Shown in pieces: positions 1 through 64,000 of a stretch of 64,000 nucleotides of DNA (position 1 is the first letter of the stretch; each line of letters starts with the position of its first letter). This stretch comes from Mesorhizobium koreense (GTDB lineage Bacteria; Pseudomonadota; Alphaproteobacteria; Rhizobiales; Rhizobiaceae). Both the position numbers and the translations under genes were made by a program. Below the pieces are notes generated by a model. That model was not told the origin of the DNA and did not search any database. It saw nothing but the letters and a program-made list of their open reading frames with translations. Location: NCBI RefSeq assembly GCF_031656215.1, contig NZ_CP134228.1, forward strand, positions 310,001 to 374,000, given 5' to 3'.

Positions 1-397
1 CGAGCGGCGCGCGGATATCGGCGAGGCGCTGGCGCAGTTCCCGGCCGATTTTCGGCGCGTCGTCGAACAGCTCGACCACGGGTCCGCTGACCATGTAGCC
101 CAGGAGCGCGATGCCGATGCCGAAGCCGACCACCAGAAGGGTCGCGGAGATTGCCGAGGGTAGGCCGCGCTTGCGAAAGAAGCGCACGATGGGGGTGAGC
201 GTCAGCGTCAGGAGGAAAGCCAGGACCACCGGCATGAAGAAGTCCTTGGCGAAATAGAGCGCATAAACCGCCATGATGAGGAAAATGCCCATCAGGAGCC
301 TCGGGACGAGGCGGCTCGGCTCTTCGGAGAGAGCTATGGCGGCGCCGGCCGCCTCCGCGACTACAATCTCGGCGGACGCCTGCTTCTCGACGGCCAT
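1..397 (-). CDS. AI-2E/PerM family transporter, N-terminal part (runs off the window)
   Basis: The visible 132 residues begin with ATG and hold a soluble acidic N-terminus, then two hydrophobic segments (about residues 32-60, including FFMPVVLAFLLTLTLTP) and a third (about 78-100), followed by a polar stretch with ELFDDAPKIG. This is the N-terminal layout of the AI-2E transporter/PerM permease family, inner-membrane proteins of about 350-400 residues. The family includes autoinducer exporters and Na+/H+ antiporters, so the substrate cannot be told. The C-terminal two thirds lie outside the window. Family assignment is from remembered motif pattern. Confidence 0.75.
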   Translation of the reverse strand, partial: MAVEKQASAEIVVAEAAGAAIALSEEPSRLVPRLLMGIFLIMAVYALYFAKDFFMPVVLAFLLTLTLTPIVRFFRKRGLPSAISATLLVVGFGIGIALLGYMVSGPVVELFDDAPKIGRELRQRLADIRAPL

Positions 398-487
398 CGG
401 TTGACTCCCCCTCGTCGGATGCGGGCCATGATCGGCCGCGCCTTTCAACGCGCGATCCCGGCGGCCGGTTCCAGGGGAGCGTGGGAG

Positions 488-988
488 CTATTCGCTTTCG
501 CCGTCGAGGGCCGGAATCGCCACGCCGGCCAGTTCGGCGGCCGTCAGCCTTGCCGCGCCGGCGCGTGCGATGCGCAGCATCAGCGCCTTGCGGGTCGCGC
601 CCGGCATGCGGTGTTCCGGCGCCTCGCGCAGGATCTCGGCGCCGTAGCCGTCCGAGAGGATGAAACCGCATTCCTCGGGGAAGATGCTGGCCGGCACGTC
701 GGGATGCGTGGCGAAGAAGAAGCGATCGGAATGGAGCCGGTATTCCGGCCATTTGCGATCGACGCGGAAATCCTCGACCGATGATTTGATCTCGATGATC
801 CAGATGTCGCCCTTGCGCGTCATGGCGACGAGATCGGCGCGGCGGCCGGACGCCAGCGACAGTTCCGGCAAAACATGCGCACCCATCTGGACAAGCAGGC
901 GTTGGACGCCGCGCCGGATGACCATGGCGCGCTCGGACTGGCGACCGTCGACGAGAGGGTTGAGAGGGATAGGGGAAACGATAGGCAT
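488..988 (-). CDS. mmcB: MmcB family DNA repair protein
   Basis: This 166-residue soluble protein has the nuclease-like core expected of MmcB: ELSLASGRRADLVAMTRKG followed by IWIIEIKSS, which resembles a D...ExK restriction-endonuclease-fold active site. In Caulobacter, mmcB is DNA-damage induced and needed for resistance to mitomycin C. I start it at the ATG giving MPIVSPIPLNPL, because the upstream in-frame extension is out of character with the family. It diverges from the small HTH gene. A GTTC-N7-GAAC inverted repeat lies about 22 bp upstream of this start. Confidence 0.85.
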   Translation of the reverse strand: MPIVSPIPLNPLVDGRQSERAMVIRRGVQRLLVQMGAHVLPELSLASGRRADLVAMTRKGDIWIIEIKSSVEDFRVDRKWPEYRLHSDRFFFATHPDVPASIFPEECGFILSDGYGAEILREAPEHRMPGATRKALMLRIARAGAARLTAAELAGVAIPALDGESE

Positions 989-1178
989 GGCTGCACTATG
1001 CCACCAGATGTTCACGTTTTGAACCCCTGTAGGCCGGTAACTTTTCCGCATTCGACTCAGAACCGTCTATCCTTTGCGGGGCTCTTATCACCCTTCACGG
1101 AACCGACGGTACCTGATGCCACTGTCATATCTCGCAATATACGGCATGCATGCTACTCTCGGGCGATCGGAGGTTTCC

Positions 1179-1481
1179 ATGATCACCGGACCGCTTTGCA
1201 AGGCCGCTCGCGCTCTTGTCGGGGTGAGCCGATACAAGCTTGCCGCCAATTCAGGGGTGGACACGCGCGCCATAGAACTGTTCGAACGCAGCATAAGCGT
1301 GCCGGACGAAGCGGCAGTCGCCGCGCTTCAATCGGCGCTCGAGGTGCTCGGCGCCATGTTCATTCCGGAAGAGGGATCGCACGGCGTCGGCGTGCGGCTG
1401 AAGTTCAACCGCTCGATCACCAAGCGTATCGGGACGCTCGAGAACGAGGGCGGCCCGCCTGCCAAGGACGACGTCCCCTAA
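1179..1481 (+). CDS. Small helix-turn-helix (Xre-like) transcriptional regulator
   Basis: The protein has 100 residues. Residues 1-65 look like a single HTH domain: CKAARALVGVSRYKLAANSG begins a DNA-binding helix pair, followed by TRAIELFERS. The remainder is a short basic tail. The ATG giving MITGPLCK is chosen because CGGAGG lies just upstream and the HTH begins there. Such stand-alone Xre-type proteins are common in rhizobial chromosomes. No target can be named. It diverges from mmcB and converges on the MerR-type gene. Confidence 0.65.
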   Translation: MITGPLCKAARALVGVSRYKLAANSGVDTRAIELFERSISVPDEAAVAALQSALEVLGAMFIPEEGSHGVGVRLKFNRSITKRIGTLENEGGPPAKDDVP

Positions 1482-1522
1482 GCAAGATCGCAGGCCGACA
1501 TCGCCGGCGTTACGGCCAGCGC

Positions 1523-1939
1523 TTACCCGGCAGCGACGCGGGCCTTGTGACCCGCTCCGCCCGCGATATCTTCAAGGATCGGGCAATCCGGCCGGTCGTC
1601 GCCGTGGCAGGCCCGGATCAGTTTCTGCAGGATAGCGCGCATCTGCTCCAGTTCGCGCAGTTTCTCGCCGATCGCCTCGACATGGGCGGCGGCGATCTCG
1701 CGAACGTCGTGGCTGGCGCGCGAGCGGTCTTCGTAGAGCGCCATCAACTGACGGCAATCAGGGATCGAAAAGCCGAGCCCGCGGGCGCGGCGCAGGAAGG
1801 CCAGCTTGTGGATGTCGCTCGCCGAATAGTCGCGATAGCCGTTTTCCGCGCGCGCCGGCCGAATTAGGCCGATATCCTCGTAATAGCGGATGGTCTTGGC
1901 CGGCAGCCCGGACCTGTCCGCGGCTTCGCCTACATTCAT
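1523..1939 (-). CDS. cueR: Copper-responsive MerR family regulator (CueR/HmrR type)
   Basis: This MerR-family activator has 138 residues. The N-terminal winged HTH reads MNVGEAADRSGLPAKTIRYYEDIGLI, followed by a coiled-coil dimerisation helix (about 78-108). The metal loop carries C111 and C119 in CHGDDRPDC, the C-x7-C spacing of Cu(I)-sensing CueR/HmrR. Family members activate copper-exporting P-type ATPase genes. No copA or copper chaperone gene is adjacent, so the target is elsewhere or unlinked. The start is set at the family's usual N-terminus; an in-frame upstream extension of 42 residues is not expected to be translated. Confidence 0.87.
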   Translation of the reverse strand: MNVGEAADRSGLPAKTIRYYEDIGLIRPARAENGYRDYSASDIHKLAFLRRARGLGFSIPDCRQLMALYEDRSRASHDVREIAAAHVEAIGEKLRELEQMRAILQKLIRACHGDDRPDCPILEDIAGGAGHKARVAAG

Positions 1940-2114
1940 CCGGCTTCCCCTTGTGGTTGTCCTGCCAAAATGACCCGGCAGGTGTGGCGCAAATACAATA
2001 ACCGCGGAAGGAAGCGGCGATTGCGGTCTCTCAAAGAGATTTATGTGCTTGGCAAGAGTTTGCAACGCCCCCTAAAAAGGCGGCGAAATTGCGGCTGGGA
2101 GCATAGCACAGCTA

Positions 2115-2729
2115 ATGAAAATGAAGTTGGTTCTGGCCTCGGCGGGGCTCATGCTTACAGTAGCGCTGTCGGGCTGCATGAGCGTCGGCACATTGTTTAC
2201 GGATGCCTATGGCTCGAAGATGGACGCCGGATATCAGTTGCCGGCCATTCCCATCTACAAGGTGCCGGAACAGTACCGCCGCCAGGAAGTCTCCTTCCAC
2301 ACCGACGAGGCGCCCGGCACGATCATCGTGGATACCGGGGAACATCATCTCTACTTCATCGAGGGTGACGGCAAGGCGATGCGCTACGGCATCGGCGTCG
2401 GCCGGGAAGGCTTCACGTGGAAAGGCGCAACGCGCGTCGCCATGAAGCGCGAATGGCCGACCTGGACACCGCCCTCGGCGATGATCAAGCGTCAACCGGA
2501 ACTGGCGAAATACCGTGAAGGCATGGATCCGGGCCTCAAGAACCCGCTCGGCGCGCGGGCGCTCTATCTGTTCACCAAGCATGGAGACACGGGCTACCGC
2601 CTGCACGGCTCGCCGGAATGGTGGTCGATCGGCAAGAACGTATCGTCCGGCTGCATCCGGCTGATGAACCAGGACATCATCGACCTCTATAACCGAGCCG
2701 ATGTCGGCGCCAAGGTGATCGTGAAGTAA
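2115..2729 (+). CDS. L,D-transpeptidase (YkuD) lipoprotein
   Basis: The protein has 204 residues. A lipoprotein signal with lipobox LSGC (Cys21) predicts anchoring in an envelope membrane after signal peptidase II cleavage. The catalytic YkuD/ErfK domain fills about residues 68-204. It ends in the diagnostic His164 (RLHGSPEWW) and SSGCIRLMN with nucleophile Cys180. Such enzymes form 3-3 peptidoglycan crosslinks or attach proteins to the cell wall. Rhizobiales rely heavily on L,D-crosslinks. The gene stands alone and converges on nfu across a strong bidirectional terminator. Confidence 0.9.
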   Translation: MKMKLVLASAGLMLTVALSGCMSVGTLFTDAYGSKMDAGYQLPAIPIYKVPEQYRRQEVSFHTDEAPGTIIVDTGEHHLYFIEGDGKAMRYGIGVGREGFTWKGATRVAMKREWPTWTPPSAMIKRQPELAKYREGMDPGLKNPLGARALYLFTKHGDTGYRLHGSPEWWSIGKNVSSGCIRLMNQDIIDLYNRADVGAKVIVK

Positions 2730-2780
2730 GCAACGATCTTATCGTGGGGGAGGAACCGTCCGGGCAACAAGGGACGATCC

Positions 2781-2816
2781 AACAAAAAACCGGGCCGAAA
2801 AGCCCGGTTTTTTGTT
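2781..2816. terminator. Bidirectional rho-independent terminator
   Basis: A perfect 15-bp inverted repeat, AACAAAAAACCGGGC with its complement, has a 6-nt loop (CGAAAA). The GC core is flanked by T-runs on one strand and A-runs on the other, so it can terminate transcripts from both sides. It lies between the convergent L,D-transpeptidase and nfu genes. Confidence 0.92.
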
Positions 2817-2890
2817 GGGTTCAACCATTCGAGACGTTGCTCCGAGGCCGCTTGAAATCCCTGGCGGCCCGGGCTGCTGCTAACGGCTTC

Positions 2891-3469
2891 TCAGACCACC
2901 TGCTCGACATGCTGCACTTCCGGGATGAAGTGGCTGAGCAGGTTCTGGATGCCATGCTTGAGCGTCGCCGTCGAAGACGGGCAGCCCGAGCAGGCGCCCT
3001 TCATGTTAAGGAAGACGGTGCCGTCCTCGTAGCCGCGGAAGGTGATGTCGCCGCCGTCCATGGCGACCGCCGGGCGCACGCGCGTCTCCAGAAGCTCCTT
3101 GATCGTCAGTACGATCTCTTCGTCTTCCTTGTCGTAGAATTCCTCGCCCGTCTCGCGATGCGCGTCGGCATCATGACTGTGGGCCGGCGCCAGCACCGGA
3201 TCGCCGCCCATGAAATGCTCCATGATCGCGCCGAGCACGGCCGGCTTCAAATGCTGCCATTCGGCGCCCTCGACGGTGACGGCGATGAAATCATAGCCGA
3301 AGAAGACACCGCTGACGCCGGGCACGGCAAAAAGCCGCGCGGCGAGCGGAGAGGCCGCTTCCGCCGCATCGGCGTCGCGGAAATCGGCGGTGCCTTCGGC
3401 CATGACGACCTTGCCCGGCAGGAATTTCAGCGTCGCCGGATTGGGCGTGGATTCGGTCTGTATGAACAT
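2891..3469 (-). CDS. nfu: NifU-like Fe-S scaffold/carrier protein (Nfu)
   Basis: The protein has 192 residues with an N-terminal Nfu_N domain (MFIQTESTPNPATLKFLPG, about 1-90) and a C-terminal NifU domain (about 110-192). The latter carries the cluster-binding CSGC motif (Cys160, Cys163). Nfu proteins receive [4Fe-4S] clusters and hand them to apo-enzymes. The same Nfu-UspA-TrpS order recurs in other Rhizobiales chromosomes. The linker between domains contains a His/Asp-rich stretch (SHDADAHRE). The start matches the conserved family N-terminus. Confidence 0.92.
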   Translation of the reverse strand: MFIQTESTPNPATLKFLPGKVVMAEGTADFRDADAAEAASPLAARLFAVPGVSGVFFGYDFIAVTVEGAEWQHLKPAVLGAIMEHFMGGDPVLAPAHSHDADAHRETGEEFYDKEDEEIVLTIKELLETRVRPAVAMDGGDITFRGYEDGTVFLNMKGACSGCPSSTATLKHGIQNLLSHFIPEVQHVEQVV

Positions 3470-3552
3470 CTCGCGCGATCCCTTCGAGGGAAACCCCTGT
3501 GTGCTGCTAAAATAGGCCCGCGACGGCCGGTCTACAAGCTTGATCGACCCGA

Positions 3553-4044
3553 TCAGGCAAGGCTCTCGATATCTTCGTCCGAGAGATCCTGGGGCACGAC
3601 GGTGACGGGAACCGGGAAGGCCGCCGTCTTGCCGGCGATCGAGGCGACGAGCGGCCCCGGCCCTTCCTTCGAGGAACCGGCCGCAAGCACCAGGATGGAG
3701 ATGTCCTGGTCCTCCTCGATAAGCTTGGTGATCTCTTCGGTCGGCGCGCCCTCACGCACGACCAGTTCCGGCTCGATCCCGAGCTTCTCACGAACCTTGG
3801 AAGCGAATTTGTCGAGCGCTGCCTTGGCGGCGGCGACCGCCTCCTCGCGCATGATCTGCTCGACCCCTAGCCATTGCTTGAAATCGCCGGCATCGACCAC
3901 GAAGAGCAGCACAAGGCCGCCGCCCGTCGCTTTCACGCGATAGGCGGCATAGGCCACCGCGCGCTCGCATTCGGGCGTTTCGTCGATGACGGCCAGGAAC
4001 TTTCGGCGGTGGCCCGCCTCGTGACTCAGGCGTTTGGAAACCAT
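3553..4044 (-). CDS. Universal stress protein (UspA family)
   Basis: This single-domain Usp protein has 163 residues. The core starts with KFLAVIDETPECERAVAYAA and ends with ILVLAAGSSKEGPGPLVASI, corresponding to the nucleotide-binding G-x2-G-x9-G(S/T) region. That region is only partly canonical, so ATP binding is uncertain. The start giving MVSKRLSHEAG is chosen over an ATG 14 codons upstream, because the family domain begins shortly after it. It lies between nfu and trpS on the same strand and is probably co-transcribed with trpS. Confidence 0.85.
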   Translation of the reverse strand: MVSKRLSHEAGHRRKFLAVIDETPECERAVAYAAYRVKATGGGLVLLFVVDAGDFKQWLGVEQIMREEAVAAAKAALDKFASKVREKLGIEPELVVREGAPTEEITKLIEEDQDISILVLAAGSSKEGPGPLVASIAGKTAAFPVPVTVVPQDLSDEDIESLA

Positions 4045-4119
4045 GAAGTGTCCCTCGTCGCGGGCAGTGCAATCCACCGCCCGCAATCCCCCGAAGCTAG
4101 CGAGCCGACCGGCGCCGCG

Positions 4120-5184
4120 TCAATCATCGAGAAGCCCGACGATGCGCCGCACCGTCTTCATCGTCGCCTCGGCGAGTACGCGCGCCCGTTCGCCGCCATC
4201 CTTCAGGATGCCATCGATATGGGCCGGGTCCGCCATCAAGCGTCGCATCTCCGAGGCAAGCGGGGCGAGTTTATCGACCGCAAGATCGGCCAGCGCCGGC
4301 TTGAAGGCCGAGAACTGCCGGCCGGCGAATTCGGCGACGACCTTCTCCTTGGTCGTGTCGGCAAGGGCGGCATAGATGCCGACGAGATTCTCCGCTTCCG
4401 GCCGATCCTTCAGGCCGGCAATCTCCGACGGCAGCGGCTCCGGATCGGTCTTGGCTTTCTTGATCTTCTTGGCGATCATGTCGGCGTCGTCGGTCAGGTT
4501 GATGCGCGAAAGGTCGGACGGGTCCGATTTCGACATCTTCTTCGACCCGTCGCGCAGGCTCATGACACGGGTGGCGACACCTCCGATCAGCGGCTCGGTC
4601 AGCGGGAAGAAGCCGTTCACCTTCTCCTCGCCGACCGCCATCTCGACGCCGACGCCGAGGTCGGCGATTCGCTTGGAGAAATCGTTGTTGAATTTCTGGG
4701 CGATGTCGCGCGTCAGTTCCAGATGCTGCTTCTGGTCGTCGCCGACCGGCACGTGGGTGGCGCGGTAGACGAGGATGTCGGCGGCCATCAGGTCGGGATA
4801 GGTGAAGAGCCCCACCGAGGCGTTCTCGCGATCCTTGCCGGCTTTCTCCTTGAACTGCGTCATGCGGTTCAGCCAGCCCATGCGGGCCACGCAATTGAAG
4901 ACCCAGGTAAGCTCGGCATGCTGCATGACCCGGGCCTGGTTGAAGACGATGTGCTTCTTCGGATCGATGCCGGCGGCGATAAAGGCGGCCGCGATGGCGC
5001 GCGTCTGGTCGGGCAGATCCTCGTGGACCAGCGTCGCCGTCAGCGAATGCATGTCGACCACGCAATAGATGCAGTCGTGGCTTTCCTGCAGGGCGACGAA
5101 TTTGCGAATGGCGCCGAGATAGTTGCCGAGATGGAGGTTGCCGGTCGGCTGGACACCGGAAAAGACAAGGGGCTTGAAGGACAT
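4120..5184 (-). CDS. trpS: Tryptophanyl-tRNA synthetase
   Basis: This class I aminoacyl-tRNA synthetase has 354 residues. The HIGH-like motif appears as [13 protein letters not shown] near residue 15-27, and the KMSKS loop as [10 protein letters not shown] around residue 215. It charges tRNA-Trp. The length is normal for the family. In related genomes trpS directly follows murJ. Here a three-gene plus-strand block has come between the two, so trpS needs its own promoter in the short gap facing the sigma-factor gene. Confidence 0.97.
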
Positions 5185-5381
5185 CTGATTTTCCTCGTGG
5201 CTTGTGGAGGGCCGTTTCGCGCGCGGCGAAATTCCTGGACGGGCGCTTATGGATCATGGCGGAGAGGACGGCAAGAGGGGAGTGATGCCGCATGAACAAG
5301 GAATCCTGCCGCACCGTTTTTCGTGTTAAGTTCGGAACCTTTCGTCGGCACGATCATCCAATGACGCGTGTGGAGATTGTC

Positions 5382-6086
5382 ATGGCAAAAATAGCAAGCG
5401 TCGCATCGACGGGCATGGCCTTCCGGGCGGACATGGCGCTGGTCGAGCGCGCGAGGGCGCGCGAGGCGGCCGCCTGCCGCCTGCTCATCAAGACCTACAA
5501 CCAGAGACTCTACCGTCTCGCTCGCAGCATCGTGCGTAACGATGGCGAGGCCGAGGACGTGCTGCAGGAGGCGTATCTTCGGGCCTTCGCGCATCTCGAC
5601 ACCTTCCGCGGCGATTCAGCGCTGTCCACCTGGCTTTCGCGCATCGTCATCAACGAAGCGCTCGGCCGGCTGCGCAAGCGGCGGCGGGCGGCGGCGGCCG
5701 AAGTCCCCGAAGGCCATCGCGAGGGCGGCAACGGCGCCGACATCATCCCCTTCCCTCTCGTTTCGAGCGAGGCCGACCCGGAGCGCACGATGGCACAAAG
5801 GCAGATCCTCAACCTCGTCGAGCGGGCAACGGACGACCTGCCCGAGATCTACCGCACCGTCTTCGTCGCCCGCGTGATCGAGGGGCTGAGCATGGAGGAG
5901 ACGGCGGAACTCCTCGGCATCAAGGCGGAAACGGTGAAGACAAGGCTCTTCCGCGCCCGCCGCCTCGTGCGCGACGCAATCGAAAAGGAAGTCGGCCCGG
6001 TATTGATGGACGCCTTCCCCTTCGCCGGCCGCCGCTGCGAACGGCTCACACGCGCGGTCATGATGCGCCTCGGCTTCGGGGAATGA
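5382..6086 (+). CDS. ECF-type RNA polymerase sigma factor
   Basis: This two-domain sigma-70 family protein has 234 residues. Region 2 reads ARSIVRNDGEAEDVLQEAYLRAF and region 4 reads DLPEIYRTVFVARVIEGLSMEETAELLGI, with the recognition helix KAETVKTRLFRARRLV. A C-terminal extension of about 35 residues follows region 4. The ATG at the given start has TGGAG six bases upstream; another in-frame ATG lies seven codons earlier. No anti-sigma gene is adjacent, which is unusual for ECF factors. The next two plus-strand genes (DUF4142 and cupredoxin) are plausible members of the same unit. Confidence 0.88.
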   Translation: MAKIASVASTGMAFRADMALVERARAREAAACRLLIKTYNQRLYRLARSIVRNDGEAEDVLQEAYLRAFAHLDTFRGDSALSTWLSRIVINEALGRLRKRRRAAAAEVPEGHREGGNGADIIPFPLVSSEADPERTMAQRQILNLVERATDDLPEIYRTVFVARVIEGLSMEETAELLGIKAETVKTRLFRARRLVRDAIEKEVGPVLMDAFPFAGRRCERLTRAVMMRLGFGE

Positions 6087-6173
6087 TTTTCCGGGAACGT
6101 TTCTTCCCTGCCGGCATCAGATAGGCGTTACCAGCAACATAGCCGTGGCCGATGCCACGGAAGGAGAAAGACC

Positions 6174-6698
6174 ATGGCCATTCGATCGACCGCGGTGCTC
6201 GCCGCGTCGTGCCTTTTCCTGGCAGGACTGCCGGCATGGGCCGCTGAAAAACCAACCGATCCGCAGATTGCCCATATCGCCTACACCGCCGGCGAGATCG
6301 ACATCGAGGCGGCGAAACAGGCGCTCAAGAAAGCGCACGACAAGGATGTCAAGGCGTTTGCCGAGGACATGCTGCGCGACCACGAAGCCGTCAACAAGCA
6401 GGCGCTGGCGCTGGTCAAGAAGCTCAAAGTCAAGCCTGAGGACAACGCCACCAGCGAGGCGCTGACCAAGGCGGCGAAGGCCGAACGCGCCAAGCTCGCC
6501 AAGCTGAAGGGTTCGGCCTTCGACAAGGCCTATGTCGCCAATGAAGTAGCCTATCATAAGCAGGTGAACGGGGCGCTGAAGGACCTCCTGATCCCGTCGG
6601 CCACCAACCCGGAACTGAAGGACTTGCTCGAAACCGGCCTGAAGATATTCCAGGGCCATGAGGAGCATGCCGAGCATGTCCAGTCCGAGCTCAAATAG
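6174..6698 (+). CDS. DUF4142 periplasmic protein
   Basis: The protein has 174 residues with a signal peptide ending near AWA-AE (residue 23-24). An all-helical DUF4142 domain follows, with the family pattern of two ferritin-like His motifs: RDHEAVNKQAL and, later, VAYHKQVNGAL, plus a terminal GHEEHAEHVQ. The function is unknown. The repeated His/Glu helices hint at metal binding or a four-helix bundle, which is inference. It follows the sigma gene by 87 bp and overlaps the cupredoxin gene by 23 bp, indicating translational coupling and a shared envelope role. Confidence 0.85.
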   Translation: MAIRSTAVLAASCLFLAGLPAWAAEKPTDPQIAHIAYTAGEIDIEAAKQALKKAHDKDVKAFAEDMLRDHEAVNKQALALVKKLKVKPEDNATSEALTKAAKAERAKLAKLKGSAFDKAYVANEVAYHKQVNGALKDLLIPSATNPELKDLLETGLKIFQGHEEHAEHVQSELK

Positions 6699-7023
6699 GG
6701 GGGCGCGGTCGCTGCGCTGGGCTGTCGCGCTCGCCGGCGCGTTCATGCTCGGCGCGGCGACCGTCCCGGCACGGGCCGACACCATCACGGTGACGATCGA
6801 AAAGCTCGTCTTCTCGCCGGTCGACATCAAAGCGAAGGTCGGCGACACGGTCGAATGGGTGAACAAGGACGTGTTCGCGCACACGGCGACCGTGAAGGGC
6901 GGCTGGGACGTGATGCTCCCGCCGAAGAAATCGGAGAGCCTAGTGCTGAAGAAGGCGGGAGCGGTCGAATATTACTGCCGCTTCCACCCCAACATGAAAG
7001 GACACATCACGGTCACGCCGTGA
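6676..7023 (+). CDS. Periplasmic cupredoxin (amicyanin/pseudoazurin-like)
   Basis: The protein has 115 residues with a signal peptide ending around ARA-D. A single plastocyanin-like domain follows. Type-1 copper ligands are visible: His in VFAHTATV, then Cys, His and Met in YYCRFHPNMKG, the C-x2-H-x2-M loop of amicyanins. It is likely a small electron carrier in the periplasm. No partner dehydrogenase is present here. The start is chosen for AGGAG ten bases upstream. An ATG 18 bases further upstream is also in frame. Confidence 0.85.
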   Translation: MSSPSSNRGARSLRWAVALAGAFMLGAATVPARADTITVTIEKLVFSPVDIKAKVGDTVEWVNKDVFAHTATVKGGWDVMLPPKKSESLVLKKAGAVEYYCRFHPNMKGHITVTP

Positions 7024-7029
7024 TGTGTC
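7001..7029 (+). terminator. Perfect 12-bp hairpin across the cupredoxin stop codon
   Basis: GACACATCACGG and CCGTGATGTGTC form a perfect 12-bp stem with a 5-nt loop; the TGA stop is in the 3' arm. No U-run follows, so this may be a 3'-end-protecting or rho-assisted structure rather than an intrinsic terminator. murJ ends 10 bp further on the opposite strand. Confidence 0.55.
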
Positions 7030-7038
7030 GCCGCCGCA

Positions 7039-8616
7039 TTATTCGGCGGGCTTCCGGCCACGCTCGATGTTGCGGCGGATCATGCCGAATTCGGCGCCGC
7101 CTATGGCAAAGGCGGCGCCGAAATAGATCACCATTCCCGCCGCGATCAGAATCATCAGAGCCGAAGCCTGCGTCAGGAGCGGCGATTGCGGCGTCAGCCA
7201 CGAGGCCATCCCCTTCACGCCGAAATGAAGCGCGACGGCCATGATGGCGGTCGCCACGATGAGGCGCGGAACGCGCCGGATGAGCCCGTCGTCGCGCCCC
7301 CAGTGGCCACGTCGGACAAGCGCCGCCAGAAGCATCATCGCATTCAGCCATCCGGCTGTGGCCTCGGCAGTGGCGATGCCCGCTTCATGGATAATCGGAA
7401 ACAGTGTCAGCGCGAGAGCCACGTTGACGGCAACGGAGACGGCGGCGAAGCGCATCGGCGTCCTCGTGTCCTCGCGGGCGAAGAAGCCGGGCGTGAAGGC
7501 CTTGATCATCACGAAGGCCGGCAGGCCGAGCCCGAAGATGGCGAGCGCGGCAGCGACCGAATGGGTGGTGTCGGTCGAAAAGGCGCCGCGCTCGTAAAGC
7601 ACGCGAACGATCGCTTCCGACATGACGAGAAGCGCGCCGGCGGCCGGCAGGGTCAGGAAAAGCGCGAACTCGACCGAGCGGTTCTGCAGATTCGCCGCCT
7701 CGACCATGTGGCCCGACTTCAGTGCCCGCGCCAATTCCGGCAGGAGCACGACGCCGACCGCGATGCCGACGACGCCGAGGGGAAGCTGATAGACGCGGTC
7801 GGCATATTGCAGGACCGAGATCGCGCCCGGCTTCGAGGACGCGATCATCTGGCCGATGACGAGGTTGATCTGTGTGATGCCGCCGGTGACAGCGGCGGGG
7901 ACCGCCAGCGCCAGGAGGCGCCAGACGGCGGGCGTCATGCGCGGCCAGCGCAGGCGGATATGGATGCCGGATTGCCTGACCGCAATCGCCACGATCCCAA
8001 GCTGGACGATGCCGGCGGCGAGCACGCCCCACGCCATGAGGTGGCCGGCGGTCCTGCGCTCGACGCCGTTATGGAGCGCATAGGCGAGGACGCCGATCAG
8101 GATGATGTTGAGGAAAACGGGGGCGATTGCCGCGGCGAAATATTTGTGCAGCGAATTGAGGATGCCGCTCATCATGGCGGCCAGAGACATGCACATCAGA
8201 TAGGGGAACATGATGACCGCCAGCGCGGTCGTCAGCGTGACTTTGTCACCGGAGAAGCCGGGTGCGATGATCGTTCGCACCAGTATCGGCATGGCGAGTT
8301 CCATGAGGACCGTCAGACCGAGGAGCAGCGTGAAGAGGATGCCGAACACCTCTTCCGAGAAGCGCCGCGCGCCATCCGGCCCGTTGGCCTCGATCTCCTT
8401 GGAGAAGAGCGGGACGAAGGCGGCGTTGAAGGCGCCCTCGGCGAAGAGCCGCCGGAACAGGTTCGGGAAGCGGAACGCCGCGTAGAAGGCGTCGGCCACG
8501 GGGCCGGCGCCGAGCACGGCCGCCATCATCGCCTCGCGGGAGAAGCCAAGGATGCGGCTCGCCATTGTGGCGCCGCCGACGGTCATGAATTTCTTGACGA
8601 GGCTTACGGACGACAA
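7039..8616 (-). CDS. murJ: Lipid II flippase MurJ (MviN)
   Basis: This is a polytopic MOP-superfamily membrane protein of about 525 residues. The N-terminus SLVKKFMTVGGATMASRILGF and the charged motif GPVADAFYAAFRFPNLFRRL are typical of MurJ, which flips the peptidoglycan precursor lipid II across the inner membrane. The start is uncertain. The family usually begins just before SLVKKF, where the only usable codon is TTG, taken here. A longer in-frame ATG 28 codons upstream would overlap glnD by 32 bp. It follows glnD on the same strand, as is common in rhizobia. Confidence 0.9.
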   Translation of the reverse strand: MSSVSLVKKFMTVGGATMASRILGFSREAMMAAVLGAGPVADAFYAAFRFPNLFRRLFAEGAFNAAFVPLFSKEIEANGPDGARRFSEEVFGILFTLLLGLTVLMELAMPILVRTIIAPGFSGDKVTLTTALAVIMFPYLMCMSLAAMMSGILNSLHKYFAAAIAPVFLNIILIGVLAYALHNGVERRTAGHLMAWGVLAAGIVQLGIVAIAVRQSGIHIRLRWPRMTPAVWRLLALAVPAAVTGGITQINLVIGQMIASSKPGAISVLQYADRVYQLPLGVVGIAVGVVLLPELARALKSGHMVEAANLQNRSVEFALFLTLPAAGALLVMSEAIVRVLYERGAFSTDTTHSVAAALAIFGLGLPAFVMIKAFTPGFFAREDTRTPMRFAAVSVAVNVALALTLFPIIHEAGIATAEATAGWLNAMMLLAALVRRGHWGRDDGLIRRVPRLIVATAIMAVALHFGVKGMASWLTPQSPLLTQASALMILIAAGMVIYFGAAFAIGGAEFGMIRRNIERGRKPAE

Positions 8617-8668
8617 GAGAGGGATTCCGTTTGCGGGAGAGCGGGCATGGACAAGGTGCGTGGGCCCT

Positions 8669-11476
8669 TCATTCGGCGGCCGCCGTTGCTTTGGCGCCAC
8701 GCGCCGGTGTGCCGTGCCGAAGCGTTTCGAGAAGAACCGCGCGCACCTTCTCCTGGCGTGTCGGGTTCTCGATCTTCTGGCCGGTCAGGTCGGTCACGTA
8801 GAAGGTGTCGATGACCTTCTCGCCGAAGGTCGTGATATGGGCCGACGCGATATCGAGCGAGAGGTCGGAAAGCGCGCCGGTGATCTCCGAAAGCAGGCCT
8901 GGCCGGTCCAGCCCCTCGACCTCGATGACGGAGAAGCGGTTGGAGAGCGCGTTGCGGATATCAACGCGCGGGTCGATGCGGAAGGCCTTGGCCCCTCGCT
9001 TCGGCTTTGCGCGACTCTCGATCATGGCGGGGAGCCAGGCGCGCCCCGATAGCACGTCCTCGATCAGCTTGCCGATGCGTCGGGCGCGACGCGCCTCGTC
9101 CTCGTCATGCTCGAATTCGCGCGAGACCAGGATGGAATCGAGCGCGCGGCCGTCGGAGGTCGTGAAGATCTGCGCGTCGACGATGTTCGCACCCGCCCCG
9201 GCGCAGGCGCCCGCGATGACGGAAAGGAGACGCGGATGGTCGGGCGCGAGCACCGTGATCTCCGTCACCGCCTCGAACTGGTGCAGCCTGACCATGGTGG
9301 CAAGCGGCCGTTTCTCTGCGTCGGCCTCGCGGATGAATTCCAGATGCCGCTTCTGGTTCTCCAGGTCGACGGTAAGAAGATAGTTGTCATAGGGAAGCGC
9401 GAGATAATGCGCGCGCTCCTCTTCCGGCCAGGCGTTCATGGCCGCCTCCAGTTCGGCGCGCGCTTCGGCCGCCCGCTTGGCGCGCGGGGCCTCGGAGAAG
9501 CCGCCGGTCAGGAGCAATTCGGTCTCGAAATAGAGCGTGCGCAGGAGTTGCCCCTTCCAGCCGTTCCATACACCCGGCCCGACGCCGCGAATATCGCAGA
9601 CGGTGATGATGAGCAGCATCTTCAGCCGCTCCACCGACTGCACGATCGCGGCGAAATCCTCGATGGTCTTGCGGTCGTTCAAGTCGCGCGTCTGCGCCGT
9701 CATCGACATGGTGAGGTGCTGCTCGACCAACCAGGCGACGGTTGCCGTATCCGCGGCCGACAGCCCCATATGCGGACAGACGCGACTGGCGATGCGGGCG
9801 CCGGCGATGGAATGGTCCTCGGGACGGCCCTTGGCGATATCGTGGAAGAGAAGAGCCACATAGAGCAATTCGCGATGCGCCTTCATTCCGTGCATCAGCG
9901 AATCCGTCAGCGGATGCAGCTTGACCGCCCCTCCATGCTCGATCTCGGACAGGATGCCGATACAGCGAAGCAGATGCTCGTCCACCGTGTAATGGTGATA
10001 CATGGAGAACTGCATCATCGCGACGATCTTGCCGAAATCGGGGATGAGCCTGCCGAGCAGGCCGGTCTCGTTCATGCGCCTCAGATTGAGCTCGGGATTC
10101 CGTTCCGAAGTGAGCACGTCCATGAAGAGCCGGTTGGCCTCGGCGTCGCGCCTCAGCTCGCGCGTGACGAGGCCGAGCGAGCGGGTGACGAGTTGCATGG
10201 CGTCGGGATGAAACTCCAGCCCGTGCCGGTCGGCCAGCCAGAACAGCCGTATCAGATTGACGGGATCGCGCTCGAATACCGTATCGTCGACGATATTGAT
10301 ACGATGGTTGTCGATGATGAAATCGCTGGTGCCGGCGATCTTGCGCTTGCGACGCGAGAAGGTGAGGAAGAGCCGGTTGAACCCCGGCACCTGCTTGGCC
10401 TGCTCCTCCTCCAGCGCGGCGCAAAAGATGCGTGTCAGGTCGCCGACATCCTTGGCGACGAGGAAATAGTGCTTCATGAACCGCTCGACGGCGGATAGGC
10501 CGGGATGGCTCGTATAGCCGAGGCGCTCGGCGATATCGCGTTGGATATCGAAATGAAGCCGCTCCTCGGCGCGCCCGGTCAGGAAATGCATGTGGCAGCG
10601 CACGGCCCAAAGGAAATCGTCCGCCTTGCGGAAGGTGAGGAATTCGTCGCGCGTGAAAACGCCCTTCTCGACCAGATCCTTGCCGTCGCGCACGCGGTAA
10701 TAATATTTGGCGATCCAGAAGAGCGTGTGGAGGTCACGCAGCCCGCCCTTGCCGTCCTTGACGTTCGGCTCGACGAGATAGCGTGATTCGCCGGCCTTGT
10801 GATGGCGCGCATCGCGTTCGGCGAGCTTGGCCTGGACATATTCCGGCCCGGTGTCCTCGACGACCTCGCGGTCGAAGCGGCGCAACAGATCGTCATAGAG
10901 CGGCTTCGCGCCCCAGATGAAGCGCGCCTCCAGCACCGCCGTCGCGATGGTCACGTCCGAGCGGGCGAGCCGTACGCATTCGTCGATGTTGCGGGTAGCG
11001 TGGCCGACTTTCAGGCCCATATCCCAGAGCACATAGAGCATGTATTCGACGACCTGCTCGCCCCAGGGCGTCTGCTTGTAGGGCAGCAGGAACAGGAGGT
11101 CGATGTCGGAGCCGGGCGCCAGCGTGCCGCGGCCGTAGCCGCCGACCGCCACCACCGCCATACGTTCGGCGGCGGAAGGGTTGCTCGAACGGTAGACATA
11201 CCCCGAGGCGAAATCGTAGAGCGCGCGGACGATCTCGTCCATAATATGCGACAGCCGCGTTGCGCAGGCCGTCCCGCCCCGATCGGCGAGCAGCCACTCC
11301 TCGGCCTTTCGGCGGCTGCCGGCGAGCCTTTCCTTCATGAAACCGGCGACCGCCTGCCTGAGCCGCAGATCCGGCGTGGAACCGTCGCCGCCGGTCTTTT
11401 CGGCGAGTGCCGCCAGATCACGGCGAAGCGCCTTGCCGTCGATCAGATCCTCGAGCTTCAGGGCAATTTTCGCCAT
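8669..11476 (-). CDS. glnD: Bifunctional PII uridylyltransferase/uridylyl-removing enzyme
   Basis: This nitrogen sensor has 935 residues and modifies PII proteins according to glutamine level. Domains in order: a nucleotidyltransferase with [18 protein letters not shown]; a long helical linker; an HD hydrolase with [15 protein letters not shown] (uridylyl removal); then two C-terminal ACT domains ([20 protein letters not shown] and [20 protein letters not shown]) that bind glutamine. Length and order are canonical. It lies between mutS and murJ on the same strand, with a 97-bp gap from mutS. Confidence 0.97.
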
Positions 11477-11573
11477 GTCCGCTTCGGCGTGTCCTTTTTC
11501 GGGCGCGGTCTATAGCGCGAAAAGATGGCGATGGATACGGGCCGGCCTCAAGACGCCAATGCAATCTGTTCGA

Positions 11574-14372
11574 CTATTTGTCGGCCGTCAGCCCCTTCAG
11601 CCTGTAGATCGCGTCCAGCGCCTCGCGCGGCGTCATCTCGTCGGGATGGAGCGCGGCGATCGCGGCCGCAAGCGCGTCGTCGGTCTTGGGTTTCGGCGGC
11701 TCGCGACGGACCGACACCGAAAAGAGCGGCAGATCGTCCACCAGCCGTTCCGCCTTGCCGGAAGTCTCGCCGGCTTCGAGCTGGTGCAGAACCTCGCGAG
11801 CCCGGTCCACGACCGCCTCGGGCAGGCCGGCAAGCCGCGCCACCTGAACGCCGTAGGAGCGGTCGGCAGCGCCGCGCGCGACCTCATGCAGGAAGACGAC
11901 ATCGCCTTCCCATTCCTTGACACGCATGGTGACGTTAGCGAGGCGCGGCAGCTTTTCGGCAAGCGCCGTCATCTCGTGGAAATGCGTGGCGAAGATGGCG
12001 CGGCAGCCATTCTTCTCGTGCAGATATTCGACCGCCGCCCAGGCGATGGAGAGGCCGTCGAAGGTGGCGGTGCCGCGGCCGATTTCGTCGAGGATGACGA
12101 GCGCGTGGCTGCCGGCCTGGTTGAGGATCGCCGCCGTCTCGACCATCTCCACCATGAAGGTGGAACGACCGCGCGCCAGATCGTCGGAAGCGCCCACGCG
12201 GGAAAAGAGGCGGTCGACGACGCCGATATGCGCGCGCTTCGCCGGTACGAATGAGCCGGCCTGCGCAAGGATGGCAATCAGCGCGTTCTGGCGCAGGAAG
12301 GTCGACTTGCCGCCCATATTGGGGCCGGTCAGAAGCCAGATCGCGCCCAGCTTCTCGCCACCGGCCGGCGAAAGATCGCAATCATTGGCGACGAAAGGGT
12401 CGGCCGCCTGCCTGCGCAGCGCCTGCTCGACCACCGGATGGCGACCGCCTTCAATCTCGAAGGCAAGGCTGTCGTCCACAAGCGGCCGGCAATAGTCCCC
12501 GCTTTCGGCAAGCGCGGCCAGCGCCGCCGAAACGTCGAAGACGGCAAGCGCCCCGGCACCGGCGCGGATGACGTCGGCGTGGGCGACCGCCTCGCCGACG
12601 AGCGTATCGAAGACGGAAAGCTCGATCGACAGCGCGCGGTCGGCGGCATTGGCGATCTTCGTCTCCAGATCGGCCAGTTCCGTCGTGGTGAAGCGCATGG
12701 CGCTTGCCATGGTCTGGCGGTGGATAAAACGGGCGCGTGCGGCGTCCGACCCCGTCATCGGCTCCTTATGGTTGGCGGTGACCTCGATATAGTAGCCGAG
12801 CACGTTGTTGTGCCGGATCTTGAGCGAGCGGATACCGGTCTCTTCCGCAAGATCGCGCTCCATGGCGGCGATGACGCGCCGCGACTGGTCGCGCAGCGCG
12901 CGCATCTCATCGAGTTCGGCGCTATAGCCCGGACGCACCAGCCCGCCGTCGCGCTTTAACAGCGGCAGATCGTCGGCGAGAGCCGCCGCCAGATGTTCGG
13001 CGAAGGCCGCGGGCAACGCGGCGACCGCCGCGCACACGGTCTCCAGTTCGGCCGGAAGCGCCTCGCGGCTCGCCAGTTCGGCGCTATCGCGGGCGGCTGC
13101 CAGCCCGACGGCGAGCGCGCCGAGATCGCGCGGTCCCCCCCTGTTGAGCGCCAGCCGGGAAAGTGCACGCTGCATGTCCGGCGCGCCCTTCAGCAATTCG
13201 CGAAGTCCGTCCCTCAAGCGCGGCTCGGCAAGCAGGAAGGAAACCGAATCGAGCCTGGCGCCGATTGCGGCCGGATCGGTGAGCGGCGACATCAGCCGCT
13301 CGGTGAGCAGGCGGGCGCCGGCCCCGGTGACCGTCCGGTCCACCGCCTTCAACAAGCTGCCGTCGCGGCTACCCGACAAAGTGCGGGAAAGTTCCAGATT
13401 GGCGCGCGTCGCCGGATCGATGAAGAGGGAGGCGCCAGACGCCTCGCGTTCCGGCCGTGTCAGCGGCGGTCGCTCGGCCTTCTGCGTCTTCTCCACATAG
13501 GCGATGGCGCCAGAAATCGCCGACAGTTCCGCGCGAGAGAACTGGCCGAGCCCGTCCAGCGTGGCGATGTCGAAGAAACGGGAGATGCGGTCGGCGGCGC
13601 CGGAAGAATCGAACAGGATCGCCGGCTGCGGGCTGACGATGCGGCCGAGCGTGTCGAAGACAGGACGGAGCGCCTCGTCGTGGAAGACCGGCTCGGCAAC
13701 GATCAGTTCGCGCGGATCGATGCGCAAAATGTCGGTCAGCAGCCGCGCGGGCGCGGTCTCCGTCACCCGGAACGTGCCCGTCGATATGTCGATCCAGGCG
13801 AGCGCCAGGCTCCCCTGGGTCCCCGTCGCGCCATGGCGCTCCTCGCCTCTTGTTCCGCCGTCGCCTTTTACGCGGCCGAGCGCCATCAGGTAGCTGGTCT
13901 CGGCCGCGGCAAGCAGCTTCTCCTCGGTGATCGTGCCGGGCGTGACCAGACGGATCACGTCGCGGCGCACGACCGATTTGGAACCGCGCTTCTTCGCTTC
14001 GGCCGGATCTTCCATCTGTTCGCAGACCGCGACGCGGTAGCCGAGCGCGATCAGCTTCTGCAGATAATCGTCGGCCGCATGTACCGGCACACCGCACATC
14101 GGGATGTCGTGGCCCTGATGCTTGCCGCGCTTGGTGAGCGCGATGCCGAGTGCACGGGAGGCCACTTCCGCGTCCTCGAAGAACATCTCGTAAAAATCGC
14201 CCATCCGGTAGAAAAGCAGCGAATCAGGATTGGCCGACTTGATCTCGATATACTGTTCCATCATCGGGGTTATGCCGCCTGCGGCGGCGGGCATCGGCGC
14301 GGCCTGCCCGGCGCTCTCCGGCGCCGGCATCCCCGCGAAGGCGGCTTTGTTGATGGGCGTTACGTCGTTCAA
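11574..14372 (-). CDS. mutS: DNA mismatch repair protein MutS
   Basis: The protein has 932 residues. The mismatch-recognition domain is near the N-terminus ([15 protein letters not shown], containing the F-x-E wedge). The lever/clamp domains occupy the middle. The C-terminal ATPase has Walker [15 protein letters not shown] and Walker [17 protein letters not shown]. It recognises base mismatches and recruits MutL. The N-terminus carries about 35 poorly conserved residues before [15 protein letters not shown], so the true start could be later. It diverges from the malic enzyme gene. Confidence 0.97.
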
Positions 14373-14483
14373 GGCGAAACTGCTTTTTGATCCTGTGCGC
14401 TAATCCTGCTTGGCGATTCCGCCCGGCAAAGTGTAGCCTTAACAACCGTGCTCCACAAAAGAAGAGCATGGTTTCGGGAGGAA

Positions 14484-16781
14484 ATGTTGGATTCCAAGGC
14501 GACCAAAGGCAAATCGGACAACGCCAGACCATCGGTCAGCGACCAGGAGGCGCTGGATTTCCACTCCACCGGACGCCCGGGCAAGCTGGAGATCAACCCG
14601 ACCAAGCCGATGGCGACGCAGCGCGACCTGTCGCTCGCCTATTCGCCGGGCGTCGCCGTTCCGGTCCGGGCCATTGCCGAGGAGCCGAGCCGCGCTTTCG
14701 ACTATACGAGCCGGGGGAACCTCGTCGCCGTCATCTCGAACGGCACAGCGATCCTCGGCCTCGGCAATCTCGGCGCGCTCGCCTCCAAGCCGGTCATGGA
14801 AGGCAAGGCGGTGCTGTTCAAGCGCTTCGCCGATGTCGATTCGATCGACCTCGAAGTCGATACGATGGATGCCGACGAATTCATCAACTGCGTCCGCTAT
14901 CTCGGACCTTCTTTCGGCGGCATCAACCTTGAGGATATCAAGGCGCCGGAATGTTTCATCATCGAGCAGCGGCTGCGGGAACTGCTCGACATCCCCGTCT
15001 TCCACGACGACCAGCACGGCACCGCGATCATCGCGGCGGCCGGCCTCATCAACGCGCTCGATCTCACTGGCCGCGACATGAAATCGGCGAAGCTCGTCTG
15101 CAACGGCGCCGGCTCGGCCGGGATCGCCTGCATCGAGCTTCTGAAGGCAATGGGCTTCTCGCCGGAGAACATCATCCTGTGCGACACCAAGGGCGTCGTC
15201 TATCAGGGCCGCACCGAGGGCATGAACCAGTGGAAATCGGCCCACGCCGCCAAGACCAACGCGCGCAGTCTCGCCGACGCGATGGAAGGCGCCGACGTCT
15301 TCTTCGGCCTTTCCGCCAAGGGCGCGCTGACCCGCACCATGGTGGAATCGATGGCGAAGAACCCCATCATCTTCGCCATGGCCAATCCCGATCCGGAGAT
15401 CACGCCGGAGGAAGTGGCCGACATCCGCACGGACGCCATCATGGCGACCGGCCGTTCGGACTACCCGAACCAGGTCAACAACGTGCTCGGCTTCCCCTAC
15501 ATCTTCCGGGGCGCTCTCGATGTGCGCGCCACCACGATCAACGACGACATGAAGGTTGCCGCGGCACAAGCGCTCGCCGAACTGGCACGCGCCGACGTGC
15601 CCGACGACGTCGCCGCCGCCTATCAGGGAGCGCGGCCGAAATACGGGCCGAACTACATCATACCCGTGCCCTTCGATCCGCGGCTCATCTCAGCCATTCC
15701 GGTGGCGGTGGCCAAGGCGGCGATGGATTCGGGCGTGGCGGGACGGCCGATCGTCAATTTCGACAAATACGCGCAGGCGCTTTCGGCACGGCGCGACCCG
15801 ATCGCTTCGACCCTGCAACGCATCTTCGACCGCGTGCGCCGCCAGCCGAAGCGCGTCGTCTTCGCCGAGGGCGAGGAAGAGCAGGTGATGCGGGCGGCGA
15901 TCTCCTACGCCAACCAGAAGCTGGGCACGGCGATCCTTGTCGGCCGCGACGACGTCATCCGCGAGAACGCCGCCAATGCCGGCGTCGACCTCGACCGGCC
16001 CGGCATCGAGATCATCAACGCGCGCCTGTCGCGCCGCAACGCGGTCTATACCGATCACCTCTACGAGCGCATGCAGCGCAAGGGCTTCCTGTTCCGGGAC
16101 TGCCAGCGGCTCATCAACAACGACCGCAACCATTTCGCCGCCTGCATGGTGGCGCTGGGCGACGCAGACGCCATGGTCTCCGGCCTCACCCGAAACTATT
16201 CGACCGTTCTGGAAGACGTACGGCGTGTCATCGACGCCAAGCCCGGCCACCGGGTCATCGGCGTTTCGATCGCACTCTGCCGCGGACGGACCGTGCTCGT
16301 CGCCGACACCGCCGTGCACGACATGCCGAATGCGGAAGAGATCGCCGATATCGCCGAGGAGGCGGCCGGCTTCGCGCGGCGGATGGGCTATGAGCCGCGC
16401 GTGGCGATGCTCGCCCATTCAAGCTTCGGCAATCCCTTCAGCGAACGGTCCGAACGTATCCAGGAAGCAGTGAAGCTCCTCGACAAGAGACGCGTCGATT
16501 TCGAATATGACGGCGAGATGGCCGCCGACGTGGCTCTGAACAGCCGGTTGCTCAAGCAGTATCCGTTCTGCCGCTTGTCCGGACCGGCCAATGTGCTGGT
16601 CATGCCGGCCTTCCATTCGGCCTCGATCTCGACCCGGATGCTGCAGGAACTGGGCGGCTCGACCATGATCGGCCCGCTCCTCGTCGGCCTCAACAAGCCG
16701 GTACAGGTCGTGTCGCTCAACTCCAAGGATAGCGACATCGTCAACATGGCGGCGATCGCCGCCTACAATGCCGGGGTCTGA
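14484..16781 (+). CDS. maeB: NADP-dependent malic enzyme with phosphotransacetylase-like C-terminal domain
   Basis: The protein has 765 residues. The N-terminal malic-enzyme half (to about residue 420) includes LAYSPGVAVPVRAI, the substrate/metal-site region VFHDDQHGTAI, and the NAD(P) Rossmann motif KLVCNGAGSAGIACIELL. The C-terminal half (about 430-760) is a phosphotransacetylase-like domain (RVVFAEGEEEQVMRAA), regulatory rather than catalytic in this family. It converts malate to pyruvate and CO2. In Sinorhizobium, tme lies next to mutS and olsB, as here. GGGAGGAA abuts the chosen ATG; a GTG 12 codons upstream is the alternative start. Confidence 0.93.
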   Translation: MLDSKATKGKSDNARPSVSDQEALDFHSTGRPGKLEINPTKPMATQRDLSLAYSPGVAVPVRAIAEEPSRAFDYTSRGNLVAVISNGTAILGLGNLGALASKPVMEGKAVLFKRFADVDSIDLEVDTMDADEFINCVRYLGPSFGGINLEDIKAPECFIIEQRLRELLDIPVFHDDQHGTAIIAAAGLINALDLTGRDMKSAKLVCNGAGSAGIACIELLKAMGFSPENIILCDTKGVVYQGRTEGMNQWKSAHAAKTNARSLADAMEGADVFFGLSAKGALTRTMVESMAKNPIIFAMANPDPEITPEEVADIRTDAIMATGRSDYPNQVNNVLGFPYIFRGALDVRATTINDDMKVAAAQALAELARADVPDDVAAAYQGARPKYGPNYIIPVPFDPRLISAIPVAVAKAAMDSGVAGRPIVNFDKYAQALSARRDPIASTLQRIFDRVRRQPKRVVFAEGEEEQVMRAAISYANQKLGTAILVGRDDVIRENAANAGVDLDRPGIEIINARLSRRNAVYTDHLYERMQRKGFLFRDCQRLINNDRNHFAACMVALGDADAMVSGLTRNYSTVLEDVRRVIDAKPGHRVIGVSIALCRGRTVLVADTAVHDMPNAEEIADIAEEAAGFARRMGYEPRVAMLAHSSFGNPFSERSERIQEAVKLLDKRRVDFEYDGEMAADVALNSRLLKQYPFCRLSGPANVLVMPAFHSASISTRMLQELGGSTMIGPLLVGLNKPVQVVSLNSKDSDIVNMAAIAAYNAGV

Positions 16782-16791
16782 GCGACCCCGG
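16771..16791 (+). terminator. Hairpin at the end of maeB
   Basis: CCGGGGTC and GACCCCGG form an 8-bp stem whose loop contains the maeB TGA stop. There is no clear U-run, so intrinsic termination is not assured. Confidence 0.4.
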
Positions 16792-16803
16792 TAAGACAGT
16801 ATG

Positions 16804-17017
16804 GTGCGTCCTTCGAGGCTCGCCCCTTCGACAAGCTTAGGAACTCGCACCTCAGTATGAGGGAGGTTGGTGCCCCGCTCCTTGAAGGATTGCGCTCTTT
16901 TCTTGAGGCATGGGCATATCGATCAGGCTCCGCTCCGCGGAGCGCCTCACGATGAGGGAGTCAGCATCAGCCGCCCTCATCCTGAGGTGCGAGCGGAGCG
17001 AGCCTCGAAGGACGCAC
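16804..17017. repeat. Rhizobial mosaic palindromic element (family A, copy 1)
   Basis: The element is bounded by inverted copies of GTGCGTCCTTCGAGGCTCG and fills the convergent gap between maeB and the solute-binding protein gene. Inside are the sub-modules CTCGCACCTCA(G)TATGAGG and its near-complement CCTCATCCTGAGGTGCGAG. It shares arms with the element near 37.7-37.9 kb. Such imperfect palindromes are common in intergenic DNA of rhizobia (RIME-like). They are non-coding and possibly act at the RNA 3' end. Confidence 0.85.
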
Positions 17018-17049
17018 CTAAGCCCTGTGTCGAACCTGGCGAGGGCGAT

Positions 17050-17865
17050 TTAAAGCTTCGGCATCGGCGGCAGCTTCTCCAGCTTGGTTCCGAACCAGCG
17101 CTCATTGATCTTGGAAAGTTCGCCGTTCTTGACGATCTCATCGATGAACTTGTTGGCGTAATCGTGCAACGCGGTGTCGGACTTGCGGAACGCCATGCCG
17201 TTGGCCTGAGCCTTCAACGTGATCTTGGGCTCGATCTCCATCTTCGCATAATCCTTGTTCAGTTGCGCAAGGATGGTGTTGGAGGCGCCGAGCGCCTGCA
17301 CCTGGCCTGAGATGAGCGCCTGCAATGCCGTCGCATCGTCATCGAAGCGCTTGATGTCGGTCCCCTGCGGCGCGATCTTCGTGATCGCCGTGTCCTGGGT
17401 GGAGGCACGCGCGACGCCGATCGAGACGGATTTAAGGTCTTCCGGCCCCGTGATCTTCAGGCTCTTGGGCGCCAGCACGTAGATCGTGAGGGCCGAATAA
17501 GGGTTCGAGAACAATACCTGCTTGGCGCGTTCGGCGGTGATGCCGAAGGTCGCGATCAGGACGTCGATCTTGTTGGTGAGGAGATAGGGGATGCGGTTGG
17601 GGCCAGTGACCGGCACAAGCTCAAGCTTCACGCCGAGCGATTTCGCCATGAGGGCCGCGACATCCGCGTCATAACCGGCTGGCTGCTGGTTGGCGTCGGT
17701 CCCGCCGAAGGGCGGATAGTCGACCAGGACACCGACCTTGAGCGTGCCGTTCTTCTTGATTTCGTCCGGCGTCGCGGCATCGGCCACGGTAATGCCGAAA
17801 GCCGCGGTGGCGAGGCCGGCAGCCGCCACCATGCCGAAGCCGCGGCGCGTGATTGTCATTGTCAT
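17050..17865 (-). CDS. Polar amino-acid ABC transporter, substrate-binding protein
   Basis: The protein has 271 residues with a signal peptide, TRRGFGMVAAAGLATAAFG, that has a twin-arginine-like start and ends near VADA-AT. A type-II periplasmic binding fold of the GlnH/HisJ family follows (LKVGVLVDYPPFGG, YDADVAALMAKSLG, LLTNKIDVLIATFGIT). It captures a polar amino acid or related compound in the periplasm. The identity cannot be told from motifs. It precedes two permease genes in reverse order on the same strand. No ATPase gene is adjacent. Confidence 0.88.
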   Translation of the reverse strand: MTMTITRRGFGMVAAAGLATAAFGITVADAATPDEIKKNGTLKVGVLVDYPPFGGTDANQQPAGYDADVAALMAKSLGVKLELVPVTGPNRIPYLLTNKIDVLIATFGITAERAKQVLFSNPYSALTIYVLAPKSLKITGPEDLKSVSIGVARASTQDTAITKIAPQGTDIKRFDDDATALQALISGQVQALGASNTILAQLNKDYAKMEIEPKITLKAQANGMAFRKSDTALHDYANKFIDEIVKNGELSKINERWFGTKLEKLPPMPKL

Positions 17866-17912
17866 GAACGTTTCTCCCTTGTTTTGGTTTTCGTTTCCAC
17901 GCGATCGGCAGC

Positions 17913-18563
17913 TTAACGCCGGGCGACGGCAAGCCGGCGTTCCATCCGCCGGCTGTATACGGAAAGTGGCCAGCAAATCGCGAAATACGCAAGCGCCACG
18001 ATCCCGAAAATCGTGAACGGGTGAAAGGTGGCGTTGTTCACGATCTGGGCGGCGCGCGTGAGCTCGACAAAGCCGATGATCGAGGCAAGCGACGTGCCCT
18101 TGATGAGTTGCACGAGGAAGCCGACCGTCGGCGGGATGGCAATGCGAATCGCCTGCGGTGCAATGACCAACGCCATCCTCGGCCAATAGCGCAGGCCGAG
18201 CGCGGTGGCGGCTTCGGTCTGGCCCGCCGGCACGACCTCGATCGAGCCGCGCCATATCTCGCCGAGGAAGGCACTGGCGTGCAGCGAGAGGCCGAGCGCG
18301 GCCGCCGCCCAGGGATCGACGCTGATCCCGAAGATGCCGGGCGCGAAGAAAGCCAGGAAAAGCTGCATCAGAAGCGGCGTTCCCTGGAAAATCTTGATGA
18401 AGCCGGCCGCGACCAGCCGCAACCAGCGGAAACGGCCGGTTCGGGCGAGCGCAACGAGCACGCCGCCGAAAGCGCCGCCGGCGAAGGCAAAAAGAGAGAG
18501 TAGCAGCGTCCAGCGGATGGCGCCGATAATGTAGAAGAGATCCCCCGAACCGAGTTCGCGCAT
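17913..18563 (-). CDS. Polar amino-acid ABC transporter permease
   Basis: This membrane protein has 216 residues of the HisM/GlnP family. The N-terminus ends with GTPLLMQLFLAFFAPG, and the cytoplasmic EAA loop appears as EAATALGLRYWPRMALVIAPQA. Such proteins form the channel as heterodimers with a second permease; the neighbouring gene fits that role. It is in the same operon as the binding protein (47-bp gap) and the other permease (10-bp gap). Confidence 0.9.
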   Translation of the reverse strand: MRELGSGDLFYIIGAIRWTLLLSLFAFAGGAFGGVLVALARTGRFRWLRLVAAGFIKIFQGTPLLMQLFLAFFAPGIFGISVDPWAAAALGLSLHASAFLGEIWRGSIEVVPAGQTEAATALGLRYWPRMALVIAPQAIRIAIPPTVGFLVQLIKGTSLASIIGFVELTRAAQIVNNATFHPFTIFGIVALAYFAICWPLSVYSRRMERRLAVARR

Positions 18564-18573
18564 CGCCGTTCCC

Positions 18574-19245
18574 CTACCGTTTGCCCGGCGTGCGCAGGAA
18601 GTTCTTCTCGATGGAGCCGAAAACACCCCAGAAGAAGGCGGATATGGCGAAATACATGCAGGTGATGACGAAATAGACCTCGAAGGAACGAAAGGTGCGC
18701 GACTGGATGTCGCCGGCCGCCGCCGTCAGTTCGGTCGCGGCAATGGCGGAGCAGACGCTGGAGTTCAAAAGGAGAAGGATGAACTGGCTTGTCAGCGAAG
18801 GATAGATCGCCTGGATGGCAGGCTTGAGGACGATGAGGCGGAATATCTGGAGCGGCCTTAGCCCGAGCGCCTTGCCGGCTTCGATCTGGCCGGCGTGGAT
18901 ACTCTCGATGCCGGCCCGGATGATCTCGATGCCATAGGCGCTGACATTGACGACCAGCGCGATCACCGCCGCGGTGTTGGACGACAGGCGGATGCCGAGC
19001 GAAGGCAGGCCGAAGAAGATCATGAAGATCTGGATCAGGAAAGGCGTATTGCGGATCAGCTCGATATAGGCGTCGATGACGATGCGGACGGGCTTCGGAC
19101 CCGAGGTCTTGCCGAGTGCTCCGGCGACGGCGACGACCATGCCGATGACCATCGCAATGCCTGACAGGACGAGGGTATGGAGCGCGCCCCAGGCAAGCTC
19201 GGGCCAGGCGGCAAAGACATCCTGGAAATCAAACTGATAACTCAT
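18574..19245 (-). CDS. Polar amino-acid ABC transporter permease
   Basis: This HisQ/GlnP-type permease has 223 residues. The conserved RNTPFLIQIFMIFFGLPS precedes the last helices, and the EAA loop is seen as EAGKALGLRPLQIFRLIVLKPA. It likely heterodimerises with the downstream permease. It is the first gene of the three-gene set. The usual partner ATPase is absent from the window, so the transporter must borrow one encoded elsewhere or use an unlinked gene. Confidence 0.9.
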   Translation of the reverse strand: MSYQFDFQDVFAAWPELAWGALHTLVLSGIAMVIGMVVAVAGALGKTSGPKPVRIVIDAYIELIRNTPFLIQIFMIFFGLPSLGIRLSSNTAAVIALVVNVSAYGIEIIRAGIESIHAGQIEAGKALGLRPLQIFRLIVLKPAIQAIYPSLTSQFILLLLNSSVCSAIAATELTAAAGDIQSRTFRSFEVYFVITCMYFAISAFFWGVFGSIEKNFLRTPGKR

Positions 19246-19417
19246 CGCGCCAATTCGCGCAGAAAACGGCTTCGCGTGTCCGGCATCGATTGGCGACCTC
19301 CCACATGAATGCCGAAGCACACTACGACAGGGAGGCTGGCGTAATCAAATGGGCGGTAAAACCGAAGAGGCCGGCCGTTCAATCCGCGTCAAGGGTCTTG
19401 CGCCGCAGGTCCTGAAT

Positions 19418-20302
19418 TCACGCGTTGAAGCGCTCGGCCTCGGCGCCGTAGTAATTCAGGTAGCGCTCGGAAACGAATTCCATCGGCAGGATGATGAACA
19501 CGTCCGTCGTGCCGAAATCGCGATCGATGACACAGCCGTCGCCGATCCGGGCGCCCAGCCTGAGATAGCCTTTGATGAGCGGCGGCATGGCGGCGAGCGC
19601 CGAGCGGGAACGGACAGCCTCGGGCGGCATCAGGTCCATCGTGTGGTAGCGCGAGATCACGGCGCGCACGTCCCATTCGGGATCGGCCCGGCAATTCTGG
19701 GCAAGGAAGGACAGCGCCTCGGCATGCGCCGCCGGCACCGTGCCGTGGAAGGAGGCGCAGCCGGTCATGACAGCGATATCGTAGTAGCCGACATAGGCGT
19801 AGATGCCCTGCCAGAGAAGCTCGATCGTGCGCTTCGAGCGGTAAGCCGGCAGTACGCAGGAACGGCCGAGTTCGAGGAAGCGCCTGCCCGGATGGCGGGC
19901 GATCAGCGCCTCGAGTTCGAATTCCTCGTCGGAATAGAAGCCGCCGGCGGCAATCGCGCTCTCCTGGCGCAGGAGGCGATAGGTGCCGACGATCTGCTGC
20001 GTTGCGGGGCCGTGGATAGCCGTGTCGACGACGAGGAGATGGTCGCAGACCGAATCGAAACGGTCCGAATCGCGCCGCTCAACCGCCGTGACCGCATCGC
20101 GGCGGGCGCCGAGTTCGTCGTAGAAGACGCGGAAGCGAACCTCCTGCGCGGCGGCGATTTCCTCCGCATCCCGCGCCAGGCGTACCTCCAGCCGGCCGAT
20201 GCGGCCGAGCACGCCGCCGGCCGGCACGTCCTTGCGCTGCGTTGCGGGAAGCGCCCGGCCGGATACGGGATTATTCTTACGTTCCAGCATCATCGCCCGC
20301 AT
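19418..20302 (-). CDS. olsB: L-ornithine N-alpha-acyltransferase (OlsB)
   Basis: The protein has 294 residues of the hemolysin-like GNAT family. The core shows EEIAAAQEVRFRVFYDELGA, then LELGRSCVLPAYRSKRTIELLW, then MTGCASFHGT, the pattern of OlsB enzymes that transfer a 3-hydroxyacyl chain from acyl-ACP to ornithine. This is the first step of ornithine-lipid synthesis at the inner membrane. OlsA is not in the window. Location close to maeB and mutS matches the Sinorhizobium arrangement. Other GNAT acyltransferases of this fold exist, so the substrate rests on family and context. Confidence 0.8.
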   Translation of the reverse strand: MRAMMLERKNNPVSGRALPATQRKDVPAGGVLGRIGRLEVRLARDAEEIAAAQEVRFRVFYDELGARRDAVTAVERRDSDRFDSVCDHLLVVDTAIHGPATQQIVGTYRLLRQESAIAAGGFYSDEEFELEALIARHPGRRFLELGRSCVLPAYRSKRTIELLWQGIYAYVGYYDIAVMTGCASFHGTVPAAHAEALSFLAQNCRADPEWDVRAVISRYHTMDLMPPEAVRSRSALAAMPPLIKGYLRLGARIGDGCVIDRDFGTTDVFIILPMEFVSERYLNYYGAEAERFNA

Positions 20303-20417
20303 CGATGGTTCTCCCGATTCGGTCACCGGACCGGCCCTTAGCCGGTCCCTGCAACAGGAGAATGACAGTTTCGTGGCAGTTCCGCATTTGGCGGCAAGGA
20401 TGCCGGAGTTCGGCCGC

Positions 20418-22736
20418 TCATGCAACGGCTTGTTCGGCCACCGCCTCCGCGAGCGCCTTCGGATCGAGCGGCTTGGAGACGAAACCGGTAGCGCCGTGGG
20501 CCAGCACGGCATGCCGTGTCGTCTCCTGCCCGTCGGCGGAAAGAACCATGATGGGAACGGGCGGAGCGCCGTGCTCTTCCTCGTGCTTGCGGATGAGCGC
20601 GATGGCGTCCAACCCGTCCATGACCGGCATATGCAAGTCCATCAGCACTACGTCGAAACGCCTGCCGGCCTGGGCATGGATCACGGCGTCGACCGCCGCC
20701 CGGCCATTGGTGACGAGCCGGACGCGATGCCCCGCCTTGGAGAGTGCCGCCCGCGCCAGCATGGCGTTGATCTCGTTGTCTTCGGCGATGAGGACGTTGA
20801 AGGCGGTTTCTCCGGTTTCCGGCAGACCGGTACCGGCCGGTTCGGCTTTTTCCGGCGTTTTGAGGATCGGGTCGGCCGATTTCGCGGCGAGCAGCACGCG
20901 CAGCAACGTCTCGCCGCGCACCGGGCGGGCGAGGAAAGTCGCGTAGCCGGCCTGGCGGTATTCGGCGAGGTGTCCCCGATCCGAAGGAGCGATCAGCGTT
21001 ATGGCTTCGAAAGACCCGCCGAGCTTGTGGCGAAGCCGCTTGAGGATGCCACCATCGGGCTCTTCCAGCGCCGTATCGACAAGAATCGAGTCAAGTTCCA
21101 CGTTCCGGGCCTCTGCCTCGCGGGCAAGTGCTGCGACACTGTCGGCGACGACCGCTGAGCCGCCGCAAGCCTCGACGGCCCGCGCGATCAGTTCCGGCTC
21201 GACCCGGTTGGGCGAGAGGATGCCGATCCCGCGGCCCGCCAGCACCTTCGACCGGGCACCGAGCGTCGTCATGCGGCCAAGCGGCAGTTCGACATGGAAC
21301 CGGCTGCCTACACCGGCTTCGCTATCGACGCCGATGCGGCCGCTCATCGCCTCGACGATGCGTTTCGAAATGGCAAGGCCGAGGCCGGCGCCGCCATATC
21401 TGCGCGTCGAGGTGCCATCCGCCTGCTCGAATTCCTGGAAGATGCGTTCCAGGTCGGCCTTGCGCATTCCAGGACCGGTATCGACCACCGTGAAGCGGAT
21501 CGAGGATGAAGCCGCCGTCCCGGCGGCTTCCACCGTCACCTGCACGCCGCCTTCATCGGTGAATTTCACCGCGTTGCCGATCAGATTGAGCAGTACCTGC
21601 CGCAAGCGGTTCGGATCGGCCGCGATGATCGCCGGAACGTCCGGCGCGCAATAGCAGCCGAGCCCGATCCCCTTGGCGTATGCCTTGGCGGCGAGAAGTT
21701 CGCAAACATTCTCGACGATCTCGCGCGGCGACACCGATTGCGGCTCGATATCGAAGCGACCGGCTTCGATCTTAGAGAAGTCGAGCAGGTCCTCGATCAG
21801 CGCGAGAAGCGCGCTGGCGGAGGTGGAGATGGCGCCGACATAGGTGCGCTGTTCCGGCGACAGGCGGGTATCGGCCAGAAGCTTGGCCATGCCCATGATG
21901 CCGTTCATGGGCGTGCGTATCTCGTGGCTGACGGTCGCCAGGAAGCGCGACTTGGCGAGATTGGCGAATTCGGCATGCTCGCGCGCCGCCACGGAGGCTT
22001 TTTCCGCGCGCTTGCGGGCAGTGATGTCGCGCGCGATGGCGCGGTGGGAGACGGCGTTGCTCGCCTTGTCGCGCACGGAGAGTTCGATCCAGGAATACCA
22101 GCGCGTCTCGCCGCCGGAACGAATGGCGACATCGGTGGAACTCAGGCACTCGCCTTCGGCGAAGGCGGCATCGGGCACCACGCCGATCTCGATCCCGAGT
22201 TCGGAGAGCGTCTTGCCGGAAAGCGCCTTTTGCGGGCAGCCGACAAGATCGGCCAGCACACGGTTGGCATAGACGATATGGCCGTCCCGGTCGCGGTGGA
22301 CGACGATGTCGCCGAGTGCGTCGATCAAGCCTCGGAAGCGTTCCTCGCTTTCCTGCAATTCCCACATGCGGTCGGCGAGCGTCTCGATCTCGGCGCGGCT
22401 GGCGGCCTCGCCATCGAGGATGCGGCCGACCTTGGCCGCTTCGTTGCGCGTACGCCAGCCGATCAGGAAAGAAGCGATGCCGACCATCAGAATGGCGACG
22501 GAGAGGTAATGAGGAGAGCCCGAGAGATGGGCGAGGCCTGAAAGCATGACGGCGATGAAGGTCATCGCGTAGAGCAGATATCCGGGCGTGGCGGAGATGC
22601 GGCCGGCGAGCGGGCGCGGCGCGGCAATAGGCACAGGAAGCGGGGACACGACATGCGGCGCGGCACGCGCTACGGGGGCCGCATCGCCGCCGTCCGTCGC
22701 AAACGCCGTATCCGAATGAAAGCCTGGTTCCGCCAT
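20418..22736 (-). CDS. Membrane hybrid sensor histidine kinase/response regulator
   Basis: The protein has 772 residues. There are two membrane helices near residues 53-71 and 77-95, then a PAS domain (about 130-245). The kinase core has phospho-acceptor His271 (ATVSHEIRTPMNG), N-box LNLIGNAVKF and G-boxes VVDTGPGMRKAD and YGGAGLGLAIS. A degenerate receiver follows, with FLARPVRGE where KP is expected. A complete C-terminal receiver has Asp700 (VVLMDLHMPVMDG) and Lys in VSKPLDP. There is no separate output domain. It lies between olsB and acuI. Confidence 0.92.
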   Translation of the reverse strand: MAEPGFHSDTAFATDGGDAAPVARAAPHVVSPLPVPIAAPRPLAGRISATPGYLLYAMTFIAVMLSGLAHLSGSPHYLSVAILMVGIASFLIGWRTRNEAAKVGRILDGEAASRAEIETLADRMWELQESEERFRGLIDALGDIVVHRDRDGHIVYANRVLADLVGCPQKALSGKTLSELGIEIGVVPDAAFAEGECLSSTDVAIRSGGETRWYSWIELSVRDKASNAVSHRAIARDITARKRAEKASVAAREHAEFANLAKSRFLATVSHEIRTPMNGIMGMAKLLADTRLSPEQRTYVGAISTSASALLALIEDLLDFSKIEAGRFDIEPQSVSPREIVENVCELLAAKAYAKGIGLGCYCAPDVPAIIAADPNRLRQVLLNLIGNAVKFTDEGGVQVTVEAAGTAASSSIRFTVVDTGPGMRKADLERIFQEFEQADGTSTRRYGGAGLGLAISKRIVEAMSGRIGVDSEAGVGSRFHVELPLGRMTTLGARSKVLAGRGIGILSPNRVEPELIARAVEACGGSAVVADSVAALAREAEARNVELDSILVDTALEEPDGGILKRLRHKLGGSFEAITLIAPSDRGHLAEYRQAGYATFLARPVRGETLLRVLLAAKSADPILKTPEKAEPAGTGLPETGETAFNVLIAEDNEINAMLARAALSKAGHRVRLVTNGRAAVDAVIHAQAGRRFDVVLMDLHMPVMDGLDAIALIRKHEEEHGAPPVPIMVLSADGQETTRHAVLAHGATGFVSKPLDPKALAEAVAEQAVA

Positions 22737-22813
22737 CTCGCCATGGAGGATAGCGGAACACCGATTAGGGAAGGTTTTGGGCCTTCGCTACAATTTTAGC
22801 GAAGCGACACTTC

Positions 22814-23806
22814 TCAATCCATATCGACCACGATGCGGCCACGCACCTTACCCTCGACGATATCGTGGGCGGCCTGGATTATGCCGTCGAAGCCGATGGT
22901 GGTGGAAAGCGCGGCAAGCTTGGTATGATCGAGGTCGGAGGCGATGCGCCGCCAGGCTTCGATGCGGATGGGCTTTGGGGCCATCACCGAATCGATGCCG
23001 AGCAGCGAGACGCCGCGCAGGATGAACGGGGCGACGCTCGCCGGCAAGTCCATGCCCTGCGCCAGCCCGCAGGCGGCGACAGCACCGCCATAGGACGTCA
23101 TGGACAATACGTTGGCGAGCGTGTGGCTGCCGACCGCATCGACACCGCCGGCCCAGCGTTCCTTGCCGAGCGGCTTTGCCGGGCCCGACAATTCGTCGCG
23201 CGCGATGATCTCCGCGGCGCCGAGGTCGCGCAGATAGGTTTCCTCGGCGGCCCGACCGGTCGAGGCGACGACATGGTAGCCGAGCCTTGAAAGGATCGAG
23301 ATGGCGACCGAGCCGACCCCACCGGCCGCGCCCGTCACCACGACCGGGCCGCGTGCCGGCGTGATGCCGTGGCGCTCCAGCGCCAGGATGCAGAGCATGG
23401 CCGTGTAGCCGGCCGTGCCGACGGCCATGGCCTGATGGGCAGTCAAGCCCTCAGGCAGCGGCACCAGCCAGTCGCCCTTGACGCGGGCATGGCCGGCATA
23501 GGCGCCGTAGTGCGTTTCGCCGACACCCCAGCCATTGAGGACGACACGATCGCCCTCCTTCCAGTCCGGATGGCTCGACTGGATCACCGTACCGGCGAAA
23601 TCGATGCCCGGGACGAGCGGGAAGCGCCGCACGACCGGCGCCTTTCCGGTAATGGCGAGCCCGTCCTTGTAGTTCACCGTGGTCGCTTCGACGGCGACGG
23701 TGACATCGCCTTCCATCAAATCGGCATCGCCGAGTTCGACGGTCGAGACCGATTGTTTCTTTTCCTCGTCGCGCGAGACGAGAATGGCCTTGAACGTATC
23801 GGACAT
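22814..23806 (-). CDS. acuI: Acrylyl-CoA reductase-like MDR oxidoreductase (AcuI/YhdH family)
   Basis: This zinc-free medium-chain dehydrogenase/reductase has 330 residues. The N-terminus reads [16 protein letters not shown], the NADPH site [17 protein letters not shown], and a late [10 protein letters not shown]. AcuI reduces acryloyl-CoA to propionyl-CoA and removes this reactive electrophile. YhdH is the E. coli equivalent. The start is fixed by GGAG a few bases upstream. lspA ends 46 bp before it on the same strand, so the two may share a transcript. Confidence 0.85.
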
Positions 23807-23852
23807 CTTTTTCTCCGTTTTCAGCACCGCTTGGACCGTTGCCTTGCTTCCG

Positions 23853-24359
23853 TCAACGCCCGGAGGGCGGTTCCGGCTCCCTCGTGTGGCGATCGCGCCG
23901 CCAATCGACGAACTCCTGCAACAGCACGAGGCCGGCGCCAACGGTGATGAACGCGTCGGCGAGGTTGAAGATCGCGAAGGACCAGACCGGCGTGTGGAAG
24001 AGGATGTAGTCGATCACGTAGCCGAGCGTCGCGCGGTCGATGAGGTTGCCGATCGCGCCGCCCACGACCAGCGCGAAGCCAGCCCGGGCCAGCACCTGCC
24101 GGTCGCTCGTACGCATGGCAAGCATCAGCACGACCGCGATCACCGCAAGCGCGACCAGTATGAGGCCGACATCCCCGAAATCCGCTAGCAGCGAAAAGGC
24201 TATGCCGGTATTGCGCGCATGGTAGAGCGCCAGGAAAGGCAGGAGATCGATCTGCTCGTGCAGGCCCATGCCGTTCTCGACGAGCTGCTTGACCCATTGA
24301 TCGACGCCGATGGCGGCGACCACGATCAGGAGATAGGGCAGTAAGGAGCGCAGTTTCAC
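23853..24359 (-). CDS. lspA: Lipoprotein signal peptidase II
   Basis: This inner-membrane aspartyl protease has 168 residues and four hydrophobic segments. Catalytic Asp residues lie in [10 protein letters not shown] and [14 protein letters not shown]. It cleaves the signal peptide of prolipoproteins such as the L,D-transpeptidase and the RND adaptor in this window. It starts at a GTG that overlaps the stop of the upstream RNA methyltransferase by four bases (GTGA), indicating translational coupling. Confidence 0.95.
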
Positions 24360-25213
24360 TTGGCCGGTTCCGGATCGATCCTGAGGGCGTTGCGGCGGAT
24401 TTCGAAGAGCATGACGCCGGTGGCCACGGCAAGATTGAGCGAATCGGCACGGCCGGCCTGCGGGATGCGCAGAAGCCGGTCGCAGGCGGCGGCGAGATCG
24501 TCGGGCAGACCCTGCTGCTCGTTGCCCATGAGGAGCAATACCGGCCGGCCGCTGAAATCGACCGAGCGGTAATCCACCGCGCCCTTGAGATGCGTTCCGG
24601 CGACGAGGCCGGGGAAATCCCGCCGCCATCCGAGAAAGGCTTCAACGGATGCCCGCGCGACAGGCACCGCAAAGATCGATCCCATGGTGGCGCGCACGGT
24701 CTCGAGTGAAAAAGGATCGGTGCAATCGCCGACAAGGACGACGCCCCTGGCGCCGGCCGCATCGATCGTGCGGATAATGGTGCCGAGATTGCCCGGATCG
24801 CGGACGCGGTCGAGCGCCACCCAGACATCTTGGCCGGAAGGCCGGATCGAGGCGAGGGGCACGAATTTCTGGGCGAAGACGCCGAGCACCATTTGCGGAT
24901 TGTCGCGGCGGGTGATGGCGCCGAGCACCTTCTCGCTGACTTCCAGAACGGTTCCGCCGGCAGCCACCGTACGGGCGGCGGCCTTCTCGACGGCGGGGTT
25001 GCCGAGGCCCGTCTTGGCAAAGACCAGCGTGCGGATCGACCAGCCCTGGTCGAGCGCGTCGATGACGAGCTTCAGCCCCTCCGCGATGAAGGCGCTTTCG
25101 CGGTCGCGGAACTTCTTCAGCGCCAGCGCGCGGATATCCTTGATCAGCGGATTGGAAAGGCTGGTGACTTCCTTCACGCGGCCTGGCGCGCGCGTCTCGG
25201 GCTTCGCGTTCAT
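24356..25213 (-). CDS. TrmH/SpoU family RNA 2'-O-ribose methyltransferase
   Basis: This SPOUT-fold enzyme has 285 residues. An N-terminal L30e-like substrate-binding domain (about 15-100) is followed by the knotted SAM-binding domain with the three usual motifs: LDRVRDPGNLGTIIRT, LLLMGNEQQGLP and LNLAVATGVMLFE. It methylates rRNA or tRNA ribose; RlmB is the best-known relative, but the exact target nucleotide is unknown. It is translationally coupled to lspA downstream and follows another RNA methylase-like gene by 43 bp. Confidence 0.9.
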   Translation of the reverse strand: MNAKPETRAPGRVKEVTSLSNPLIKDIRALALKKFRDRESAFIAEGLKLVIDALDQGWSIRTLVFAKTGLGNPAVEKAAARTVAAGGTVLEVSEKVLGAITRRDNPQMVLGVFAQKFVPLASIRPSGQDVWVALDRVRDPGNLGTIIRTIDAAGARGVVLVGDCTDPFSLETVRATMGSIFAVPVARASVEAFLGWRRDFPGLVAGTHLKGAVDYRSVDFSGRPVLLLMGNEQQGLPDDLAAACDRLLRIPQAGRADSLNLAVATGVMLFEIRRNALRIDPEPAK

Positions 25214-25256
25214 GCGTCGTTCCCTTTGCGCATGATCTTGCCCTCACTTTGCGGGA

Positions 25257-26279
25257 TCATGCGACTACCCAGCGCGAGAAGAGCGAGGTGGAAAGTGCCC
25301 GTCCGGCGGATTTCTCGCGGATCACCAGTTCGCCCGATTCCACGCATCCGCCCATTCCGGCAAAACTATCGCGCATCAGCGCATGGATGGCGAAGAAGGA
25401 GGCTCGGATGGAATAGGCCGTCAGGACGACCGTCAGCGGCTTCGGGGTCAGGATCGAGCGGCAGATGTCGACCAGCGCCGGCAGGTCGTCGAAAAGCTGC
25501 CAGACCTCGCCCTTCGGCCCGCGTCCATAGGCCGGCGGATCGAGGAGGATAATGTCGTAGCGGCTACCCCGGCGCTCCTCGCGCTCGGCGAATTTCATCG
25601 CGTCCTCGCAGATCCAGCGGATCGGCTTGTCGCCGAGGCGGGTGATCGCCTGGTTCTCGCGCGCCCAGCCGATGGCCTTTTTCGAGGCATCGACGTGGGT
25701 GACCTCGGCCCCGGCGCGCGCCGCGACCAGCGAGGCAAGGCCGGTATAGCCGAAGAGGTTCAGCACCTTTACCGGCCTGCCGGCGGCGCGGATCAGCCCA
25801 TCCATGTGGTCCCAGTGCGAAGCCTGTTCGGGAAAGACGCCGACATGGCGAAAGGAGGTGAAGCGGCCGAGATAGTCGATCCCATCATGGCGCATCGGCC
25901 ATGTCTCGCCGAGCGGCGTCTTCGGGAAGCGCCAGCGGCCCATGCCCTCCTCGTCGGTGTTGCCGGTGAAGATGGCGTCGGCGCGCTGCCATTCACGGTC
26001 GGGTAGCGCCTTTTGCCAGATCGCCTGTCCTTCGGGACGGACGATGCGGTAGGGTCCGTACTGCTCCAGCTTCTCGCCGCCGCCCGAATCGAGCAGCGCG
26101 TAATCCTCGTTGGGCGATACTTCGAGAATGAGCGGTAAACGTTCTCGCGGCAGCGGCCCATCACGCCGGACAAGCGGACGCGGAGCGGCGGACGGTCCGG
26201 TTTCACGCAGCGCCGGAACTGCGGCACGTCCGGGAGCTTCGGAGCGATGATCGCCGCGTCTGTCGCGCGAAGGTTTCAA
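25257..26279 (-). CDS. Class I SAM-dependent rRNA methyltransferase (RlmI/RlmK-like)
   Basis: The protein has 340 residues. An OB/PUA-like N-terminus is followed by a Rossmann-fold methyltransferase. Motif I is VLNLFGYTGLASLVAARAG, and the catalytic motif IV is LLDPPAYGRGPKGEVW. The family includes 23S rRNA methylases RlmI and RlmK/L and related proteins. The first about 40 residues are Arg/Pro-rich and poorly conserved, so a later start near PLILEVSPNEDYAL is possible. It is first in the run toward rlmB-like, lspA and acuI. Confidence 0.83.
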   Translation of the reverse strand: MKPSRDRRGDHRSEAPGRAAVPALRETGPSAAPRPLVRRDGPLPRERLPLILEVSPNEDYALLDSGGGEKLEQYGPYRIVRPEGQAIWQKALPDREWQRADAIFTGNTDEEGMGRWRFPKTPLGETWPMRHDGIDYLGRFTSFRHVGVFPEQASHWDHMDGLIRAAGRPVKVLNLFGYTGLASLVAARAGAEVTHVDASKKAIGWARENQAITRLGDKPIRWICEDAMKFAEREERRGSRYDIILLDPPAYGRGPKGEVWQLFDDLPALVDICRSILTPKPLTVVLTAYSIRASFFAIHALMRDSFAGMGGCVESGELVIREKSAGRALSTSLFSRWVVA

Positions 26280-26407
26280 TTACGGGCGTCTCCGGCAAAT
26301 CCCGGTCGCTTCTGCCATAGCCACAGTCTGTCCGCAACCAAGGGCGGGCAAGCCGGTCTGTACGGCGAGGAACGGTGCGGATAAGACAGGTTACGCGGAA
26401 ATCAACC

Positions 26408-27094
26408 ATGTCGCGTTCGCAACGCCTACTCAATCTTCTTCAATCCCTGCGTCGGCGTCGACGGCCAGTGAGCGGGCGTGCCCTGGCCGATGAACTCGGC
26501 GTGGGCCTTCGCACGCTCTACCGCGACATCGCCACGCTGCAGGCACAGGGCGCCAACATCGAGGGCGAGGCCGGCCTCGGCTATGTGCTCAGGGATGGAT
26601 ATTTCCTGCCGCCGTTGATGTTTGGTGACAACGAACTCGATGCGATCATCCTGGGCCTGCGTTTCGTCATGCAGCGGAGCGACGACGAACTGGCGCGAGC
26701 CGCCGAAGACGTCCTGGGCAAGATCGAGGCTATCCTGCCGCCCGGATTGGAAGATGCCGCGGCGACCAGCGGTTTGCTCGCCGGACCGGGAGGCTCGGGG
26801 AAATCCGGTCATCTCTCGGCGATCCGGGAGGCCATTCGGCGCGAAGAGAAGCTCCAGATCTCCTATTCGGACAAGAAGGGCCGATCGACCGAACGCATGG
26901 TGTGGCCGATCGCTGTCGGCTTCTTCGACACGGCCGAAATGCTGGCTGCATGGTGCGAGATGCGCCGTGATTTCCGCCATTTCCGGCTCGACCACATCAC
27001 CGCCGTAACGCCGGTTCATGAGCGGACGCCGCGGCGGCACGCTATCCTCCTGGCAGAATGGCGCCTGTCGCAGGATCTGGCCGACATGCCCTGA
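26408..27094 (+). CDS. YafY family transcriptional regulator (HTH + WYL)
   Basis: The protein has 228 residues. The N-terminal winged HTH_11 domain reads RLLNLLQSLRRRRRPVSGRAL then GLRTLYRDIATLQAQG. A WYL ligand-sensing domain follows, spanning about 135-215 (AIREAIRREEKLQISYSDKKG, GFFDTAEMLAAWCEMR). WYL regulators sense nucleotides or single-stranded DNA in characterised cases. Followed 67 bp later by a VOC protein and an EVE-domain gene, it is likely their local regulator. Confidence 0.85.
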   Translation: MSRSQRLLNLLQSLRRRRRPVSGRALADELGVGLRTLYRDIATLQAQGANIEGEAGLGYVLRDGYFLPPLMFGDNELDAIILGLRFVMQRSDDELARAAEDVLGKIEAILPPGLEDAAATSGLLAGPGGSGKSGHLSAIREAIRREEKLQISYSDKKGRSTERMVWPIAVGFFDTAEMLAAWCEMRRDFRHFRLDHITAVTPVHERTPRRHAILLAEWRLSQDLADMP

Positions 27095-27161
27095 CGGCTG
27101 CTGCCGGAAACTGACACTGCCGGCGGGCATGATGCCTCCATCGCAGACCATGGAGGAAGCC

Positions 27162-27539
27162 ATGTATCCCAATTTCGTTCTTCTTTATGTCGACAGCCCG
27201 GCCGCCAGCGCCACTTTCTACGGCGACCTACTCGGTCAGGAGCCGATTGAAACATCGCCGACCTTCGCTCTGTTCGCACTGCCGAACGGCCTGATGTTCG
27301 GCCTCTGGTCGCGCCATACGGTCGAGCCGAAAGCCACGGCAAGCGGTGGAGGCGGCGAACTGGCTTTCGCCGTCGAGGACCGCGAGGCGGTAGGCTCAGT
27401 TTACCGCACCTGGCAGAATAAAGGCCTCGAAATCCTGCAACGGCCCTGCGACATGGATTTCGGCCACACCTTCGTCGCGCTCGACCCGGACGGGCATCGG
27501 CTGCGTGTGTTCTTTCCCGTCGAGGAGGATCGGCAATGA
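27162..27539 (+). CDS. VOC family protein (glyoxalase/bleomycin-resistance fold)
   Basis: The protein has 125 residues with two bababbb modules. The first begins [22 protein letters not shown]; the second ends with [22 protein letters not shown] metal-binding Glu/His set is only partly recognisable. The family covers dioxygenases, glyoxalases and drug-binding proteins, so function cannot be assigned. GGAGGA lies five bases before the chosen ATG. Its stop overlaps the start of the EVE gene (ATGA), so the pair is translationally coupled. Confidence 0.85.
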
Positions 27540-27983
27540 CCGCGTACTGGATCGGCGTCGCTTCCGCCGAACACGTGCGGCGCGGGCGCGCCGAGGGCTT
27601 CATGCAACTCGGCCACGGCAAGGAGGCCTCCCCTTCGACGCCTTCGACCCGGCGGCGGCATCGTCTACTATTCGCCGACGACCACCTCCGGTGTGAAGGA
27701 CGGGTTGCAGTCCTTCACGGCGATCGGCAACGTGGCGGAAGGCGGGCCGTATCGCGCCGGGATAGGGGATGGGTTCCAGCCGTTCCGCCGGAACGTCCGC
27801 CGGGCCGAGGCGCGGGAAGCGCCGATCAAGCCGCTGCTCAGCGGGCTCCAATTCGCAGCAGATGCGGCCAATTGGGGTCGAAAGCTCCGCTTCGGGCTGC
27901 TTTCGATCAGCGAGGAGGATTTCCGGCTGATCGCGGAGGCAATGCAGGCCAAGGCCGATCCGCCGATGGCTCACGGCGAATAA
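27536..27983 (+). pseudogene. EVE domain protein (UPF0310), interrupted by a +1 frameshift
   Basis: The first frame gives [21 protein letters not shown] and GHGKEA. After a one-base insertion near 27629, the normal continuation [20 protein letters not shown] moves to the next frame. It runs through [11 protein letters not shown] and [20 protein letters not shown] to a stop after AHGE. Joined, this is a normal EVE-domain protein of about 148 residues with a complete core. EVE domains bind modified nucleobases or RNA. The first frame alone continues into unrelated sequence. It is a recent pseudogene or a sequencing error. Confidence 0.82.
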
Positions 27984-28452
27984 ACAGAAGGCCGCAGGTC
28001 AGGGCGATGAAGCCTACGAACTTCCAGGCGGCGACCGCCATGTGGCCCGTTTCCCAGCGGTTACGAATAGCAGCTAAATCCGCTGGAACGGGCCCTTGCG
28101 TCCAGGTCGCCAGCACGGCATTCGCCGGCGCCACCCATGCGAACCATGTCGCAAGCGCCGCTGCGTAGAGCACGGTTGCCGCAAGTGCGAGGCGGAAGGG
28201 CCGCCGCTGCCGCCGCAACAGCCAGGTGAGGATGGCAAGGACGATGATGACGCCGACATCGAGCGGTGCGCCGATGATCGCGAAAAATTCGAACTGCCGA
28301 TTGAAGACGGTGGTCTCACGCCAGAGTTCAGGCGGCCAGACGGTCAGGCGCGGAGCGGCCTCCAGCACATGGGAGAAGGATGGACCGAGGCTGAGCGCCG
28401 CGACGACAGCGGCAAGCAGCGACCACAAGAAGAGTCCGCGACGCATCTCCAT
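27907..28452 (-). CDS. DUF1772 (anthrone oxygenase-like) membrane protein
   Basis: The protein has up to 181 residues with four hydrophobic helices ([50 protein letters not shown] and [18 protein letters not shown]). The pattern [16 protein letters not shown] and W..GH is that of DUF1772. Function is unknown, though a few homologues act in polyketide anthrone oxidation. The last about 25 codons overlap the 3' end of the EVE gene on the other strand, and the tail is Pro/Arg-rich. Two in-frame ATGs two codons apart could start it. Confidence 0.7.
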
Positions 28453-28553
28453 CAGCCGGCTCAACGGCTTTCGGCGCGGAACAGTTCCCGATCTGCTCGC
28501 CCGCGGTAAAATCGGTCCATGACGGAATTCTCGGCCCCTGCGGACAGATCCGA

Positions 28554-28895
28554 TCAATTCGCCGGTTCGGAGAGCGCTCGGCTCGGCGTCGACGGCACCG
28601 GCGGCTTGGCGCGCGCCGCTTCCTCGCGCAACGTCCGTGCCTCATCGGCGTTCATGCGGGCGCGCTTGCGATAGCGCCCCTGACGCAGCCACGTCGCGGC
28701 GCTCCCGATCAGGACGCCGAGCAAAAGCGCGAGGAAAAGATAGACGAAAAGCGGCAGCGAAAGCGTCAGGCCGGGATTGCCGGGATTGAACGGGTCGAGC
28801 GTGAACGGCACGAAGCCCCGGTTGGCGACGGCGAGAGCGATCAACACGATCGCCACCGGAATAATTACGATTATGGTTACTATCCGCTTAATCAT
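28554..28895 (-). CDS. lapA: LapA (DUF1049) family membrane protein
   Basis: The protein has 113 residues with two transmembrane helices (IVIIPVAIVLIALAVANRG and LFVYLFLALLLGVLIGSAAT). A basic/acidic cytoplasmic tail (RYRKRARMNADEARTLREEA) suits the LapA domain. In E. coli, LapA works with LapB in controlling lipopolysaccharide synthesis. In alphaproteobacteria the gene commonly follows ihfB, as here. The usual next gene, trpF, is absent. Confidence 0.85.
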   Translation of the reverse strand: MIKRIVTIIVIIPVAIVLIALAVANRGFVPFTLDPFNPGNPGLTLSLPLFVYLFLALLLGVLIGSAATWLRQGRYRKRARMNADEARTLREEAARAKPPVPSTPSRALSEPAN

Positions 28896-29074
28896 TTACC
28901 GCCCAGTAGCGTCAGAACCCGAGCTGAGCAGCCTCATCTCACGGCGACCGCCCGGTCTACGGGAGTTTTCACCCCTGTCCCGCTCCTTCTAACCTCGGTC
29001 GTTCCAATGGGAAAGTGCGGCAATGCCGCAAGTTGGGGCCGCAAGTCAGGCCGCAAGTAACGGTCGAAGGAATC

Positions 29075-29356
29075 TCACTGGTCGTTCAGGCGCTCGCGCA
29101 ATTCCTTCCCGGTCTTGAAGAAGGGGACCCATTTCTCCTCGACTTCGACCGATTCGCCGGTGCGCGGATTGCGGCCGGTACGCGCCGGGCGGTTCTTCAC
29201 GGAAAAGGCGCCGAAACCGCGCAATTCAACGCGATTGCCTTCGGCCAGCGCGCGCGTGATCTCTTCAAAAATGGCGTTCACAATGTTCTCGACATCCCGC
29301 AGGAAAAGATGCGGATTTCGATTGGCGATCGTCTGCACGAGTTCGGATTTGATCAT
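29075..29356 (-). CDS. ihfB: Integration host factor subunit beta
   Basis: This HU/IHF fold protein has 93 residues. It starts [19 protein letters not shown] and has the DNA-intercalating arm [21 protein letters not shown] with the conserved Pro. It pairs with IhfA to bend DNA in sigma-54 promoters, recombination and packaging. The family N-terminus fixes the start. It lies between sppA and lapA on the same strand. Confidence 0.96.
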
Positions 29357-29437
29357 GGATTTGCGTCCCCGGGCATGCTTAGTCAGACTTCGACGGAATC
29401 GAATTCTGCTTGCTTTTCAATTGCTCAAGCTATGCCG

Positions 29438-30379
29438 TCAAGGGTGCCAGACCGACAGGAGACCGTCAAGGAAGATGCGGTCGGCGCCAATCCGCTCGAA
29501 AAAGCCAGCCGTTCCTTCCGGCAGCCCGACAAGACGGGCAAGCGCTTTCGAGAAAAGAAAACTGCGGCCGCTCGGCGATTTCCATTCGATGACTTTCAGG
29601 TTCGGATCGACGCCCTTCTTTGCCAGCCAGACGACGGCCTCGCGCTCGCCGCCGACCTCATCCACCAGCTTGTTGGCGACGGCCTGGCGCCCGGTGAAGA
29701 TAGAACCGTCCGCGAGCTTCAGCACCTGGTCGCGAGGAAGCCCCCGCCGATCGGCGACCAGCCCGACGAACCAGTCATAGCTGTCGGAAATGAGCTTCTG
29801 GACCATGGCGCGCGCTTCGTCCGTCGTCGGCGTGAAGGGCGAAGGCTCGGCCTTGAGCGGCGAGGACTTGATCGCCTCCAGCTTGACGCCGACCTTGTCC
29901 ATCAGGCCGGTGACGTTCGGGAATTCGACCAGAACGCCGATCGAGCCGACGATGGAGGTCTGGCGCGCCACGATATGGTCGGCCGCCGCGGCCACCATAT
30001 AGGCTGCCGAGGCCCCGAGACCGGTGATCTCGGCGACAACCGGCTTCTCGGCGGCAACCCGGCGCACTTCCTCGTAAAGCTGTTCGCCGCCCGCCGTCGT
30101 GCCGCCGGGCGAGTTGATCTCCAGGATCAGCCCCTTCACGGCGGGCGAATCGCGCAGTTTTTCGAGCTGGTCGACGAGGTCGTCGTCCTGGGTGATCGTA
30201 CCGGCGATCTTGACCTTGGCGATATGATTGGCCGCAAGGGAGCCATATTCGTCCTGGTACAACCTCGATCCGGCCCATGCCACCGCAAGCGCGATGACGG
30301 CAAGCGCCACGACGCGCCAGAAGGTCAGTTTCCGCCGCAGGCGGTGGCGGTCGATCAGTTCGTCGGCCCGTGTAGCCAT
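29438..30379 (-). CDS. sppA: Signal peptide peptidase SppA (36K type)
   Basis: This S49 serine protease has 313 residues and one N-terminal membrane anchor (VVALAVIALAVAWAG). The catalytic Ser lies in GLGASAAYMVAAAADHI and the Lys in KSSPLKAEPSPF; INSPGGT marks the ClpP-like fold. It degrades cleaved signal peptides in the membrane. The start with MATRADELIDRHRLRR is preferred over an upstream ATG. ihfB lies just downstream on the same strand, and lptC diverges. Confidence 0.93.
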   Translation of the reverse strand: MATRADELIDRHRLRRKLTFWRVVALAVIALAVAWAGSRLYQDEYGSLAANHIAKVKIAGTITQDDDLVDQLEKLRDSPAVKGLILEINSPGGTTAGGEQLYEEVRRVAAEKPVVAEITGLGASAAYMVAAAADHIVARQTSIVGSIGVLVEFPNVTGLMDKVGVKLEAIKSSPLKAEPSPFTPTTDEARAMVQKLISDSYDWFVGLVADRRGLPRDQVLKLADGSIFTGRQAVANKLVDEVGGEREAVVWLAKKGVDPNLKVIEWKSPSGRSFLFSKALARLVGLPEGTAGFFERIGADRIFLDGLLSVWHP

Positions 30380-30654
30380 ATCGTTCTTTCCCGCATTTGC
30401 CGCTTGGAACCCCATTCCTATGCCATGCGCTTCTTCGCCGCCACCGCTTTCCACGACGCGATGCAGGCCGTGCTTCCGGCAAAGATCACACTGGCGTTCG
30501 ACCGCAAAATCACCATATTGGAATGAAAATTGCCGAGCGCCTCGCAGAAAGGCGCATCAAAAATAGTAGGATCAGGGCAGACTTGGGACGGTCGCTTCGG
30601 CCGGGCACGATCGGAGCGTGTGGATATCGCGTGGCATCCGACGCGCGACGAAAG

Positions 30655-31404
30655 ATGGAATTCGATCGGATCGAGCCGGTGACGACGATAGACGCTGAGC
30701 GCAGAACCCTTCGACCCGATCCGGCCGTTCCCCCGGCGGACAGCGCCGGCGGCCGCTCGGTCGAGCAGGCGTTCCGGCGGGCGAAGCGGCATTCCACGGC
30801 CGTCAGGACGTTGAAGGTGTTGTTGCCGGGCCTTGCCATCCTCATCGCCGCCGGATTCACGATCTACTCCTATCTGCTGACGCCGGGCGGGATTGCCGTC
30901 GACATCCTCGGCTCCAGCTATAGCGACGGCAAACTCACGATGGCCAATCCGAGGCTGGAGGGCTTTACCAAGGAAAACCGCCCCTATTCGCTCAAGGCCG
31001 CGCGCGCCGTGCAGGACGTGACGAATACGAATGTCGTCCAGTTGGACGACATTACCGCGAAGCTTCCCGTCAGTGACGACAACTGGGCCAATGTCAGCGC
31101 GCCCAAAGGCATTTATAACAAAGAGAAGGATACGCTCGACGTTCCGACCGAGATGACCGTGACGACGACGGACGGCCTCGTCGCCAAGCTCAGTTCCGCC
31201 TTCGTCAACATCGCGACAGGAGATTTGAAGACTTCCGATCCGGTCGATATTACTCTAAGGGGATCGCATATCACTGCCGATAGCATGACTGTACAGGATC
31301 GGGGCAAGGTACTTGTCTTCGACCGGAAAGTTCGGGTGACGATGATGCCGGAAAAGAAAAACTCCACTGGAGACAATCATGGAGCGGCCGATGCGCCGCG
31401 CTAG
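30655..31404 (+). CDS. lptC: LPS export ABC transporter periplasmic protein LptC
   Basis: The protein has 249 residues. A disordered N-terminus is followed by a single membrane anchor (VLLPGLAILIAAGFTIYSYL) and a beta-jellyroll periplasmic domain. The domain contains LEGFTKENRPYSLKAARAVQD and IYNKEKDTLDVP, as in LptC/YrbK. It receives LPS from the LptBFG complex and passes it to LptA. It is the first gene of lptCAB on this strand. Its end overlaps lptA by 26 bp. Confidence 0.88.
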   Translation: MEFDRIEPVTTIDAERRTLRPDPAVPPADSAGGRSVEQAFRRAKRHSTAVRTLKVLLPGLAILIAAGFTIYSYLLTPGGIAVDILGSSYSDGKLTMANPRLEGFTKENRPYSLKAARAVQDVTNTNVVQLDDITAKLPVSDDNWANVSAPKGIYNKEKDTLDVPTEMTVTTTDGLVAKLSSAFVNIATGDLKTSDPVDITLRGSHITADSMTVQDRGKVLVFDRKVRVTMMPEKKNSTGDNHGAADAPR

Positions 31405-32053
31405 CCTTCTCCTTGCGATTTCATACAGTCTCCTTGCCGGCTTCTCCGTACTTGCGGCCGGGCCCGCGCTCGCTCAGCAGAACGGGTCAGAGGCCGGGAC
31501 GAGCAACAGCTTCTCCGGCATGAAGCTTTCAAACGACAAGCCGATCCAGATCGAAAGCGACAATCTCGAGGTCCACGACAAGGACAGCACGGCCATCTTC
31601 ACCGGCAACGTCAATGTCGTGCAGGGTACGACGACGATGAAGGCCGGCCGCATGGTCGTCCACTACATCAAGGGCGCGAAGGACAATGCCGGGAAGGCGA
31701 ATGACGCCAGCCAGAAAACCGGCGCCGGCGAGAAGACAGATGGTGCGGTCGGCAATATGATGGCTGGCGGCGCCAGCAACATCAAGAGCATCGACGTCGA
31801 CGGAAAGGTCTACGTGAAGTCCAACGATCAGATCGCCACCGGCGATCACGGCACGTTCGACATGCAAAGCCAGGTCCTAGTGCTCGAAGGCAACGAGGTG
31901 GTGCTGACGCAGGGCGACAACGTCGTCATGGGCTGCAAGCTGACAGCCAACCTCAAGACCGGCCTGTCCAAGCTCGACGGCTGCAACAGCGCCAAGGACA
32001 AGGGCCGCGTCAAGGTGCTGCTGACGCCGGACAAGAAGAAGGCGGCTGACTAG
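31379..32053 (+). CDS. lptA: LPS transport periplasmic protein LptA (OstA family)
   Basis: The protein has 224 residues with a signal peptide ending around ALA-QQ. The OstA jellyroll reads [24 protein letters not shown], then [15 protein letters not shown], then [10 protein letters not shown]. It bridges the periplasm in LPS export. An internal loop rich in Lys/Gly/Ala ([21 protein letters not shown]) is longer than in E. coli LptA. Two ATGs four codons apart are possible starts; the first overlaps lptC. Confidence 0.9.
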
Positions 32054-32054
32054 C

Positions 32055-32855
32055 TTGACGGCGGTCTCGAAGATTTCCGCGCGCGCCCTCTCCGATAAAG
32101 GCGAAACGGCCGCCATCGACCCTGAACGTCTGAAGGGTACGCTGATCGCGCGCGGCCTGACCAAGAGCTACAAAGGCCGCCAGGTGGTGAGCGGCGTGTC
32201 GATCGGGGTGAGAGCCGGCGAAGCGGTCGGTCTGCTCGGGCCGAACGGCGCCGGCAAGACCACCTGCTTCTACATGGTCACCGGGCTGGTGCCGGTGGAC
32301 AAGGGCACGATCTCCATCGACGGCTACGACGTGACCACGCTGCCCATGTACCGTCGTGCCCGGCTCGGCATCGGCTACCTGCCTCAGGAAGCGTCCATTT
32401 TCCGCGGCCTGTCGGTCGAGGCGAATATCCGTGCCGTCCTGGAGGTCGTGGAAAAGAACCGCAAGGAGCGTGAGCGTCGGCTCGACGAGTTGCTCGACGA
32501 GTTCAACATCACCCATCTGCGCAAGGCGCCGTCTATCTCGCTGTCCGGCGGCGAGCGAAGGCGCCTGGAAATCGCCCGCGCATTGGCTTCCAGCCCGAAA
32601 TTCATGCTTCTGGACGAGCCTTTCGCCGGCATCGACCCGATTGCCGTCTTCGATATCCAGCAACTCGTGCGGCATCTGACCAGCCGCGGCATCGGCGTCC
32701 TCATCACCGACCACAATGTGCGCGAGACGCTCGGCCTCATCGACCGCGCCTATATCATCCACGCCGGCAAGGTGCTCACCCATGGCGAGCCCTCCGAAGT
32801 GGTCGGCAATGCCGATGTGCGCCGCCTCTATCTCGGCGAAGGTTTTACCCTGTAG
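32055..32855 (+). CDS. lptB: LPS export ABC transporter ATP-binding protein LptB
   Basis: The protein has 266 residues and apparently begins at a TTG one base after the lptA stop. The ABC ATPase signature is clear: Walker [16 protein letters not shown], signature [16 protein letters not shown], Walker [14 protein letters not shown]. The N-terminal 25 residues are an extension found in alphaproteobacterial LptB. It powers LPS extraction with LptF/G, which are not here. In most Rhizobiales rpoN follows directly; here an unrelated importer does. Confidence 0.95.
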
Positions 32856-33060
32856 GCAGTCCTGTCCCGCATTCGACGAAAGTCAGGGTGTGCCAGAAGG
32901 CAGAGATCGCGCCCCTTCGCATTGACGCTGCCGCGCGACCCATTAAGAATGCCGCCCATCGCCGGCCGGGCTTGAACCGGTCGGACCGGCGCGCCTCATC
33001 GGCGCGGGAAACAAGGGCTACGGGACGGCTTCCAGGCTATTCCCGAAGGGAGGAAAACGG

Positions 33061-34320
33061 ATGACTGACAAAAATATCAAAATGGCCGCCGCCAGTGCCG
33101 TCGGGGGCGTGACGCGCCGTACAGTGGTCGCGGGCATCGGCGCGGCCGGCATCGTCGCCGGCACGTCGCCCTTCTCGATCGTGCGTGCGGCGGGCGGCCC
33201 GCTCAAGGTCGGCGTGCTCCTGCCGCGCTCGGGCGTGCAGGCGGGCATCGGCCAGGACTGCCAGCGCGGCGTGGAAGTCGCGGCGCCGATCCTCAAGGAA
33301 CTCGGCCTGCCCGAACTCCAGATCATGAACGGCGATACCGAATCGAACGAGCAGACCGCGCGCGCCCAGGCCGAGAAACTGATCGGTGACGGGGCGCAGC
33401 TTCTGGTCGGCGCGTTCGATTCCGGCCAGAGCGCGGCGATCGCGCAGGTCGCCGAGCAGAAGGGCATCCCCTTCGTCATCAACATCGCCGCGGCGCCGCA
33501 GATCACCGAGCAGGGCTATAAATACGTTTTCCGCAACTTCCCGACGGCGGTGACGATCCTCACCGACGCCTTCAAGCAGCAGCTGGAGATCTTCAAGCAG
33601 GTTGGCTCGGCGCCGAAATCGGTGGTCTTCCTGCATGTGAACGACACGTTCGGTTCGGCGATGGCAGGCGGCATCGGCAAGGTTATGCCGAAATTCGACA
33701 TGCCCTACAAGGTGGCCGAAACCATCGCCTACGACCGCGCGGCGCGAGATCTCTCCGTCGAGATCGCCAAAGCCAAGGCGACGGGAGGCGACGCGCTTCT
33801 CGTCGTCAGCCGCTTGAACGACGCCATCCTGCTCACCCGCGAACTGGTCAAGCAGCGCTGGACGCCGGAAGCCATCCTCTCCATGGGGCCGGGCTGGTAC
33901 GAGGACCAGTATTTCAAGACGCTCGGCAAGCTCTCCGACGGCCCGATCTCCTTCGTGCCGTGGTACGACCCGAAGAAGAAGCTCAGCGAGACGCTGAAGG
34001 CTGCCATGAAGAAGGCCTATCCGGACGTCAACATGAACACCAACCATGTCTATACGTTCGAGGCGCTTCTGGTGGCGGCCGACGCCTACAAGCGCGCCGG
34101 GACGGGCAATTCCAAGGAACTGACGGAAGCCGTGCGCTCCACCAACATCACCGACAACGTCTCGATCGGCGAAGGCATCCGCTTCAACGCCAAGGGCCAG
34201 AACGACACCGTCGGCGACGCCTCCATCCAGAACGTCGGCGGCGAGCTCGTCGTGGTTGCGCCCGAGAAAGCGGCCGTCGCCAAGGCGGTCTGGCCGATGC
34301 CTCCTTACGACAAGCGCTGA
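33061..34320 (+). CDS. Branched-chain-type (HAAT) ABC transporter substrate-binding protein
   Basis: The protein has 419 residues with a twin-arginine-like signal (VTRRTVVAGIGAAGIVAG) ending near VRA-AG. A type-I binding fold follows (LKVGVLLPRSGVQAGIGQD, LLVGAFDSGQSAAIAQVAEQ). It belongs to the LivJ-like family that binds amino acids, amides, urea or aromatic acids. The ligand cannot be read from sequence. GGGAGG precedes the ATG. It heads a five-gene operon with H, M, G and F subunits. Confidence 0.9.
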   Translation: MTDKNIKMAAASAVGGVTRRTVVAGIGAAGIVAGTSPFSIVRAAGGPLKVGVLLPRSGVQAGIGQDCQRGVEVAAPILKELGLPELQIMNGDTESNEQTARAQAEKLIGDGAQLLVGAFDSGQSAAIAQVAEQKGIPFVINIAAAPQITEQGYKYVFRNFPTAVTILTDAFKQQLEIFKQVGSAPKSVVFLHVNDTFGSAMAGGIGKVMPKFDMPYKVAETIAYDRAARDLSVEIAKAKATGGDALLVVSRLNDAILLTRELVKQRWTPEAILSMGPGWYEDQYFKTLGKLSDGPISFVPWYDPKKKLSETLKAAMKKAYPDVNMNTNHVYTFEALLVAADAYKRAGTGNSKELTEAVRSTNITDNVSIGEGIRFNAKGQNDTVGDASIQNVGGELVVVAPEKAAVAKAVWPMPPYDKR

Positions 34321-34387
34321 GACGCATCCCGCATCGCCCCGGCCGGCGCGACCGGGGCGGAATCGTACCTCGCATCGGAAGCAGGCC

Positions 34388-35260
34388 GTGCCCGTCGAGC
34401 TTTATCTCAACGTCGCCGTCAGCGGTTTGCTGACCGGCCTCATCTACGGGCTTTCCGCGCTCGGCCTGTCGGTTATTTTCGGTGTCATCCGCATCGTCAA
34501 TTTTGCCCATGGCGAGATCATGGTGATGGGCATGTTCGCGACGCTGATGCTGTTCCGGCATCTCGGCATCGACCCGCTCTATTGCGTGCCGATCGTTGCA
34601 GCGGCGCTGTTCGCCTTCGGCTATCTCCTGCAGGACCTCGTCGTGCGCCGCATCGTGCACCTGCCGGATTACATGCAGTTTCTCCTGATGGCGGCGATCG
34701 CGGTCATGATCGTCAGCCTCTGCCTGATGATCTTCGGGCCGGACGCGCAGGGCGTGCAGGTCGCCTATGCCTACGATTCCTTCCAGATCGGCCCTCTGCT
34801 GGTCGACAAGGTCCGCATCTATGCCGGGATCGCCGCGCTCGTCGTTTCCGGCCTGCTCTTCGCATTCTTCCGCTACACGGATACGGGCAAGGCGATCCGC
34901 GCCTGCGGCGACAACCAGACCGGCGCGCTGGTGGTGGGGCTGAACGTCCGCCGCCTCTTCGCGCTCACTTTCGGCATCGGCACGGCCTGCCTGGGTGCCG
35001 CCGGCGCGATCCTCGTGCTGCTGATCGACGTGCACCCCTATCTCGGTCCGTCCTATACGCTGCTTGCCTTCATCATCGTCATCATCGGCGGGCTCGGCAG
35101 CTTGCCCGGCGCGCTGCTCGGCGGCCTCCTGATCGGTGTCTCCGAGGCGCTGGCGGGGCTCGTCTTCCAGCCCTCGATGAAAAGCGCGGTTTCCTTCGGG
35201 CTCCTGATCCTCGTTCTCCTGCTTCGGCCGCAGGGCCTGCTCGGCAAGGAAGTGCGATGA
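34388..35260 (+). CDS. livH: Branched-chain-type ABC transporter permease (LivH)
   Basis: This hydrophobic permease has 290 residues and about eight helices. The N-terminus reads AVSGLLTGLIYGLSALGLSVIFGVIRIVNFAHGE, the LivH hallmark. The C-terminal EAA-like loop is IGGLGSLPGALLGGLLIG. It starts with GTG, reached after the substrate-binding gene. Its stop overlaps the livM start (ATGA), so translation is coupled. Confidence 0.93.
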   Translation: MPVELYLNVAVSGLLTGLIYGLSALGLSVIFGVIRIVNFAHGEIMVMGMFATLMLFRHLGIDPLYCVPIVAAALFAFGYLLQDLVVRRIVHLPDYMQFLLMAAIAVMIVSLCLMIFGPDAQGVQVAYAYDSFQIGPLLVDKVRIYAGIAALVVSGLLFAFFRYTDTGKAIRACGDNQTGALVVGLNVRRLFALTFGIGTACLGAAGAILVLLIDVHPYLGPSYTLLAFIIVIIGGLGSLPGALLGGLLIGVSEALAGLVFQPSMKSAVSFGLLILVLLLRPQGLLGKEVR

Positions 35261-36270
35261 TCGCGCGGCTGACGGACGGGTTGCCGCCGCGCGCGCTGGC
35301 GCTGCTCGCGGCTTTCGCGGTTGTGATGGCCGTCGCCCCCTTCTTCGCCAGCGACTATGTGCTGAGCGTCTTGATCATCTCGCTCTATTTCGCCTTTGTC
35401 GGGCAGGCCTGGAACCTGATGCTCGGCTTCGCCGGGCAATTGTCGCTCGGCCATGCGCTTTTCGTCGGCATCGGCGCCTATACGAGCGCGGCGCTCTTCA
35501 CCCATTTCGGCGTCAGCCCGTGGGCCGGCGTGATCGCGGCGGTGGCGCTTTCCACGCTGATGGGCTGCGTCATCGGCTATCTCGGTTTTCGTTTCTCGAT
35601 TCGCGGCGTCTATTTCGCGCTGCTCACTATCGCGTTTGCCGAATTCACCGGCATCATGGTCGACAACTCAGCCTGGCTCGGCGGATCGGCGGGGCTCTTC
35701 CTGCCGGTGAAGAACGCCGGCAGCATCGACTTCCTCAATCTGCGCGGCCCGCCGATCCTGTTCTACTACCTGATCCTGATCCTGACCGGCGGAGCGCTGG
35801 TGCTCTGCCGCTTCCTGCTCAACAGCAAGCTCGGCCTCTACTGGCAGGCGATCCGCGACGACCAGGAGGCCGCGGAGGCTGCCGGCGTGCCGCTCTTCCG
35901 CTATAAGATGATCGCGGTGGCGATCTCGTCCGCGCTGACCGGCATCGCCGGCGTCTGGTACGCCTTCTACTACAACAACCTCTTCCCCGAATCGACCTTC
36001 GCCACCGGACGCTCGGTCGAACTCATCCTCGGCACGGTCGTCGGAGGTGTGGGCACGCTGTTCGGACCGATCCTCGGCGCGCTCATCCTCACCCCGCTCG
36101 GCGAACTGCTGACCGAACTCACCTCGGGGCTCCAGATCGACGGCATCAAGACCTTCTTCTGGGGCTTTTGCGTCGTCGCCATCGTGCTCTTCCGGCCGTC
36201 CGGCGTGTGGCCGTGGCTGGCGGGACTCCTGAAGCTCGACGGCCGCAGCGCGAACGGAGGCGGACGATGA
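35257..36270 (+). CDS. livM: Branched-chain-type ABC transporter permease (LivM)
   Basis: This second permease has 337 residues. It contains WNLMLGFAGQLSLGHALFVGIGAY, typical of LivM, and a C-terminal VGGVGTLFGPILGALILTPL loop. It pairs with LivH to form the channel. Both ends overlap neighbours by 4 bp (livH and livG), a sign of a tight operon. Confidence 0.93.
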   Translation: MIARLTDGLPPRALALLAAFAVVMAVAPFFASDYVLSVLIISLYFAFVGQAWNLMLGFAGQLSLGHALFVGIGAYTSAALFTHFGVSPWAGVIAAVALSTLMGCVIGYLGFRFSIRGVYFALLTIAFAEFTGIMVDNSAWLGGSAGLFLPVKNAGSIDFLNLRGPPILFYYLILILTGGALVLCRFLLNSKLGLYWQAIRDDQEAAEAAGVPLFRYKMIAVAISSALTGIAGVWYAFYYNNLFPESTFATGRSVELILGTVVGGVGTLFGPILGALILTPLGELLTELTSGLQIDGIKTFFWGFCVVAIVLFRPSGVWPWLAGLLKLDGRSANGGGR

Positions 36271-37007
36271 GTGCTCGCCACTCCGCTTCACTCAAGGTCG
36301 AGGGGCTGACGCGGCGCTTCAGCGGGCTGACTGCCGTCGACAACGTCTCCTTCGAGGTGCCGCCCGGCGCCATCCATGCGCTGATCGGCCCGAACGGCGC
36401 CGGCAAGACGACGACCTTCAACATGATCGCCGGCGCGCTCAAACCGACGAGCGGCGACGTCTCTCTCGACGGGCATTCGCTGGTCGGCAAGCGACCGGAC
36501 GAGATCTGCCGCGCCGGCGTCGGCCGTACCTTCCAGGTGGTGCGTCCGTTCAAGGATATCACGGTCACCGACAATGTCGCTGTCGGCGCGCTCTCATGGA
36601 CGAACGACATGGCGGCGGCGCGGCGCTACGCGCTCGACATGCTCGAACTGCTCGGTCTCGCCGACAAGCGTAACGCACTGCCGGGCAGCATCACCCTTCC
36701 CGACCGCAAATGCCTGGAGGTGGCGCGCGCGTTGGCGACGAAGCCGAAGCTCCTGCTTCTCGACGAGGTGATGGCCGGCCTGCGTCCGACCGAGACCGAT
36801 CGCATGGTCGCGACCTTCCGCCGGCTGAACGAGGAGACCGGCGTCACCATCGTCCTGATCGAGCATGTCATGCGGGCAGTGATGGCGCTGTCGCATCATG
36901 TCGTGGTGCTCAACTACGGCAAGGTGATCGCCGCGGGCACGCCGGAGGAGGTGACGCGCAATCCGGACGTGCTCGCCTGCTATCTCGGCGCCGAGGAGCT
37001 TTCCTGA
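36267..37007 (+). CDS. livG: Branched-chain-type ABC transporter ATPase (LivG) with atypical signature
   Basis: The ATPase has 246 residues. Walker A is [16 protein letters not shown], followed by the Q-loop GRTFQVVRPF. Where LSGGQ is expected the sequence is ITLPDRKCLEVARAL, and Walker B reads LLLLDEVMAGLRP. Similar signatures are, from memory, seen in a branch of LivG proteins, so the gene is probably intact rather than decayed. The A subunit may rely on its partner LivF for the canonical site. It overlaps livM by 4 bp and livF by 1 bp. Confidence 0.9.
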   Translation: MSARHSASLKVEGLTRRFSGLTAVDNVSFEVPPGAIHALIGPNGAGKTTTFNMIAGALKPTSGDVSLDGHSLVGKRPDEICRAGVGRTFQVVRPFKDITVTDNVAVGALSWTNDMAAARRYALDMLELLGLADKRNALPGSITLPDRKCLEVARALATKPKLLLLDEVMAGLRPTETDRMVATFRRLNEETGVTIVLIEHVMRAVMALSHHVVVLNYGKVIAAGTPEEVTRNPDVLACYLGAEELS

Positions 37008-37711
37008 TGCTGGAGGTCGACGGCATCGACGTCTTCTACGGCGACGCGCGGGCGCTCGACGGCGTGTCGATCACGATCGAGCCCGGCGTGATCGTCGCTA
37101 TCGTCGGAGCGAACGGCGCCGGCAAGACCTCGCTCATCCGCACCATAGCCGGAATGCAGAAGCCGGCCAGCGGCCATATCCGCTTCAAGGGAACCGACAT
37201 CGCCGGCTGGCCGACCTACAAGGTCTGCGATCTCGGCATCGGCCAGGTGGCCGAGGGAAGGCAGATATTCCCCTCCATGACGGTCACCGAGAACCTCGAA
37301 ACGGGAGCCATGCTGCCGCGCGCCCGCGCCGGCAAGGCACGCAATCTCGACCATGTCTACCAGATGTTCCCCCGGCTCGCGGAGCGCAGGACGCAGGCCG
37401 CCGGGACCCTCTCGGGCGGCGAGCAGCAGATGCTCGCCATCGGCCGCTGCCTTATGGGCAGCCCCGAACTCATCATGTTCGACGAGCCGTCGCTGGGTCT
37501 GGCGCCGGCGCTGGTGCACGACGTGCTGCAGTCGATCGTCGACCTCAACCGCGAGGGCATCACCTGCGTGCTGGTCGAGCAGAACGTGGCCGTCTCGCTA
37601 AAACTCGCCAAACACGCCTATGTGCTGGAGAATGGGCGCGTGACGCTGTCCGGCAGTGGAGAAGCGCTCCTCGCAGACGACCGGGTCAGACAGGCCTATC
37701 TGGGGCTGTAG
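37007..37711 (+). CDS. livF: Branched-chain-type ABC transporter ATPase (LivF)
   Basis: The ATPase has 234 residues. Walker A is AIVGANGAGKTSLIRTI, the signature TLSGGEQQMLAIGRCL, and Walker B LIMFDEPSLGLAP, all canonical for LivF. It ends the importer operon. Its ATG shares a base with the livG stop (TGATG). A RIME-like repeat follows. Confidence 0.94.
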   Translation: MLEVDGIDVFYGDARALDGVSITIEPGVIVAIVGANGAGKTSLIRTIAGMQKPASGHIRFKGTDIAGWPTYKVCDLGIGQVAEGRQIFPSMTVTENLETGAMLPRARAGKARNLDHVYQMFPRLAERRTQAAGTLSGGEQQMLAIGRCLMGSPELIMFDEPSLGLAPALVHDVLQSIVDLNREGITCVLVEQNVAVSLKLAKHAYVLENGRVTLSGSGEALLADDRVRQAYLGL

Positions 37712-37728
37712 GCCGTCCGGCGGTCAGG

Positions 37729-37947
37729 GTGCGTCCTTCGAGGCTCGCTTCGCTCGCACCTCAGGATGAGGAAGGTTGGTGCCAGTTTCCCTCTTCCTGA
37801 TACGTCCTGCGTGCGGAACCTCGTCGAAATATCCACGTCTCAGAAGAAGAGGTAAGGGGTAAGGGGTAAAGAGCCAATCTTCAAAGGAGCAAGGCACCAA
37901 CCGTCCTCATCCTGAGGTGCGAGCGAAGCGAGCCTCGAAGGACGCAC
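37729..37947. repeat. Rhizobial mosaic palindromic element (family A, copy 2)
   Basis: Two 55-bp inverted arms match each other at 54 of 55 positions. The left arm starts GTGCGTCCTTCGAGGCTCG and the right arm ends CGAGCCTCGAAGGACGCAC. The arms enclose about 110 bp that include a short GGTAAGG tandem. It lies in the convergent gap between livF and the RND gene, matching the position of copy 1 between convergent genes. Confidence 0.9.
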
Positions 37948-37980
37948 TGAAACACCTATCGATCGCCAAAGGATCGAGTA

Positions 37981-40900
37981 TCACTCAGCCGGCGCTTCCA
38001 GCAGCAATGACGGCTCTTCCTCAGGCTTCGCCTCCAGTGCCTTGCGGCCGCCGAAGAGCCTGAGAACGAAGACGAAGAAGACCGGCACGAAGGGCACCGC
38101 GATCACTGTCGCGGTGATCATGCCCCCGAGCACGCCGGTGCCGATGGCGTTCTGGCTGGCGGCGCTGGCGCCGACCGCCACCGCCAGCGGCGTGACGCCG
38201 AGCGAGAAGGCGAGCGACGTCATAATGATCGGGCGGAAGCGAATGCGCGAGGCCTCAACCGTGGCGTCGAAGACCGACATGCCGCCCGCGCGCAGATCCT
38301 TGGCGAATTCGATGATGAGGATCGCGTTCTTCGCCGACAGGCCGATGATGGCGATAAGGCCGACCTTGAAATAGACGTCGTTCGACATGCCGCGCAGCAT
38401 CACCGCCAGCACCGCGCCGATGATGCCGAGCGGCACCACCAGCATGACCGAAAGCGGGATCGACCAGCTTTCGTAAAGTGCTGCGAGCAGCAGGAACACG
38501 AACAGCACCGTCATGCCCATCAGGAACGGTGCTTGCGAGCCGGACTGGATCTCCTGCAGCGACTGCCCTGTCCATTCATAGCCGAAGCCCTGCGGCAGGT
38601 CGGCGGCCAGCCGCTCCATCTCCGTGATGGCCTCACCGGAGGAATAGCCGGGCCCGGCATTGCCGCTGATGCGCACCGCCGGATAACCATTATAGGCGAC
38701 GACCTGCAGCGGCCCCTTCGTCCATTCGATATGGGCGAAGGCGGAGAACGGCACCATGCCGCCCGAGGCATTGCGCACGTTGAGTTTCAGCAGGTCCGCC
38801 GACTGCATGCGTTCCTTTTCGCCGGCCTGGATCATTACCCGCTGCAGACGGCCGGCGTTGGGGAAATCGTTGATATAGGCCGAGCCGATATAGGCCGAGA
38901 GGGCGGAATTGATGTCGCCGAATGCCACGCCGAACGCGTTCGCTTTCTCGCGATCGATCACCAGATTGATCTGCGCGGCTTCGGGCAGGCCCTCGATGCG
39001 CAGCCCGGTCACGATCGGGCTTTTGGCGGCGGCGGCCATCAATTGCGAGGCGGCGGCGGAAAGCGCCTCCTGGCCGAGACCAGCGCGGTCCTGCAGGCGG
39101 AAGGTGAAGCCGTTCGACGTGCCCAGGCCGGAGATCGGCGGCGGCGACAGGGCGAAGGCAATGGCGTCCTTCAATTGAGAAAAGGCCGCGTTCGCCCGCC
39201 CGGCGATTTCCTGCGCAGAATCCTTGAACCCGCGCACGCTCCAGTCCTTGAAGGTGATGAAGGCGAGCGCGGCGTTGTCGCCGGCGCCGGAGAAGGAATA
39301 GCCCTCGATCACGGTGCGGTGGTCGACCGCCGGCTCCTTGCCGAAGAAGGCTTCCACACTCTCCACGGCGCGCTGCGTGCGGTTGCCGGCGGATTCGGGC
39401 GGTGTCTGCATATCGACCAGCACGAAGCCCTGGTCCTCGTTGGGCAGGAAGGAGGAGGGCAGGCGCACGAACAGATAGCCGAGCCCGATGATGAGGGCGA
39501 GGTATATGATCATGAAGCGTCCGGCGCGGCGGATGGTCCAGCCGACCATCGAGGTATAGCCGCTCGTCGTGCGGGCGAAGCCGCGGTTGAACCAGCCGAA
39601 GAAGCCGCGTTTCTCGTGATGGCCTTCCGGCACCGGCTTCAGGAAGCTCGCACACAAGGCCGGCGTCAGCGACAGCGCCATGAAACCGGAGAACAGGATC
39701 GAGCCGACCATGGTGACGCTGAACTGGCGGTAGATGACGCCGACGGCGCCGGGGAAGAAGGCCATCGGCACGAAGACGGCGGTCAGCACCAGCCAGATGC
39801 CGATGATGGCGCCGGTGATCTGCGACATCGCCTTGCGCGTCGCCTCCTTGGGCGGCAGACCCTCCTGCGCCATGATGCGCTCGACATTCTCCACCACCAC
39901 GATGGCATCGTCGACGAGGATGCCGATGGCGAGCACCATGGCGAACATGGTGAGCACGTTGATTGAGGAGCCCGTCGCCAAGAGGATGGCGCAGGCGCCG
40001 AGTAGCGCCACCGGCACCACCAGCGCCGGGATGACGGTATAGCGAAAGCTCTGCAGGAATACGAACATGACCACGAAGACGAGCCCCATCGCTTCGAGCA
40101 ACGTGTGCAGCACCTTCTCGATGGACACGCGCACGAAGGGCGATGTGTCGTAGGGGATCATGTATTCGTAGCCCGGCGGGAAGAACTTCGCCAGTTCGGC
40201 CATCCGGGCCCGTACCGCATTGGAAGTGGCGAGCGCGTTGCCGGTCGGCGAGAGCTGGACGCCGATGCCCGCGGCGGGTTGTCCGTCGATGCGGGTCGAG
40301 AAATTGTAGGTCTCCGCGCCGATCTCGATACGCGCCACGTCGCGCAGCCTGACCGTCGAACCGTCCGGATTGGCACGAAGCACGATCGAGCCGAAATCCT
40401 CGGGCGAGGAAAGCTGGCCCTTGACCAGAACGGTAGCCGAGATCTGCTGGTTCACCGGGTTAGGCTTGGCGCCGATGCGCCCGGCCGACACCTGCGCGTT
40501 TTGCGCGCCGATGGCCTTCATGACATCGTCGACCGACAGGTTGAGCCCGAGCATCTTGTCGGGGTCCATCCAGATACGCATGGCGCGCTTGGGCGAAAAG
40601 AGCTGCACCTGGCCGACACCCGGCAGGCGCGATATCTCGCCGACGACGTTGCGGTCGAGATAATCGCCAAGGCCGACCGCATCGGTCTTGCCGTCGGTCG
40701 ATTTCAACCCGATGAACATCAGGAAGCCGCTGCCGGATTGCGAAATCTGCACGCCCTGGCGGGAAACCTCCTCCGGCAGCCGCGCCTGGACGCGGTTGAT
40801 CGCGTTCTGCGTATCGACGCTCGCCTGGTTGAGGTTCGTGCCGGGCAGGAAAGTGACGACGATGCGCGCCAGGCCTGAGGAATCGGAGGTCGATTCGTAA

Positions 40901-41130
40901 TAGAGCAGGTTCGGCACGCTGTTGAGCTGTTGCTCTATCAACTGCGTCACGCTCTGGTAGATGTCTTCGGGCGGCGCGCCGTTATAGTGCGTATAGACGG
41001 TCAGCGTCGGCGGCGCGACGTTCGGATATTGCGAGACCGGCAATAGCGGCAGCGAGATCGCGCCGGCGATCATGATGAAGATGGCAACGACCCAGGCAAA
41101 GATGGGCCGGTCAATGAAGAAACTGGGCAT
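37981..41130 (-). CDS. RND multidrug efflux transporter permease (HAE1/AcrB type)
   Basis: The protein has 1049 residues with the 12-helix RND architecture and two large periplasmic loops. The start MPSFFIDRPIFAWVVAIFIM is invariant for this family, and the helix-4 motif FAMVLAIGILVDDAIVVVENV carries the proton-relay Asp pair. It exports drugs, detergents or metabolites, using the proton gradient, through an adaptor and an outer-membrane channel. No TolC gene is adjacent. It lies 7 bp after the adaptor gene stop, in one operon. Confidence 0.95.
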   Translation of the reverse strand: MPSFFIDRPIFAWVVAIFIMIAGAISLPLLPVSQYPNVAPPTLTVYTHYNGAPPEDIYQSVTQLIEQQLNSVPNLLYYESTSDSSGLARIVVTFLPGTNLNQASVDTQNAINRVQARLPEEVSRQGVQISQSGSGFLMFIGLKSTDGKTDAVGLGDYLDRNVVGEISRLPGVGQVQLFSPKRAMRIWMDPDKMLGLNLSVDDVMKAIGAQNAQVSAGRIGAKPNPVNQQISATVLVKGQLSSPEDFGSIVLRANPDGSTVRLRDVARIEIGAETYNFSTRIDGQPAAGIGVQLSPTGNALATSNAVRARMAELAKFFPPGYEYMIPYDTSPFVRVSIEKVLHTLLEAMGLVFVVMFVFLQSFRYTVIPALVVPVALLGACAILLATGSSINVLTMFAMVLAIGILVDDAIVVVENVERIMAQEGLPPKEATRKAMSQITGAIIGIWLVLTAVFVPMAFFPGAVGVIYRQFSVTMVGSILFSGFMALSLTPALCASFLKPVPEGHHEKRGFFGWFNRGFARTTSGYTSMVGWTIRRAGRFMIIYLALIIGLGYLFVRLPSSFLPNEDQGFVLVDMQTPPESAGNRTQRAVESVEAFFGKEPAVDHRTVIEGYSFSGAGDNAALAFITFKDWSVRGFKDSAQEIAGRANAAFSQLKDAIAFALSPPPISGLGTSNGFTFRLQDRAGLGQEALSAAASQLMAAAAKSPIVTGLRIEGLPEAAQINLVIDREKANAFGVAFGDINSALSAYIGSAYINDFPNAGRLQRVMIQAGEKERMQSADLLKLNVRNASGGMVPFSAFAHIEWTKGPLQVVAYNGYPAVRISGNAGPGYSSGEAITEMERLAADLPQGFGYEWTGQSLQEIQSGSQAPFLMGMTVLFVFLLLAALYESWSIPLSVMLVVPLGIIGAVLAVMLRGMSNDVYFKVGLIAIIGLSAKNAILIIEFAKDLRAGGMSVFDATVEASRIRFRPIIMTSLAFSLGVTPLAVAVGASAASQNAIGTGVLGGMITATVIAVPFVPVFFVFVLRLFGGRKALEAKPEEEPSLLLEAPAE

Positions 41131-41137
41131 CTAGTCT

Positions 41138-42325
41138 CTAACCGGCGTCGGCCTTGCTCTTGGTGGCGGAAAGCGTGTTGTCGGCCGGCTTCCACTCCTC
41201 CGGCTTCACGGGCGCGCCTGGATGGATCTTCTGGAAGCCTTCGACGACGACCTGTTCGCCATCCTTCAGCCCCTTCGTGATCACGACTTGCTGGCCGGTC
41301 GTGCGTCCGGCGGACACGGGGCGCAGTTCGGCGACGTTGTCCTTTCCGATGACATAGAGCTGCGCCCTGCCGCTGCTGTCGCGCTGGACAGCCTGCACCG
41401 GCACGGTGAGCGCCGCCTGCTCGACCCCCTGCTCGATCAGGACGCGGACATAGAGGCCCGGCAGAAGGTCGCCGTCCGGATTGGGGAACTCGGCGCGCAT
41501 GGTGACCTGGCCTGTCGTCTCGTCGACGGTGGATTCGGAAAAGAGCAGTCGGCCCGGATGGGGATATTCGCTGCCATCGTCGAAAAGCAGCCTAACGGTC
41601 GCCTGGCCGTCTGCCGGGCTCTTCAAAAGCCCGTCCTTCAGCGCCTTGCGCAGCCGCCGCATCTCCGACGAAGGCTGAGTGAAGTCGGCATAAACCGGAT
41701 CGAGCTGCCGGATGGTCGCCAGATTCTCGGAGCCGTTACCGTTCACCAGCGCGCCCTCGGTGATCAGTGCGCGGCCGATACGCCCGCTGATCGGCGCCTT
41801 CACGTCTGAATATTGCAGGTCGAGCTTGGCCGCGTCGAGCCCGGCACGCGCCGCGGCGACGTCGGCGTCCGCTTGCGCCAGTTGCGCGGTCGCGGTTTCG
41901 AGGTCCTGCACGCTCGAGATATTGCGCTGGCGAAGCTCCTTCTGCCGGTCGGCCTGCTGGTGGGCGAGGGTCCGCGTGGCAAGCGCCCGCTGCAACGTCG
42001 CCTGGGCGCTTTCCACTTGGACGCGGAAGGGCGCCGGATCGATCTGGTAGAGCACGTCGCCTTCCTTGACGAGGCTGCCTTGCTCGAAGACCCGCTTGAC
42101 GACGATGCCGGTGACGCGCGGCCTGACCTCCGCGATGCGCGTCGGTGCGATGCGGCCGGGCAGGTCGTTGACGATCGGGACCGGCTCGGCCTTGACCTTG
42201 ACGACGCTGACCGCCGGCGGCGGCGTGGCCGGAGGATTGGCCGAACTCTGCGATTCCGTGCAGGCGGCAACGCCCATAAGGGCAAGGCCGACAACGGCCG
42301 CTGACACTAGCTTTGACAGTTTCAT
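41138..42325 (-). CDS. RND efflux periplasmic adaptor subunit (AcrA/BepD-like lipoprotein)
   Basis: This membrane-fusion protein has 395 residues and a lipoprotein signal (lipobox VAAC, Cys22). Next come a proline-rich linker, a barrel/lipoyl domain (VEPR-type PRVTGIVVKRVFEQGSLVKEGDVLYQID), a helical hairpin of about residues 100-170, and the membrane-proximal domain. It connects the inner-membrane pump to the outer-membrane channel. It is first in the two-gene operon. No local regulator is visible; TetR or MarR genes are not adjacent. Confidence 0.93.
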   Translation of the reverse strand: MKLSKLVSAAVVGLALMGVAACTESQSSANPPATPPPAVSVVKVKAEPVPIVNDLPGRIAPTRIAEVRPRVTGIVVKRVFEQGSLVKEGDVLYQIDPAPFRVQVESAQATLQRALATRTLAHQQADRQKELRQRNISSVQDLETATAQLAQADADVAAARAGLDAAKLDLQYSDVKAPISGRIGRALITEGALVNGNGSENLATIRQLDPVYADFTQPSSEMRRLRKALKDGLLKSPADGQATVRLLFDDGSEYPHPGRLLFSESTVDETTGQVTMRAEFPNPDGDLLPGLYVRVLIEQGVEQAALTVPVQAVQRDSSGRAQLYVIGKDNVAELRPVSAGRTTGQQVVITKGLKDGEQVVVEGFQKIHPGAPVKPEEWKPADNTLSATKSKADAG

Positions 42326-42491
42326 TCAACAACCCGGTGAAGGTAGCGCCAAGGGGCCGTCACAGTCCCATCCCCTGGGGCCCATCGATGCGATCGAATT
42401 GGCGCCTGAATGCCCGCCGCTTCATCCGTCGCCGACGCTACCTACAACAGACCGATCGAAAGGGAAAGCCACCCATCCGGACACGATATTG

Positions 42492-43433
42492 TCAGAGGCG
42501 GCCGAGACGGCTGACCAGAAGTGCGAAGAAAGCCTCGTGATCGACCTCGCGCATGACCATCGCATTCTTCTTGCGATCGGTAACGCCCCACCAGTCGACC
42601 ACGGACATCCCCATGGTCAGCTCGGACCTCGTCTCGATCTCGACATTGCAGTTCCGCCCGGAAAAGATCTCCGGCTGGACGAGATAGGCGATCACGCACG
42701 GATCGTGCAGCGGGCCGCCATCGCCGGCATATTTCTCCTTGTCGAAGCGTTCGGAGAAGCCGAGCATCTCCGCCACTGCGATGCCGGCCTTGTTGCCGAG
42801 CGCACGGAATGCCGCAACGCGGGCCGTCGAGGTCAGCGCCTTGTGCGTCACGTCGAGCGGCATCATGACGATCGGGATACCTGCTCGAAAAACCACGTCG
42901 GCCGCATGCGGATCAACATAGATATTGAATTCGGCGGTGGGTGTGATGTTGCCGACTTCGAAATAGGCTCCGCCCATCAGGACGATCTCGCGGATACGCG
43001 GCGCGATCTTCGGCTCGCGGATCAGCGCCAGCCCGATATTGGTCAGAGGTCCGAGCGCACAGAGGGTGATCGAGCCGGGCTCCTCCCGCATCAGCGTCTC
43101 GACAAGAAAATCGACCGCGTACTTTTCCTGCAGCTTCATCTTCGGCTCGGGCAGGTCGGGGCCATCGAGGCCGGTCTTGCCGTGGACGTGCTCGGCCGTC
43201 ACCAGCGGGCGCACCAGCGGCCTGATTGCGCCGGAATAGACCTTTGTCCCCGTCTTTCCCGCCAGTTCGCAGATCTTCAGCGCATTCTTCTCCGTGAAGG
43301 ACAGCGGCACATTGCCGGCGACTACCGTGATGCCTGCCACATCCAGCTCCGGGCTCGCCAACGCGAGCAGAATGGCCACCGCATCGTCCTGGCCGGGGTC
43401 GGTATCGATGATGATCCTGCGCGTCCCGGCCAT
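42492..43433 (-). CDS. Nucleoside hydrolase (inosine-uridine type)
   Basis: The protein has 313 residues. The calcium-binding, catalytic motif IIIDTDPGQDDAVAILLA is at the N-terminus, and a second Asp/His region is LTLCALGPLTNIGLALIR, followed by VMMPLDVTHKAL and GGPLHDPCVIAY. These enzymes hydrolyse N-glycosidic bonds of ribonucleosides for salvage. The base specificity is unknown. It diverges from the hsp20 gene. No nucleoside importer is adjacent other than the HAAT transporter further upstream. Confidence 0.92.
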   Translation of the reverse strand: MAGTRRIIIDTDPGQDDAVAILLALASPELDVAGITVVAGNVPLSFTEKNALKICELAGKTGTKVYSGAIRPLVRPLVTAEHVHGKTGLDGPDLPEPKMKLQEKYAVDFLVETLMREEPGSITLCALGPLTNIGLALIREPKIAPRIREIVLMGGAYFEVGNITPTAEFNIYVDPHAADVVFRAGIPIVMMPLDVTHKALTSTARVAAFRALGNKAGIAVAEMLGFSERFDKEKYAGDGGPLHDPCVIAYLVQPEIFSGRNCNVEIETRSELTMGMSVVDWWGVTDRKKNAMVMREVDHEAFFALLVSRLGRL

Positions 43434-43455
43434 GCTTTTTCTCCGCCATTCCATG

Positions 43456-43484
43456 CTTGAATTCGTTCGCGGCGCGGACCATAT
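43456..43484 (+). promoter_or_regulatory. RpoH (sigma-32) type heat-shock promoter for hsp20
   Basis: CTTGAA and CCATAT boxes are separated by 17 bp, matching the alphaproteobacterial heat-shock promoter consensus as I recall it. The boxes lie about 65 bp upstream of the small heat-shock protein gene, in the right orientation. Confidence 0.72.
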
Positions 43485-43550
43485 CAGCATCGTACGGAAA
43501 AATGCCATCCGGGTTTTTCCGTTTCCACGTCGCTCTTCGAGGACAGGAAA

Positions 43551-43976
43551 ATGACCAGAATGACGCCTTTCTCGAGCCCGCTGATGCTTGGGTTCGACAC
43601 GATGGAAAAGACGCTGGAGCGTCTGGCGAAATCGGGCGACGGCTATCCGCCCTACAACATCGAGAAATTGCGGGACCCGGATTCCGAAGCCGTGCGGCTC
43701 AGGATCACGCTCGCCGTCGCCGGCTTCAAGGAAAGTGATCTCGATATCACGACGGAAGAGAACCAGCTCGTGATCCGCGGCAGGCAGGAAGAGGACGGCG
43801 AACATGAGTATCTGCACCGGGGCATCGCGGCGCGCCAGTTTATCCGGGCCTTCGTGTTGGCTGAAGGAATGCGGGTCGTCACGGCGGAGCTGAAGAACGG
43901 GCTTCTGGCCATCGATCTGGACCGGCCCGAACCGCAGCGCCTGGTACGGAAAATCAACATTTCGGTGAAAGACTGA
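43551..43976 (+). CDS. Small heat shock protein (Hsp20/IbpA family)
   Basis: This alpha-crystallin protein has 141 residues. The N-terminus (FDTMEKTLERLAKSGDGYPPYNIEKL) is the IbpA-like region. The core is VRLRITLAVAGFKESDLDITTEENQLVIRGR, with the IxI-like tail RKINISV. It prevents aggregation of unfolded proteins in the cytoplasm. A sigma-32 promoter and a 9-bp stem in the leader suggest heat-shock control. It is followed by the DUF1150 gene, a pairing seen in other alphaproteobacteria. Confidence 0.92.
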   Translation: MTRMTPFSSPLMLGFDTMEKTLERLAKSGDGYPPYNIEKLRDPDSEAVRLRITLAVAGFKESDLDITTEENQLVIRGRQEEDGEHEYLHRGIAARQFIRAFVLAEGMRVVTAELKNGLLAIDLDRPEPQRLVRKINISVKD

Positions 43977-44037
43977 TCTTCACCGATGGCTCTATGCGGG
44001 CCGGTCCAGGAAGGACGGTTCGCGAAAGGAGGCTGAC

Positions 44038-44295
44038 ATGACCGAAAATATGGAAAAGAACGCCCTGACCGAAACGCAATTCGCCCATCTCGGCGAAGGT
44101 GTCATCGCTTATATGCGCGAAATCGGCGCGGAAGAATTGATGGGGAGCTTCCCAGGCATCCCCGACCTCAAGCCGGGAACGAGATTGTGGGCACTGTTCG
44201 CGGCGAACGGCCAACCGATCCTGCTGACGGACGCCCGCGCGGGAGCGCTGGCTGGAGCACTGGAAAACGATTTGACGCCCGTCAGCCTCCACTGA
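44038..44295 (+). CDS. DUF1150 family protein
   Basis: This small acidic protein has 85 residues of unknown function. The core EFAHLGEGVIAYMREI-like stretch (here QFAHLGEGVIAYMREIGAEE) and LWALFAANGQPILLTDAR match the DUF1150 family, restricted to alphaproteobacteria. AAAGGAGG lies upstream of the ATG. It is probably co-transcribed with hsp20 and terminated by the strong hairpin downstream. Confidence 0.88.
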   Translation: MTENMEKNALTETQFAHLGEGVIAYMREIGAEELMGSFPGIPDLKPGTRLWALFAANGQPILLTDARAGALAGALENDLTPVSLH

Positions 44296-44321
44296 AGGCG
44301 GACGATCGTCGAGAATAACGG

Positions 44322-44353
44322 ACGGGCGGCTCAAGGGCCGCCCGTTTCGTTTT
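44322..44353 (+). terminator. Rho-independent terminator after the hsp20-DUF1150 unit
   Basis: ACGGGCGGC and GCCGCCCGT form a 9-bp stem with a 6-nt loop, followed by TTCGTTTT on the plus strand. It separates DUF1150 from the convergent ptsN gene. Confidence 0.88.
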
Positions 44354-44365
44354 CCCGAGAGGATA

Positions 44366-44830
44366 TCAGGCCGCGTGCGAGGCCGGTGTCTGCGAAAGGA
44401 AGGCGTGGATGGCGGCGGCGTCGGAGGTACCACGGATCTTCGCAACGGTATCGCCATCGCGCAGCACCCGCGCGATGCGCGAAAGCGCCTTCAAATGATC
44501 GGCGCCGGCGCCTTCGGGCGCAAGCAGCAGGAAGATAAGATCGACCGGCTGATCGTCGAGTGAATCGAAATCGACCGGCTGCTCCATCCGGGCAAAGACG
44601 CCGGTGATGCGGCGCACGCCGGGAATCTTGCCGTGCGGGATAGCGATGCCGTTGCCGACGCCGGTCGAGCCGAGCTTTTCGCGCCTCAGTACCGTATCGA
44701 AGATCTCGCGCTCGGGCAGGCCGGTGATCCGCGCCGCCTTTTCCGCCAGAAGCTGCAGGGCCTGCTTCTTGGAATTCGCCTTCAGGGCCGGCATGATCGC
44801 CGAAACCTCGATCAGATCGCTGAGATCCAT
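44366..44830 (-). CDS. ptsN: PTS IIA-like nitrogen-regulatory protein PtsN
   Basis: The protein has 154 residues of the EIIA-Ntr fold. The phospho-acceptor His is in GVGNGIAIPHGKIPG. It receives phosphate from Npr in the nitrogen phosphotransferase system and influences potassium transport and metabolism. It follows hpf and rpoN on the same strand, the common rhizobial order; the three form one operon, here inverted relative to lptB. Confidence 0.95.
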   Translation of the reverse strand: MDLSDLIEVSAIMPALKANSKKQALQLLAEKAARITGLPEREIFDTVLRREKLGSTGVGNGIAIPHGKIPGVRRITGVFARMEQPVDFDSLDDQPVDLIFLLLAPEGAGADHLKALSRIARVLRDGDTVAKIRGTSDAAAIHAFLSQTPASHAA

Positions 44831-44904
44831 TTATCCGTCCCTTTTGTGGACTTCGTTTTTCGCCCCGCCAGCTAGCCACCCGCCGGGCGCGCGAGATTGT
44901 TGTT

Positions 44905-45483
44905 CTATCCCTTGCCGGGGCTTCCTGCCGGATCGATCCAGCCGATATTCCCATCCGCCCTGCGGTAGACGATGTTGACCTGGCCGCTACCGGCCTGGCG
45001 GAACACAAATACCGGGTCGTCGCGGGAATCGAGTTCGATGACGGCGGAAGCGACCGTCATGGCGCGCAAGGACACGGTCGATTCGGCCACCACTGCCGGC
45101 GCGTAATCGTCCGGAATCTCCGAATCGTCGTCCGCCAACGGCTCGACGACACGGTAAGCTGCCGTCGTATCGGATTCCGAGGCCGCCGCCTTGTGCGATT
45201 TCAGCCGGCGCTTGTAGCGCCTCAGCCGCTTCTCGATGCGCTCGGCCGCGACATCGAAGGCGGAAGTAGGCTCCTGTGCCTCGCCTGCCGCCTGGAGCGC
45301 GATGCCGGTGTCGAGGTGGATCATGCAATCGGCGGAAAAGCGCGAGCCCGATTTCTCAACCGTCACGCGTCCCGAATAGCTGCCGTCGAAATATTTGTCG
45401 ACGGCTTCCCCGATGCGGCCCTCGATACGCGTCCGGAACGCATCGCCGATATCCATTTGCTTGCCAGATATGCGCAGGTTCAT
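44905..45483 (-). CDS. hpf: Ribosome hibernation-promoting factor (long HPF)
   Basis: The protein has 192 residues. The N-terminal S30AE domain (LRISGKQMDIGDAFRTRIEGR) is followed by the longer C-terminal dimerisation domain (SLRAMTVASAVIELDSRDDPVFVFRQ). This is the long form, which pairs ribosomes into 100S dimers in stationary phase. It lies between rpoN and ptsN. A 358-bp gap with several inverted repeats separates it from rpoN, larger than usual. Confidence 0.93.
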   Translation of the reverse strand: MNLRISGKQMDIGDAFRTRIEGRIGEAVDKYFDGSYSGRVTVEKSGSRFSADCMIHLDTGIALQAAGEAQEPTSAFDVAAERIEKRLRRYKRRLKSHKAAASESDTTAAYRVVEPLADDDSEIPDDYAPAVVAESTVSLRAMTVASAVIELDSRDDPVFVFRQAGSGQVNIVYRRADGNIGWIDPAGSPGKG

Positions 45484-45841
45484 CGGAAGTCCGACCCTTT
45501 CGTTTTGATGCTCGACAGACCCCGGTCGAGTTTATACCGATGGCCCGTGCGCACAAGGTTGGGCCATCATCTCCACGATTTCACGGCAGCATAGGCGGCA
45601 TCGCGTCGAAACGCACTTCAAGTTTTTGATTTCAAACATGATTTTTTCAACAAACGCTCGTGTCCGCCGGGCTGTCGCAAGTCCGCCGGTTCCGTAGCCG
45701 GAGTGGCGCGGAATCCGTGCCGCAGCCTGCCTCAAGCAAGGCCTGCGGCGGCGCCCCCGCCTCATGCGGGCGGCCTAGTAGTGGGATTGAACGAGCATGT
45801 CAACCGACGGTGGCCGCTTTCCCGCGGCCTTCCCGGGCGCA
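45484..45841. other. Intergenic region between rpoN and hpf with several hairpins
   Basis: No convincing gene is seen. An AT-rich stretch (about 45618-45655, with TTTTTGATTTCAAAC and ATTTTTTCAAC) is the likely promoter zone for hpf. Toward rpoN, GC-rich inverted repeats lie near 45719-45748 (CCGCAG/CTGCGG) and near 45755-45769 (CCCGC/GCGGG). Another lies at 45812-45829. Together they could end the rpoN transcript. Confidence 0.5.
45812..45829 (-). terminator. Hairpin downstream of rpoN
   Basis: GGCCGC and GCGGCC form a 6-bp stem with a 6-nt loop, beginning about 13 bp past the rpoN stop. No U-run follows on the minus strand, so it is a weak terminator candidate. Confidence 0.4.
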
Positions 45842-47350
45842 TCAGCTGAGCGCGGCGAGCGCCTTTTTCTCGCGGCGGCGCTGGACGGAAGAGGGAATGT
45901 TCATTCCTTCCCGATACTTGGCCACCGTCCTTCGGGCGATGTCGACACCGCTTTCCCTGAGCTTATCCACAATCGAATCGTCGGAAAGCACATCTGCCGG
46001 TTCCTCCCGGTCGATGAGTTGCCGGATGCGATCGCGGACCGCTTCCGAGGAATGCGCGTCGCCCGCGCCCGCGCCGGCGATGGCCGGCGTGAAGAAATAG
46101 CGCAATTCGAAGACGCCACGCGGGGTCAACATGTATTTATTGGCCGCGACGCGGCTGACGGTCGATTCATGCATGCCGATCGCCTCGGCAATGCTCTTCA
46201 TGTTGAGCGGGCGCAGATGGCGCACGCCGTGGACAAGAAAAGCGTCCTGCTGGCGGACGATCTCGGAAGCCACTTTCAGGATGGTACGGGCGCGCTGATC
46301 GAGGCTGCGTTTCAGCCAGGTGGCATTTTGCAGGCATTCCGTCAGGAAGTCCTTTTCGGCCGGATTCTTCGCCGCCGAACTGACCCGCGCATAATAGGCG
46401 TTGTCCACCAGGACGCGCGGAAGCGTCTCGGAGTTGAGTTCCACCTGCCAGCTTCCGTCTGGCGCCGGGCGAACAAGAACGTCCGGCACGACCACGTCGG
46501 CGGTGCCGCCGGTGAAAGCCATACCGGGCTTGGGATCGAGGGCGCGGATCTCGGCCAGCATGTCGAGCAGATCGTCCTGGCCGACGCCGCACAGGCGCGT
46601 CAGCGTCTGAAAATCGCGGCGCGCCAGAAGCTCCAGATTGCGCACTAGCGCCGCCATCGCCGGATCGAGGCGGTCGCGCGCGCGAAGCTGGAGCGCCAGG
46701 CATTCCGCAAGATCGCGCGCGAAAATGCCGGGCGGATCGAAAGTCTGGCAGGTCGAGAGCGCCCCAGAGACGGCTTCCTCGTCGATGCCCAACCTTTCGG
46801 CGATCTCTTCGAGGTCGGCGCGCAGATAGCCGGCATCGTCCAGCCCATCAGCCAGTTCGACGGCAATGACGCCTTTGACCGGATCGGTAAAGGCGAAGGC
46901 GATCTGCTCGCGCACATGATCCCGCAGCGTGACCGGGGCGGCCGCCACCTCTTCCAGGCTGAAACCTTCGCTTTCCAGCGCGCGACCGCCGCCGTCATGG
47001 GCTGATTTCCACTGCGCCGCGAGGTCGGGCCCAATGGGATCGCGCGCACCGGGATCGTCGGGAAAGACGTTCTCCAGCGAGGAGTCGAGCCGGTCCGACA
47101 TGGAAGCCGCGCTCCATTCGGGCTCGGGATCGCTTTCGGCTCCTCTCTCGTTCTGATCTTCGGCGGCAGCGGCCGTCGGCAGATCATCATCGGCGCCGCG
47201 CTCGATCAGCGGGTTGCGCTCGATCTCCTCGTCGATGAAAAGCTCCAGATCGGCATAGCTCAACTGCAGCAGCCGGATCGACTGCATGAGTTGCGGCGTC
47301 ATTACCAGCGATTGCGACTGCTTCAATTGCAGCCTGGCCGAAAGCCCCAT
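45842..47350 (-). CDS. rpoN: RNA polymerase sigma-54 factor
   Basis: The protein has 502 residues. Region I is Gln/Leu-rich (LQLKQSQSLVMTPQLMQSIRLLQL). An acidic region II (about 55-110) is followed by the core-binding domain. The C-terminal promoter-recognition HTH (HESTVSRVAANKYMLTPRGVFEL) and the RpoN box IARRTVAKYREGMNIPSS are complete. It directs transcription of nitrogen and other activator-dependent genes. In relatives it sits directly after lptB on the same strand; here it is inverted and 11.5 kb away. Confidence 0.97.
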   Translation of the reverse strand: MGLSARLQLKQSQSLVMTPQLMQSIRLLQLSYADLELFIDEEIERNPLIERGADDDLPTAAAAEDQNERGAESDPEPEWSAASMSDRLDSSLENVFPDDPGARDPIGPDLAAQWKSAHDGGGRALESEGFSLEEVAAAPVTLRDHVREQIAFAFTDPVKGVIAVELADGLDDAGYLRADLEEIAERLGIDEEAVSGALSTCQTFDPPGIFARDLAECLALQLRARDRLDPAMAALVRNLELLARRDFQTLTRLCGVGQDDLLDMLAEIRALDPKPGMAFTGGTADVVVPDVLVRPAPDGSWQVELNSETLPRVLVDNAYYARVSSAAKNPAEKDFLTECLQNATWLKRSLDQRARTILKVASEIVRQQDAFLVHGVRHLRPLNMKSIAEAIGMHESTVSRVAANKYMLTPRGVFELRYFFTPAIAGAGAGDAHSSEAVRDRIRQLIDREEPADVLSDDSIVDKLRESGVDIARRTVAKYREGMNIPSSVQRRREKKALAALS

Positions 47351-47424
47351 GATCGCCTTGCCCGAGCCTCCCGCGCGTTACCGGACGGGCCGTCCGGCAG
47401 GTTTATTTCCACCGGAAAGGAAAC

Positions 47425-47440
47425 TGGCCCGGCTCTTGCT
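47425..47440 (+). promoter_or_regulatory. Sigma-54-like -24/-12 promoter sequence upstream of rpoN, pointing away from it
   Basis: TGGCCCGGCTCTTGCT matches TGGCACG-N4-TTGCW with one mismatch and exact spacing. It faces the 2H phosphoesterase gene from its 3' side, so any transcript would be antisense to that gene. It may be fortuitous. Confidence 0.35.
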
Positions 47441-47545
47441 TGTCAAGGCGGGGTTTAGCAGGCAGGCGTTACCGGAGCGTCAACCTGGATTCAGACCGGC
47501 CGGACCAAGGCCAGGCCGGGCGGCTCGCTTCGGCCGGATTCGACG

Positions 47546-48073
47546 TCAAACCGAAAGGACGGCGGTAGCCCGGATCGCCCAGCTTTCGATCGGCAGTTCC
47601 TTGCCGGATGCAACGACGCAGACCCGGTCGAAGCGGACGGGCTTTCCGAGCAGCAGGTTCTCGGCTTCAGCGACGGCATCGCGCTTCTCCAGCGTTTCGG
47701 CAACGCCGTAGGCGAGCGAGATATGCGGCATGAACTCCGCGATATCGCCGGGCAGGATCTTGTCGATCGCGCGGCGTTTCAATTCGAGAAGGGCCCCTTC
47801 GGCGACGAAACGTGCATAGAAGGAGCGGAAAAAGAGGGCGCTCACGCCGATCGCGGCCACCGGCGTGGTGAAGGACCCAATTCCCGCCGCGACCTCCTCG
47901 ACCAGCGGCGCGAGGTCGCCCACGCTTCTTTCCATATCCTCGACCAGCGTCAGGTGCGGCTGGAAACGCGGCGCGTCGAAGCGAATGGAAAAATCCTCGA
48001 CCATCCGTTCGAGCGCGGCCGCATCGACGGCGGCCGGCATCAGCCATATGGAATGAACGCCCGGAGCCATCAC
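47546..48073 (-). CDS. 2H phosphoesterase (2'-5' RNA ligase/cyclic phosphodiesterase-like)
   Basis: The protein has 175 residues. It has the two H-x-S/T motifs of 2H enzymes, PHLTLVED and PHISLAYG, which form a phosphodiester-cleaving active site. Family members open cyclic 2',3'- or 1'',2''-phosphates. The first M can be either of two adjacent ATGs. It lies only 12 bp after the second permease gene on the same strand, so it is the last gene of the ABC import operon. That hints that the imported compound is a phosphate ester, which is inference. Confidence 0.82.
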   Translation of the reverse strand: MMAPGVHSIWLMPAAVDAAALERMVEDFSIRFDAPRFQPHLTLVEDMERSVGDLAPLVEEVAAGIGSFTTPVAAIGVSALFFRSFYARFVAEGALLELKRRAIDKILPGDIAEFMPHISLAYGVAETLEKRDAVAEAENLLLGKPVRFDRVCVVASGKELPIESWAIRATAVLSV

Positions 48074-48085
48074 CTACCTGCCACG

Positions 48086-48925
48086 CTATCTCCCGATATT
48101 GGCAAGAACGTCGGCGCGCAGGAAGCGCTCCACCACGAACATGAAAGCGATGGAAGGCACGAGCAGGATAAGAGCCGTGATCGAGGCGATCTGGTAGTTG
48201 CCTCCCGCCGCCGATGTGTAAAGGAGGAGCGGCAGCGTTGTGACATCCGGGGCGCCGACGAAGAAAGTGCCGGTGAATTCGTCGAGCGACTCGAGGAAGA
48301 CGAAGATCGCGCTCGCCATCAGGCCAGGCGCGGCGAGCGGCAGCATCACGTCACGAAAGGCCCGCCACGCGCTGGCGCCGGAGGAACGCGCCGCCTCTTC
48401 GAGCTCCGGCTCGATGGCGCCGAACGCGGCGGTGGCAATCCAGACGGCATAGACCAGTCCGTGCGTGGTGTGTACCAGCACTACGCCCAGCACCGTGCCG
48501 TTCAGCCCGATCTGGTAAAAAAGCCGGGCGATGTTGACGTAGATCGGCAGGTTCGGAAAGGCGTTGGGTACCAAAAGCGCCAGGAGTATGAGGCTGCGGA
48601 AGGGGAGCTTCAGCCGCGCCAGCGCATAGCCGGCGGGGATCGCCAGCACGAGCGACAGGAAGACGGTCAGGCAGGCGACAAGCGCGCTGGTGCCGAGAGA
48701 GGCCATGGCGTTGCCGCGCGGCGAGAACACGCGCCCCCAGTAGGAAAACCCGTATTCGAGCGGCAGGGCATGCGGGAAATACCACTTCTCCGTCACCGTC
48801 CAGAGCACGAGGTTGACCAGCGGCCCGAAGATGATGAAGGCAAGAAGGCCAAGCAGGATCGCGCGCGGAATCCAGTACCAGCCGGCCGAGCGCGTGGACG
48901 CGGCCATCTCCGCCACCGCGCTCAT
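48086..48925 (-). CDS. ABC transporter permease (PotC-like)
   Basis: This membrane protein has 279 residues and six or so helices of the spermidine/putrescine- or iron-type permease family. The EAA loop is EEAARSSGASAWRAFRDVMLPLAAPG. It likely pairs with the upstream permease as a heterodimer. The first 20 residues (MSAVAEMAASTRSAGWYW) are cytoplasmic. It overlaps the preceding permease by 4 bp, so translation is coupled. Confidence 0.9.
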   Translation of the reverse strand: MSAVAEMAASTRSAGWYWIPRAILLGLLAFIIFGPLVNLVLWTVTEKWYFPHALPLEYGFSYWGRVFSPRGNAMASLGTSALVACLTVFLSLVLAIPAGYALARLKLPFRSLILLALLVPNAFPNLPIYVNIARLFYQIGLNGTVLGVVLVHTTHGLVYAVWIATAAFGAIEPELEEAARSSGASAWRAFRDVMLPLAAPGLMASAIFVFLESLDEFTGTFFVGAPDVTTLPLLLYTSAAGGNYQIASITALILLVPSIAFMFVVERFLRADVLANIGR

Positions 48926-49749
48926 CGCACGTTCTCCCGCATGGTCTGGCGCAGATAGATCCAGGCGACGGCGCCGGTCAGCAGCAGCGACACCAGCCCG
49001 AGTGCGTTCGCCACGCCGTAATCGCCATAGGCGTTGATACGGAAGGCCATGTCGACGGTAATCACGGTCGGCGACTGCGAGGCGATCATCAACGGTACGG
49101 AGAGTACCGACATCATGGTGACGACGGACAGGGTCAGCCCTACCATCAGCGTCGGGGCCGCCTGTGGCAGAACGATCTCCAGCAGGATGCGCAGGCGCGA
49201 GGCGCCGAGATTGCGCGCCGCCTCGATCGTGCCGCGGTCGATGGAGGCCATCGCGCCGGCCAGCAGCAGCGTCACGAAAGGCGTCTGCTTCCACACGAAG
49301 GCGATGACGACGCCGCGCCAGTCAAGGAAGCCGACCGTATGCAGCGGCGTGATGAGGCCGGTCGCGACGAAGATGTTGTTCATCAGCCCGTTCTTGGCAA
49401 GGAAGGTGCGCAGGATCTGGCCGACAACGATGAACGGGATGAAGAGCGGCCAGCGGTAGAGCCAACGCAGGATGGCGACGGCGACCGGGCTGTTGCAGAG
49501 CGTCAGGTAGCCGGCGATCGCCACCGAAAAAGCCGCGGTCAGAATTGCCGACAACGCCACGATAACGATCGTGAAGATTATGTCGGTACTGTAGAGTTGA
49601 TAGGTCTTGAAGAAATTGCCGAAGCTGAAGCCGCCGTCCGGATCCTGGAACGCACCCGTCACCGCGCCGCCGAGCGGCACGAGGAACAGGAAGACGATGA
49701 TCGCAAGGGCCGGCGAAACGAGCAGCAGGCCGGGCAAATAGCGGCGCAT
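48922..49749 (-). CDS. ABC transporter permease (PotB-like)
   Basis: The permease has 275 residues with six helices. The EAA loop is EAARNLGASRLRILLEIVLPQAAPT. It follows the binding-protein gene by 56 bp and precedes the second permease with a 4-bp overlap. The family imports polyamines, phosphonates, thiamine or iron complexes, so the cargo is not defined by the permease. Confidence 0.9.
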   Translation of the reverse strand: MRRYLPGLLLVSPALAIIVFLFLVPLGGAVTGAFQDPDGGFSFGNFFKTYQLYSTDIIFTIVIVALSAILTAAFSVAIAGYLTLCNSPVAVAILRWLYRWPLFIPFIVVGQILRTFLAKNGLMNNIFVATGLITPLHTVGFLDWRGVVIAFVWKQTPFVTLLLAGAMASIDRGTIEAARNLGASRLRILLEIVLPQAAPTLMVGLTLSVVTMMSVLSVPLMIASQSPTVITVDMAFRINAYGDYGVANALGLVSLLLTGAVAWIYLRQTMRENVR

Positions 49750-49805
49750 GGGCTATCCAACGAAAGTGCCGCCCGAGACGATCCCGGGCGGCGGTTTCAG
49801 GACGA

Positions 49806-50957
49806 TCAGTTCGCCACCTGCTTTTCGTAGGCTTCGAGGATGCCGTCGAAATAGGGCTTGATCGGGAAGGGCTTGCCGTACTCGGCCAGTTCCTTCGGCG
49901 AAATGTCGGTGAAGAGCTTGTTCCAGGTCGCCTCGTCGAGCTTGGGCTTGACGTGATCCGCATCGATGCCGGGATACCAGTTGAACTTCTTCACGATGCC
50001 GTCGGCCTGCACCTCGGGGCTGGTCGCCAGCGCGATGAACTTCTCGGCGAGCTTGGCATGTTCCGCCTTTGCCGGGATGACATAGTGCATGGGCTGGCCG
50101 GGCATGCCCGGAGAAGGCAGGATCAGCTTCAGGTCGGGCGGAAGCTGGCCGCTCGCCTGCCAGGTGTAGAACATATCGACCCAGACCGGACCCATGGCGA
50201 TCTCGCCCCGTGCCAGCATGTCGAGCGTGCCGGCATTGCCTGGCGTGAAGGTGACGTTCTGGTTGAAGTCCTTTAGCGAGGCCAGCGCCTTCGACCAGTC
50301 GGCCTTCTCGTCCTTCTTGAAGGGGCCCTGCTCGAGCGTCTTGGCGTCGCCGGCATTGGCATAGACCCACCCGACGACGAAGGCGACGCCGGACATACCG
50401 CCCTTGATGCCGTTATAGCCGAACTGCTTCGGGTTCTCCTTCACCCATTTCGCCAGTTCCTCATAGCTCTTCGGCGGGTTCGGCAGGAGTTGCGGATTAT
50501 AGGCGATTGCCGTCTGGCTGTTGAACATGGGCATGACATAGCCCTTGACGTCGGTGCCAAGCGCCATGTCGGCGTTGGCTCGCGTCACCATCGAACCGGT
50601 GTCGATGTCGGCGCGGTATTTCTTCAAAAGGCCGTCCTTGACGAGGTCGCCGGCCGCCTTTTCGTGGACGACGGCGACATCGATGTCCCAGCTGTCCTTG
50701 TTGGCCTGCTTCTGCGCCTCCAGCCGCTCGATGATCTTCTGTGAACCGGCATCGCCCGGTCCGGTGCCCACGGCCTTCACCGTATCGCCCGGATTCTGCT
50801 TCTCGAAGATCGGCGCGAGATAGTTATTGACGTAATCGACCATGTTCTGGTCGCCGGCCGTGATGACGGTCAGTTCCGCCGCCATGGCCCCTGTCGCCGC
50901 AAGTGCGGTCGTCGCAAGCGCAGCCGCGATCGCGGCTCCACAGATCATCTTCCTCAT
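49806..50957 (-). CDS. ABC transporter extracellular solute-binding protein
   Basis: The protein has 383 residues with a signal peptide ending AMA-AEL. A type-II binding fold follows (LTVITAGDQNMVDYVNNYLAP, IAYNPQLLPNPPKSYEELA, YVIPAKAEHAKLAEKFIALA). It resembles the PotD/Fbp/YnjB group; the ligand cannot be told. It follows the ATPase gene by 55 bp, a gap that contains a hairpin. Confidence 0.88.
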   Translation of the reverse strand: MRKMICGAAIAAALATTALAATGAMAAELTVITAGDQNMVDYVNNYLAPIFEKQNPGDTVKAVGTGPGDAGSQKIIERLEAQKQANKDSWDIDVAVVHEKAAGDLVKDGLLKKYRADIDTGSMVTRANADMALGTDVKGYVMPMFNSQTAIAYNPQLLPNPPKSYEELAKWVKENPKQFGYNGIKGGMSGVAFVVGWVYANAGDAKTLEQGPFKKDEKADWSKALASLKDFNQNVTFTPGNAGTLDMLARGEIAMGPVWVDMFYTWQASGQLPPDLKLILPSPGMPGQPMHYVIPAKAEHAKLAEKFIALATSPEVQADGIVKKFNWYPGIDADHVKPKLDEATWNKLFTDISPKELAEYGKPFPIKPYFDGILEAYEKQVAN

Positions 50958-50980
50958 AGTGTTCTCCCACGTTCCAGACA

Positions 50981-51008
50981 TTGCATGACGCATGGCGTCA
51001 CGATGCAA
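50981..51008. promoter_or_regulatory. Nested inverted repeat between the ATPase and binding-protein genes
   Basis: Outer arms TTGCAT and ATGCAA flank inner arms GACGC and GCGTC with a 3-nt loop. Folded in RNA, the structure could cap the ATPase message and allow more binding protein to be made. The TTGCA half-site also appears near the LacI-type gene, so an operator role is possible. Confidence 0.45.
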
Positions 51009-51012
51009 AAGG

Positions 51013-52185
51013 TCAGCGAAGCTCCTCCTCACCTTTTTTGCAATCGGTTGCATCGAAGAGGAACAACGCCCCGGCCGGCACCTTCACCGACACGGCCTCC
51101 CCGCTAGCAAAGGCATGTGACGCGTCGACGACGACCGACGCTTCCCCGATCTTCACGACATGGCGCCAGACACCGCCCGGATAGCTCGCCTGCGCGACGA
51201 CACCGTCGAGCACGAGCGCATCCTCCGTCGCGCGGTCCTTCGGGAAATGATCCGCGGCGTGCAGTTCGGCCGCTTCCGAGCGGAAGCGCGCCTCGACAAC
51301 GCGGCCGCCGAGCTGCCTGCCGTCGGCCGGAATGGAGGCGGCGCGGTTCACCGGACCGGCCGCGATCCTCAGGCGCTCGCCGCCCGCCTCGACCAGTAAC
51401 GGCACGACGTTCTCGGCGCCCATGAAGGCCGCAACGAAGGACGAAGACGGCCGGTTATAGACTTCCTGCGGCGTGCCGACCTGGGCGATGCGGCCGGCAT
51501 TGAGGATGACGATGCGGTCGGCCATGACCATCGCCTCCTCGCGGTCGTGCGTCACATGGATGGCGGTGATGCCGAGCCTTTTCTGCAGCGCGCTGATCTC
51601 GTGGCGCACGGTCAGGCGGATGCGGGCGTCGAGGTTGGAAAGCGGCTCGTCGAGCAGGAGGATATCGGGGCTGATGGCCAGCGCGCGCCCGAGCGCCACG
51701 CGCTGGCGCTGACCGCCGGACAATTCGGCCGGCTTGCGCTCGCCGAGGCCGTCGAGGCCGAGCAGCGCCTGTATCTCGGCGACGCGGCCGGCGATCTCCT
51801 GACGCGGCTTGCCGCGCAGCTTCAGGCCGTAGCCGATGTTGCGCGCGACCGTCATGTGCGGCCACAGCGCATAGGACTGGAAGACCAGAGCCATGCCGCG
51901 CTTGTCCGGCGGCTGGCGGGTCACGTCGCGACCGTTAACGCGGATCGAGCCGGAAGTGGGCATCATGAAGCCGGCGATGGTGCGCAGGAGCGTGGTCTTG
52001 CCGCAGCCGGACGAGCCGAGCAGCGCCACGAACTCGCCGCGCCCTACACCGAGGCTCAGATCGGAAAGCACCTTCGTGCTGCCGTATTGAACACTGGCGC
52101 GATCGACCTCGAGGAACGATTCGGCGTCCGAAGCCGCCTCCGGCCGCACACGTCCCGTCGCCGCGATCGACGAATATGCGTTCAT
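51013..52185 (-). CDS. ABC transporter ATP-binding protein (PotA/UgpC-like)
   Basis: The ATPase has 390 residues. Walker A is ALLGSSGCGKTTLLRTI, the signature ELSGGQRQRVALGRAL, and Walker B ILLLDEPLSNLDA, then the H-loop IHVTHDREEAM. A TOBE/OB C-terminal domain (about 285-385) is regulatory. It drives the adjacent PotB/PotC-like permeases. It is first in the operon and divergent from the LacI-type gene. An in-frame ATG 16 codons upstream is an alternative start. Confidence 0.92.
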   Translation of the reverse strand: MNAYSSIAATGRVRPEAASDAESFLEVDRASVQYGSTKVLSDLSLGVGRGEFVALLGSSGCGKTTLLRTIAGFMMPTSGSIRVNGRDVTRQPPDKRGMALVFQSYALWPHMTVARNIGYGLKLRGKPRQEIAGRVAEIQALLGLDGLGERKPAELSGGQRQRVALGRALAISPDILLLDEPLSNLDARIRLTVRHEISALQKRLGITAIHVTHDREEAMVMADRIVILNAGRIAQVGTPQEVYNRPSSSFVAAFMGAENVVPLLVEAGGERLRIAAGPVNRAASIPADGRQLGGRVVEARFRSEAAELHAADHFPKDRATEDALVLDGVVAQASYPGGVWRHVVKIGEASVVVDASHAFASGEAVSVKVPAGALFLFDATDCKKGEEELR

Positions 52186-52310
52186 GATCTGGTCCCGTGA
52201 CGTGAAATCGCCGAATCCTCCCTTGGCAGCCATTTCCTAGCGGCCATTTGCATCGCATTTTTGACACTCCGCTTCGACCGACCTCCCATGACCGACCTTG
52301 ACGGCTGCGA

Positions 52311-52326
52311 TTGCACACCTGTGCAA
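52311..52326. promoter_or_regulatory. Candidate operator of the LacI-family regulator
   Basis: TTGCACACCTGTGCAA has TTGCACA arms that are perfect inverted copies across two central bases. It lies in the 284-bp divergent gap between the ATPase and regulator genes, about 145 bp before the regulator's start. Confidence 0.5.
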
Positions 52327-52469
52327 GACTGATGCACTTTCCCGTTCCTGTCAATCGTCCCGGCCATTCGAAACGGGACAATCCGGCGCTCATTCATGAT
52401 CTTGTCCGTTCCGCCGCGGCGGTGCAAGATGGCGCCTCTGCAACCGTATCCCCTCATCCCATCCGGCCC

Positions 52470-53498
52470 ATGGATTCGACCAAGACCCGCAAAGCCTTCG
52501 CCAGCGCAAAACAGGTTGCGGAACTCGCCGGCGTTTCGCGTTCGGCCGTCTCGCGCACCTTCACGCCGGGCGCCAGCGTCTCGGAAGAAACACGGCGGCG
52601 CGTCATCCAGGCCTCGGAAAAGCTCGGCTATCACGTCAACCACCTGGCACGCGGGCTCTTGCGCAAATCGACGGGCATCGTCTGCCTCGTCGTGGCCGAC
52701 AGCGACACGCCCTACATGTCGCGCATGGTGCGCACGCTCGCCCGCCACCTTCAGGAAGCCGGCAAGGTGGCGATGGTGATCGACACGACGGGGCCAAGCG
52801 AGAATGTCGAGCATGCGCTCAGGCAGACGCTCAACTACCGCGCCGACGCCACCGTGGTGCTGTCGGGCACACCGGCGCAGTCGATCATCCGGACCTGCCT
52901 CGACAACGGCCAGCGCCTGATCCTGATCAACCGCGACGACCGGCTTTCCGGCCCCTACAATCTCTCGCTCGACAACCGGCTGGCGGGAAGGACGGCGTTC
53001 GAAACCTTCGTCAAGTCCGGCTGCAAACGGCTGGCGGTCGTCGCCTCGGAAGCGGGAACGCCGAGCCTCATGGCGCGCGAAGATGCTTTCATCGAAGCTG
53101 CCCGGGCTTCCGGCATCGAGGTGGCAAGGACACGCAACGGCCGCACCAGTTACGAGGCCGGCGTGGCCGGCGCACGCGCGCTCCTCGCCGGGCGCGAGCG
53201 GCCGGACGCCGCCTTCTGTGTCACCGACCTCATCGCCTGCGGCTTCATGGATGCCGCGCGGCACGAATTCGGCCTGTCGGTCCCCGACGATCTCAGCGTT
53301 ATCGGCTTCGACGATATCGAGCAGGCAAGCTGGCTTTCCTACCGGCTGACCACTTTCTCTCCGCCGGTCGAGGAACTCGCCGCCGCCGTGGTCGATCTCG
53401 CCACGATGGGCGAGACGGCGGCCGAACAGGCGCCCGCCAGCCGCCTTCTGGAAGCGCCGCTCGCCTGGCGCGAGACGGTGCGCGGAAAAAAGACCTGA
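52470..53498 (+). CDS. LacI family transcriptional regulator
   Basis: The protein has 342 residues. The HTH is near residues 12-35 (SAKQVAELAGVSRSAVSRTF) with the hinge helix VNHLARGLLR. A periplasmic-binding-like sensor domain fills the rest (IVCLVVADSDTPYMSRMV, SVIGFDDIEQASWLSYRLTT). It probably represses or activates the divergent ABC operon in response to a carbohydrate-like ligand. The given start puts the HTH at the expected distance from the N-terminus. Confidence 0.9.
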   Translation: MDSTKTRKAFASAKQVAELAGVSRSAVSRTFTPGASVSEETRRRVIQASEKLGYHVNHLARGLLRKSTGIVCLVVADSDTPYMSRMVRTLARHLQEAGKVAMVIDTTGPSENVEHALRQTLNYRADATVVLSGTPAQSIIRTCLDNGQRLILINRDDRLSGPYNLSLDNRLAGRTAFETFVKSGCKRLAVVASEAGTPSLMAREDAFIEAARASGIEVARTRNGRTSYEAGVAGARALLAGRERPDAAFCVTDLIACGFMDAARHEFGLSVPDDLSVIGFDDIEQASWLSYRLTTFSPPVEELAAAVVDLATMGETAAEQAPASRLLEAPLAWRETVRGKKT

Positions 53499-54113
53499 TC
53501 AGCGCACGCGCGAGAAGGCGAGCCACAGCCCTCCGCCGACCAGAAAGCCGCCGCCGATCCTGGTCAGCAGCCGGAAACGCTTCGCCGACAGCGCCCGGCC
53601 TGCACGCGCGGCGGCAAGGGCGTAGGTGCTGTCGGAGAGCGCGCCGAAGAACATTGCGGTCAGGCCCATGAGGGCGATCTGCAGCGGATAGCTGCCTGCG
53701 GGATCGATGAATTGCGGGATGAAGGCGCCAAAGAAGAACAGCGTCTTCGGATTGCTGATCGCCACCAGAAGCCCTTGCGCGAAGAAACCCATCCTCGGCG
53801 TCGGAGGCACGGCGCCCTCTGCCTCCCCGCCATGCGAGAAAAGCATCTGGAGGCCGATCCAGACGAGATAGGCCGCGCCGATGAAACGGATATAGTCGAA
53901 CCAACTGCCGAGCGCTGCGAGCGCCGAAGCCAGCCCGATGCCGACGACGGCGAAGACCATCGCCACGCCGGCGAGCGTGCCCGCGACGTTGAGGAGCGCA
54001 GCGCGGGCGCCGTGGCGCATGCCGGACGCGACCACCAGCGTCACCGTCGGCCCCGGCACCATGACGATGACGATGGTGGCAACGAGATAGGCAAGATAGG
54101 TGTGAATCGCCAA
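53499..54113 (-). CDS. LysE/RhtB family amino-acid exporter
   Basis: The protein has 204 residues and six predicted helices. The N-terminus carries YLVATIVIVMVPGPTVTLVVASGMRHGARAAL, the LysE/RhtB hallmark, with SNPKTLFFFGAFIPQFI later. It exports an amino acid or a small derivative. It begins 11 bp after the ribokinase gene stop on the same strand and ends just after the regulator's convergent end. Confidence 0.9.
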   Translation of the reverse strand: MAIHTYLAYLVATIVIVMVPGPTVTLVVASGMRHGARAALLNVAGTLAGVAMVFAVVGIGLASALAALGSWFDYIRFIGAAYLVWIGLQMLFSHGGEAEGAVPPTPRMGFFAQGLLVAISNPKTLFFFGAFIPQFIDPAGSYPLQIALMGLTAMFFGALSDSTYALAAARAGRALSAKRFRLLTRIGGGFLVGGGLWLAFSRVR

Positions 54114-54124
54114 TGCCGTACTCC

Positions 54125-55030
54125 TCAGCCTTTCATAGCCCGGTCGACCTCGGCCGCAAGCGGGATCGACGGCTGTGCCCCCTCTTTCAGACAGGCGAGC
54201 GAAGCCGCGGCGGTGGCGCGGCGGAGCGCCTGTTCGAGCGGCAGCCCGGAGGCAAGCGACGCCGCCAGATAGCCGCAGAAGGTGTCACCAGCGCCGACCG
54301 TATCGACCGGCGTCACCTTGAGCGCCGGCACGGCCAGCGTTTCACCGGGCGCGGCGGCAAGAACGCCGTCGGCGCCAAGCGTGACGATCAGCGTGCGGCC
54401 GGTACGCTCCGCAAAGGCCGCCATGCGGCGGGTGCGGTCGCCCTCGGGCAGGGAAAGCGCATCCGCATAAAGGTCGAACTCGGTCTCGTTGGCGACGACG
54501 TAATCGGCTTCTCCGATGAAGGAGGCGGCCTCGGCGCGAAAGGGGGCCGTGTTAAGGATCGAGACCGCACCGGCCTCCCTCGCGGTTCGCAGGGACGCCG
54601 CCACCGTCTCAAGCGGGATTTCCTGCTGGAGCAAGAGATATTCGCCTTTCTTCAGGCCGGCGACGGCGAGATCGCCCGGCAAGACCGATTTGTTGGCGCC
54701 GGGCACGACGGCGATGACGTTCTCGCCTTTCGCATCGACCAGGATCAGCGCCGTGCCGGTCGGGGCATGTATCCGTCCGACATGGGAGAGGTCGACGCCG
54801 CCTCCTTCCAGAAGCGATAGCGCCTCGGTGGCGAAGGCGTCCTTTCCGACCGCGCCGATCATCCTCACCTGTGCGTCGGCGCGGCGAGCCGCAAGCGCCT
54901 GGTTGGCTCCCTTGCCGCCCGGCGCCGTGCTGAAATCGCCGCCGCTGACGGTCTCGCCCGGCGCGGGCAACCGCTCGACGGTGGCGATCAGGTCCAGATT
55001 GATGGAGCCGACGACGGTGATGGCGATCAA
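54125..55030 (-). CDS. rbsK: Ribokinase
   Basis: This PfkB-family kinase has 301 residues. The sugar-binding site is APGGKGANQALAARR, and the catalytic signature is VDTVGAGDTFCGYLAASL with the base Asp in GAGD. It phosphorylates ribose to ribose-5-phosphate. The only suitable start codon is a TTG, with GGGAGG seven bases upstream. That SD is inside the 3' arm of a terminator-like hairpin (see finding). Confidence 0.9.
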   Translation of the reverse strand: MIAITVVGSINLDLIATVERLPAPGETVSGGDFSTAPGGKGANQALAARRADAQVRMIGAVGKDAFATEALSLLEGGGVDLSHVGRIHAPTGTALILVDAKGENVIAVVPGANKSVLPGDLAVAGLKKGEYLLLQQEIPLETVAASLRTAREAGAVSILNTAPFRAEAASFIGEADYVVANETEFDLYADALSLPEGDRTRRMAAFAERTGRTLIVTLGADGVLAAAPGETLAVPALKVTPVDTVGAGDTFCGYLAASLASGLPLEQALRRATAAASLACLKEGAQPSIPLAAEVDRAMKG

Positions 55031-55066
55031 GAAAAAGCCTCCCGGAAACAGGGTTTCCGGGAGGCT
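55031..55066 (-). terminator. Terminator-like hairpin overlapping the rbsK ribosome binding site
   Basis: On the minus strand AGCCTCCCGGAAA and TTTCCGGGAGGCT form a perfect 13-bp stem with a 5-nt loop, followed by TTTTTC. It lies between the stop of the Ada-like gene and the TTG of rbsK. The SD GGGAGG is in the 3' arm. Confidence 0.82.
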
Positions 55067-55100
55067 AGAACATTTTCAGGCCCGGTTGGAAGAGCGCTCG

Positions 55101-55997
55101 TCAATGCGCGGCAAGATTGGGCCCGGTGATTTGCCCGGCTTCCCAGCCGAGGATGGCGCGCTTTCTGGTCAGGCCCCAATGATAGCCGGTCAGCGCTCCA
55201 GACTTGCCGACCGCGCGGTGGCACGGCACCACGAAGGACATCGGGTTAGCGCCGATCGCGGCACCGACCGCCCGGGACGCCTTCGGCGCGCCGATCTCCC
55301 TTGCGATCGAGGAATAGCTCACTGCGCGACCCATCGGGATGCGGAGCAGCGCCTGCCAGACACGCAACTGGAAATCGGTACCGATCATGACCACTCGAAG
55401 CGGCTCTTCCGCCCGCCATTTCGCCGGGTCGAAGATGCGGCCGGCATAAGGCGAGGTCGCCCCCATGTCTTCGACATAGGTCGCGTTCGGCCAGCGCGCC
55501 GACATATCGGCGAAGGCTTCCCGCTCGCGGCCGGGATCGCAGAAGGCGAGGCCGGCGAGGCCGCGCTCGGTTACCATGACAAGCGCCACGCCGAAGGGCG
55601 AGATATGATAGCCGTAGCGCATGGTAAGGCCCGCGCCGCGCGTCTTGTAGTCGCCCGGCGACATTGCTTCGTGCGTGACGAAGAGATCGTGCAAGCGGCC
55701 CGGTCCCGACATGCCGACCTCGTAGGCCGCATCGAGCAGCGGCGCACCCTGGTCGAGCAGCCGGCGGGCGTGGTCGAGCGTAACGGCCTGCAGGAAGGCC
55801 TTGGGGCTGAGCCCCGCCCAGCGGGTGAAGAGCTTCTGCAAGCCGGTCGGCGTGTCACCGACAGCCTCGGCCAGTACCTCCAGCGAGGGCTGGTCGCGAT
55901 AGTCGAGGCTGATCTTCTCGATGCAGCGGCGCACGACCTCGTAGTCGCTGCCGTCCGGCGTGATGTCGTGTTGAAGGATTGCGGTCTGCGCGTTCAT
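55101..55997 (-). CDS. Ada-like bifunctional AraC-type regulator / O6-methylguanine-DNA methyltransferase
   Basis: The protein has 298 residues. The N-terminal AraC-type HTH (about 25-120, containing AVGDTPTGLQKLFTRWAGLSPKAFL) is fused to the Ogt/MGMT domain. The acceptor Cys is in FVVPCHRAVGK. It directly reverses O6-alkylguanine damage. It lacks the N-terminal zinc methyl-phosphotriester domain of full Ada. The ATG is chosen because the upstream extension is not family-like. It is upstream of rbsK on the same strand but separated by a terminator. Confidence 0.9.
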   Translation of the reverse strand: MNAQTAILQHDITPDGSDYEVVRRCIEKISLDYRDQPSLEVLAEAVGDTPTGLQKLFTRWAGLSPKAFLQAVTLDHARRLLDQGAPLLDAAYEVGMSGPGRLHDLFVTHEAMSPGDYKTRGAGLTMRYGYHISPFGVALVMVTERGLAGLAFCDPGREREAFADMSARWPNATYVEDMGATSPYAGRIFDPAKWRAEEPLRVVMIGTDFQLRVWQALLRIPMGRAVSYSSIAREIGAPKASRAVGAAIGANPMSFVVPCHRAVGKSGALTGYHWGLTRKRAILGWEAGQITGPNLAAH

Positions 55998-56103
55998 GTC
56001 GGCCTCCTTGGGCTGAAACTTCGATTGACCGCAATATCGTCGGGAAAGGCCGGATTTCCCACCCGATTCCTGCAATGCGCGCTATGGTTGAATATGGCCT
56101 GTG

Positions 56104-56589
56104 CTACCGCCCTTTCGCGGTCGCCAATGCGCGCGAAAAGGCCGTCGCGAAACTCTCGCGATCGTCCGGGTTGAGGAAGCCGCCGATCGCCACCGTCTCG
56201 TAGCGCGATGTCACCGCCATCCGGGTGATGCCGATCTCGCTGTGACGGTTGACGGAGAAGCGCGCCCAGAAGGGATTGAAGCTGTGCGCCACGGACTTTC
56301 CCGAAGGCGCGGTCTTGCGGATATCGAGATGCGTGCGCGACAGGGTGACCTCTTCGCGGGCGCGCGCTGCGCGGTAGTTCAGCCGGAAGGCGGTATAGAT
56401 GCCGAGCATGGCAAGGCCGCAGAAACACAGGATAGGCCAGGCGCCGTCCAGAAGGAAGATGACGCCCGTCACCAGCCAGCCGAAGCCGAGCGCGCACATG
56501 AGGATGAAGAAGCCAATGCGGCCGAGCGACCGGTGCGGCGTCAGAAGCGCCCGGAAGAACGGCTCGTCCGCTGCGATTGTCTCGCTCAT
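56104..56589 (-). CDS. DUF2244 family membrane protein
   Basis: The protein has 161 residues with two hydrophobic helices (GFFILMCALGFGWLVTGVIFL and PILCFCGLAMLGIYTAF). A cytoplasmic domain follows (LNYRAARAREEVTLSRTHLDI, FNPFWARFSVNRHS). This is the DUF2244 layout, and the role is unknown. It starts 21 bp from the divergent nth gene, so promoter elements of one lie in the coding region of the other. Confidence 0.85.
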   Translation of the reverse strand: MSETIAADEPFFRALLTPHRSLGRIGFFILMCALGFGWLVTGVIFLLDGAWPILCFCGLAMLGIYTAFRLNYRAARAREEVTLSRTHLDIRKTAPSGKSVAHSFNPFWARFSVNRHSEIGITRMAVTSRYETVAIGGFLNPDDRESFATAFSRALATAKGR

Positions 56590-56610
56590 GGGAATAATTA
56601 TAGAGGAGGA

Positions 56611-57360
56611 ATGCAAAAGCGGAACAGCAAAATAGCGTTACCGGCGAAACAAAAGGCGGCTGCCGCCGCCAGACGCGGTAAGCGGCCGAAAATCCCCTAT
56701 ACGGCCGACGAGATATACGAGATCTTCCGCCGTTTTTCCGTGCAGCGGCCCGAGCCCCGAAGCGAACTCGACTACACCAACGCCTTCACCATGCTGGTGG
56801 CGGTGGTGCTTTCCGCGCAGGCGACCGATGCCGGCGTCAACAAGGCGACAAAGAAGCTTTTCGCCATCGCCGACACGCCTCAAAAGATGGCTGCGCTCGG
56901 CGAAGGCGGCATAGCCAACCATATCCGCACGATTGGCCTGTGGCGCGCCAAGGCGAAAAACGTGCTGGCGTTGTCCGAAGCGCTGATCCGCGATCACCAT
57001 GGCAAGGTGCCGGACAGCCGCGAAGAACTCGTCAAATTGCCGGGCGTCGGCCGCAAGACCGCGAATGTGGTCCTGAACAACGTCTTCGGCGAGCCGACGC
57101 TCGCGGTCGACACGCATATCTTCCGGCTCGGCAACCGGCTGCTGCTCGCGCCAGGCAAGACGCCGGAGGAAGTCGAGGCTGGTTTCCTGAAAATCATCCC
57201 GCCGGAATTCCTGCGCCACGCACATCACTGGTTGATCCTGCACGGCCGCTATGTCTGCAAGGCGCGCCGCCCGGAATGCGAGCACTGCATCATCGCCGAT
57301 CTCTGCAAGGCGCCGGTCAAGACAAGCGACGTGCCGGCACCGCTCGTACGGATCGATTAA
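56611..57360 (+). CDS. nth: Endonuclease III
   Basis: This base-excision DNA glycosylase/AP lyase has 249 residues. The HhH motif LPGVGRKTANVVLNN holds the catalytic Lys side, and Asp lies in LAVDTHIFRLGNRL. The C-terminal [4Fe-4S] loop CKARRPECEHCIIADLC has the family spacing. It removes oxidised pyrimidines. GAGGAGGA is immediately upstream. The N-terminal about 25 residues are basic. The stop TAA overlaps the convergent CysZ-like gene stop in a shared TTAA. Confidence 0.96.
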   Translation: MQKRNSKIALPAKQKAAAAARRGKRPKIPYTADEIYEIFRRFSVQRPEPRSELDYTNAFTMLVAVVLSAQATDAGVNKATKKLFAIADTPQKMAALGEGGIANHIRTIGLWRAKAKNVLALSEALIRDHHGKVPDSREELVKLPGVGRKTANVVLNNVFGEPTLAVDTHIFRLGNRLLLAPGKTPEEVEAGFLKIIPPEFLRHAHHWLILHGRYVCKARRPECEHCIIADLCKAPVKTSDVPAPLVRID

Positions 57361-58064
57361 GCGCGCCGCTCCTCCGTCGACACCAGCTTGTGCAGATGCA
57401 CCATCAGCGCAGCGGCGAAGAGCGGGGTCAGGAGATTGACCACCGGCACGGCAAGGAAGGCGGCAATGACTAGGCCAGCGAGGAAGACCGTGCCGAAATT
57501 GCGCCGGCGCAGCGCCTTCGCCTCCGGCTCGTCGCGGAAGCGCATGGCGGCAAACTCGAAATATTCACGACCGAGCAGATAACCGTTGATCAGGAAGAAG
57601 GCGGCGATGTTCACGCCCGGGATCAGGAGGAGGAACAGCGCGACTATGTTGCCCAGGATCACGACCGCCAGGAATTTCACCGACAGCAGGACGGCCCGCA
57701 TGGTCGGCACCGCACGACCCGGCGGGTCGAGCTTATACTCGTTCTTCTCGATGATTTCGGCCACGTCGTCCAGGAACAGGCCGGCGATAATCGCCGCGAC
57801 CGGGGCGATCAGCAACGCAAGCCCGAGCGCCAGCCCGATCGCCGCAAGTATAGCCGCGATGATGCCAAGCCAGCTTGCCCAGCTTGGAAAGCCGGGCAGG
57901 AGCGCGTCGATCCACGGTAGGGCATAGGCGTCGAACAGATGCTGGAGCCCGAGCCACACCACCACCAGCAGCAGGAGCGTCAGCCCGAGCGTCTTGAAGA
58001 AAGCCGCGCGGAATTCAGGGGTGAAAAGGTCGCCGAGAGCGCGGCGGGCGGCTTCGAGGATCAT
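57357..58064 (-). CDS. CysZ-like/EI24 domain membrane protein
   Basis: The protein has 235 residues with four or more helices (LGLTLLLLVVVWLGL, LGIIAAILAAIGLALGLALLI, SVKFLAVVILGNIVALFLLL and VFLAGLVIAAFLAVPVV). The cytoplasmic loop GLFLDDVAEIIEKNEY is as in CysZ, a sulfate permease of the inner membrane. No sulfate assimilation gene is adjacent, so the transport role is family-based. It converges on nth. Confidence 0.85.
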   Translation of the reverse strand: MILEAARRALGDLFTPEFRAAFFKTLGLTLLLLVVVWLGLQHLFDAYALPWIDALLPGFPSWASWLGIIAAILAAIGLALGLALLIAPVAAIIAGLFLDDVAEIIEKNEYKLDPPGRAVPTMRAVLLSVKFLAVVILGNIVALFLLLIPGVNIAAFFLINGYLLGREYFEFAAMRFRDEPEAKALRRRNFGTVFLAGLVIAAFLAVPVVNLLTPLFAAALMVHLHKLVSTEERRA

Positions 58065-58143
58065 TCATCTATCCGGATTGGCCAGTCCGGCCCCAGATAG
58101 GGGCGCACGGGCACCGCTGCAAGAAAAGGGAGCTAGGGCGGTT

Positions 58144-58605
58144 CTATGCCAACCTGGCCAGCAGTTTCAGGAAAGTCGCGGTCTCGCGTGCGTTGAGTGG
58201 CTCGAGCGTTTCCACGGTGATCCGTTCGGCGAGCGGCAACAGCCTCTCGATCATGGCCTTCCCCTGGTCGGAAAGGCTGACGACCAACCGACGCCGGTCT
58301 TCGCTATGCGCGGCCAGCGTCACCAGACCGCGCGCCTTCAGCCGGTCGATGACGCCCTTGATCGTCGCCGCGTCCATCGCAACCATCGCGCCGAGTTGAT
58401 TCTGCGAGGCCTCGCCGATCTCCGCCAGCCTGGCGAGCGCGGCGAATTGCGGCGGGGTGAGGTCGCCGATATGTTTCGCAAAGATGGCGATATGGCGCTG
58501 GTTCGCCTTGCGCAGGATAAAGCCGACCTGCTCATGCAGCCGGTAGCCCTCGTCGGCGCCAGCCTCCGCCTCGACCAGTTTCAGCTTGCCGACGGGGGCG
58601 GTCAC
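58144..58605 (-). CDS. MarR family transcriptional regulator
   Basis: The protein has 153 residues. The winged HTH reads LTPPQFAALARLAEIGEASQNQLGAM, then IKGVIDRLKARGLVTLAAHSEDRRRL, the MarR beta-wing. It likely senses an aromatic ligand and controls the upstream DUF1185-UPF0280-reductase-hydroxylase genes. It overlaps the DUF1185 gene stop by 4 bp, so it is in the same operon. Confidence 0.9.
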   Translation of the reverse strand: MTAPVGKLKLVEAEAGADEGYRLHEQVGFILRKANQRHIAIFAKHIGDLTPPQFAALARLAEIGEASQNQLGAMVAMDAATIKGVIDRLKARGLVTLAAHSEDRRRLVVSLSDQGKAMIERLLPLAERITVETLEPLNARETATFLKLLARLA

Positions 58606-59186
58606 CTCAATCCGTCCTCGCCCTTGACGTCCGCCGCAGCCAGACCCGCCATGCGGTTGTGGACGCGCGGGCCGCAGGCCATCGACAGGCAGAACAGGAT
58701 CTCGTCGGGGCGCGGGCCGTCCGGCATCGACACGGTCATGGCGTCGAAATGACTGCGCACATAGGCGGCGTTGGTATGGCCGAGCGGCACGTCGAGCGAC
58801 GCGCCGAATGCGCCGACCTTCATCGCCGACGGAACAATGGCCCTGGCGTTGCCAAGCCGTTCGCGCATGGCGTAGCCGCCCGGCACGTGCCAGAGCGCGC
58901 CGTGCTCTATTTCACCTGCCGCGCCGACGATGGCGCCCTTGCCGTAGCCGTCGATCAACGCGATGCCGCCGCCGAGCGCGGCGATCAGCCTGTCGGTCAG
59001 CATCAGGCCGAGCGGCTTCAGGTCCTCCATGCCAGGCTGCAATTCGGCGAAATATTTACCGGCGTAGGGATTCTTCACCAACGCCAAAGCGGCGGCGCGA
59101 CGGCGCGGCGTTTCCGGCGCCGGGCCGCCTTCGTGCAGGATTTCCTCGGTCAGCACAGCGATCTTGCGGATCGGGAATTCAGGCAT
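58602..59186 (-). CDS. DUF1185 ('amino acid synthesis') family protein
   Basis: This soluble protein has 194 residues. Characteristic segments are RRAAALALVKNPYAGKYFAEL, ALIDGYGKGAIVGAAGEIEHG and HFDAMTVSMPDGPRPDEILF. Structural genomics has solved relatives, but to my knowledge no reaction is established. It lies between UPF0280 (8-bp overlap) and the MarR gene (4-bp overlap). Its ties to a Mo-hydroxylase and a ring-reductase homologue suggest it processes the ring product, which is inference. Confidence 0.82.
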   Translation of the reverse strand: MPEFPIRKIAVLTEEILHEGGPAPETPRRRAAALALVKNPYAGKYFAELQPGMEDLKPLGLMLTDRLIAALGGGIALIDGYGKGAIVGAAGEIEHGALWHVPGGYAMRERLGNARAIVPSAMKVGAFGASLDVPLGHTNAAYVRSHFDAMTVSMPDGPRPDEILFCLSMACGPRVHNRMAGLAAADVKGEDGLR

Positions 59187-60264
59187 GTTGCGGCTCCGTA
59201 TGAGATTTGAAAAGGCGGTGCCCTACGTCACCCCCCTCTGTCCTGCCGGACATCTCCCCCTCAAGGGGGGAGATCGCACCGGCCGTCTCCGCCATCACCC
59301 CATCCGCAATCCCGGAGATTTCTACAGCCTTAGAGATTGGCCCGGGCCGCGACGTCAGCTGATCTCCCCCCTTGAGGGGGAGATGTCCGGCAGGACAGAG
59401 GGGGGTGCGGCGGGGTGCTGCCTTTTCCTGCAAGGCATTCCCGCAATCCCGCGATTGCCCGCCAAGGAATAGCGCCGCCGCCTCGATCAGCCCGCGTCGG
59501 CGATAGTCTTCGGCGACGGCCAATCCGCGATCGAGTGCGACTGCGATTTCCCGGCCCGCCAGCAAGCCGACATCCGTCGTCACTGGCCTTTCGCCGAGGT
59601 CGGTATCCGGCTGGATGGCGCAAGCGGGCTCACGGCGGATCGCCGGATGGCCGGGCAAGTCGACAGCGTTGGCGATAAGCGTCGCGGCGACATCGGCGAT
59701 CGCCGCATCCCGCGCCAGCACGGTCACCGCGTCGGCGATACCAAGCGAAAAGCTGCGGCCGCGCCAACCGCTCGTCGCGACGCCGCGCACGCGATCCTCC
59801 GAGCGGATGACCAACTGATCGGACAATCCATGCCCGGTGCCGGCGATCGCAGCTTTCATCGAGTGCCCCGGCGCGAGGTGGACGGCGATATCGCCGCCAT
59901 CATTGACATAGGCGCGGTCGAGGGCGCGACCAGCAAGCATCGCCGCCAGCATCTCGTCAGCGACCGAACCGGCCACCGCCGCCATCGGGGTAACGAAGGT
60001 ATCAGCGAAGCGCGAAGCCGCCGCCTCCATGCGGCGCGCCGTCGGCCCGGCAAAAGAGCGTGGCCGCGTCGTGGAAGGCCTGCGCAGTTCCGCCAATTCT
60101 TCGACCAGTTCACCCAGCATCGTCCGGAAGCGCCGGGCTGCCTGGCGGTAGCTCGCCTCGATCTCCTCCGGTGCGCCGAAGGCCTCGACGACCAGGTCGA
60201 TCGGGCCATGGTTCATATGCAGTCGACGTCCGTCCGGCAGCCAGACGATCTCGGGTCCGTTCAT
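59179..60264 (-). CDS. UPF0280 family protein with repeat-derived C-terminal extension
   Basis: The protein has 361 residues. The UPF0280 core fills about 1-285 (WLPDGRRLHMNHGPIDLVVEA, YVNDGGDIAVHLAPGH, VATSGWRGRSFSLGIADAVTV, IANAVDLPGHP), a fold I recall as ApbE-like. From residue 286 the frame enters an inverted-repeat mosaic element (PLCPAGHLPLKGGDQ through ISPLEGEMSGRTEGG), then reaches a stop within the next gene's start. Relatives are about 75 residues shorter. It overlaps the reductase gene by 4 bp and DUF1185 by 8 bp. The biochemical role is unknown. Confidence 0.85.
   Translation of the reverse strand: MNGPEIVWLPDGRRLHMNHGPIDLVVEAFGAPEEIEASYRQAARRFRTMLGELVEELAELRRPSTTRPRSFAGPTARRMEAAASRFADTFVTPMAAVAGSVADEMLAAMLAGRALDRAYVNDGGDIAVHLAPGHSMKAAIAGTGHGLSDQLVIRSEDRVRGVATSGWRGRSFSLGIADAVTVLARDAAIADVAATLIANAVDLPGHPAIRREPACAIQPDTDLGERPVTTDVGLLAGREIAVALDRGLAVAEDYRRRGLIEAAALFLGGQSRDCGNALQEKAAPRRTPLCPAGHLPLKGGDQLTSRPGPISKAVEISGIADGVMAETAGAISPLEGEMSGRTEGGDVGHRLFKSHTEPQHA
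59229..59407. repeat. Mosaic inverted-repeat element (family B, copy 1), inside a reading frame
   Basis: Two 46-bp inverted arms start CACCCCCCTCTGTCCTGCC and end in its complement, with about 87 bp between. Each arm carries the hairpin ATCTCCCCCTCAAGGGGGGA. The entire element is translated as the UPF0280 C-terminus. Near-identical arms are found at 61840-62003. Confidence 0.9.
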
Positions 60265-61799
60265 CGCGGCCTGCTCGGTGCATGGCGGAGATAGGCGAGC
60301 GGCGGCCATGGGTTCAGGCCCTGCGCGCCGGCGCCGCGGCGCGAGTTCAGATATTCGCCGCCGTGCGCGACGATGTCCTCGACCGTGCGGATCTCGGAGA
60401 CATAGCCGCCGAGCCGTTCGTAATCGTCGCGGCGGAGCGTGAACTCGATCGGTGCCACCAGAGCCGGCGTCGGCACGTAGCCGAAGGCATTGTCGGGCGT
60501 CCGCATGACGTCGACCATCAGCATGATGCCGCCGCCCGGCCACACATAGACCGGCGCCCCGCCGACCGTGACATAGGTCTGCAGCCCATGGACCGACCGC
60601 GTGAGGTTGACCGGGTTCTCCGTGACCCCGGCGCGGAGCGAGCCGCCAGCGCCGCCGACGAAGAGCACGGTGCAGAGCGCCGGCTCACAATTGTCCTCGA
60701 TCAGATCGACGGATTTGCGCAGCCGTTCCGGAAACGGCTTTTCGACCGGCTTCAGATCGTCGTCGAGCTCGAAATAGGCGAACTGCTCGCCGGTCGTGGA
60801 GACCATCAAGAGCGACAGACCGGGGCGCGCGCCCTTCTTCGGGTTCCATTCGCCGAGGATCTGCAGCGGGTCGGAGATGGTCGTACCGCCCCAGCCGAGA
60901 CCCGGTTCGGAGACCTTGAAATAGCGGCCAGGCGTCGAGCGGCGGCCGAGGATCTTTATGCCTGTGTCCTGCCAGCCGAGCACCTTGCCCGCCTGGTGCT
61001 CGGAAACGACGCCGGTGATGTGATCGTCCACCACCACGACCTCGTCGACAAGATCCTTCCATTGCGTGGCGAACATGCCGATGGTCGCCGAACCGCAGCC
61101 GACACGCATGCGATGCTCAGGTTTGCCGTCAATGATCGGCGCCTTGCCGGCCTCGACGACCACGCTGACACCGCCGTCGATAGTCAGTTCCACCGGCTTT
61201 TTGTTGCAGAGGTTGAGGAGCGCGTCGCAGGTCGCCCGGCCTTCCGCCTTGGAGCCGCCGGTCAGGTGATGCACGCCGCCGAGAGAGAGCATCTGGGAGC
61301 CGTATTCGGCGGTTGAAACATGACCGATCACCTCGCCTTCAGCCCGCACGGCGACGGTCTCGTCGCCCAGATGCCGGTCGGTGTCGATCTTCACCTTGGC
61401 GCCGCAATAGGAAAATATGCCTTCGGTCACGACGGTGACCAGATCGACGCCCTCGATTTCCTGGCTGACGATGAAGGGTGCGGGCTTGTAATCGGGATAG
61501 GTGGTGCCGGCCCCGATGGCGCTGACGAAACGGCGGCCGCTATTCACCAGTTCGCCGTTCCAGTCCTCGCCCTCGGCAAGGAAGGGCGTCACCGCGCCGC
61601 CAGTCTCTTCGGCATGCTCCAGGATGGTCAGCGGATCGCAGCGCACGATCCTGCCGCCGACATTGCCATAACGGTCGCAGGCGCCAGTACGGCCCTCGGC
61701 AATGTAGCACATGACCGGGCAGGCATCGCAGCGGATCTTTTCGGCTACCTTCTTCTCGCCCGGATCGTGCGTCTCGAAGCGCTCGGAAAGCTCGCTCAT
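60261..61799 (-). CDS. 6-hydroxynicotinate reductase-like iron-sulfur protein
   Basis: The protein has 512 residues. An N-terminal Cys cluster, C24-x2-C27-x3-C31-x9-C41 (CDACPVMCYIAEGRTGACD), should bind an Fe-S cluster. The remaining sequence (HVSTAEYGSQMLSLGGVHHLTGG and MRVGCGSATIGMFATQW) matches proteins annotated as 6-hydroxynicotinate reductase. In Eubacterium barkeri that enzyme reduces the hydroxylated pyridine ring with ferredoxin. The actual substrate here is unproven. It follows the Mo-hydroxylase gene and overlaps UPF0280 by 4 bp. Confidence 0.82.
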   Translation of the reverse strand: MSELSERFETHDPGEKKVAEKIRCDACPVMCYIAEGRTGACDRYGNVGGRIVRCDPLTILEHAEETGGAVTPFLAEGEDWNGELVNSGRRFVSAIGAGTTYPDYKPAPFIVSQEIEGVDLVTVVTEGIFSYCGAKVKIDTDRHLGDETVAVRAEGEVIGHVSTAEYGSQMLSLGGVHHLTGGSKAEGRATCDALLNLCNKKPVELTIDGGVSVVVEAGKAPIIDGKPEHRMRVGCGSATIGMFATQWKDLVDEVVVVDDHITGVVSEHQAGKVLGWQDTGIKILGRRSTPGRYFKVSEPGLGWGGTTISDPLQILGEWNPKKGARPGLSLLMVSTTGEQFAYFELDDDLKPVEKPFPERLRKSVDLIEDNCEPALCTVLFVGGAGGSLRAGVTENPVNLTRSVHGLQTYVTVGGAPVYVWPGGGIMLMVDVMRTPDNAFGYVPTPALVAPIEFTLRRDDYERLGGYVSEIRTVEDIVAHGGEYLNSRRGAGAQGLNPWPPLAYLRHAPSRPR

Positions 61800-61839
61800 G
61801 AGCGCCGCTCCACGAAACGGATATGCTTGCGTTCCTTCG

Positions 61840-62003
61840 CACCCCCCTCTGTCCTGCCGGACATCTCCCCCTCAAGGGGGGAGATCAAGCCGACCGCGCC
61901 GCCGACTCCCTTCTTTCTACGGCTTTGAAGATTCGGCCGAAGCGGTGACGACAGCCAATCTCCCCCCTTGAGGGGGAGATGTCCGACAGGACAGAGGGGG
62001 GTG
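61840..62003. repeat. Mosaic inverted-repeat element (family B, copy 2)
   Basis: Two 46-bp inverted arms match those of the element in UPF0280. It sits in the 214-bp gap between the Mo-hydroxylase stop and the reductase start, within one probable operon, where an RNA fold could affect downstream expression. Confidence 0.9.
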
Positions 62004-62013
62004 CCCCCGGCAA

Positions 62014-64000
62014 TCATCGCCGCGCCTCCCTGATCGCCGCCAGCACGCGAGACGGTGTCGCCGGCACTTTCGCGATCTTCGCCCCGGAGGCGTGGCGGAT
62101 GGCGTTGAGGATCGCAGGCGCGGTAGGAATCAGCACATGCTCGCCGAGCCCTTTCGCCCCGAACGGCCCTTCCGGGTCCGGCACCTCGACCAGGATCGAT
62201 TCGATGGGCGGCACGTCGCCGATGGTCGGGATCAGGTAATCGTGCAGGTTCTCCGTGCGGCCCGGAACATATTCCTCCATCAGCGCAAGGCCGATGCCTT
62301 GAGCGATGCCGCCCTCGATCTGGCCTTCGACCAGAAGCGGGTTGATGGCGCGGCCGACATCGTGCGCGGCGGTGATCTTGATAAGCTTCACCGTGCCGAG
62401 CTTCATGTCCACCTCAAGCTCAGCGATCTGCGCGCCGAAGCCGTAGACGGCGTAGGGCTTGCCCTGCCCTTTTGCGTCGAGCGCGGTGGTCGGCGCGTCA
62501 TAGGTCTCGACCGCGCGAAAGACGAGGCCGTCGGCATCGGTCTTCATCGCGCCAAGGTCGATCTCGCGCACGGCATCGCCCTCGCGCATGGTCAGGGTCG
62601 GGCCGTTGAGCGCCAGCACCGCCTTTTCCGAGACGTTGGCGAAGCGCAGGATCGCTTCGCGAAGCGCGCGGCCGGCCTTCTCGGCTGCCTTGCCGGTAAT
62701 GAAAGTCTGGCGCGAGGCCGACGTTTTGCCGGCGTCCGGCGTGATCGAGGTATCGGCGCCGACGAGGCGCAGCTTGCCGAGCGGCAAGCCGAGCGCGTCG
62801 GCGGCGATCTGCGAAATCACCGTATTGGAACCCTGGCCGATATCGACCGCACCCTGATGCAGAACGACCTCCCCCACAGGCGAAATGCCGATCTTGATGG
62901 TGGACGGGTTGGGCAATGCCGTGTTGCCGCAGCCATACCAGCAGGAGGCCACGCCGACGCCGCGCTTGCGCGTTTGATGGGCGGCGTTGAATGCCTGGGC
63001 ATCCTTGAGCGCACGCGCCCAATGCGGCTTCAAGGCTTCCAGGCACTCGACGATACCGGCCGCTTCCAGCACCTGTCCGGTGGCGGTCACGGAGCCCTTC
63101 CGGAATGCATTCTTCAGGCGGAACTCCAGCCGGTCCATGCCGATCCGGCCGGCAAGCTCGTCATAGAGCGTCTCTTGGCAGATCGTCGCCTGCGGCACGC
63201 CGAAGCCGCGAAAGGCGCCAGCGACTGGGCCGTTCGTGTGGACGGCGCGGCCCATCGCGCGATAGTTCGCCACGGCATAGGGACCGGAAGCGTGGACGGG
63301 CACGCGGTTCGCCACGGTCGGCCCCCAGCTTGCATAGGCGCCGGTGTTGAAGTCGCCCTCGAAGACCATGCCGGTCACCCGGCCCTCCGCATCGGCGCCG
63401 ATCGTCGCCTTCATCGAGCCCGGATGGCGCTTGGTGGTCGAAGCCATCGATTCAGAACGCGTGTAGGCGAGATAGGCCGGCAGGCCCGTCTTCAGCGCCA
63501 CCAACCCGATCAGAGGCTGGAGCGAGACGTCGAGCTTCGAGCCGAATCCGCCGCCCGTCGCGGTCGGCACGATGCGCACGTTCTCTGGCGCGAGGCCGAG
63601 CACGGCGGCGGTGTCGGCGCGGTCCATGTAGGGCGCCTGCGTGCAGGCCTTGATGACCAGCGTGTCGCCCTCCATGAAAGCATGGCCCGCTTCCGGCTCT
63701 ATATAGGCGTGCTCCACATACGACGTATCCACCGCGCCGATGACGGTGAAGGCGGCTTCGGCCAGCGCCTGTTCCGGGTCGCCGCGCTCGACATAGCCGG
63801 TGGTGAGAATGTTGTCCTGGCGGCCGATATGGATCGGCGCAAAGCCGTTCAACGCCTCCGCGGGCTCGAGCGTATGCGGTAGCACGGTCCATTCGATCGG
63901 GAAATCGGCCGGATCGAGATCGGCCACCGCCTCCTTCTCGCCGGCAACGAGCGCCACGGCCTCACCGCGAAAGCGCACCTCCCCTTCCGCCAGCGCCGGC
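62014..64000 (-). CDS. Xanthine dehydrogenase family molybdopterin-binding subunit, partial
   Basis: About 662 residues are visible; the N-terminus is cut off by the window. The region PALAEGEVRFRGE-AVALVAGE is from the a/b hammerhead. Mo-cofactor segments follow (TATGGGFGSKLDVSLQPLIG, GAFRGFGVPQATI, VDIGQGSNTVISQIAADAL), ending with catalytic Glu in AKGLGEHVLIPTAP. It hydroxylates a carbon next to a ring nitrogen or an aldehyde, using water. Fe-S and FAD partners may lie beyond the edge. Confidence 0.9.
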   Translation of the reverse strand, partial: PALAEGEVRFRGEAVALVAGEKEAVADLDPADFPIEWTVLPHTLEPAEALNGFAPIHIGRQDNILTTGYVERGDPEQALAEAAFTVIGAVDTSYVEHAYIEPEAGHAFMEGDTLVIKACTQAPYMDRADTAAVLGLAPENVRIVPTATGGGFGSKLDVSLQPLIGLVALKTGLPAYLAYTRSESMASTTKRHPGSMKATIGADAEGRVTGMVFEGDFNTGAYASWGPTVANRVPVHASGPYAVANYRAMGRAVHTNGPVAGAFRGFGVPQATICQETLYDELAGRIGMDRLEFRLKNAFRKGSVTATGQVLEAAGIVECLEALKPHWARALKDAQAFNAAHQTRKRGVGVASCWYGCGNTALPNPSTIKIGISPVGEVVLHQGAVDIGQGSNTVISQIAADALGLPLGKLRLVGADTSITPDAGKTSASRQTFITGKAAEKAGRALREAILRFANVSEKAVLALNGPTLTMREGDAVREIDLGAMKTDADGLVFRAVETYDAPTTALDAKGQGKPYAVYGFGAQIAELEVDMKLGTVKLIKITAAHDVGRAINPLLVEGQIEGGIAQGIGLALMEEYVPGRTENLHDYLIPTIGDVPPIESILVEVPDPEGPFGAKGLGEHVLIPTAPAILNAIRHASGAKIAKVPATPSRVLAAIREARR

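Follow-up and report, generated by a model that had tools for sequence, protein, structure and literature searches.

Genes for the protein family UPF0280 accompany the gene for a homologue of 6-hydroxynicotinate reductase (Hnr) in 77 of 78 distinct Hnr-bearing genomes drawn from three samples (289, 299 and 220 genomes), mostly as the next gene, and this near-perfect partnership is the new element presented here. On balance, we consider it probable that the Mesorhizobium koreense operon in which both genes lie encodes nicotinate breakdown of the THON type, and that UPF0280 serves in it as a maturation factor of Hnr. The near one-to-one bond turns into a sharp, testable hypothesis for a family of no known function, on which a search of the open-access literature found no paper.

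Results

The window, i.e. the whole 64,000-nucleotide stretch of M. koreense DNA that was analysed, ends within the operon (Table 1). All five co-directional genes listed by the first-pass annotation are found on the minus strand, and the short overlaps that it described at most junctions exist at three of the four: the reductase and UPF0280 genes share 4 bp (ATGA), UPF0280 and DUF1185 8 bp, and DUF1185 and the MarR gene 4 bp, the fourth junction (Mo subunit/reductase) being a 214-bp gap. Its expectation that the operon continues past the window edge held as well; the sequence beyond 64000 supplies an FeS domain fused to the Mo subunit and a gene for an FAD subunit, which overlaps the fused gene by 4 bp. 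The part of the Mo subunit inside the window (62014-63999) matches Pfam MoCoBD_1 and MoCoBD_2, and the full 991-aa frame MoCoBD_1/2, Fer2, Fer2_2 and Ald_Xan_dh_C, while matches to models of xanthine dehydrogenase and related enzymes all stay under the cut-offs. From its sequence, the fused [2Fe-2S]-Mo subunit is likely a nicotinate dehydrogenase.

Table 1. Features of the operon in window coordinates.
Feature	Positions	Strand	Basis or remark
MarR-family regulator	58144..58605	-	Pfam; last gene of the operon
DUF1185 / AA_synth	58602..59186	-	PF06684
UPF0280, ApbE superfamily	59179..60264	-	NF003322
Palindromic repeat	59209..59427		inside 3' end of UPF0280 frame, ~75 residues added
Hnr (6-hydroxynicotinate reductase homologue), 512 aa	60261..61799	-	relatives, plasmid annotation
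Palindromic repeat	61838..62003		between Mo subunit and hnr
Fused FeS-Mo subunit, Mo-binding part	62014..64000	-	frame continues to window-equivalent 64989

The grouping of these genes is beyond chance. Among 124 Hnr-bearing loci, including 80 named loci of which many are closely related to one another, the FeS-Mo subunit is matched in 119 and the FAD subunit in 107, a UPF0280 gene shares the strand in 122, and in 93 the gene immediately after UPF0280 is DUF1185. A MarR match occurs in 23 of the 44 class-sample loci and in 55 of the 80 named ones, with gene-order labels taken from HMMs built on our own rough gene clusters, such that a gene scored as absent, particularly close to a contig end, may have been missed.

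With 378.7 bits against NF003322 (curated cut-off 290), the UPF0280 protein of the window is a member of its family. By sample, UPF0280 is present in 44/44, 21/21 and 17/18 Hnr genomes, and it shares the strand of hnr in 43 of 44 class-sample and 79 of 80 named loci. Two of the samples are further ones of the phylum, and the co-occurrence of Hnr and UPF0280 in these extends outside the species group, the point on which the earlier proposal had been made to depend. Among the apparent exceptions, the genome of locus L129 does carry UPF0280, on another contig, and on Hydrogenophaga plasmids the examined UPF0280 copies follow a remnant of the hnr 3' end. Genome G661 has UPF0280 with Hnr undetected, G701 shows the reverse, and G737 (same genus, 68% complete) yields a possibly true UPF0280 fragment (62 positions, E 1.9e-8) and no Hnr.

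At E 0.001, neither Pfam nor NCBIfam has a family that matches Hnr. Its identity to 21 relatives is 58-70%, and eight of its cysteines are invariant in the 22 aligned sequences (alignment A1, from 22 of the 44 class-sample genomes). Plasmid homologues are annotated as 6-hydroxynicotinate reductase in 17 of 26 cases and as 'hypothetical protein' in 3, the other 6 having no annotation there. Searched against the PDB, the sequence returned nothing up to E 10, and the folded model (mean pLDDT 70.5, N-terminus poor) no match at E 0.001 or better.

Sequence comparison shows homology between UPF0280 and the flavin transferase ApbE over the FAD-binding region. The hhalign comparison of UPF0280 (alignment A2, 26 rows: the window and 25 of 36 listed references) with 25 ApbE sequences gave 91.7% over 96 columns (E 7.8e-7 for this single comparison), and, with E values up to 5 allowed, Pfam ApbE matches 11 of these 26 sequences, the best at 1.1e-4; the window protein itself reaches 11.1 bits against PF02424, below the cut-off of 25.6. 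Ser241 and Asp285 of Vibrio cholerae ApbE align with residues invariant in the 26 UPF0280 rows, whereas the loop carrying the catalytic His257 is missing, and with it the full triad Ser241-His257-Asp285. In the solved chain 6nxi, the Ser, His and Asp of TSG, SHxxDP and AD are spaced as the V. cholerae triad numbers are, and 6nxj has Gly in place of this His. As for the presumed client, 0 of 58 Hnr rows contain the motif D-x-x-[ST]-G-A-[ST] that marks ApbE targets; T239, in GCGSAT the most motif-like threonine of Hnr, was considered as a flavin site and rejected, the residue being Ala in 5 of 22 rows. Of 61 Hnr genomes checked, 31, M. koreense included, lack canonical ApbE and 30 have it; in G429 the ApbE match falls on its UPF0280.

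Candidates for ring opening vary between loci. HyuAB of M. koreense, 12 kb upstream of the operon, is by sequence a relative of caprolactamase, with HyuA nearest to CapA (512 bits) and HyuB at 314 bits, both below the CapAB cut-offs of 1000. An amidohydrolase search, run without a positive control, gave no match in the M. koreense genome, which leaves the enamidase-type component of the THON cluster without a detected counterpart there. In the class sample, an amidohydrolase occurs in 11 of 44 Hnr loci, in none together with HyuA/B (0/44, Fisher p 0.0034), and 17 of 44 loci have neither. The named loci include 2 with amidohydrolase, 21 with HyuA/B and 0 with both, of 80, where the exclusion is not significant. 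The enamidase-like amidohydrolase and the caprolactamase-like HyuAB may be alternative ring openers in different genomes.

The DUF1185 protein of the window scores 218.8 bits against PF06684 (cut-off 27), a family for which the structures 3byq and 2qtp have been solved, and its folded model has the same fold as 3byq_B (E 5.1e-26, TM 0.93). DUF1185 is encoded somewhere in the genome in 39 of 44 Hnr genomes versus 18 of 245 others, one of the 18 being under the cut-off; it is missing from 5 of the 44 Hnr genomes and from the surroundings of Hnr in 18 of 44 loci.

Discussion

The operon very probably serves nicotinate catabolism of the Azorhizobium / Eubacterium barkeri (THON) type, as judged by homology. 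The first-pass annotation had presented it as a candidate undescribed module; the cluster has been published as a nicotinate pathway via THON, reported for A. caulinodans, B. japonicum, R. palustris and strain SG-6C (PMC3511419), and the operon adds one more case of this known pathway in aerobic soil bacteria. The idea of reductive N-heteroaromatic breakdown in an aerobe fares better, being supported by homology. The view of UPF0280 and DUF1185 as pathway parts can be kept insofar that the one is a near-constant and the other a frequent partner, although the module that they belong to is not new. In common with the THON cluster, the operon has an Hnr homologue and a Mo hydroxylase that includes FeS and FAD components; since HyuAB is a proposed substitute for the amidohydrolase, we claim homology to that cluster for its upstream part only.

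We regard nicotinate as the likeliest substrate because of the published cluster (PMC3511419), because a nicotinamidase gene (207 bits, cut-off 174) stands divergent to the operon, and because on a Neorhizobium plasmid an hnr-UPF0280-DUF1185 block is separated by ~8 kb from nicA/nicB, annotated as nicotinate dehydrogenase genes; a ferredoxin-NADP reductase is also found near this hnr. With an HMM built from two sequences, PncA is matched in 36 of the 80 named loci, the majority from Mesorhizobium and near kin, and in 2 of 44 class-sample loci. Another N-heteroaromatic substrate (a substituted nicotinate, a pyridine or a pyrimidine), with Hnr as a paralogue of changed specificity, would agree with a Mo subunit whose sub-cut-off matches make specificity unreadable from families, and with extra genes that differ between loci, e.g. 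Rieske oxygenases in 8 of 44. Such a substrate is nevertheless improbable, given that the homologous cluster is reported as nicotinate-degrading (PMC3511419) and that nicotinamidase and nicA/nicB genes stand beside such clusters.

For a nicotinate operon, the following course can be proposed. The divergently encoded nicotinamidase would release nicotinate, which the FAD subunit and the fused FeS-Mo enzyme, going by their families, would hydroxylate to 6-hydroxynicotinate; Hnr, as an Fe-S enzyme, would by homology reduce the ring to 1,4,5,6-tetrahydro-6-oxonicotinate. A lactam-opening enzyme would then yield 2-formylglutarate, a step that we assign to HyuAB by analogy because no amidohydrolase match was obtained in this genome, and the products would pass to glutarate semialdehyde and glutarate, with DUF1185 perhaps helping at the aldehyde stage. 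MarR is the probable regulator.

The nicotinate pathway is reportedly the subject of papers by Kitts (1989/1992), and the E. barkeri fermentation cluster (Alhapel 2006) is said to combine a Mo hydroxylase with an Fe-S 6-hydroxynicotinate reductase, both of which the M. koreense operon shares. E. barkeri is an anaerobe whose Mo protein reportedly consists of two subunits, whereas M. koreense has one fused FeS-Mo protein. The reductase homologue of SG-6C has 42% identity to the E. barkeri enzyme (PMC3511419). In A. caulinodans ORS571 and the Bradyrhizobiaceae, 6-hydroxynicotinate reductase is likewise encoded in a conserved cluster, together with the enzymes of the first three pathway steps, an ABC transporter and two conserved proteins of unknown function (Shettigar 2012, PMC3511419). 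In contrast, the 20 kb examined in M. koreense show neither a Liv-type transporter nor an amidohydrolase, HyuAB is 12 kb off, and the operon contains three palindromic repeats.

We hypothesize that UPF0280 is dedicated to the maturation of Hnr, to which it would most likely attach a flavin by a variant of the ApbE reaction. That functional Hnr requires UPF0280 we find somewhat more credible than the opposite; that the action is covalent flavin transfer, as the homology might suggest, we rate slightly below even. More tentatively still, UPF0280 could be the founder of a second, cytosolic class of flavin transferases, i.e. an ApbE relative without the catalytic His, with a target site of its own and with Hnr as sole client; typical ApbE is membrane-anchored and periplasmic, whereas UPF0280 and Hnr are presumed cytosolic. 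E. barkeri Hnr is said to carry a covalent flavin, and our open-access literature search found no paper linking 6-hydroxynicotinate reductase with flavin. Flavin transfer by UPF0280 could account for a covalent flavin on the ring reductase in genomes that lack ApbE. The missing His loop of UPF0280 and the lack of the ApbE motif in Hnr speak against such a transfer, and the 30 Hnr genomes that do have ApbE, together with G661, G701 and G737, also weigh against the hypothesis. UPF0280 might instead be a pathway enzyme or an Hnr subunit, e.g. the THON ring opener or a non-covalent flavin carrier. Its 4-bp overlap with hnr is what an enzyme gene would show, the missing His loop agrees with this, and no single ring-opening gene is present in every locus. 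However, UPF0280 stays with Hnr whichever candidate ring opener is present, a pattern more in keeping with a partner of Hnr than with a later step that can be exchanged, and its homology points to an FAD-binding transferase family; we consider this alternative rather unlikely.

Ring opening by DUF1185 in place of HyuAB, with the protein acting as a Ser-Lys amidase similar to a single domain of cyanuric acid hydrolase, is very unlikely. DUF1185 has been described with a chorismate-mutase-like fold (PMC2954203), with which the domains of cyanuric acid hydrolase have also been compared (PMC4051656), and neither Ser120 nor Lys123 varies across 31 aligned rows. Alignments A3 (37 rows) and A4 (31 rows) were drawn from the window and the named loci. 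Among the best 50 of 463 Foldseek matches of the DUF1185 model, however, only its own family is convincing and no cyanuric acid hydrolase appears, although the same 50 do not include chorismate mutase either, which limits the reach of this comparison. The likeness to cyanuric acid hydrolase was rejected, matches at E 0.001 or better being three own-family chains and one further match (E 9.7e-4, TM 0.23). DUF1185 is, moreover, absent around Hnr in some loci and from some Hnr genomes, as counted above, and for its homologue TgnF the reported effect is instead the stimulation of a semialdehyde dehydrogenase (PMC7913881). Action of DUF1185 at the formylglutarate/semialdehyde stage is itself doubtful, if less so than amidase activity. 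The DUF1185 homologues TgnF (trigonelline degradation) and HcdD (7-hydroxycoumarin degradation) share catabolism of ring compounds with the nicotinate operon, but their pathways differ from it, and HcdD was without effect in the study concerned (PMC7913881). The label "amino acid synthesis" for DUF1185 was partly argued from adjacent branched-chain-amino-acid genes, ABC transporters included (PMC2954203). A transporter permease of this type occurs in 20 of 44 class-sample nicotinate loci, and the label may mislead, such transporters being common there.

One palindromic element fills part of the 214-bp gap, and another copy of it makes up approximately the C-terminal 75 residues encoded by the UPF0280 frame, such that the conserved core of UPF0280 spans ~59422-60264 and the remainder is a repeat-derived tail. 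Because this copy forms the end of the frame, the 8-bp overlap with DUF1185 owes something to the repeat.

Results

The first-pass annotation presented the operon as a candidate undescribed module; it is, however, of an already known kind, as a homologous cluster appears in Shettigar et al. 2012 (PMC3511419), and it carries one new, testable link, that between UPF0280 and the 6-hydroxynicotinate reductase homologue (Hnr). That cluster, for which E. barkeri and A. caulinodans are named, includes two unknown proteins that, from gene order, we take to be UPF0280 and DUF1185.

All five annotated genes were confirmed in position and on the minus strand. Overlaps of 4-8 bp had been claimed for most of them, and these hold at three of four junctions (reductase/UPF0280, 4 bp; UPF0280/DUF1185, 8 bp; DUF1185/MarR, 4 bp) but not between the Mo subunit and the reductase, which lie 214 bp apart. 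The Mo subunit and MarR were assigned by both Pfam and NCBIfam, UPF0280 by NCBIfam and DUF1185 by Pfam; no model of either collection matched the reductase at E 0.001, and no PDB chain was matched by sequence to the Hnr family. The window (310001-374000) lies on a single 5.04-Mb contig, and extension past 64000, as had been suggested, revealed further parts: the Mo frame reads through into a [2Fe-2S] part at its N terminus and totals 991 aa, a FAD subunit overlaps this FeS-Mo frame by 4 bp, and a divergent nicotinamidase-like gene scores above its NCBIfam cut-off.

A palindromic element of ~170-220 bp occurs in three copies within the operon; elsewhere in the genome there are at least some 30 more, a lower bound because 40 out of 311 candidates were scored. 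Aligned with relatives, two loci (L102, L111) lack nearly all of the FeS-Mo linker stretch that carries the third copy, and the alignment is continuous there in three others (L087, L105, L109).

Coordinates of the operon genes and of the palindromic element (window positions unless stated)
Feature	Position	Strand	Location
Mo subunit	62014-64000	minus	
hnr (reductase)	60261-61799	minus	
UPF0280	59179-60264	minus	
DUF1185	58602-59186	minus	
MarR	58144-58605	minus	
Palindromic element, copy 1	59209-59427		inside UPF0280 3' end
Palindromic element, copy 2	61838-62003		between two genes
Palindromic element, copy 3	genome 374323-374492, beyond window		in frame, FeS-Mo domain linker

Hnr was found in 44/289 genomes of the class sample, 21/299 of the phylum sample and 18/220 of a third sample, which was centred on G475 and came from a different order of that phylum, the last count excluding three short N-terminal matches (G613, G628, G699) from 21. 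With five genomes counted twice, 78 distinct genomes contain Hnr, and UPF0280 co-occurs with the reductase in 77 of them; in the exception (G701) Hnr is cut by a contig end and the genome is 78% complete. Conversely, UPF0280 matches in the class sample (48/289) comprised all 44 Hnr genomes and four weak cases under the cut-off, and those in the phylum sample (22/299) all 21 Hnr genomes and one weak partial match. In the third sample UPF0280 exceeded the cut-off in 18 genomes, 17 of them common to the Hnr set; four matches below it were set aside (G682, G737, G754, G779), of which that in G737 may be a true fragment. Across all three samples (sizes 289, 299 and 220, overlaps included), G661 alone has UPF0280 over the cut-off with no Hnr detected.

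The two genes are also mostly neighbours. Hnr lies in 44 of the 47 class-sample stretches, with UPF0280 on the same strand in 43, and the remaining stretch stops at a contig edge. One scan of named genomes gave at least 588 Hnr relatives, and among the best 80 of these UPF0280 shares the strand of Hnr in 79; in the other (L129) it is on another contig. Of 17 pairs in the third sample, 14 are adjacent; in one the genes are separated by ~14 kb, and in two they sit on separate contigs. Thus where the genes are separated, both are still present in the genome. Among plasmid records Hnr occurs in 26, being annotated as 6-hydroxynicotinate reductase in 17, and UPF0280 in 27, the extra one being Hydrogenophaga BPS33.

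The BPS33 plasmid has UPF0280 at four places. In a 25-kb stretch of it (L169) IS1071 transposases lie alongside the gene, and at both of the places analysed (900-2037 and 11700-12846) only a 3'-end remnant of hnr precedes it. In one named locus (L084) and one genome (G028) hnr is called as two pieces and the rest of the operon looks complete, which suggests a frameshift or sequencing error.

DUF1185 was matched in 57/289 class-sample genomes, that is, 39/44 with Hnr and 18/245 others. Its tandem pairs consist of members of two subtypes.

Discussion

UPF0280 resembles the flavin transferase ApbE: of 26 aligned sequences, 11 give a Pfam ApbE match with an E value of 5 or lower (1.1e-4 for the best one), and the UPF0280 profile matched a profile built from 25 ApbE sequences over 96 columns with 91.7% probability (E 7.8e-7, for a single comparison). 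Its only convincing PDB relative by sequence is the solved UPF0280-like 2o34 (E 2.6e-11). The V. cholerae ApbE triad is Ser241, His257 and Asp285, according to a review of ApbE (PMC12052999). Since the solved ApbE chain 6nxi shows exactly this spacing between the Ser in TSG, the His in SHxxDP and the Asp in AD, and its sister chain 6nxj has Gly at the His position, we take the triad positions as identified. The Ser and Asp are invariant in the 26 UPF0280 sequences, whereas the His loop is missing from them. No ApbE was found in the window's genome, and it is absent from 31/61 Hnr genomes checked, several of them incomplete assemblies (a G429 match falling on UPF0280 was scored as UPF0280). The flavin of E. 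barkeri Hnr is reportedly bound covalently, and eight cysteines invariant in 22 Hnr sequences would be enough for two [4Fe-4S] clusters. Taken together, the ApbE homology, the Hnr genomes devoid of ApbE and the covalent flavin make UPF0280 the obvious candidate for the factor that attaches this flavin. Its chemistry would then have to differ from that of ApbE, because the His is lost and the ApbE target motif occurs in 0/58 Hnr sequences.

The ring of 1,4,5,6-tetrahydro-6-oxonicotinate (THON), the Hnr product by homology, could be opened by an amidohydrolase or by the caprolactamase-like HyuAB. These exclude each other in the class sample (amidohydrolase 11, HyuA or HyuB 16, both 0, neither 17; Fisher p 0.0034 for 44 loci, p 0.0006 for the 32 of at least 18 kb); among the 80 named loci the pattern is not significant (2, 21, 0 and 57). 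It is plausible that HyuAB opens the THON lactam here, since the window's genome gave no amidohydrolase match, its HyuAB lies 12 kb upstream of the operon, HyuA and HyuB are up to 66% and 77% identical to locus-borne homologues, and both are nearest to caprolactamase in NCBIfam, below the cut-off.

Trigonelline is N-methylnicotinate, and since its pathway is reported to contain a DUF1185 homologue, TgnF, it is a fair guess and no more that DUF1185 may act at the aldehyde stage in the nicotinate operon. In a paper on 7-hydroxycoumarin (PMC7913881), which calls TgnF a homologue, TgnF is said to stimulate a succinate semialdehyde dehydrogenase, and HcdD, the protein studied there, had no such effect. 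Known DUF1185 structures have a chorismate-mutase-like fold, and the "amino acid" label is based partly on neighbouring genes (PMC2954203).

Two further signs point to nicotinate as the substrate, namely the nicotinamidase beside the operon and the gene grouping on a Neorhizobium plasmid. A PncA match accompanies 36/80 named loci, mostly of Mesorhizobium and near kin, and 2/44 class-sample loci. On the plasmid, nicA/nicB, a ferredoxin-NADP reductase, a Liv-type transporter, MarR and hnr are grouped with hyuA/hyuB by annotation, together with three genes, two annotated as hypothetical and one as a "peptide synthetase", that correspond by position to UPF0280 and two DUF1185. No FAD/FeS-Mo pair is annotated beside this hnr; the first step has apparently been taken over by another enzyme, nicA/nicB, annotated as nicotinate dehydrogenase and located some 8 kb from hnr.
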